From Alistipes sp. (GTDB taxonomy: Bacteria > Bacteroidota > Bacteroidia > Bacteroidales > Rikenellaceae), in contig JAIEHQ010000053.1 of assembly GCA_029065825.1 (NCBI GenBank), positions 1 through 35,503 on the forward strand: 35,503 nucleotides of DNA. Direction: 5' to 3'. Below are positions 1 through 35,503 of this stretch, one piece after another. Each line of letters opens with the position of its first letter. Position 1 is the stretch's first letter. Both the position numbers and the translations under genes were made by a program. Below the pieces are notes generated by a model. That model worked only from the letters and a program-made list of their open reading frames with translations, did no database searches and had not been told where the DNA came from.

Positions 1-49
1 GACGTGCTGGGCGAGAACAACCAGAAGCGCATCAACGACCTCTTCACGG
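1..49. repeat. 49-bp direct repeat, identical to 315-363 inside the M13 peptidase gene
   Basis: gacgtgctgggcgagaacaaccagaagcgcatcaacgacctcttcacgg occurs at 1-49 and at 315-363; identity ends at base 50/364. Confidence 0.95.
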
Positions 50-116
50 GGTGCTGTGCAGCGCCCCTCGGATCGCGTTATGATAGACTCAAAGCAGTTA
101 AATTCAATAACAACCG

Positions 117-2147
117 ATGAAAAAGATTCTTTTTGCGGCGACCGTGCTCTGCATGCTCGGTTGCCAGAACCGGACGGCGGAGACCACGCCGGCGATCGAC
201 CTGACCAATCTGGACCGGACGGTCGCACCCAACGAGAGCTTCTATCAGTTCGCCACCGGCGGCTGGCAGGCCAAGAACCCGCTGAAGCCCGAATTTTCGC
301 GTTACGGCGCATTCGACGTGCTGGGCGAGAACAACCAGAAGCGCATCAACGACCTCTTCACGGAGATGACGAAGCGGACCGCCGAACCGGGTTCGGTCGA
401 TCAGAAGATCTCCGACCTCTACAAGATGGGTCTCGACTCGGCGCGCCTGAATGCCGAGGGTGCCGAGTCGGTCAAGGCCGACCTGGAGGCGATCCTCGGA
501 CTGAAGGAGAAGAGCGAACTGACCCCGCTGCTGGCCCGCCTGCAGATGACCTCCTGCGCGCCGCTGTTCGGCTTCGGTCCCGAGGCCGATCTGAAGAACA
601 GCCAGGTCAATGCCCTTTACGTCAGCCAGTCGGGGCTAGGCATGGGCAACCGCGACTACTACCTCGATGCCGAGAACGAGTCGATCCGCGAGGCCTATAA
701 GACTTACCTCGACCGCATCTTCACGCTCGCCGGCATGGACCGCGAGCAGACCGACAAGGCGGTTGCCGCCGTGCTGCGCATCGAGACCGAACTGGCGCGC
801 CACATGTTCTCGAACGTCGAGCTGCGCGACCTGTCGCGTCAGTACAACCCGATGGCCGTGGCCGACATGAAGAAGAACTACCCGGCCATCGACTGGGACG
901 GACTGTTCGCCTATGCGGGCATCGCTCCCGAGCGTGCGATCGTCTGCCAGCCCGACTACATGGCCGCGATGAACGCGCTGATCGAGAACACCCCGGCCGA
1001 AGAGCTGTCCTACTACCTGGCGGCCCAGTACCTCGACGCTGCGGCTCCCTACCTGAGCGACGACTTCTACGCCGCCTCGTTCGACTTCTACGGCCGCACC
1101 ATGTCGGGTGCCGAGCAGCCCAAGCCGCGCTGGAAGCGCGCCATGTCGGTGCCTAACGGCTTCCTGGGCGAGGCTGTCGGCGAAATGTACGTCGAGCGCT
1201 ACTTCCCCGCCGAGGAGAAGGCCCGCGTGATGACCCTGGTCGAGAATCTGCGCACGGCGCTCGGCCAGCACATCGATCAGCTCGACTGGATGAGCGACGC
1301 GACGAAGGTGCGCGCCCGCGAGAAACTGGCCGCCTTCCGCGTGAAGATCGGCTACCCCGACAAGTGGAAGGACTACACGACCCTTGAGATCGACCCGACG
1401 CTCTCCTACTGGGAGAACATCCAGCGTGCGGGCGAGTGGTCCACGCGCGACCAGCTGGCCAAGGTCGATAAGGCGGTCGATCGCGACGAGTGGCACATGA
1501 CACCCCAGACGGTAAACGCCTACTACAACCCGACCACCAACGAGATCTGCTTCCCCGCCGCCATTCTCCAGCCGCCGTTCTACAACCCGACGGCCGACGA
1601 CGCGGTCAATTACGGTGCGATCGGCGTGGTGATCGGCCACGAGATGACGCACGGTTTCGACGACCAGGGCCGCCGCTTCGACAAGGACGGCAACATGAAC
1701 AACTGGTGGACCGATGAGGATACGGAGGCATTCAAGGCGAAGACCGACGTGCTGGTCGGACAGTTCGACGCGATCGAGGTGCTGCCCGCACGCGACGGCC
1801 AGCCCGCGCTGCACGCCAACGGTTCGCTCTCGCTGGGCGAGAACATCGCCGATCAGGGCGGTCTGCGCGTGGCTTTCACGGCGCTCAAGAACTCGCAGAA
1901 CGGCGTGGAGCCGGAGCCGATCGACGGCTTTACCGCTCCGCAGCGCTTCTATCTGGCCTACGCTGCCGTGTGGGGCCAGAACATCCGCGACGAGGAGATC
2001 GCCCGTCTGACCAAGCTCGACGTGCACTCGCTGGGCCGCTGGAGAGTCGATGCCACGCTGCGCAACCTCCAGGACTTCTACGATGCCTTCGGCATTACCG
2101 ACGGTGCCATGTTCCTGCCCGTCGAGGAGCGTGTGATTATCTGGTAA
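117..2147 (+). CDS. M13 family zinc metallopeptidase (neprilysin/PepO-like), predicted lipoprotein
   Basis: Lipobox MKKILFAATVLCMLGC; zinc motif VVIGHEMTHGFDDQGRRFDKDGN; NAYYNPTTNEICFPAAILQPPFY; second motif GENIADQGG. Confidence 0.95.
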   Translation: MKKILFAATVLCMLGCQNRTAETTPAIDLTNLDRTVAPNESFYQFATGGWQAKNPLKPEFSRYGAFDVLGENNQKRINDLFTEMTKRTAEPGSVDQKISDLYKMGLDSARLNAEGAESVKADLEAILGLKEKSELTPLLARLQMTSCAPLFGFGPEADLKNSQVNALYVSQSGLGMGNRDYYLDAENESIREAYKTYLDRIFTLAGMDREQTDKAVAAVLRIETELARHMFSNVELRDLSRQYNPMAVADMKKNYPAIDWDGLFAYAGIAPERAIVCQPDYMAAMNALIENTPAEELSYYLAAQYLDAAAPYLSDDFYAASFDFYGRTMSGAEQPKPRWKRAMSVPNGFLGEAVGEMYVERYFPAEEKARVMTLVENLRTALGQHIDQLDWMSDATKVRAREKLAAFRVKIGYPDKWKDYTTLEIDPTLSYWENIQRAGEWSTRDQLAKVDKAVDRDEWHMTPQTVNAYYNPTTNEICFPAAILQPPFYNPTADDAVNYGAIGVVIGHEMTHGFDDQGRRFDKDGNMNNWWTDEDTEAFKAKTDVLVGQFDAIEVLPARDGQPALHANGSLSLGENIADQGGLRVAFTALKNSQNGVEPEPIDGFTAPQRFYLAYAAVWGQNIRDEEIARLTKLDVHSLGRWRVDATLRNLQDFYDAFGITDGAMFLPVEERVIIW

Positions 2148-2173
2148 TTCCTTTATCGGGAGATTTCGATCCG

Positions 2174-2212
2174 GCGTTCCGGGCCTCGCACGAGGCCCGG
2201 AACGCTTTTTTT
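2174..2212 (+). terminator. Rho-independent terminator after the M13 peptidase
   Basis: gcgttccgggcctcg-ca-cgaggcccggaacgc followed by ttttttt. Confidence 0.9.
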
Positions 2213-2271
2213 GCCTTTTCGGGAGGTTTTCCGACTATTTCTTTCTTTGCGCGATAATATTGTCCGATTCG

Positions 2272-2303
2272 TTTGGAAAATAGGAATTAAAAGGTTATAT
2301 TTG
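2272..2303 (+). promoter_or_regulatory. Bacteroidota-type promoter, TTTG-N20-TATATTTG
   Basis: TTTG at 2272-2275, TATATTTG at 2296-2303, 20-nt spacer, upstream of the 2399 lipoprotein gene. Confidence 0.75.
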
Positions 2304-2398
2304 TAAACACACGACAATAATCCTCCTCCCACCCTTTCTCGTAGCCTCGCGTTCGTCGGGGGCCGGAGGTTTTTATTAACCTTAAAAACCTTGTCTTC

Positions 2399-3187
2399 AT
2401 GAAACATTATTTATTGTACGCCTTTCTGACCGGTGCGTTTCTGCTGTCCGGCTGCGAAAAAGAAGAGCGTGAGGGAAATTACAAGGGTTTCGCTTCTGAT
2501 TACAGCATCGTCCATTATGTGGATGGGGATCTTGAGGTCCGTCAGGACAGCTACTATCCCGGACAGCTGGTGCAGGATGCGCCCGTTCCTGTCGCGTTGT
2601 TTGTCTCCTGGACCGTTACGAAGGATTACCTGGCACCGGAACTCTCCGATCCGGAGCGTTCGGACCATCCCTGTGAGCCGGCCAATACGGAGGAGTTCCG
2701 TGCGATCGCGGCCCGCAACGGCGATGTGCCTTCTTTCGAGAAATGCCATTGGAGCGGAGCGCCCATTTATATGATCTATGATGCAGGCAACGCGCTGTCC
2801 GACAACTTTACCTCGCTGCATCTTACCTGCGACACGGCATGGGACGAGTCGCATCCTGCGGGCGCGCCGCTGGACGATCTGGTGACGGTGGAGTTCGAGT
2901 CCTATGCGGATAAAATCGCCGAGCCGAACAACTGGCACGACTTTCGGCGGCGCTATCGTTTGAGCGAACTTCCCTCCGATGCCATGCGGATGGTGGCTCT
3001 CTATTCGCATAGCGACAATTATCCGTACGACGAACGTCCGTGCCTGTGTGTGATTTTCGACGAGGCCGTCGATTTCCCGGGTTCGCGCAAGCTGACTCTG
3101 ACGCTGGCTGCGGCCGACGGGCGCACGTGGAGCGCTTCGTGCGGCGTGCGGGCCGACGGTACCAAGCAGGTCATTACCTATCCTTGA
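2399..3187 (+). CDS. Hypothetical lipoprotein
   Basis: MKHYLLYAFLTGAFLLSGCEKEE lipobox; own promoter and terminator; no family recognised. Confidence 0.8.
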   Translation: MKHYLLYAFLTGAFLLSGCEKEEREGNYKGFASDYSIVHYVDGDLEVRQDSYYPGQLVQDAPVPVALFVSWTVTKDYLAPELSDPERSDHPCEPANTEEFRAIAARNGDVPSFEKCHWSGAPIYMIYDAGNALSDNFTSLHLTCDTAWDESHPAGAPLDDLVTVEFESYADKIAEPNNWHDFRRRYRLSELPSDAMRMVALYSHSDNYPYDERPCLCVIFDEAVDFPGSRKLTLTLAAADGRTWSASCGVRADGTKQVITYP

Positions 3188-3208
3188 TCCCCTGTCAGGG
3201 ATAGTGAG

Positions 3209-3241
3209 GCGGCGGCAACCGATGTTGCTGCCGCTTTTTTT
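3209..3241 (+). terminator. Rho-independent terminator
   Basis: gcggcggcaac-cgat-gttgctgccgc (one G-U pair) followed by ttttttt. Confidence 0.85.
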
Positions 3242-3380
3242 GCCCGCCGTGCGCGGATGCGGCCGAGGCTCTTTTCTTCGAAGAATCGCAGTGGCCGGAG
3301 TCCGCAGCGGGGGAGTGGGTATAAAATCGTATTTTCGGTCCGGCGCGGAGTGTCGGGGCGGATCGTGCTCCCCTTTTGTC

Positions 3381-3388
3381 TATCTTTG
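3381..3388 (+). promoter_or_regulatory. -7 box TATCTTTG upstream of the porin gene
   Basis: TATCTTTG about 53 nt before ATG 3442. Confidence 0.55.
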
Positions 3389-3441
3389 TCGGTGCGGAAG
3401 GTATTTCCGCGTGCATACGGAACCCCAAAGATAAAGAAGAG

Positions 3442-4569
3442 ATGAAAAACTATCGTTTGAAAGGATGTGCGGCCGTCTGGGCCGTTTTGGCCATGTGCGC
3501 GCCGCTGACGGCTGCGCGCGCCGAAGTGCCGTCGGTGGCCGCCGGGTCGCCTGCGGAGGCATACGCCCCCTTTGCGGGGGGCGGGGAGATTCATGTGGTG
3601 CCCTGCGATCCCGCCCGCGAGCAGGCGGGCGAGGTGCCTCCCGTGACGCTCGACCTCCACGGAGGGCTGCGGGCCAAGTTCGAGTGGCAGCCCGGCGAGG
3701 GCAACGCCCGCTTCCAGGTGCGCAACGCCCGGCTGAGCGCGGCCGGCGAGATCTACCGGAAGTTCTCCTACTGCATGGAGCTGGATCTTTCGGACGAGGG
3801 GCAGATCAAGTTGGTCAATGCCTACCTCGGCGGTCGGATTTATAAGGGGCTCAAGTTCGATATCGGCTACCTGCGCATCCCCTTCACGATCGATGCCCAC
3901 CGGGCGCCCCATGCGCAGCTGTTCGCCAACCGTTCGTTCGTCGCCAAGGCGGGCGGCATGCGCGACGTGGGAGCCGTGCTGGGGTGGAGCTTCGGACGCA
4001 AGGTGCCGATCGTGCTTCAGGCCGGCATGTTCAACGATGCGGGCACCGCCCAGAAGGATTACTGGACGGGCCGCTTCGGGTATGCGGGCAAGATGATCGT
4101 CGGGGTGCTGCCGTCGCTGAATTTCGTCGCCTCCTGGCGGACGACCCGTCCGGCCGACGTGCGCATGCACCTCTACAATGCGGGCTGCACCTTCCGCTCG
4201 GGCGGCTGGATCGTCGAGGCGGAGTACCTGCGCAAGGAGTACGGGGGCGGGGCCTTCGAGGGGGTCGATGCCTTCGACGGATTCTTCGGCTACGACCTGC
4301 CGCTGCGGCGCGTGTTCCGCAAGATGTCGTTCCTCGGGCGCTACGACTATATGGACAAACACAGCAGCGGCCGTCCCGGTGCCGACGGGGTGCTGGTGGC
4401 CGACGATGCCCGCCGCCACCGCCTGACGGCGGGGCTGACTTTCAGTCTGGCGCTTCCCTTCACGGCCGATATCCGGCTCAACTACGAGAAATATCTCTAC
4501 GCGCATGACGTAACGCCGAAGGCCTCCGAGCACGACAAGGTCGTGGTGGAGTTCGTGGCCCATTTCTGA
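3442..4569 (+). CDS. Outer-membrane porin, phosphate-selective porin O/P-like
   Basis: Signal peptide MKNYRLKGCAAVWAVLAMCAPLTAARA; beta-rich protein with LHGGLRAKFEW, YLRIPFTID, terminal aromatic F. Start trimmed from ORF start 3376. Confidence 0.75.
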   Translation: MKNYRLKGCAAVWAVLAMCAPLTAARAEVPSVAAGSPAEAYAPFAGGGEIHVVPCDPAREQAGEVPPVTLDLHGGLRAKFEWQPGEGNARFQVRNARLSAAGEIYRKFSYCMELDLSDEGQIKLVNAYLGGRIYKGLKFDIGYLRIPFTIDAHRAPHAQLFANRSFVAKAGGMRDVGAVLGWSFGRKVPIVLQAGMFNDAGTAQKDYWTGRFGYAGKMIVGVLPSLNFVASWRTTRPADVRMHLYNAGCTFRSGGWIVEAEYLRKEYGGGAFEGVDAFDGFFGYDLPLRRVFRKMSFLGRYDYMDKHSSGRPGADGVLVADDARRHRLTAGLTFSLALPFTADIRLNYEKYLYAHDVTPKASEHDKVVVEFVAHF

Positions 4570-4599
4570 CGGGTGCCGCGGCGGTCGGCCGATACGAAA

Positions 4600-4632
4600 A
4601 GCCCGCGATCGTATGATCGCGGGCTTGCTTTT
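4600..4632. terminator. Bidirectional terminator between convergent porin and thioredoxin genes
   Basis: agcccgcgatc-gtat-gatcgcgggct, A tract on the left and T-rich on the right. Confidence 0.8.
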
Positions 4633-4646
4633 TCCGTGCGGCGGGG

Positions 4647-5069
4647 TCAGCGCTCCTCGCCGGGCTGCCCGACGATGCGGAGCAGGGCCGCCTCGAAGGC
4701 CGCGGGCGACAGCGCCCCGGAGATCGTTCCCCGGAGCCGGCCTTCGGTGTCGAGGATCAGGCAGGTCGGCACGGCCCGCACGCCGTAGCTGCGGGCGAGC
4801 GAACGTCCCGCCGGCTTGTCGATGTCGAATTTGCCCGCGACCGCATAGCGCTCCATCAGCGCTGCGATGTCGGGCCGCGAGAAGACCTCGCGCTCCATCT
4901 TTTTGCAGGGTCCGCACCAGGTGGCGTAGAGATCGATGAAGACCAGTTTGTCGGCTGCGGCGGCCTTGCGGCGCAGCGCATCGGCCGAGACATCGCGGAA
5001 GCGTACCTGGGCTTCGGCCGTCGCGAGGCAGCCGAGTGCGAAGAGCAGCAGCAGGATCGTTTTTTTCAT
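4647..5069 (-). CDS. Secreted thioredoxin-family protein
   Basis: Signal peptide MKKTILLLLFALGCLATAEA; FIDLYATWCGPCKKME; cis-Pro AVPTCLILD. Confidence 0.9.
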   Translation of the reverse strand: MKKTILLLLFALGCLATAEAQVRFRDVSADALRRKAAAADKLVFIDLYATWCGPCKKMEREVFSRPDIAALMERYAVAGKFDIDKPAGRSLARSYGVRAVPTCLILDTEGRLRGTISGALSPAAFEAALLRIVGQPGEER

Positions 5070-5110
5070 GAAGGTTCGCTTTTTTTAGGTAAGGAAACAC
5101 GCGGCAACAA

Positions 5111-6139
5111 TCATTCCGCGCCGTGTCCGGCGGTCGAGAGTAGGCCGCAGGCCGCCTGTATGTCCTCCCCGCGCGAGGCGCGGATGGTGGTGTGGATCCC
5201 TTTGGCGGTCAGTGCGTCGCGGAAGGCGGTCATCGCCCGGTCGTCGGGCGAGAAGTAGGGCGAGCCGGGGATCTTGTGAAAGCGGATCAGGTTGATGCGG
5301 CACTTCACGCCGTCGAGCAGCCGGCACAGCTCGCGTATGTGGCGTGGCGAGTCGTTGCGGCCGCTGAGGACGATGTATTCGAACGAGACGCGCCGCTGGT
5401 GGCTGAAGTCGTGGCGGCGCAGGATGTCGATGACCGAGCGGATCGGCCATGCCCGTTCGACGGGCATGATCTCGGCCCGCTCCTCGGCGAAGGGGTTGTG
5501 GAGGCTGACGGCCAGGTGGACTCCTGTGGCGCGCAGGAAGCGGTCGAGCTGCGGCGCTACGCCCGAGGTCGAGACCGTGATGCGGGTGGGCGACCAGCCG
5601 AAGCCCCAGTCGGAGGTAAGTATTTCGAGCGTTTCGAGCACGTTGTCGGTGTTGTCCAGCGGCTCGCCCATTCCCATGAAGACCAGGTTGGTCAGCCGTT
5701 CGCGCTCGGGCAGGGCGCCGATCTGGTTGAGGATCTCGTGGGGCGAGAGCGAATGCCGGAGCCCCTGGCGGCCCGTCGCGCAGAAGCGGCAGCCCATGCG
5801 GCAGCCCGCCTGCGAGGAGACGCAGAGCGTGGCCCGCTCGCCGTCGGGGATGTAGGCCGATTCGACGTAGGCCCCCTCGAGGGTGCGGTAGAGGTATTTT
5901 TTCGTGCCGTCCTGGGAGATGCTCTCCTTTTCGGGGGGCGTGGTTCCTGCGTGGAACTCGCGGGCGAGCAGGTCGCGGTGGCGCAGCGAGAGGTTGCTCA
6001 TCGCGGCGATGTCGGGCACGTGGCGGTCGTAGAGCCAGCGGGCGATCTGCCGGGCTGCGAAACGGGGCATCTCCAGCCGGTTGCAGAGCGCCTCCAGCCG
6101 GGCGAGCGTCATGCCGTACAGGGGAGTGGATTGGGTCAT
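5111..6139 (-). CDS. rlmN: 23S rRNA (adenine2503-C2)-methyltransferase RlmN
   Basis: Radical SAM CRMGCRFC; GMGEPLDN; ITVSTSGVAP; C-terminal RASRGEDIQAACGLL. Start MTQSTPLYGM chosen over ORF start 6196. Confidence 0.95.
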   Translation of the reverse strand: MTQSTPLYGMTLARLEALCNRLEMPRFAARQIARWLYDRHVPDIAAMSNLSLRHRDLLAREFHAGTTPPEKESISQDGTKKYLYRTLEGAYVESAYIPDGERATLCVSSQAGCRMGCRFCATGRQGLRHSLSPHEILNQIGALPERERLTNLVFMGMGEPLDNTDNVLETLEILTSDWGFGWSPTRITVSTSGVAPQLDRFLRATGVHLAVSLHNPFAEERAEIMPVERAWPIRSVIDILRRHDFSHQRRVSFEYIVLSGRNDSPRHIRELCRLLDGVKCRINLIRFHKIPGSPYFSPDDRAMTAFRDALTAKGIHTTIRASRGEDIQAACGLLSTAGHGAE

Positions 6140-6193
6140 GCGGATGTGGTTCTTTCGTGCGGGACGCGGGCTGCCGCCTCTGTCGCCGCCGGG

Positions 6194-6201
6194 CAAAATT
6201 A
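6194..6201 (-). promoter_or_regulatory. -7 box TAATTTTG for rlmN
   Basis: caaaatta on + strand reads TAATTTTG on -, about 55 nt upstream of rlmN ATG. Confidence 0.45.
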
Positions 6202-6254
6202 GTTAAAAAACGAAGATTTTCGGTGCGGATGGGGCGATTTTGAATTTTTATGTC

Positions 6255-6262
6255 TATATTTG
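6255..6262 (+). promoter_or_regulatory. -7 box TATATTTG for the tonB-family gene
   Basis: TATATTTG about 71 nt upstream of ATG 6334. Confidence 0.55.
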
Positions 6263-6333
6263 TCGGTAGATAGCGTGCCTTGCGGTACGATACGGATGCG
6301 ATTTGCAGTTATTAATCGAAGAAAACATATTTT

Positions 6334-7014
6334 ATGGAAATCAAGAAAACACCGAAAGCCGACGGAGAGAACAAGCGCGGTCTGTTTCTCGAAATCGGGT
6401 TGATCGTCGCTCTGGCTCTGGTGATCCTGGCTTTCTCCATTACGCCCAAGGAGCACCGCATCGAGAAAATCGACGTGGGCTACATGCCTGTCGAGACGGA
6501 GATCATGGAGATCACGCGTCAGGACCAGAAGCCGCCCGAGGCTCCCAAGAAGGTCGATATGAACGTGCTGAGCGACATGCTGGATATCGTGACCAACGAC
6601 ACCAAGATCGAGACCGAGATCTCGTTCGAGGAGTTCAACGAGGACGAGGCCATCGAGATCGCACCCGTTCAGGAGGAGGAGATCATCGAGGAGGAGATCT
6701 TCGTGACGGCCGAGAAGATGCCGAGCTTCATGGGCGGCGATCTGAGCGCTTTCAACAAATGGGTGCAGGCACGTGTGAAGTATCCCGCCATCGCGCAGGA
6801 GAACGGCATCGCCGGCAAGGTGTTCGTGAAGTTCGTGGTCGAGAAGGACGGCACGCTGAGCAAGATCGAGGTGCTGCGCTCGCCCGACAAGTCGCTTTCG
6901 GACGAGGTGATCCGCATTCTGAAGACTTCGCCCAAGTGGGAGCCCGCCATGCAGCGCAACCGGCCGGTGCGTCTGACCTTTACCATGCCGGTCAATTTCC
7001 AGATCATGGACTAA
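6334..7014 (+). CDS. TonB-family energy transducer protein
   Basis: Single N-terminal TM helix; acidic linker; C-terminal VKYPAIAQENGIAGKVFVKFVVEKDGTLSKIEVLRSPD...WEPAMQRNRPVRLTFTMPVNF. Confidence 0.93.
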   Translation: MEIKKTPKADGENKRGLFLEIGLIVALALVILAFSITPKEHRIEKIDVGYMPVETEIMEITRQDQKPPEAPKKVDMNVLSDMLDIVTNDTKIETEISFEEFNEDEAIEIAPVQEEEIIEEEIFVTAEKMPSFMGGDLSAFNKWVQARVKYPAIAQENGIAGKVFVKFVVEKDGTLSKIEVLRSPDKSLSDEVIRILKTSPKWEPAMQRNRPVRLTFTMPVNFQIMD

Positions 7015-7040
7015 CCTCCGCTCCGGCGGATTCGATAATC

Positions 7041-7074
7041 AAGGGCATCTTCGCGAAGAGGGTGCCCTTGTTTT
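7041..7074 (+). terminator. Terminator after the tonB-family gene
   Basis: aagggca...tgccctt stem with interior pairing tctt/aaga, followed by gtttt. Confidence 0.7.
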
Positions 7075-7114
7075 CAATCAGATGGGATCGCTGTTTGGAT
7101 TTTATAATTGAAAA

Positions 7115-7522
7115 ATGGATATGAAAAAGACTTTGATATTTACTTTGGGAATAATAACCGGTGTTTTTCTGACATTTGTAGGACTCTTTATTGTAGGGAT
7201 TAATAAATCCAATAATAATGGAATTACTATGTTCGAAGAGCCTGGGGAGGTCATTATGGCAGATCAATTTAAGATTTTTCAGGTGTTAGAACCGCACGTT
7301 GCTCTTGCTAATGCAGAAGATAGTAGTTTATCTTTATCTTCTATATCTTTTTTTAATGGCCCTATCGTATTATTTGTAAATCATACTGGAAAATATTATT
7401 ACGATGATGAGATCATTAAAGTCCCTCAGGGAAAATGTGTAAGACAAATAGGTATATATAATTATATGAACAGAGCAGGTGGGGTTAAGACTGTTCCTGT
7501 TGTTTGTATGATGGATATTTAA
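7115..7522 (+). CDS. Hypothetical membrane-anchored protein, AT-rich gene
   Basis: MKKTLIFTLGIITGVFLTFVGLFIVGI N-terminal TM/signal anchor; base composition clearly lower GC than flanking genes. Confidence 0.7.
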   Translation: MDMKKTLIFTLGIITGVFLTFVGLFIVGINKSNNNGITMFEEPGEVIMADQFKIFQVLEPHVALANAEDSSLSLSSISFFNGPIVLFVNHTGKYYYDDEIIKVPQGKCVRQIGIYNYMNRAGGVKTVPVVCMMDI

Positions 7523-7540
7523 ATTAGCATTCTTTATATT

Positions 7541-8779
7541 TTGACACAGAACGATAGTAAAAATACGAAAGATACGGCTGCGCCGGGCGCTCCGGCGGCC
7601 GATGCCGGACGATCGGAGCGGGCGGTGCTGGTGGCCGTGGTGTGCGACCGGCAGGATGCCCGCCGCACGGAGGAGTACCTCGACGAGCTGGAGTTTCTGG
7701 CCGAGACGGCTGGGATCGAGACCGTGCGCCGCATCACGCAGCGGCTGCCGCAGCCCTCGTCGCGCATCTACGTGGGGCCGGGCAAGCTGGAGGAGATTGC
7801 CGACTACTGCCGCGAGCAGGAGATCGATGTGGTGATCTTCGACGACGAGCTGTCGCCGTCGCAGACCCGCAACATCGAGGCGGCGATGCCCTGCCGGATT
7901 CTGGACCGCACGCGCCTGATTCTCGACATTTTCCTTTCGCGTGCGCGGACGGCATACGCCAAGACCCAGGTGCAGCTGGCCAACTACCAGTACATGTTGC
8001 CCCGGCTCTCGGGCATGTGGACCCACCTGGAGCGGCAGCGCGGCGGTACGGGTACGCGCGGCGGCGCGGGCGAGCGCGAGATCGAGACCGACCGGCGCAT
8101 CGTGCGCAACCGCATCAGCAAGCTCAAGGAGGATCTCCAGAAGATCGACCGGCAGATGGCCGTGCAGCGCTCGAACCGGGGATCGCTCGTGCGGGTGGCG
8201 CTGGTGGGCTATACCAACGTCGGCAAATCGACGCTGATGAACCTGCTCTCGAAGAGCGACGTTTTCGCCGAGAACAAGCTCTTCGCCACGCTCGACACGA
8301 CGGTGCGCAAGGTGGTCTTCGACAACCTGCCGTTCCTGCTCTCCGATACAGTCGGATTCATCCGCAAGCTGCCCACCGAGCTGGTCGAGTCGTTCAAATC
8401 GACGCTCGACGAGGTGCGCGAGGCCGATCTGCTGCTGCACGTGGTCGATGTCTCCCACCCGCAGTTCGAGGATCAGATCGCCGTCGTGAAGCAGACCCTG
8501 CAGGAGATCGGTGCGGGCGAAAAGCCGGTATATCTCGTCTTCAATAAGGTCGATGCCTACACCTGCGTGGAGAAGGATCCCGACGACCTGACACCTCCCA
8601 CGCGGGAGAACCTCTCGCTCGATGAGCTGCGGCGGAGCTGGATCGCGCAGGCCAACACCCCCTGCATCTTCATCTCGGCCGTCGAGAAGATCAATGTCGA
8701 GAAGCTGCGCACGGACCTCTACGGCATGATCCGCGAAATCCATGCGGGACGCTACCCGTTCAACAATTTCCTCTATTGA
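7541..8779 (+). CDS. hflX: GTPase HflX (TTG start)
   Basis: VGPGKLEEIADYC; VIFDDELSPSQTRNIE; LPRLSGMWTHLERQRGGTGTRGGAGEREIETDRR; G1 GYTNVGKST; DTVGFIRKLP; FNKVD. Confidence 0.95.
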   Translation: MTQNDSKNTKDTAAPGAPAADAGRSERAVLVAVVCDRQDARRTEEYLDELEFLAETAGIETVRRITQRLPQPSSRIYVGPGKLEEIADYCREQEIDVVIFDDELSPSQTRNIEAAMPCRILDRTRLILDIFLSRARTAYAKTQVQLANYQYMLPRLSGMWTHLERQRGGTGTRGGAGEREIETDRRIVRNRISKLKEDLQKIDRQMAVQRSNRGSLVRVALVGYTNVGKSTLMNLLSKSDVFAENKLFATLDTTVRKVVFDNLPFLLSDTVGFIRKLPTELVESFKSTLDEVREADLLLHVVDVSHPQFEDQIAVVKQTLQEIGAGEKPVYLVFNKVDAYTCVEKDPDDLTPPTRENLSLDELRRSWIAQANTPCIFISAVEKINVEKLRTDLYGMIREIHAGRYPFNNFLY

Positions 8780-8801
8780 CAAACCCTCAAAAACGACACT
8801 T

Positions 8802-9455
8802 ATGCTGCACATTCTCAACCAGCAGAATACCCTGCTCAACAAATTCATCGCCGAGATCCGCGACCGTTCGGTCCAGCAGGATTCGATGCGCTTCCGCCGC
8901 AATCTGGAGCGTATCGGCGAAGTGACGGCCTACGAAATATCGCGGACGATGAACTACGAGCCGCGCACGGTCGAGACTCCGCTGGGCGAGGCCGTCGTGC
9001 AGTGCATCTCCGACCGGGTGGTGCTGGCCACCATCCTCCGGGCGGGACTTCCGTTCCATCAGGGCTTTCTGAACTACTTCGACGATGCGCAGAACGCCTT
9101 CGTCTCGGCCTACCGCAAGAGCAAGAAGGACGGTACGTTTACCGTCAAGGTCGAGTATATCTCGTGCGGCGACCTGGAGGGCAAGACCCTGCTGCTGGTC
9201 GATCCGATGCTGGCCACCGGATCGTCGCTCGTACTGGCCTGGGAGGCGCTCTGCGAGCGGGGCGGCATGCCGGCCCACACCCACATCGCTTCGGTCATCG
9301 CCAGCGAGCAGGGGGTGGATTACGTGATGAAGAACATGCCGCGCGAGCATGTCTCGATCTGGTGCGCGGCCGTCGATGAGGAGCTTACCTCGCGCGCCTA
9401 CATCGTTCCGGGCATCGGCGATGCCGGCGACCTGGCCTACGGCGAAAAGATCTGA
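8802..9455 (+). CDS. upp: Uracil phosphoribosyltransferase
   Basis: PRPP-binding loop LLLVDPMLATGSSLVLA; LRAGLPFHQGFLNYFD; C-terminal IVPGIGDAGDLAYGEK. Confidence 0.93.
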   Translation: MLHILNQQNTLLNKFIAEIRDRSVQQDSMRFRRNLERIGEVTAYEISRTMNYEPRTVETPLGEAVVQCISDRVVLATILRAGLPFHQGFLNYFDDAQNAFVSAYRKSKKDGTFTVKVEYISCGDLEGKTLLLVDPMLATGSSLVLAWEALCERGGMPAHTHIASVIASEQGVDYVMKNMPREHVSIWCAAVDEELTSRAYIVPGIGDAGDLAYGEKI

Positions 9456-9463
9456 TTCCGGCA

Positions 9464-11269
9464 ATGCTGCGTCGTTTGTCGTTCCCTGCGGCCGTCTTTG
9501 CCGTGACCGTCGGCTGGATGGCCTTGCAGAAACCGCTGTTTCTGCTCTTCTACCATGCGCGCGCGGCTTCGGCCTCGGCGGCCGACTGGTGGGCCGTCGT
9601 GCGGCACGGGCTGTCGCTCGACTGTACCGTCGCGGGATACGTCGCCGCTGTGCCGGCACTCGCCGTGCTGGCATCGTGGTGGATGCCCGATTCGTGGTGC
9701 GGTGCCGTGCGGCGGGCGGTGCGCTGCTGGCTGGCGCTCGCGGCTGTCGCGACGGCCGCGATCTTCGCGGTCGATCTGGGGCTGTACGGCTATTGGGGCT
9801 TCCGGCTCGACGGGTCGGTGCTCGTCTATCTTTCGGATCCGAAGGAGGCGCTGGCCAGCGTCACGTGGGGCGAGGCCCTGCGGCAGCTGGCGGTCTTCGC
9901 GCTCTACGGCGGCGGCATGGCCGCCACGCTTCTGCCGCTCGTGTCTCTTCTCGGGTGCGGAGGCGGCGCACGCCCGGCGCGTGTGCGTGCGTGCGGTTCG
10001 CTGTTGTCGCTGCTGCTCTGCGGCGTGCTGTTCCTGGCCATCCGGGGCGGCGTGACGGTAGCCGTGGCCAACGTCAGCAAGGTCTATTTCAGCAAGGACA
10101 TGTTCTTGAACCACGCCGCCGTCAATCCCGTCTTCTCGTTCCTCTCGTCGGCGGGCGATCGGCGGGAGTATGCCGCGGCCTATCCCTTCTTCGGGGAGGA
10201 GCGGCGGCGGGAGCTTTTCGATGACGTGCGGGGCAACCGTCCCGGGGCCGATGACGGCACCCTTCCCCTGCTGCGCACGCAGCGCCCGAATGTGGTGCTG
10301 GTGCTGCTCGAGAGTTTCGGCCGCACGATCATGGACGACACCGTGGGCGGCCGGCCCGTGATGCCCAACATGCAGCGGCTCAAGAGTGAGGGCGTGTGGT
10401 TCGAGAATTTCTTCGCCAACTCCTACCGTACCGACCGGGGCGAGGTGGCGGTGCTCTGCGGCTTTCCGGCGCAGACCACCATGTCGCTCATGAAGCTGCC
10501 CCGCAAGAACGCCACCCTGCCGTCGCTGGCCCGCTCGCTCGGGCGCGAGGGCTACCGCTCGCTCTTCGTCTATGGCGGCGACCTCAATTTTACCAACCAG
10601 GCTTCGTTCATGTATGCGACCGGTTGGGAGCGGCTGCTCTGGCAGAAGCAGATGCGGCTCGATGCCCCGACCTCGAAGTGGGGCTATGCCGACGACGTGG
10701 TGGCCGACCTTTTCGCCGACGAGGTGGAGGCGCTGAGCCGTGCGGGAGAGCCGTTTCTGGCGGGCTGGCTCACGCTTTCGAGCCACGAGCCGTTCGACGT
10801 TCCTTACGATGCGTTCGACGACCGGCTGCTCAACGCGATGGCCTTTACCGACGCGCAGGTCGGGCGGCTGATCGACCGGCTCAAGGCTTCGCCCGCGTGG
10901 GACGACCTGCTGGTGGTGCTCGTCGCCGACCACGCCTATCCCTATCCCGAGGGACTGAGCTACAACGAGCCGCTGCGCCACCGCATCCCGATGCTCTGGC
11001 TGGGCGGCGCGGTGGCCGGCCCGGCGGAGGTGGAGACCTACGCCTCGCAGATCGACTTATGCGCCACGCTGCTGGCGCAGCTCGGCATTTCGCACGAGGA
11101 GTTCGACTACAGCAAGAACATTTTCGGCAGCGAGCCTCCCCGGCGGTTCGGCTACTGGTGCTTCAGCGACGGCTTCGGCTTCATCGACGAGGCGGGCGAG
11201 ACGGTCTATGACCACACCGCCGGGCGGGTGGTCCGTTCGGACGGCGCGGGCTGCGAGGAGCGGCTGTAG
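9464..11269 (+). CDS. LTA synthase-like membrane sulfatase/phosphoglycerol transferase, apparently truncated by an in-frame TAG
   Basis: N-terminal TM segments; PNVVLVLLESFGRTIMDD; MPNMQRLKSEGVWFENFFANSYRTDRGEVAVLCGFP; VVLVADHAYPYP. Reading frame resumes after TAG 11267-11269 as RGKALLQTTYEDIGRR then TAG at 11318-11320. Confidence 0.9.
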   Translation: MLRRLSFPAAVFAVTVGWMALQKPLFLLFYHARAASASAADWWAVVRHGLSLDCTVAGYVAAVPALAVLASWWMPDSWCGAVRRAVRCWLALAAVATAAIFAVDLGLYGYWGFRLDGSVLVYLSDPKEALASVTWGEALRQLAVFALYGGGMAATLLPLVSLLGCGGGARPARVRACGSLLSLLLCGVLFLAIRGGVTVAVANVSKVYFSKDMFLNHAAVNPVFSFLSSAGDRREYAAAYPFFGEERRRELFDDVRGNRPGADDGTLPLLRTQRPNVVLVLLESFGRTIMDDTVGGRPVMPNMQRLKSEGVWFENFFANSYRTDRGEVAVLCGFPAQTTMSLMKLPRKNATLPSLARSLGREGYRSLFVYGGDLNFTNQASFMYATGWERLLWQKQMRLDAPTSKWGYADDVVADLFADEVEALSRAGEPFLAGWLTLSSHEPFDVPYDAFDDRLLNAMAFTDAQVGRLIDRLKASPAWDDLLVVLVADHAYPYPEGLSYNEPLRHRIPMLWLGGAVAGPAEVETYASQIDLCATLLAQLGISHEEFDYSKNIFGSEPPRRFGYWCFSDGFGFIDEAGETVYDHTAGRVVRSDGAGCEERL

Positions 11270-11445
11270 CGAGGCAAGGCGCTGCTGCAAACCACCTACG
11301 AGGACATCGGCCGCCGGTAGCTTTGCGGGCGGCGGCCGGAAGCTGCGGTGCGTGCCGGAAGGGTGCGCAGGGGGCGGGATGCCCTGTTCGGCGGGCCGGA
11401 TCGAATATATCGGCCGCGCGGCTTCCCCTTGTCGGGCGAAATTAC

Positions 11446-11453
11446 TACCTTTG
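11446..11453 (+). promoter_or_regulatory. -7 box TACCTTTG, 5 nt before the pcrA start codon
   Basis: tacctttg-cccgc-ATG. Confidence 0.55.
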
Positions 11454-11458
11454 CCCGC

Positions 11459-13891
11459 ATGGAATCTCAGATATTGCAAGGACTCAACCCCGTCCAGCGC
11501 GAAGCGGTGGTCAATTACGACGCGCCGTCGCTCATCATCGCGGGTGCGGGGTCGGGCAAGACGCGGGTGCTGACCTCGCGCATCGCCTACATGATCGAAC
11601 AGGGGGTTCCGCCGGAGCATATCCTGGCGCTGACCTTTACCAATAAAGCGGCCGAGCAGATGCGCGGGCGCATCGCGCAGATGGTGCCCGGAGGACGCAG
11701 CCGCTTCATCCGGATGGGAACCTTCCACTCGGTTTTCGCGCGCATCCTGCGCGAGAATGCCGAGCGCATCGGCTATCCGGCGACCTACACCATCTACGAA
11801 CCGGCCGACTGCAAGAACTTGCTCAAGACGATCGTCAAGGAGCTGCATCTGGCCGAGGAGAAGTACAAGCCCGCGCTGCTCGCCTCGCGCATCTCCTACG
11901 CCAAGAACTGCCTGGTCACGCCGGGCGCCTACCTGGCCAACGCCAGCTGCGGGGCGGAGGACCGGCAGCGGCAGATTCCCGAATTCGGCAACATCTACAA
12001 CATCTACTGCGCCCGCTGCAAGCAGAACGGGGCGATGGACTTCGACGACCTGCTGCTGCAGACCAATATCCTGCTGCGCGACTGCCCCGACATCACGGCC
12101 CGCTATCAGGAGCTGTTCCGCTATATTCTGGTCGATGAGTATCAGGATACCAACTACGCCCAGTACGCCATCATCCGCCGGCTGTCGCAGCACCATGCCA
12201 AGGTGTGCGTGGTGGGCGACGACGCGCAGTCGATCTACTCGTTTCGGGGGGCGAAGATCGAGAACATACTCTCGTTCAAGAAAGATTTTCCCTCGGCGAT
12301 GGTCTTCAAGCTGGAGCAGAACTACCGTTCGACCCGCACGATCGTCGATGCGGCCAACTCGGTGATCGCCCGCAACTCGAAACGGATGGAGAAGAAGTGC
12401 TTCTCCGAGGGCGAGGTGGGCGACAGGATCCGGGTGCTGCGCGCCTATACCGACCGCGAGGAGGCCGAGCGGGTGGTTGCGGACCTGCGCGACAAGGTGC
12501 GGGCTGCGGGCGAGGAGTGGGCCGAGGCGGCCATCCTCTACCGCACCAACAACCAGTCGCAGGCGCTCGAAGAGGCGTTGCGCCGCAAGGGGGTTCCCTA
12601 CCGCATCTACAAGGGCAATTCGTTCTACGATCGCAAGGAGATCCGCGACATGCTGGCCTACATTCGTCTGGTGGTCAATCCCCGCGACGACGAGGCGTTC
12701 CGCCGCATCGTCAATTATCCGGCGCGCGGCATCGGCGATGCGACCGTCGAGCGCATCGCGCAGCTGGCCCGCGAGACGGGCCGTTCGATGTGGGAGGCGG
12801 TGGATGCGCTGGTGGCCGAGCCGGCGGCCGATTCGGTGCAGCGGGCCATCGTGCGCAAGGTCTCCGAGTTCGTGGCGATGATCCGCGCTCTGTCGCAGGC
12901 CCGGGCGGAGAAGGGGCTTTACGAGCTGGGGCTCGAGATCGCTACCCGTTCCGGCGTGCTCGGAGTCTATCGGCAGGAGAACACCCCCGAAGCGACCTCG
13001 GCGGTGGAGAATATCGAGGAGCTGCTCAACACCATGCAGCTCTTCAACGAGCAGCGCGAGGCCGAGATCCGGGCCGGCGAGCGCGGCGAGGAGGAGCGGG
13101 CCACCGTCGAGGAGTGGCTGCAGCAGGCGATGCTGATGACCGACATGGACAAGGAGCAGGACGATCCGGCCGACCGCAACAAGGTGACGCTGATGACGGT
13201 TCATTCGGCCAAGGGATTGGAGTACAAGTTCGTCTATATCGTCGGAATGGAGGAGAACCTCTTCCCCTCGCAGCGGGCGGCCGAGTCGCCCGACGGTCTG
13301 GAGGAGGAGCGGCGGCTCTTTTACGTGGCGCTCACGCGGGCCAAGGTCTCCGCGACGCTCTCCTATGCCGAGACCCGTTTCAAGTGGGGCAACATGGAGT
13401 TCTCGCGCCCGAGCTGCTTCCTGCGCGAGATCGATCCCTGCTATCTGGATGCCGAGCCGCTCGACGACGAGCACGAAGTGCTCCGCAAACCTGCCGGGCA
13501 GCGGAACGCCTCGCCGCTCGACGAGCTGCGCCGCCGCTTCGACTACCGTTATGCACAGAAATCGGCCTCGGGCGCTTCGCGGGGCAGTTCCCCCGCCAGC
13601 CGGCCCTCCGCGGCGCATGGGGCGCAGCCCGCGGCGACCGCCCCGGTCCGTCCGACGGCGGGCATGCGGAGCATGGGGGTGCGTCCGGGCGACGCGACCT
13701 TGCAGCAGGGTGCCGCCCCCGCCGCGAACTGCGGCTATGCGGTGGGCGACCGGGTGTCGCACCTGAAGTTCGGCGCGGGGGTCATCCTCCGCATCGAGAC
13801 GGCATCGGGCGATCACAAGCTGGTGGTCGAGTTCGCCGACTACGGCGAGAAGACTCTGCTGGCGAAGTTCGCCAAACTGACTCGGCTGTAG
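11459..13891 (+). CDS. pcrA: UvrD/PcrA-type ATP-dependent DNA helicase
   Basis: LNPVQREAVVNYDAPSLIIAGAGSGKTRVLTSRIAYM; LVDEYQDTNYAQY; VVGDDAQSIYSFRGA; LEQNYRST; TVHSAKGLEYKFVYIVGMEENLFPS; C-terminal VGDRVSHLKFGAGVI. Start trimmed from 11348. Confidence 0.95.
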   Translation: MESQILQGLNPVQREAVVNYDAPSLIIAGAGSGKTRVLTSRIAYMIEQGVPPEHILALTFTNKAAEQMRGRIAQMVPGGRSRFIRMGTFHSVFARILRENAERIGYPATYTIYEPADCKNLLKTIVKELHLAEEKYKPALLASRISYAKNCLVTPGAYLANASCGAEDRQRQIPEFGNIYNIYCARCKQNGAMDFDDLLLQTNILLRDCPDITARYQELFRYILVDEYQDTNYAQYAIIRRLSQHHAKVCVVGDDAQSIYSFRGAKIENILSFKKDFPSAMVFKLEQNYRSTRTIVDAANSVIARNSKRMEKKCFSEGEVGDRIRVLRAYTDREEAERVVADLRDKVRAAGEEWAEAAILYRTNNQSQALEEALRRKGVPYRIYKGNSFYDRKEIRDMLAYIRLVVNPRDDEAFRRIVNYPARGIGDATVERIAQLARETGRSMWEAVDALVAEPAADSVQRAIVRKVSEFVAMIRALSQARAEKGLYELGLEIATRSGVLGVYRQENTPEATSAVENIEELLNTMQLFNEQREAEIRAGERGEEERATVEEWLQQAMLMTDMDKEQDDPADRNKVTLMTVHSAKGLEYKFVYIVGMEENLFPSQRAAESPDGLEEERRLFYVALTRAKVSATLSYAETRFKWGNMEFSRPSCFLREIDPCYLDAEPLDDEHEVLRKPAGQRNASPLDELRRRFDYRYAQKSASGASRGSSPASRPSAAHGAQPAATAPVRPTAGMRSMGVRPGDATLQQGAAPAANCGYAVGDRVSHLKFGAGVILRIETASGDHKLVVEFADYGEKTLLAKFAKLTRL

Positions 13892-14038
13892 CTCCGGGTG
13901 CGGTTTGCTCCGGACTTCTCCGCGAGCGGTCCGCTCTGTGAATGGGCGGAGCCGGATGCGCGGGAAATAGGGCGGTTCGAAGCGGGTTCTGCGGTTCGGA
14001 CCGCTGCATCGATTATCAGGACAACAAAATATTACGAT

Positions 14039-15163
14039 ATGTATCGAATTATCCTTTCGGGCGGAGGTACGGGCGGCCACATCTATCCGGCCGTGGCCGT
14101 GGCCGAAGCGTTGCGTCGCCGGCTGGGCGACGAGGTAGAGATCCTTTTCGTCGGTGCCGAGGGCAAGATGGAGATGGAGAAAGTGCCGGCTCTGGGCTAT
14201 GAGATCGTGGGGCTGCCCGTCGCCGGGTTGCAGCGCCGGCTCGACTGGCGCAATCTGCTGGTGCCCTTCAAGGCGCTCCGCAGCCTGCGGCTGGCGCGGC
14301 GGACGATCCGCGAGTTCGGGGCCGACGCGGTGGCCGGTTTCGGCGGTTATGCGAGCGGGCCGGTGCTGCGGGCCGCGCAGCGGATGGGAATCCCGACGCT
14401 GATCCAGGAGCAGAACTCCTATGCCGGTCTGACCAACAAGCTGCTGGCGCGGCGGGCGCGCACCATCTGCGTCGCCTACGAGGGGATGGAGCGCTTCTTC
14501 CCGCAGGAGAAGATCGTGATGACGGGCAATCCGCTGCGGGGCCGCTTCTCGCGCGAGGGGACCGACCGGGGCGAGGCGCTGGCCCACTTCGGCTTCGAGC
14601 CGGGGGTGCCGACGGTGCTGCTGGTGGGCGGTTCGCTCGGCACGCGGACGCTCAACGAGGTAATGAAGGAGTGGATTCCCCGGCAGGGCGGAACGGCTCC
14701 CGTGCAGGTCATCTGGCAGACGGGCAAATATTACCGGGCGGAGATGCGCGCCTTTCTGGAGGCCCATCCCACCGCCCGCATCTGGCAGGGTGCCTTCATC
14801 GACCGGATGGACTATGCCTACGCGGCGGCCGATCTGGTGGTCTCGCGCAGCGGTGCCTGCACTGTTTCGGAACTGTGCCTGGCGGCGAAGCCGACGCTGT
14901 TCGTTCCCTCGCCCAATGTGGCGGAGGACCACCAGACCAAGAACGCCCGGGCGCTTTCCGACCGGGGTGCTGCGCTGCTGGTGCCCGATGCGGAGGCGGT
15001 CGGCCGCGTGATGGACGAGGCGGTCGCCCTGGTGCGGGATCCGGAGCGGCTCGCGGAGCTGAGCCGACGCATCGGGGAGCTGGCCATCTCCGACTCTGCG
15101 GAACGGATCGTCGGCGAGATTCTCCGCCTGCTCGGGGAGAAGGGCCGGCCGGTGCGGGAATAG
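14039..15163 (+). CDS. murG: UDP-N-acetylglucosamine--undecaprenyl-PP-MurNAc-pentapeptide GlcNAc transferase
   Basis: MYRIILSGGGTGGHIYPAVAVAEAL; GLQRRLDWRN; GFGGYASGPVL; QEQNSYAGLTNKLLA; SRSGACTVSELCL. Confidence 0.95.
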   Translation: MYRIILSGGGTGGHIYPAVAVAEALRRRLGDEVEILFVGAEGKMEMEKVPALGYEIVGLPVAGLQRRLDWRNLLVPFKALRSLRLARRTIREFGADAVAGFGGYASGPVLRAAQRMGIPTLIQEQNSYAGLTNKLLARRARTICVAYEGMERFFPQEKIVMTGNPLRGRFSREGTDRGEALAHFGFEPGVPTVLLVGGSLGTRTLNEVMKEWIPRQGGTAPVQVIWQTGKYYRAEMRAFLEAHPTARIWQGAFIDRMDYAYAAADLVVSRSGACTVSELCLAAKPTLFVPSPNVAEDHQTKNARALSDRGAALLVPDAEAVGRVMDEAVALVRDPERLAELSRRIGELAISDSAERIVGEILRLLGEKGRPVRE

Positions 15164-15247
15164 CCGGCCGGGCGGCGGCTTCCGGAGAGGTTTCCGGTGC
15201 GTGCGGCGGCGAAAAGCGGCGGGAACGGGTGCGGGTTTGCCTCCGGA

Positions 15248-15278
15248 TTTGATATTTGCGGATAAATTAGTATATTTG
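15248..15278 (+). promoter_or_regulatory. Bacteroidota-type promoter TTTG-N19-TATATTTG for nrnA
   Basis: TTTG 15248-15251, TATATTTG 15271-15278, ATG at 15284. Confidence 0.8.
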
Positions 15279-15283
15279 CATCT

Positions 15284-16315
15284 ATGACAATCAAAGAGGA
15301 AGATATAGAGCGGCTGCGGCAGCTGCTGGAGGAACCCGCACGCAAGATCGTGATCGTGGCGCATGTCAATCCCGACGGCGATGCGGTCGGTTCGTCGATC
15401 GCCTGGCGCGATGCGCTGCAGGGGATGGGCCACCGGGTAACCTGCGTGGTCCCCAACAAATACCCCTACTTTCTGGACTGGATGTCCGATATCGGGAGCG
15501 TGGTCATCTTCAAGAACGACGAGGCGGGCATCGCCCGCCGGGCGGTGGAGGAGGCCGACCTGATCTTCTGCCTCGACTTCAACGCCATTTCGCGCCTGGA
15601 GGGGCTGAGCGAGCTGATCGAGTCCAATACGACGGCCCGCCGCGTGCTGATCGACCACCACCTGGCGCCCGGCCCCGGCTTCGACCTGATGTTCTCCCAT
15701 CCCGACTCGTCGAGCACCTCGTTCCTGGTCTATTCGATCATCGAGCGGATGCTGGGTGTGAAGGCCATCACGCCGCGGATGGCCGAAAGCATGTATGTGG
15801 GCATGATGACCGACACGGGCAACTTCTCCTTCTCGTTCCTCACGCCGGCGCTCTACCGGGCGGTGGCCGTGCTGGCCGAGACGGGAATCGACATTCCGGC
15901 CATCCACAACAACGTCTATAACGCCTTTACCGAAGGGCGCGCGCGGCTGTTCGGCTATGCGATAAACCGCAAGATGGAGGTTATGCACGACGGTACGGTG
16001 GCCTACATGTCGCTGCTCGAGAGCGAGATGCGCCGCTTCCAGTTCCAGCAGGGCGACAGCGAGGGGTTCGTCAATTATGCGCTGACGATCAAGAAGATGA
16101 AGATGTCGGCCATATTCATCGCCCACCGCAAGTTCATCCGCGTGTCGCTGCGCTCGCGGGGCGATGTCGATATGAACCTCTTCGCCCGCAAATATTTCAA
16201 CGGCGGCGGCCACCGCAATGCCGCGGGCGGCAAGTCGTTCGTCTCGATGGAGGAGACGATCGCCCACTTCCGCCGCTCGGTCGAGGAGTTCGCCGCCGAG
16301 GGTCATTTGGGTTGA
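15284..16315 (+). CDS. nrnA: DHH-family phosphoesterase, NrnA-like oligoribonuclease/pAp phosphatase
   Basis: IVAHVNPDGDAVGSS; LIDHHLAPG; GMMTDTGNFSFS; C-terminal FNGGGHRNAAGG. Confidence 0.93.
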   Translation: MTIKEEDIERLRQLLEEPARKIVIVAHVNPDGDAVGSSIAWRDALQGMGHRVTCVVPNKYPYFLDWMSDIGSVVIFKNDEAGIARRAVEEADLIFCLDFNAISRLEGLSELIESNTTARRVLIDHHLAPGPGFDLMFSHPDSSSTSFLVYSIIERMLGVKAITPRMAESMYVGMMTDTGNFSFSFLTPALYRAVAVLAETGIDIPAIHNNVYNAFTEGRARLFGYAINRKMEVMHDGTVAYMSLLESEMRRFQFQQGDSEGFVNYALTIKKMKMSAIFIAHRKFIRVSLRSRGDVDMNLFARKYFNGGGHRNAAGGKSFVSMEETIAHFRRSVEEFAAEGHLG

Positions 16316-16325
16316 TGTGTCGTCT

Positions 16326-17213
16326 ATGGACGATTTCCGGCTCAAAGTATTCATCGCGGCGGCGAAGACGCTCAGCTTTACCCGCTGCGCCGAGCAGCTC
16401 TACATTTCGCAGCCGGCCGTGAGCAAACACGTCGGGGAGCTGGAGGCGCGCTACAAGGTGCAGCTGTTCGAGCGGCGGGGCAGCCGGCTGGCGCTGACCG
16501 AGGCGGGGGCGGCGATGCTGCGCCATGCCGAGCGTATCGCCGACGACTACCGCCGCCTGCGCTATGAGATGGATCTTTTCGCCGACCGGCTGGGCGGCGA
16601 ATTGCGCATCGGGGCCAGCACGACCATCGCCCAGTACGTATTGCCCCGCATGCTGGCCCGCTTCACGAGCCGCTTTCCCGAGGTAAGGGTGTCGCTCATC
16701 TCCGGAAACAGCGGGCAGGTCGAGGAGGCGCTCGTGCGCCACGATGCCGACCTGGGGCTTGTCGAGAGCGCCACCCGGCGCCCAGGATTCCATTACGAAC
16801 CTTTCATGCCCGACGAGCTGGTGCTCGTCGCCTCCTCGCGCGGCCGTTACGGCCGGTGCGAGCGGATCACGCTCGACGAGTTGCAGCAGGCACCGCTGGT
16901 GCTTCGCGAGAACGGGTCGGGAACGCTGGAGGTGGTGGCCAGATACTTGGCGGCGGCCGGGATCCGGATCTCGTCGCTGCGGGTAATCATGCGCCTGGGC
17001 AGCACCGAGAGCATCAAGGCTTTCGTGCGCAGCAGCGATGCGCTGGCGATCGTCTCGGTCGCCTCGGTGGTCGATGAACTGCGCAGCGGGGAGCTGCGCA
17101 TCGTCGATATGGAGGGGTGCGCGATCCGCCGCGACTTCTCGTTCGTATGGCCCGAAGGGCGGGGCGATGCCCTCGCCTCGCGTTTCGTCGGGTTCGTGCG
17201 CAGTTTCGAGTAA
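16326..17213 (+). CDS. LysR-family transcriptional regulator
   Basis: N-terminal wHTH DDFRLKVFIAAAKTLSFTRCAEQLYISQPAVSKHVGELEARYKVQLFERRGSRLALTEAG; LysR substrate domain. Confidence 0.95.
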   Translation: MDDFRLKVFIAAAKTLSFTRCAEQLYISQPAVSKHVGELEARYKVQLFERRGSRLALTEAGAAMLRHAERIADDYRRLRYEMDLFADRLGGELRIGASTTIAQYVLPRMLARFTSRFPEVRVSLISGNSGQVEEALVRHDADLGLVESATRRPGFHYEPFMPDELVLVASSRGRYGRCERITLDELQQAPLVLRENGSGTLEVVARYLAAAGIRISSLRVIMRLGSTESIKAFVRSSDALAIVSVASVVDELRSGELRIVDMEGCAIRRDFSFVWPEGRGDALASRFVGFVRSFE

Positions 17214-17218
17214 TCGGG

Positions 17219-18142
17219 TTACAGCCCTTTCCGGGCGATCGCCCATGCCAATCGGTTATACAGCTCCAGCAGGGGTGCCCGCCAGTTCGCGGGCAGCGCG
17301 TTCAGCAGGCGCAGCTTGCGGAGCGTGCGTCGGCTGTGCCGCGTGTAGGCGAAGAAACGCGCCGCGCGGGCGGCCTCCTGAGTGCCTCCCTTGGCGCTGG
17401 CGCCCAGCGCCTTGCCCAGTGCCGCGCGGGCGACGTACTCGTTGCTCTGCTCGTCGGCCGAGGGGTCGTACAGCTCCTCGAACGAAAAGCGGGTCTGCTC
17501 GGGGCGGTAGATCGCGGCCGAACGGTTGTCGGCCGCCTTGGAGTAAACGGCCAGCCTCGCCGGCGAGAAGCAGACGGGGGCCGTGCGTGCGATCCGGGTC
17601 CAAAGGTACTGGTCCTCGCCCATGCGCATCCCCTCGGGGAATCCGCCCAGCCGCAGCGTCAGGTCGCGGCGTAGGGTTGTGCTCGAAGGGATCAGCACGT
17701 AGCGGGAGAGGGATTCGGCGAAGAAATCGACGATCCCTTCGGTGCGGGGCGTGTCGCCCGGGGTAAGGGTGCGCCCGTCGTCGATGAGGAAGGAGCAGGC
17801 GTAGGCTCCGCAGCCGGGGTAGCGGTCGATCAGCCGGGCGATTTCGGCCAGATAGCCCGGCTCCCAGCGGTCGTCGCCGTCGAGCAGGGCGACCCACGTG
17901 CCCCGCGCCTCGCCGATGGCCCGGTTGCGGGCGGCGCTCACGCCCCGGTTCTCCTGCCGCACGAGGCGCACCAGCGGCGAGGCGAGGCGTTCGACCTCGC
18001 GGGCGCTGCCGTCGGTCGAGCCGTCATCGACGACGATGATTTCGAGCGGAGGCAGCGTCTGCGCCAGCACCGAGTGCAGGGAGCGGGCGATCTCCCGCTC
18101 CTTGTTGTAGAGGGGAACGACGACCGAAATATCACAGTTCAT
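17219..18142 (-). CDS. Family 2 glycosyltransferase
   Basis: ISVVVPLYNKEREIARSLHSVLAQTLPPLEIIVVDDGSTDGSA; ENRGVSAARNRAIGEARGTWVALLDGDD. Confidence 0.95.
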   Translation of the reverse strand: MNCDISVVVPLYNKEREIARSLHSVLAQTLPPLEIIVVDDGSTDGSAREVERLASPLVRLVRQENRGVSAARNRAIGEARGTWVALLDGDDRWEPGYLAEIARLIDRYPGCGAYACSFLIDDGRTLTPGDTPRTEGIVDFFAESLSRYVLIPSSTTLRRDLTLRLGGFPEGMRMGEDQYLWTRIARTAPVCFSPARLAVYSKAADNRSAAIYRPEQTRFSFEELYDPSADEQSNEYVARAALGKALGASAKGGTQEAARAARFFAYTRHSRRTLRKLRLLNALPANWRAPLLELYNRLAWAIARKGL

Positions 18143-19127
18143 AGCTCGACTTTTCGGGTAGGATATGTTCGAACGCCCCGTCGAGCCGGGCGCACATCGC
18201 CTCGAAGTCGGCGATGCGCTCGCTGTCGTTCAGGCAGATCATGCGCCAGCGCTGCCGCTCGATGTCGCGGCAGATCGCCCCGATCGTCTCATCGGAGAGA
18301 GTCATCAGGCGGCAGTCCCGCATCGAGCGGGGGGAGAAGGCTCCCGAGGCGAGCATGTCGTAGCGGAAGAGGTAGTCCGAGACGTTGGTCAGGTTGCGGA
18401 ACGTGTGGCGGCACGTGGCATCGAGCGCTGCGTGCCACTCGCGCCAGCAGGCCTCCCAGTGGCTGCGCAGCACGGGTTGCGGGACGTGGTGGTCGAGCAT
18501 GCCCGTGAACATGCTCCAGGGTATCAGTGTCAGGGTCTTCAACAGGTCGGAGAGTCCGTATCGCGGCGAGAACCATTTGCCGGGATGGGCGAGGATCGCT
18601 CTGTTCTTGCGGTATTTGGCGTTGATAAGCTCCAGATTGTTGTACTGTATGTGGCCGATCGACGAGGGCTGCACCACGCTCAGCCGGGCCATGTCGCAGG
18701 GCAGGCCCCGCCGGAAGAAGTCTTCGGGCCGGCAGGGGCGCGTGAGGAACATGTCGTCGTTGAAGACCACGAACCGTTCGGCCAGCCCCTCGATGCGGTG
18801 GAGGTTCATGCCGATCGTGAGCGAGTTGAAGGTGGGCAGATACTCCGCCGGGATGAACTCCTCGTGGCGGACGATCCTCAGGCGGGGATGGTCGCGCCGC
18901 AGCCAGTCGGGCAGGTGGCCCCAGGTAACCAGGTGGATGCGCCGCACCCAGGGGGCGAAGCGCTCCGCCGCGCGGAACCAGTAGTGGAGGTTGCGCCAGT
19001 AGCGGATGCGGATCGGCGAGACATCGTCTCCCTCCTGCGCCTCGGCCTTTTTCGCCCGCTGCCACTCGGCCAGCCAGGCGGGGTCGGAGCCATCGACCCA
19101 GAAAATTACGAAATCAATCTCGTTCAT
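18132..19127 (-). CDS. Stealth-family protein (capsular polysaccharide phosphotransferase-like)
   Basis: N-terminal IDFVIFWVDGSDPAW; RYWRNLHYWFRAAERFAPWVRRIHLVTWGHLPDWL; FVVFNDDMFLTRP; HVPQPVLRS. Overlaps GT2 by 11 nt. Confidence 0.88.
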   Translation of the reverse strand: MNEIDFVIFWVDGSDPAWLAEWQRAKKAEAQEGDDVSPIRIRYWRNLHYWFRAAERFAPWVRRIHLVTWGHLPDWLRRDHPRLRIVRHEEFIPAEYLPTFNSLTIGMNLHRIEGLAERFVVFNDDMFLTRPCRPEDFFRRGLPCDMARLSVVQPSSIGHIQYNNLELINAKYRKNRAILAHPGKWFSPRYGLSDLLKTLTLIPWSMFTGMLDHHVPQPVLRSHWEACWREWHAALDATCRHTFRNLTNVSDYLFRYDMLASGAFSPRSMRDCRLMTLSDETIGAICRDIERQRWRMICLNDSERIADFEAMCARLDGAFEHILPEKSSYEL

Positions 19128-19167
19128 CGTGCTCGTTTTTAGTCGGAGGCCGTCCGATGGGGCCGGG

Positions 19168-20139
19168 CTACTGCACCAGCAGATTGCAGCCCCGGATGTC
19201 GCTCCGGTCGATGCGCCCCTCGATCTCGAAGCTGCCGTCGGCGAAGAGGCGGCCTATGTCCTGGGTCTGGATGAAGGCGCAGGAGTGGCGGTTGGCCAGG
19301 TCGATGATGTCGATCCCGCCCCGTGTGCCGACGGGCCGGCGGTCGAACGGGTCGTTCGTGTCGCGGACCGAAACCCGCATCCAGGCCGGGGTGCGGAAGA
19401 TGCCGTCGCCGGCCGAGTAGGCCTGCGAGGTTAGTTCGGCCATGCCGTACTCGGAGTGGATGCGCTCCACGCCGAAGGCCTCGCAGAGGAGGCGGTGGAA
19501 CTGCGCCTTGGGCAGCTCCTCGCGACGGCCTTTCATGCCGCCGGTCTCCATGACCACCGTGTCCGCGAGTTTCGGGGCGTATCGCTCGGCCAGCTCCCAG
19601 AGGGCGTAGCTCACTCCCAGCAGGATCTTGGGCTTGGGGTCGCGGGCCATCCGCTCCAGCAGCCCCTCGTAGTCGTGCAGGAAAAAGCCGCCCGAACCGC
19701 AGGCGGCGATCAGCCGATCGACCATATAGACCAGCGACGACCCCTCGCGTTCGAGGTAGTTGGGCAGCAGCCCGTAGAGGCTCCAGCCGGCCGGGTCGCC
19801 GTAGAACTGGCGGAAGGCCGTGCGGAAAGCCTGCTCGTACCAGCCGAGCGAGCGCATCGGGTGGCGCGAGGCGAGGGTGCCCCCCGTGTTGCTCGACGTG
19901 AAGACCGCCTCGGGAGGCTCCTCGCAGCTATAGACCTCCCGCCATTTGAAGGCCTCGATCGGCAGGTGCGGGATCTGCTCCGCCCGCCCGACCTGCTCCG
20001 GGTCCACTCCGAGCAGATCGAGGTATTCGCGATAGACGGCGCAGTGCGCGGCCTGGAAGCGGAAGGTCTCGAGCGCGGCCCGTTCGAACGCCTCCCCGTC
20101 GCCGGGGACGAGCGAGAAGATTGCATCGTCGTGTCTCAT
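19168..20139 (-). CDS. LuxE-like acyl-protein synthetase / adenylate-forming family protein
   Basis: TSSNTGGTLASRHPM phosphate-binding-like loop; METGGMKGRREELPKAQFHRLLCEAFGVERIHSEYGMAELTSQAYS; DIIDLANRHSCAFIQTQDIGR. Start MRHDDAIFS chosen over 20205. Confidence 0.8.
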   Translation of the reverse strand: MRHDDAIFSLVPGDGEAFERAALETFRFQAAHCAVYREYLDLLGVDPEQVGRAEQIPHLPIEAFKWREVYSCEEPPEAVFTSSNTGGTLASRHPMRSLGWYEQAFRTAFRQFYGDPAGWSLYGLLPNYLEREGSSLVYMVDRLIAACGSGGFFLHDYEGLLERMARDPKPKILLGVSYALWELAERYAPKLADTVVMETGGMKGRREELPKAQFHRLLCEAFGVERIHSEYGMAELTSQAYSAGDGIFRTPAWMRVSVRDTNDPFDRRPVGTRGGIDIIDLANRHSCAFIQTQDIGRLFADGSFEIEGRIDRSDIRGCNLLVQ

Positions 20140-20147
20140 GGTAAGGA

Positions 20148-20155
20148 CAAAGATA
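20148..20155 (-). promoter_or_regulatory. -7 box TATCTTTG, 8 nt before the LuxE-like start codon
   Basis: caaagata on + strand; minus strand reads TATCTTTG-TCCTTACC-ATG. Confidence 0.55.
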
Positions 20156-20292
20156 GCGATTATTCTCCAAAGACGGTCGCGCTTGCGTGCGTACCGGCCG
20201 TGCATCCGGTGTTTTTCAGCCGTCCGGAGCGGCCGGAATCGCCGGATGCGTAAATTTTGGGGGATAAATCGGCCAACTCACGAAAAATATTC

Positions 20293-20300
20293 TATATTTG
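20293..20300 (+). promoter_or_regulatory. -7 box TATATTTG upstream of pdxA
   Basis: TATATTTG about 97 nt before ATG 20397. Confidence 0.5.
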
Positions 20301-20396
20301 TGATTTAAAACGGCGAGTTCGCCGAATGCCGGAGCCGGGCGGACTTTCCGCCGCTTCGGGGGAGGCGGACGGCGCAGGATAAATGAACAGGATTTT

Positions 20397-21491
20397 ATGT
20401 CGGATCACAGACTGAAGATAGGTATTACTCAGGGAGATACCAACGGTATCGGCTGGGAGGTGATAATCAAGGCGCTGGGCGATCCCCGCATGGCGGAGGT
20501 CTGCACCCCCGTGATTTACGGGTCGCCCCGGGCGGCCGAACGCTACCGGACGACGCTCCGCGAGGCGGAACCTCTGGCTTTCAATGCGGTCGCCTCGCCT
20601 CAGGAGGCCCGTCGAGGCAAGATCAACCTGATCGTCGCGGGCGAGCCGGAGAAGATCGAGCCGGGCAAGGCTTCGGCCGAAGCGGGCCGCGCGGCTGCGG
20701 AGGCGTTGCGCGCTGCGGTCGCCGACCTGCGGAGCGGAGCGATCGACGCGCTGGTGACGGCTCCGATCGACAAGGAGTCGATCCAGTCGGACGACTTCCG
20801 CTGCACGGGCCACACCGAGTTTCTCGCCTCCGAGCTGGGCGGCACCCCCCTGATGATGATGTGCAGCGACCGGCTGCGCGTGGGGCTGGTAACCATCCAT
20901 ATCCCCCTGGCGGAGATCGGACGGTCGCTTACCGCCGAAGGGATCGTCGCACGCCTCAAACAGTTGCGCGAGTCGCTCAGGCAGGATTTCGGGGCGGTCG
21001 AACCGCGCATCGCCGTGCTTTCGCTCAATCCCCATGCGGGCGACGGCGGACTGCTCGGCTCGGAGGAGGAGCGGATCATCCGCCCGGCGATCAACGAGGC
21101 CTACGCCCAGGGTGTGCTGGCCTTCGGACCGTTCGCTGCCGACGGCTTTTTCGCCTGCGGAAACTACCGGGCCTACGATGCGGTGCTGGCCATGTACCAC
21201 GATCAGGGGCTTACCCCCTTCAAGACCCTTTCGCCCGACGGCGTGAACTTCACGGCCTGCCTCGGCCGGGTGCGCACCTCGCCCGATCACGGCGTGGCGT
21301 ACGACATCGCCGGACAGGACAAGGCCGATCCGCAGTCGATGCGCAACGCGATCTATGCTGCGGTCGATATCGTGAACCGCCGCCGCGCCTGGGCCGTATG
21401 GACGGCCGATCCGCTGCAGCGCGCCGAGCGCGAGCGGGGCGGACGGGACGTGTCGGTCAAGGACCTGCCCGAGGCGGAGAAGGAGGCTTAG
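20397..21491 (+). CDS. pdxA: 4-hydroxythreonine-4-phosphate dehydrogenase
   Basis: IGITQGDTNGIGWEVIIKAL; ALVTAPIDKESI; GHTEFLA; LNPHAGDGGLLG; MYHDQGLTPFK; GVNFTACLGRVRTSPDHGVAYDIAG. Confidence 0.95.
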   Translation: MSDHRLKIGITQGDTNGIGWEVIIKALGDPRMAEVCTPVIYGSPRAAERYRTTLREAEPLAFNAVASPQEARRGKINLIVAGEPEKIEPGKASAEAGRAAAEALRAAVADLRSGAIDALVTAPIDKESIQSDDFRCTGHTEFLASELGGTPLMMMCSDRLRVGLVTIHIPLAEIGRSLTAEGIVARLKQLRESLRQDFGAVEPRIAVLSLNPHAGDGGLLGSEEERIIRPAINEAYAQGVLAFGPFAADGFFACGNYRAYDAVLAMYHDQGLTPFKTLSPDGVNFTACLGRVRTSPDHGVAYDIAGQDKADPQSMRNAIYAAVDIVNRRRAWAVWTADPLQRAERERGGRDVSVKDLPEAEKEA

Positions 21492-21495
21492 CGTC

Positions 21496-21705
21496 ATGGC
21501 GGCCCGAATGACCCGGACGACCGGATGGACGCTCGCCGCCTTTGCGGCGGCGATGCTTGCGGTGGAGCTGCTGCGGGAGGGATTCCGTCCCGAGAAGCGG
21601 ATCGTTTACTGTGTGCTGCTGCTCGCGGCCGCTGGCGGGGCCTGCGTCGCATGGCGCGGGTCGCGGAGCGGACGGGACGATGCGGAGCACGACGGTCGGT
21701 GTTGA
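21496..21705 (+). CDS. Small hypothetical membrane protein
   Basis: 69 aa with two hydrophobic segments; starts 4 nt after pdxA stop. Confidence 0.55.
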   Translation: MAARMTRTTGWTLAAFAAAMLAVELLREGFRPEKRIVYCVLLLAAAGGACVAWRGSRSGRDDAEHDGRC

Positions 21706-21709
21706 AGTT

Positions 21710-21943
21710 ATGAAGATATTGCGTATCCAGCAGACGATCGCCTGGGCGCTGTTCGCAGCGGCGCTCGCCGTCATGCTTTGTGCGGGCGGCCGGAGCTGGG
21801 GCCGGGTGCTCCTCGGGGTGCTCTTTCTCGCCGTCGCCGTCAATACGGCCGGGCTGTTCCTTTGGCTGCTGTTGCGGGTTCGCCGGGAGCGGCAGCAGGC
21901 GCGCGGTGCGGAGAGGCGGGATGCGGAGCACGACAGCCGATGA
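21710..21943 (+). CDS. Small hypothetical membrane protein
   Basis: MKILRIQQTIAWALFAAALAVMLCAGGRSWGRVLLGVLFLAVAVNTAGLFLWLLLRVRRE, two TM segments; start internal to ORF 21542..21943. Confidence 0.6.
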   Translation: MKILRIQQTIAWALFAAALAVMLCAGGRSWGRVLLGVLFLAVAVNTAGLFLWLLLRVRRERQQARGAERRDAEHDSR

Positions 21944-22035
21944 TTGAGAGAACAACAGCCGGGACGACCGGAGGCGTATTCCGTCTCGTAATTGTGGAAG
22001 CGCCGAAGGCCCCGACAAACTAAAATTTATACGTA

Positions 22036-23991
<1,956 letters not shown>

Positions 23992-24018
23992 TGTTTTTTA
24001 AGTTTAACCAAATATTTT

Positions 24019-24024
24019 AGGAGG
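24019..24024 (+). promoter_or_regulatory. Strong Shine-Dalgarno AGGAGG upstream of infC AUA codon
   Basis: tttAGGAGGacaaagccATA, 8-nt spacer. Confidence 0.75.
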
Positions 24025-24032
24025 ACAAAGCC

Positions 24033-24644
24033 ATAGCAACACCACCACGTCCGTTCCCGCCGAGACCCATGAACTCGGGGAATAACAACAAACCCAGGAT
24101 GCCGCGCCCCGGCTTCCAGCCTAAGAAAGCGGATAATCCGCACCGCATCAACGACGAGATCACGGCCTCGCAGGTCCGTATCGTGGGCGAGAACGTCGAG
24201 CAGCCGCTCGTGCTGTCGCTCCGCGAGGCGCTCAAACTCGCCGATGAGATGGAGATGGATCTGATCGAGATTTCGCCCAAGGCCGATCCCCCGGTGTGCC
24301 GCATCGCCGATTACCAGAAGTTCCTCTACCAGCAGAAACGCAAGGCGAAGGAGCTGAAGGCCAATCAGACGAAAGTGGTCATCAAGGAGATCCGCTTCGG
24401 TCCGCAGACCGACGATCACGACTACAACTTCAAGTTGAAGCATGCCGAGAACTTCCTCAAGGAGGGTTCGAAGGTAAAGGCCTATGTCTTCTTCCGGGGA
24501 CGTTCGATCGTCTTCAAGGAGCAGGGAGAGATTCTGCTGCTGCGCTTCGCCACCGATCTGGAGGAGCTGGCCAAGGTCGAGTCGATGCCTAAGCTCGACG
24601 GCAAGAAGATGAACATGATTCTGGCTCCGAAGAGCAAGAAATAG
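24033..24644 (+). CDS. infC: Translation initiation factor IF-3, probable AUA start (conventional ATG at 24069)
   Basis: [99 protein letters not shown] 24033 is in frame; no ATG/GTG/TTG between the in-frame stop TAG 24018-24020 and ATG 24069. Confidence 0.9.
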
Positions 24645-24688
24645 TCGGGGACGATCGCCCCGCGCTGCCGAGAGGCGGCGTTGTTTGC

Positions 24689-24735
24689 ACACTGTCGAGG
24701 TGCGGATTCATCCGTACCTCGGCGGTGTTTTGCGT
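24689..24735 (+). terminator. Long hairpin terminator after infC
   Basis: acactgtcgaggtgcggat-tc-atccgtacctcggcggtgt, 19 positions paired with three G-U wobbles, then tttgcgtttt. Confidence 0.75.
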
Positions 24736-24880
24736 TTTGGGCGGGAACGGGTGCCGGCCGGGTCCGGCGGGAAGACGGGGCTTCGGAAAAGCGCCTTTCG
24801 TCGGCTTCGGCCTTTCTGCCGGGAGCACCCGGCTGGGCGCGCGGCACCGCGCCGTCCGCCGCCAGGCCGACTTCGGAATA

Positions 24881-24920
24881 GGGCGATAGGGCGATAGGGC
24901 GATAGGGCGATAGGGCGATA
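24881..24920. repeat. Tandem octamer repeat (GGGCGATA)x5
   Basis: Five exact consecutive gggcgata units followed by ggggg. Confidence 0.97.
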
Positions 24921-24932
24921 GGGGGCTTGCCG

Positions 24933-25685
24933 CTATCCGATGACTCCGGCGGTGCGGCGGCGGAACTCGGCGCAGACGACGGCGGTGGCGATCGCCACAT
25001 TGAGCGATTCGGAACCGCTGCGGTCGGCCGGATAGGGGGGGATGAAGAGCTTGCGGCCGACGTATCGGGCCGCCTCGGCGGTCACGCCCTGCCCTTCGTT
25101 GCCCATCAGGACGATGCCCGCGTCGGAGAGCGGGGCGGTGTAGAGGTTTTCCCCTTCCAGAAAGGTGCCGTAAACCGGTATGCCCTTTTCGCGGGCCTGT
25201 GCCAGGTAGGGGACGAGCTCCGTGTAGTGCACCTCGACCCGCAGGATCGCCCCCATCGTGGCCTGCACCACTTTGGGGTTGTAGCAGTCGGCCGTCTGGG
25301 GCGAGCAGACGATTTGCCGGATGCCGAACCAGTCGGCCAGCCGGATGATCGTACCCAGGTTGCCGGGGTTCTGCACCCGGTCGAGCGCCAGCACCAGCTC
25401 CCGGGCGGCGCGCTCGGGACGGAACGGCCGGCGGGGTATTTCGACCAGCGCCAGCGAATCGGAGGGGGTTTTGAGCAGCGAGAGACGCTCCATCTCGCGT
25501 GGGGAGACCGTCTCGACGTGCGGTCCGGCGAAGAGATCCCCGATGCAGAAGATCTTGCGGATGCGCAGCTGAGAGGCTGCCAGTTCGCCGATGAACTTGT
25601 GTCCTTCGGCGACGAAAAGCCCCGATTCGTCGCGGCCTCGTTTGTCCGCCAGCGAGCGGACGAGTTGTATTTCGGCTTTGGTCAT
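24933..25685 (-). CDS. TrmH/SpoU-family RNA 2'-O-methyltransferase
   Basis: LALDRVQNPGNLGTIIRLADWFGI; GIVLMGNEGQGV; LFIPPYPADRSGSESLNVAIATAVVCAEFRRR. Confidence 0.93.
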   Translation of the reverse strand: MTKAEIQLVRSLADKRGRDESGLFVAEGHKFIGELAASQLRIRKIFCIGDLFAGPHVETVSPREMERLSLLKTPSDSLALVEIPRRPFRPERAARELVLALDRVQNPGNLGTIIRLADWFGIRQIVCSPQTADCYNPKVVQATMGAILRVEVHYTELVPYLAQAREKGIPVYGTFLEGENLYTAPLSDAGIVLMGNEGQGVTAEAARYVGRKLFIPPYPADRSGSESLNVAIATAVVCAEFRRRTAGVIG

Positions 25686-26611
25686 GGTTGGGTTCTTTTT
25701 TCGATCGTGAAAGTTTCGCCCTCGGTGGCGGGATAACTCTCGGGGAACACCGTGCGGGCCTCCGCGACCAGCACCGACTCGTCCTTGTAGCGGGAGGAGT
25801 AGTGACCGATCAGAAGCCGCCGGGCCTCCGCCTTCAGGGCGATGCGGGCGGCCTCGACGGCGGTCGAGTGACCCCGTTCGCGGGCGATGCGGCGTTCGTT
25901 GTGTGAGTAGGTGGCCTCGTGGTAGAGCAGATCGGCTCCTGCGGCCAGCCCCGCGGCTTTGGGCGACCAGCTCGTGTCGGAGAGGTAGGCGTAGGAGCGG
26001 GGCCGGTGGGGCCGGTAGGTCAGTTCGGCGTTGGGGATCGTCCGTCCGTCGTCGAGCGTGACCGCCTCGCCCCTTTTGGCTGCCGTGATGCGTGCGATCG
26101 AGAGGTCGTACTCGGCGATCTTCTCCTTGCGCACGTTCAGCGGCGGCTCCTTCTCGCGGAAGAGATAGCCCGAGGTGGGGACGCGGTGGCGCAGCGGGAT
26201 GCTCCAGACCTCCAGCGTGCGGTTCTCCAGCAGCAGGGCGTGGCGGGTGGTATCGACCGGATGCCACTCCACGGAGTAGGGCAGCTGCGGATCGAAGTAG
26301 TGCAGGTGGTGGTCGATCAGCTCGCCCAGCGGTGTCGGCCCGAAGACAGGCAGCGGGGTGCGCCGGCCGTAAAGTCCCAGCGTGGAGATCAGCGGAAAGA
26401 GTCCGAAGAGGTGGTCGCCGTGCAGGTGGGAGATGAAGACGGCCCGCAGCTTGAGCGGGTTGATGCCGTAGCGGAACATCTGCCGCTGCACTCCTTCGCC
26501 CGCATCGACCAGATAGTATTGTTCGTTCACATCGACTATCTGGGCCGATGGGTGGCGGTTCGCCGTCGGTTTGGCCGAGGCGGAGCCCAGTATGGTTACC
26601 TTGAAACTCAT
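25682..26611 (-). CDS. rnz: Ribonuclease Z
   Basis: VTILGSASAKPTANRHPSAQ; DAGEGVQRQMFRYGI; FISHLHGDHLFGLF; YLSDTSW; LLYHEATY; HSTAVEAARIA; 4-nt start/stop overlap with the methylase gene. Confidence 0.95.
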   Translation of the reverse strand: MSFKVTILGSASAKPTANRHPSAQIVDVNEQYYLVDAGEGVQRQMFRYGINPLKLRAVFISHLHGDHLFGLFPLISTLGLYGRRTPLPVFGPTPLGELIDHHLHYFDPQLPYSVEWHPVDTTRHALLLENRTLEVWSIPLRHRVPTSGYLFREKEPPLNVRKEKIAEYDLSIARITAAKRGEAVTLDDGRTIPNAELTYRPHRPRSYAYLSDTSWSPKAAGLAAGADLLYHEATYSHNERRIARERGHSTAVEAARIALKAEARRLLIGHYSSRYKDESVLVAEARTVFPESYPATEGETFTIEKRTQP

Positions 26612-26662
26612 GCTTTCTTCGTTTTCATTGCCGGCGGCCCTCCGCCGGCAAGCGAAAGGGAA

Positions 26663-26687
26663 GCGCTTGCCGGAATTTCCGGAGCGC
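26663..26687 (-). terminator. Possible trxB terminator
   Basis: Minus strand GCGCTCCGGAAATTCCGGCAAGCGC followed by TTCCCTTTC; weak T tract. Confidence 0.4.
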
Positions 26688-26710
26688 CTCCCTGTTCGTT
26701 GCGTCGCGGG

Positions 26711-27631
26711 CTATTTCAGCAGGAAACGCTCGCACTCGAGTGCTGCCGTGCAACCCGATCCGGCGGCGGTGATCGCCTGACGGAAGTGGGGATCGCGGAC
26801 ATCGCCTGCGGCGAAGACACCCTCGACGTTGGTGCGTGCGCTGCCCGGAACGGTCTTGATATAACCCTCGGCATCCAGCTCCAGCTGACCGGCGAAGACC
26901 TCCGTGTTGGGGTGGTGTCCGATGGCCAGGAAGAAGCCTGCCAGTTCGATATTGCTCTCCGTGCCCTGTGCGTCGCGGACGGTAATGCCCGTCACGCCGC
27001 ACTCGTCGCCCAGCACCTCGACGGTGTTGTGCTCGAAGAGCACCTTGATGTTCGGGGTGTTCATCACGCGCTCCTGCATCGCTTTCGAGGCGCGCAGGAA
27101 AGGCTTGCGGACGATCAGATAGACCTGACGGCAGATCGAGGCGAGGTAGGTGGCCTCCTCGCAGGCCGTGTCGCCGCCGCCGACGACGGCAACGTCTTTC
27201 TTGCGGTAGAAGAAGCCGTCGCACGTGGCGCAGGCGCTCACACCCATTCCCTTGAACTTCTGCTCGGAGGGCAGACCCAGGTATTTGGCCGAAGCGCCGG
27301 TGGCCACGATCAGGCTCTCGGCGGCGATCTCCTTCTCGTCGTTGATCGTCACGCGGAACGGACGCGAGGAGAGATCGACCTTAGTGACGATGCCCGAACG
27401 GAGGTCGGCACCGAAGCGCTGCGCCTGGGCACGCATGTTCTCCATCAGTTTCGGGCCGTCGATGCCCTCCGGGAAACCGGGGAAGTTCTCGATCTGGGTG
27501 GTGGTGGTCAGCTGGCCGCCCGGCTCGATGCCCTCGTAGAGGACGGGAGAGAGGTTGGCGCGCGACAGATAGATGGCAGCCGTGAAGCCCGCGGGGCCGC
27601 TGCCGATGATGAGGCATTTTACTTGTTCCAT
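26711..27631 (-). CDS. trxB: Thioredoxin-disulfide reductase
   Basis: CLIIGSGPAGFTAAIYLSRANL; redox motif CATCDG; VVGGGDTACEEATYLA; VFAAGDVRDPHFRQAITAAGSGCTAALE. Confidence 0.96.
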   Translation of the reverse strand: MEQVKCLIIGSGPAGFTAAIYLSRANLSPVLYEGIEPGGQLTTTTQIENFPGFPEGIDGPKLMENMRAQAQRFGADLRSGIVTKVDLSSRPFRVTINDEKEIAAESLIVATGASAKYLGLPSEQKFKGMGVSACATCDGFFYRKKDVAVVGGGDTACEEATYLASICRQVYLIVRKPFLRASKAMQERVMNTPNIKVLFEHNTVEVLGDECGVTGITVRDAQGTESNIELAGFFLAIGHHPNTEVFAGQLELDAEGYIKTVPGSARTNVEGVFAAGDVRDPHFRQAITAAGSGCTAALECERFLLK

Positions 27632-27649
27632 AATCGTTAAGGTTTTGAG

Positions 27650-28654
27650 TTATTTGGTTTCGATGTATTCGTTCTCTTCGATGTAGCGTTCCGTGAAGGG
27701 GGTGCCGATGCGGCCGTCGTAGTCGGCCAACGCCCAGAGTCCGCCGGAGCGTAGGCGCGAGCAGCCCGTGAAGGGGTTGAACTCGACGATCTCGTAATGG
27801 GGCGGAATCACGTAGCGGCCCCGTTTGTCGATCAGTCCCATGCCCGTCGGGGTCTGCACTTCGGCGCGGCCCTCGCGGAAGTCGGCGGCCCAGAGGAATT
27901 GCGGAGCTATGACCGGGCGGTTCTCCGTATCGACGAATCCGTAGCCCTCCCGATCCGCGATGCGGACCAGCTGGTCGGAGATCTCGCCCACGTAGAGGTG
28001 GCCAGGGAAACGGCTGCCGGTCAGGTATTCGGCGGGAGCCGCGTCGCAGAGCAGCGAGCCGGTTCCCCCCCCCTGCTCGACGGCGTAGCGACGCAGCGAG
28101 GCGAAGCCCTCCGCATCGTCGCCCGATCCGAAGCGGGCGAAGTGGTAGCGCACGGGGACGAGCTCTCCCGAGGGGTGCACGTAGGTGTTTTCGGGCTTGA
28201 GGTTGTTGTGGCTGAAGCCGATGGCCGCCAGTCCCTTTTCGAGGCGGTCGATCGACGCGAGCAGCACGTCGGTCGGAAATTCGGCGGCGCAGCGGTCGAG
28301 CGGACGGCCCCCGTCGGGCAGCCGGTGCAGCAGCAGGTCGCATCCCCGGGCGGGATCGCCGGCGAGCGACAACTCTCCGCGCAGGATGAGGTAGGGGGTC
28401 AGCAGCTCCGTGCGAAGCCGGCCGAGCCGGGCGGCGGTGCGCTCGACCGATTCGAGGGCTGCCGTCGAAAGCGGAAAGCAGAGCAGGTAGCGTGCTCCGC
28501 GCCACTCGATCTCGGTCTCGGCGAAGCGGCTCGTGCGCACGAGCCGCACCTCGCCCGCTTCGTCCCGCAGGGGGCGGCAGTCGCCGAGCGTGCGGAAGAA
28601 GAGGTCGGGCGCTTGCAACGCCTCCGAGAACTGATATAGCGTAGGTACCGTCAT
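27650..28654 (-). CDS. Degenerate protein kinase-like domain with C-terminal WG-type repeats
   Basis: GFSHNNLKPENTYVHPSGELVPVRYHFARFG aligns with a kinase catalytic loop/DFG region lacking the catalytic Asp; C-terminal GYGFVDTENRPVIAPQFLWAADFREGRAEVQTPTGMGLIDKRGRYVIPPHYEIVEFNPF. Confidence 0.75.
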   Translation of the reverse strand: MTVPTLYQFSEALQAPDLFFRTLGDCRPLRDEAGEVRLVRTSRFAETEIEWRGARYLLCFPLSTAALESVERTAARLGRLRTELLTPYLILRGELSLAGDPARGCDLLLHRLPDGGRPLDRCAAEFPTDVLLASIDRLEKGLAAIGFSHNNLKPENTYVHPSGELVPVRYHFARFGSGDDAEGFASLRRYAVEQGGGTGSLLCDAAPAEYLTGSRFPGHLYVGEISDQLVRIADREGYGFVDTENRPVIAPQFLWAADFREGRAEVQTPTGMGLIDKRGRYVIPPHYEIVEFNPFTGCSRLRSGGLWALADYDGRIGTPFTERYIEENEYIETK

Positions 28655-28658
28655 GGCC

Positions 28659-29513
28659 TTATTGGATTCTGATGCTGATCGAGCCGATGTTGAGGATTGC
28701 GATCAGTTCGGCGATCGAGGCGTTGTGGCTCATCCCCCGGAAGGGCGGAAGGGCGTTGTCGCCCCGCACCTGCCGGATCGCCTCCGAGAGGTTGTCGGGC
28801 ATGACGCTCGAACAGTCGTGGAGCAGCCGGGCGTAGCGGTTGGCGGGGTCGATCTCCCCGTCGGCGGGGAAGACCAGCGACCGGGCCTCGGCATCGGAGG
28901 CGGTGTGTATGTTGAGCAGCAGCGTCTGTCCGTCGGCGGTGCCCGTCGCGCGGATCTGGTTGCAGATGTCCAGCTGTTCGCGCGGCTCGCAGTCGGAGGC
29001 TTCGCCGTCGGTTATGTTGAAGATCATGGGCGGGAAGCTCTCCCGGTGGGCCGGATGGGCGCACCAGCCGCGCACCAGGTCGCGGATCTGGAGCAGCGCC
29101 TCGTACATGGGAGTCTCCCCGGAGGCTTTGGGGGCGATCCAGGCCGGGGTCTCGATGCGGCGCACGGCGGGCGAGCCGTCGGGCATGCGCCGTTCGACCA
29201 GCCGCACGCGGCGCTCCACGGGCAGCTCGGCCAGCCGTGCGACGGAGACCAGCGGCAGCGGGTCGCCGAGCAGCGAGACCACCCCGTCGCCCGAGTAGCC
29301 CAGCACGGCCACGTCGTAGTAGTCGCGCACGCCGTCGCTCCGCCTGGCCCGTTCGATCAGCTCGAAGAGCAGCCGGTTAGCCACTTCGGCCACCGCCTCG
29401 GCCTTGGTCGTCTCGATTCCGCCGAAACGGATCCGCTGGGCCATCGAACCCGATTGGTCGATGGCCAGGATGAAGGCGGTGCGGTGCGCCCGCGTGATGC
29501 TTTGCGCGTACAT
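28659..29513 (-). CDS. VWA-domain protein with MIDAS motif (TerY-like fold class)
   Basis: FILAIDQSGSMAQ (DxSxS); GETPMYEALLQIRDLV; FPPMIFNITDGEASD. Confidence 0.88.
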   Translation of the reverse strand: MYAQSITRAHRTAFILAIDQSGSMAQRIRFGGIETTKAEAVAEVANRLLFELIERARRSDGVRDYYDVAVLGYSGDGVVSLLGDPLPLVSVARLAELPVERRVRLVERRMPDGSPAVRRIETPAWIAPKASGETPMYEALLQIRDLVRGWCAHPAHRESFPPMIFNITDGEASDCEPREQLDICNQIRATGTADGQTLLLNIHTASDAEARSLVFPADGEIDPANRYARLLHDCSSVMPDNLSEAIRQVRGDNALPPFRGMSHNASIAELIAILNIGSISIRIQ

Positions 29514-31240
29514 TATTTCAGGCCTCTTACGTTGCGGTAATCTTCGTTTTTCTCCTCATCGGTGTCGGCTTCCGTTCCGTAGCCGACCGCCATTGCGGAG
29601 GAGCAGTCGCGCGCCCGGTCGTCGTCGGCGCTTTTAGCCAGCGCCTCGCTGGCGTTCCGCCCGGCTGCGATCGCTTCGGCGATCTCTTCGGGCGAGGGGG
29701 CGTGGCCCAGCAGCTGGGCGAGCACACCTTCGGCCCAGTTGCGGGCGTAGCGGGGGTAGTCGGCCGCCAGCAGGTCGAGCCGCTCCTCGATCTGCCGGAG
29801 CGTGGCGAGCCGTCCCGCCTCGATGTCGTCGAGCAGGCGGCGCACCTCGCGGCGCGGGACGTACTGGCCGGCCAGGTCGCTCCAGCGGCCCGAGCCGTCG
29901 CGGTCGCCCGCCTCGGCCCCGCCGAGCATCGCCCCGAGCGAGGCGACGATGGCCCGGTTGTATAGTTTGAGTCCCCGCCGGAGCTGTACGGATTTGATCG
30001 TGGCGTGGTTGTGCACGTAGCTTTCGGCGTCGGGCCGAGCCTCTTCGAGGGTGTTGAGCGTGTTTACCGCGTCGATCATGCCGCCCGCGAGGTAGGGGTT
30101 GTGCACTTCGAAATTGATCCGGTCGCGGCGCAGCGTGCGGCGGTCCCGCTCGGGCCACTTGGCCGTGTCGCGGACGGTGCCGTAGCTGGTCAGGTTGGCC
30201 CCCGGCATCAGGCTGGAGCGCCCCTCCTGCTCGACCAGGTAGGAGAAGGGGAAGGCGGTGGTGTCGTGGTGGTGCGTGTGCCGCCCCAGCACCAGCGTGA
30301 AGGGTCCTTCGACGGCCGGTGCCATGACGTAGGCGCTGCTGCCGAATTTGCAGCCCCGCAGGTGGATCGACTGGTGGACCGCGCCGCTCTTGAAGAGGTG
30401 GTTGCTCTGGTTGGCTCCGCTTCCCGCGTTGAAAAAGGAGAACATGCCGGCGATGAGCAGCGAGGATTTGTGGTGCGAGACGGTGTAGGGGCCGGCGAAG
30501 ACGGAGACCGCCTCGCCGTTCTCGCAGTGGCAGTTGGCGAACAGAAGCGTATCGACCGCCGTGAAGTTCCGGTCGAGCGTGCAGCACTCGCCCGCGAAGC
30601 AGCGTTCGAGCGAGACACCTCCGTCGATATGCGCCCCTTCGGCCGCGATGAAGTCGCGCGCCGTTACGTCGATGCCGATGAACGCGCCGCTGAGGACGGT
30701 GCCGTTCTCGAGCCGCGAGGCTCCTTCGACGACGGCATCCTCAGCGATATGGACCTCCCGGATGAAGCGGGCGCCCACCACGCGGGCCCGCTTCCCGACC
30801 GTACCCATCCGGTCGCGCCGGGTCTCGGCGCGACGGTCGATGATCCGCTCCAGCGCGGCGATCGCTGCGGGGCGGTGGCGGCAGAGGGCCAGCAGGTAGG
30901 CCGCCTGGGCCGACAGCTCGTTGCAGAGGGGCAGCGCGCGTCCGCCGCACTCGTTGATCGCGGCCACGCGCACTCCGTTGCCGAACGACGACTCGTGCCG
31001 GCATTCGAGGCGGCAGACATCCGAAACGACGGCTTCGTCGCAGATCCGGTAGTTGCTTACTGTCGCACGGCGGATTTGTGCGCCCCGTCCGATCCGCACG
31101 TCGCCTTCGAAGCGGCTGTCGCGGATCTCCTCCGGACGGAATCCGGGGGCGACCTCCACCCGCTCCCATGCCTGGGCGGTGTTGCCGGCGGCTTCGAGGC
31201 GGGCGATCTCTTCCTGGGTAAGTTTTCTGTATTCCGTCAT
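29513..31240 (-). CDS. DUF4954-like, left-handed beta-helix/hexapeptide protein
   Basis: MTEYRKLTQEEIARLEAAGNTAQAWERVEVAPGFRPEEIRDSRFEGDVRIG; GMFSFFNAGSGANQSNHLFKSGAVHQSIHLRGCKFGSSAYVMAPAVEGPFTLVLGRHTHHHDTTAFPFSYLVE; family named from memory. Confidence 0.78.
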   Translation of the reverse strand: MTEYRKLTQEEIARLEAAGNTAQAWERVEVAPGFRPEEIRDSRFEGDVRIGRGAQIRRATVSNYRICDEAVVSDVCRLECRHESSFGNGVRVAAINECGGRALPLCNELSAQAAYLLALCRHRPAAIAALERIIDRRAETRRDRMGTVGKRARVVGARFIREVHIAEDAVVEGASRLENGTVLSGAFIGIDVTARDFIAAEGAHIDGGVSLERCFAGECCTLDRNFTAVDTLLFANCHCENGEAVSVFAGPYTVSHHKSSLLIAGMFSFFNAGSGANQSNHLFKSGAVHQSIHLRGCKFGSSAYVMAPAVEGPFTLVLGRHTHHHDTTAFPFSYLVEQEGRSSLMPGANLTSYGTVRDTAKWPERDRRTLRRDRINFEVHNPYLAGGMIDAVNTLNTLEEARPDAESYVHNHATIKSVQLRRGLKLYNRAIVASLGAMLGGAEAGDRDGSGRWSDLAGQYVPRREVRRLLDDIEAGRLATLRQIEERLDLLAADYPRYARNWAEGVLAQLLGHAPSPEEIAEAIAAGRNASEALAKSADDDRARDCSSAMAVGYGTEADTDEEKNEDYRNVRGLK

Positions 31241-31260
31241 GTTCGTTCCGAAATATGAGG

Positions 31261-31268
31261 CAAATGTA
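31261..31268 (-). promoter_or_regulatory. -7 box TACATTTG for the DUF4954-like gene
   Basis: caaatgta on + strand; 20 nt upstream of ATG 31240 and adjacent to the stop codon of the kinase gene. Confidence 0.55.
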
Positions 31269-31269
31269 G

Positions 31270-32436
31270 TCATTTGCCCTCAAATATCCAAAGCGCTTCC
31301 CGCCCCCGGCGGTCGATCGTGCGGCGCTCCCCTCCGTGCACCACGACGGCCCGTCCGCCGGCGAAGGGCTTCACGGCCGTGCAGTGCGCGCAGTCGATGG
31401 CGACTCGGCCGCCGCCGTCGATGAAATGCCAGCAGCGTCCCGTGCGGACGGCGGCCAGCCCCTCCGTGAAGTCGAAGGCCGCGTCGTAAAGGGGCGGAAT
31501 CGTCTCCCCGGCGGCCGTGCGGAAGCCCCACAGCCCGTCGCGCACGAAGAGTTCGCTGCGGTCGGCCTGCCCCGAAGGCCCCTCGACGGCATATTCCAGC
31601 AGGCGGCGGAGCGTCGGCAGCCGCAGCAGGGGCGAACGCAGCAGCCGGGCGATGCGGTAGCGCACGGCATCGCCCGCCCGTTCGAACAGGGCGAGCGTCT
31701 CGGCATAGGCTTCCGACCGTCCCCCGAGCAGGGTGCGCGGCACGAGCAGCACCCCCTCCTCCGTATCGCCCAGGGCGAGCAGGCCGGGATTCAGGGCCAG
31801 GGCATGAAGCGTGGTGGAGATCAGAGCGATCGAGTAGTCGTCGATCGCCGCATCGAAGTCCTCCGGCGTGCGGGCCGGATGCTGGTAGGCGGCCGTCCCC
31901 AGCTCGGGGCTGCGCTCGCCGGCGAAGGCGGGCAGAAAGGCGCAGTCGAAGTCGATCGGGCGGAGTGCGCCCTCGGGACCGACCAGGATGTTTTCGGGCT
32001 TCAGGTCGCCGTGGGCCGTCGGGCTGCGGAGCATGCCGAGGGCCATGCGGTCGAAGGCGGCGGCCAGCTGCGCGAGCCGCTCCGTGTCGCCGCTGCGGAC
32101 GGCCCGGAGCAGCTCCTCGCGGAGGGTGGCGCCCTCGATCCAGTCGTCGATCACGGCATCGCCCCAGACCCCGTTCCCGTCGGGCTGCCAGAGGTAGATC
32201 TCCTCCGGGAGGAACCGTTCGCCGTAGATGGCCTCCAGCCGCCGCATCGGACGGGTGTAGCACTTGAGCATGCGGAACTTGCCTCCGCAGCTTATCTTGA
32301 AGACGACCGCGCTGTTGCCCACCCAGCGGGCGGGCGAGCCGTCGGGCAGGCGGCACACCCCGAAGGGACCCAGCGTGCGGGTCAGCCCCTCGGGGTCGTC
32401 CATCGTTTCGAGGTATTGGCGGATCGACAGGTGCAT
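31270..32436 (-). CDS. Ser/Thr protein kinase-like protein with C-terminal WG-type repeats
   Basis: AHGDLKPENILVGPEGALRPIDFDCAF catalytic loop plus DFD; C-terminal GLWGFRTAAGETIPPLYDAAFDFTEGLAAVRTGRCWHFIDGGGRVAI. Start MHLSIRQYLE chosen over 32484. Confidence 0.85.
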   Translation of the reverse strand: MHLSIRQYLETMDDPEGLTRTLGPFGVCRLPDGSPARWVGNSAVVFKISCGGKFRMLKCYTRPMRRLEAIYGERFLPEEIYLWQPDGNGVWGDAVIDDWIEGATLREELLRAVRSGDTERLAQLAAAFDRMALGMLRSPTAHGDLKPENILVGPEGALRPIDFDCAFLPAFAGERSPELGTAAYQHPARTPEDFDAAIDDYSIALISTTLHALALNPGLLALGDTEEGVLLVPRTLLGGRSEAYAETLALFERAGDAVRYRIARLLRSPLLRLPTLRRLLEYAVEGPSGQADRSELFVRDGLWGFRTAAGETIPPLYDAAFDFTEGLAAVRTGRCWHFIDGGGRVAIDCAHCTAVKPFAGGRAVVVHGGERRTIDRRGREALWIFEGK

Positions 32437-32453
32437 GGGTTTCGTGTCGGTGT

Positions 32454-32488
32454 AAAAAACGAGTGGAAAACCGGGGCTTTCCACTCGT
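32454..32488 (-). terminator. Terminator downstream of slyD-like gene
   Basis: Minus strand ACGAGTGGAAA-GCCCCGGT-TTTCCACTCGT followed by a T run. Confidence 0.85.
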
Positions 32489-32511
32489 TGAAGATACCTT
32501 GCCGGAGACGG

Positions 32512-33069
32512 TTAGTGGCAGCAGCCGTCGCCGCAGCCGCAGTCGTGTCCGTGATCCTCGCAGCCGCCCTCGCAACCTCCGTCGCAGCCGCAACCGCATC
32601 CGCCTTTGGGCTGGAGGTCTTCGGGCGTTACGTCGCGCACCGAAACCACCTCGACCTCGAAGTTGAGGGTCTTGCCGGCCATCGGGTGGTTGAAGTCCAT
32701 CTTCACGGTCTCGTCGCCCACCTCCTTGATGATGCCGAGCATGCGGTTGCCCTGCGCGTCGCTCATCGGCACCTGCGAGCCGACGAAGAGGATGTCCTCG
32801 GCCAGTTTGCCATCGACCATGAATATGTTTTTGGGCAGATCGACGATCGCCTCGGCGACGATCTCGCCGTAGCCGTCCTTCGGTTCGAGCGTGAAGGCCA
32901 CCTTCTCGCCCGGCTCCTTGCCCAGGATCGCCTCCTCGAATTTGGGGAGGAGCATGCCGGTGCCGAAGATGAACTCCAGGGGAGCGCCCGGCTGGGACTG
33001 GTCTGCGATTGCGCCATCGACGGTCAGCTTGTAATCGACCGCGACCATTTTGTTGTTCTCTACTTTCAT
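32512..33069 (-). CDS. slyD: SlyD-like FKBP-type peptidyl-prolyl isomerase with Cys/His-rich tail
   Basis: VAVDYKLTVDGAIADQSQPGAPLEFIFGTGMLLPKFEEAILGKEPGEKVAFTLEPKDGYGE; FNHPMAGKTLNFEVEVVSVRD; tail GGCGCGCDGGCEGGCEDHGHDCGCGDGCCH. Confidence 0.93.
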   Translation of the reverse strand: MKVENNKMVAVDYKLTVDGAIADQSQPGAPLEFIFGTGMLLPKFEEAILGKEPGEKVAFTLEPKDGYGEIVAEAIVDLPKNIFMVDGKLAEDILFVGSQVPMSDAQGNRMLGIIKEVGDETVKMDFNHPMAGKTLNFEVEVVSVRDVTPEDLQPKGGCGCGCDGGCEGGCEDHGHDCGCGDGCCH

Positions 33070-33101
33070 TTTTTTGCGATATGATTTGTATGTAAGTGCG
33101 G

Positions 33102-33109
33102 CAAAGATA
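33102..33109 (-). promoter_or_regulatory. -7 box TATCTTTG for the slyD-like gene
   Basis: caaagata on + strand, about 32 nt upstream of ATG 33069. Confidence 0.55.
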
Positions 33110-33290
33110 GGATTTCCCCGCCGATTTTCCAATCGGCCGGGGCCGCACGCACCCTAATAACGCGAAAAAGGGGCGGCGAATTGTGCGGCTGCCGCTCCGC
33201 CGGGCCGGATTTTCCCGCCGCCTGCCCGGCGGCGGCTCGGTTCGCATGCGGGATTTTTCGGCTTCGGGTGCGCGGTTTGCGAATTTTCGC

Positions 33291-33298
33291 TATCTTTG
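33291..33298 (+). promoter_or_regulatory. -7 box TATCTTTG for the glutamine synthetase gene
   Basis: tatctttg 52 nt upstream of ATG 33351. Confidence 0.55.
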
Positions 33299-33350
33299 TA
33301 GGGAGCCGCCGAGGGCGGAAACGAAAATCATCATCGTTACACGAAATATC

Positions 33351-34853
33351 ATGAATACGAATCTCAATCCCAACCCGCTGGTGCGTTTTCTGGGAAAACC
33401 GCAGCGCGAATTTACCAAGGCCGACCTGATCCGCTATATCGCGGAGAACGGCATCGAGATGGTCAATCTCCGTTACCCGGGGGCCGACGGCCGTCTGAAA
33501 ACGCTGAATTTCGTCATCAACGACGAGGCCTACCTGGAGAGCATCCTGACCTGCGGCGAACGTGTGGACGGTTCGAGCCTCTTCCCCTATATCGAGGCGG
33601 GAGCGAGCGACCTCTATGTCGTGCCCCGCTACAGAACCGCTTTCCTGAATCCTTTCAGCGAGATCCCGGCCGTCGATATTCTGTGCAGCTACTACACCAA
33701 GGAGGGGACTCCGCTGGAGATGTCGCCCGAATACACGCTGCGCAAGGCGCGCAAGGCGCTCCGTGAGGCGACGGGGCTGGATCTCGATGTCATGGGCGAG
33801 CTGGAGTTCTACGTGGTCGCTCCCGAGGAGGAGCTGTTCCAGGCCGACGACCAGCGCGGCTACCACGAATCGACCCCCTTCAACAAAGGGGCCGAGTTCC
33901 GCACGATGGCTATGAAGTACATAGCCGAGGCGGGCGGACAGATCAAGTACGGCCATTCGGAGGTGGGCAACTTCGCCAAAGAGGGGCTGAACTACGAACA
34001 GAACGAGATCGAGTTCCTGCCCACCGACCTGGAGTCGGCGGCCGACCAGCTGATGGTGGCCAAATGGATCATCCGCACGCTGGGCTACCGCTACGGTGTC
34101 GATGTCACCTTCGCGCCGAAGATCACCGTCGGCAAGGCGGGCAGCGGCCTGCATGTGCACACCCGCCTGATGAAGGAGGGGCGCAGCGCCACCGTCGAGA
34201 GCGACGGCTCCCTCTCGGAACATGCGCTCAAGGCCATCGCCGGCTACCTGAGTCTCGCTCCTTCGCTGACCGCCTTCGGCAACACCAATCCGACCTCCTA
34301 TTTCCGTCTGGTGCCCCATCAGGAGGCTCCGACCAACATTTGCTGGGGCGACCGCAACCGTTCGGTGCTGGTGCGGGTGCCGCTGGGCTGGAGCGCCGGA
34401 GCCAACCGCATGATCTGCGATGCCAATCCGCTCGAGCGGCCGGCCGATTTGGACGTGAGTCTCAAGCAGACCGTCGAGTTCCGCTGCCCGGACGGTTCGG
34501 CCGATATCTATCTGCTGCTGGCCGGGCTGGCCGTCGCCGCCCGCCACGGTTTCGAGATGGAGAACGGTGTGCAGTATGCGCGCGACCGGTATGTCGGCGT
34601 GAATATCTTCGACGAGAAGCACCGGGAGGTGCTGGAGCGCCTGAGCCAGCTGCCCGCCTCGTGCGAGGAGTCGGCCGCGCGCCTGGCCGAGCAGCGTGCC
34701 GTCTATGAGGCGCACGGGGTCTTCTCTCCGCGCCTGATCGACGGCCTGATCGGCAAGCTGGAGTCTTTCGCCGATGCCGATCTGCGGCGGGAATTGGGCG
34801 ATGACGACGCGAAGATCATGGAGCTGGTGCGCAAATACTTCTATTGCGGTTAG
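33351..34853 (+). CDS. glnA: Glutamine synthetase family protein (GSI-like)
   Basis: [91 protein letters not shown]. Confidence 0.9.
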
Positions 34854-34877
34854 CCTCCGCAGCCGGAAAGTCGGGCG

Positions 34878-34915
34878 GGAGCGGGGAATTCCGGGTTGCC
34901 GGAACTCCCCGCTCC
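34878..34915 (+). terminator. Hairpin downstream of the glutamine synthetase gene
   Basis: ggagcggggaattccgg-gttg-ccggaactccccgctcc, no clear T tract. Confidence 0.5.
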
Positions 34916-34990
34916 TGTCGTTGCGGCGGCCGCGGGCGGGGCGGGGGTCATTTATTTCCGCTTCGATTTCGATTGTTGAGGGCTTTTGTC

Positions 34991-34998
34991 TATCTTTG
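34991..34998 (+). promoter_or_regulatory. -7 box TATCTTTG for prfA
   Basis: tatctttg 19 nt upstream of ATG 35018. Confidence 0.6.
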
Positions 34999-35017
34999 TC
35001 CCCAAACGCAAGACTTT

Positions 35018-35503
35018 ATGGCAGACAATTCGATACTTATCCGACTCGACGGCCTGAAACTCAAATACGAGGAGATCGGCCAGAAACTGACCGATCCCGA
35101 AGTGATCGCCGACGTGAAGCAGTTCGTGCAGCTCAACAAGGAGTACAAGGAGCTGGAACCGATCATCGCCTCGTCGGAGCGCTACCGCACCGCCATCGCC
35201 AACCTGGCCGAGGCCAAGGACGTGCTGGCCAACGACAAGGACGAGGAGATGCGCGAGATGGCCCGCGAGGAGATCGCCGCGCTCGAACCGGCGATCGAGG
35301 GGCTGGAGGAGGAGATCAAGCTGCTGCTCATCCCCAAGGATCCGCAGGATGCGAAGAACGCCATCGTCGAGATTCGCGGCGGTACGGGCGGCGACGAGGC
35401 GGCCCTCTTCGCCGGCGACCTGATGCGCATGTACACCAAATACATCGAGACGAAGGGGTGGCGCTACGAAGTGACCTCGTTCTCCGAAGGCACGGCCGGC
35501 GGA
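35018..35503 (+). CDS. prfA: Peptide chain release factor 1, 5' part (runs off window)
   Basis: [23 protein letters not shown]...[61 protein letters not shown]; the visible part does not include the anticodon-mimic motif. Confidence 0.9.

Follow-up and report, generated by a model that had tools for sequence, protein, structure and literature searches.

A premature in-frame TAG, probably a recent nonsense substitution, in an LtaS/OpgB-like sulfatase gene of an Alistipes draft genome

In-frame nonsense codons in bacterial genes have been examined at the population level by Belinky et al. (2021; PMC7918605), who argue for readthrough of some of these stops in bacteria. The enzymes closest to the one affected here are LtaS, LtaP and OpgB (MdoB), phosphoglycerol transferases of the alkaline phosphatase superfamily (PDB 3lxq, 4uop, 4uor, 2w5q) with which it shares a sulfatase domain, N-terminal membrane helices and the fold. 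A literature search on LtaS-type enzymes of Bacteroidota found no paper. The gene lies on contig JAIEHQ010000053.1 of a draft, Alistipes-like metagenome assembly (GCA_029065825.1; 1.6 Mb, 200 contigs, 86.7% complete), and the window referred to below is the whole stretch of 35,503 nucleotides that was analysed.

Table 1. Positions of the features discussed, numbered from the first base of the window
Feature	Position	Strand	Remarks
LtaS/OpgB-like membrane sulfatase-fold gene to first stop	9464..11266	+	601 aa (stop codon included: 9464-11269)
Premature TAG	11267..11269	+	sister genome L003 has GAG (Glu602)
16 in-frame sense codons RGKALLQTTYEDIGRR, encoding the conserved C-terminal helix beyond the stop	11270..11317	+	
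Natural, ancestral stop TAG	11318..11320	+	common to sister genome L003
UvrD/PcrA-type helicase gene, downstream	11459..13891	+	same frame as sulfatase
prfA (release factor 1), 5' part	35018..35503	+	cut by contig end, continues on contig C109

The interrupted frame and its protein family

Translation of 9464-11320, starting from the ATG at 9464, gives a sequence that runs through ...GAGCEERL to the first TAG, continues as RGKALLQTTYEDIGRR and ends at a second TAG. The original prediction of an in-frame TAG followed by 16 coding-like codons was correct in both its coordinates and its letters. Because the stop codon itself replaces a glutamate (GAG in the sister genome), 17 residues are removed and not 16. 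The locus is single-copy, and a search of the genome for a second, intact copy found none, the sole other sulfatase (on contig C192) being a distant paralog.

The description of the protein as LtaS-like holds at the level of fold and family. The Pfam Sulfatase domain (PF00884) is matched at residues 275-542 with 127.5 bits against a cut-off of 25, and the best fold matches, which are also the nearest solved structures, are 3lxq (Vibrio), LtaP and LtaS. However, the protein falls far under the NCBIfam equivalog cut-offs for LtaS proper (45.8 versus 970 bits) and for phosphoglycerol transferase I, OpgB (89.3 versus 572 and 58.1 versus 574 bits), and its likeness to these enzymes is therefore one of fold and family. 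N-terminal helices extend to about residue 194 and are followed by the catalytic domain; from their length and hydrophobicity, the long helices over residues 2-194 are predicted to be membrane helices. Residues E283, T323, D489 and H490, which by correspondence with LtaS we take to be putative active-site residues, are invariant and all lie upstream of the premature stop.

Conservation of the tail and origin of the stop

Orthologs were found at E below 1e-130 in 113 of 180 genomes of the genus. Aligned past the position of the stop, as the original prediction had proposed, the match reaches the tail (residue 610 or beyond) in 108 of 109 ortholog loci, and no ortholog ending at ...EERL was seen among those examined. 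Among the 91 distinct tail sequences Gln609 never varies, and G604 is found in 83 of them, L608 in 77 and Y612 in 71; the conserved residues as a whole are G604, K/R605, L608, Q609, T611, Y612, D614 and I615, so that the tail is indeed as conserved as it had looked. The KGKAYLQ..YDD type of ending that had been named for Bacteroidota LTA-synthase-family proteins was also found, since Bacteroides and Prevotella relatives have tails of the KAYLQ.LYDD type (L069, L072, L076-L081). Judged from the ortholog alignments and from the sister genome, the 16 codons behind the stop are genuine coding sequence and not chance, and the tail is a family feature of the orthologs.

An AlphaFold model of the sister protein L003 (51 sequences; mean pLDDT 93.7) places an ordered C-terminal helix at residues 597-617, with pLDDT of about 94-97. 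The stop removes residues 602-618 and thus most of this helix, leaving the truncated product without 16 of the 21 helix residues, the invariant glutamine among them. The putative catalytic residues all precede the stop, as they would if this were a naturally shorter C-terminus, equally functional and reached by adaptive or neutral truncation. However, nearly every ortholog has the tail, Gln609 is invariant in it, and none of the orthologs seen ends at the codon 602 point, so that we consider such an explanation the most improbable of all. The 601-aa gene model is better regarded as a truncation than as a natural protein end, and the C-terminal helix with its invariant glutamine offers a testable feature of this Bacteroidales enzyme family.

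The nearest genome with the gene is that of an uncultured Alistipes (CAMWGZ010000001.1; locus L003 in genome G061, which is apparently identical to G188). It shares about 97% DNA identity with the window across 6.8 kb, with the same gene order of HflX, UPRTase, sulfatase and UvrD. Its sulfatase gene has GAG at codon 602, runs uninterrupted for 618 aa and stops at the same second TAG, and its tail codons specify the same 16 residues with one synonymous difference. Since a more distant ortholog, L004 (69% identity), also has Glu at this position (SERLEWGKALLQTTYEDIDRR), Glu is likely the ancestral state and TAG the derived one. A single-base G-to-T transversion (GAG to TAG) is sufficient to explain the stop; the one-base origin that had been proposed thus stands, although the codons guessed for it (CAG, AAG or TGG) differ from the GAG of the relative.

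Over the whole sulfatase gene there are 29 substitutions and no gaps relative to L003: 21 synonymous, 7 missense and the nonsense change, with dN/dS of about 0.11. This comparison shows a gene under constraint, and the ratio together with the lack of indels rules out gene-wide decay.

Among the neighbouring genes with Pfam support that could be compared with the sister genome, no other internal stop was seen. Apparent stops in the GT28 gene were discounted, as they are located before the likely true start, and so was an apparent stop in the 6303-7124 frame, which is without Pfam support; the 5192-6202 frame, likewise without Pfam support, has one stop in the sister genome. Synteny is broken at window 2404-3207, where 0.8 kb of different sequence stands in place of about 2.2 kb in the sister genome (G061:C1:12497-14660), the latter holding one ORF of 458 aa and another of 246 aa. 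A 1765-aa ORF on the minus strand (window 11057-16354) is antisense to the UvrD, GT28 and DHH genes; such antisense ORFs were set aside as genes and taken to be mechanical frames of GC-rich DNA.

In-frame stops occur in three of the 113 genus orthologs, those of the source genome, G028 (C30, locus L070; an internal TAG following ...YFAV and preceding QTLSS...) and G091 (C35, locus L152; an internal TAA near residue 280), and in none of the other 110. In another ortholog, L151 in G164, the reading frame shifts near residue 559. All of these lesions are at different positions, and the stop at codon 602 is carried by one assembly only, being shared by no other genome searched. Ordinary mutation together with assembly error could produce disrupted copies at this level of a few percent.

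The TAG could itself be such an error, whether of base calling, consensus or strain mixture, with the organism having GAG. G-to-T changes are a common oxidative sequencing artefact. The single draft assembly, the intact and constrained remainder of the gene and the lack of any other lesion in the Pfam-supported neighbours comparable with the sister genome would all fit this explanation, which we regard as possible, though rather unlikely. However, the site is outside any homopolymer, the assembly contains no second allele, and the TAG is one of 29 gapless substitutions, which fits ordinary divergence. On the sequence alone a nonsense mutation, which would have to be a young one, is moderately favoured over a sequencing error.

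Decoding of the UAG codon

If the UAG were read or leaked through, by a suppressor tRNA, recoding or weak termination, full-length protein would still be made, and a peptide spanning the stop would contain, for example, ALLQTTYEDIGR. The intact tail, with its one synonymous change, and the argument of Belinky et al. are in favour of this possibility; a young mutation, however, would equally leave the tail intact. The genome has coding capacity for release factor 1: the remainder of prfA is found at G000:C109:9532-10194, and the two contigs can be taken as adjacent given a 76-base exact overlap between their ends and the split gene. The original prediction had suggested looking for an amber suppressor tRNA, and none with a CUA anticodon was present among 30 tRNA genes in this 86.7% complete genome (29 read by ARAGORN, the thirtieth, at a contig edge, judged by eye to be tRNA-Pro); in a genome of this completeness the tRNA result is suggestive rather than decisive by itself. 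TAG is also the stop of five other window genes (UvrD, GT28, PdxA, SpoU methylase and glutamine synthetase). Moreover, the natural stop of the sulfatase is itself TAG and no in-frame stop occurs in window 11321-11458, up to the UvrD ATG, so that general decoding of UAG would fuse the sulfatase to UvrD. RNA folding after the premature stop is no better than that of shuffled sequences (z = 0.14).

Recoding of UAG is rejected on the release factor, tRNA and stop-usage evidence, and amber readthrough, one of three options originally put forward, is left without support from these or from RNA folding. With the stop absent from all other genomes searched, we hold any form of UAG decoding to be very improbable; partial readthrough in this lineage, which would yield two enzyme forms, with and without the C-terminal helix, has a slighter chance still. 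Where a draft genome has a gene for release factor 1 and uses UAG to terminate other genes, a lone in-frame UAG is no ground for proposing recoding.

The preferred explanation and known systems

These results suggest, as the probable explanation, that codon 602 recently changed from GAG to TAG by a nonsense substitution in this Alistipes lineage. Release factor 1 would terminate translation at UAG602, 17 residues early, and the product would retain its membrane region and every putative catalytic residue. Without most of the ordered C-terminal helix, the truncated enzyme has probably lost stability or some of its activity, a functional loss that we infer. That living cells of this population truly carry the TAG is likewise inferred, from one draft assembly. 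By itself the premature stop would be of little import, an ordinary event.

Like the cases of Belinky et al. (PMC7918605), this one has a stop made by a single substitution, an otherwise intact frame and no shared ancestry with the stops of relatives; unlike them, it is known from one assembly only. With UAG-recoded codes and amber suppression it shares an in-frame UAG behind which the coding sequence is conserved. It differs from them in that the Alistipes genome encodes release factor 1, no CUA tRNA was found among its 30 tRNA genes, and UAG serves there as an ordinary stop.
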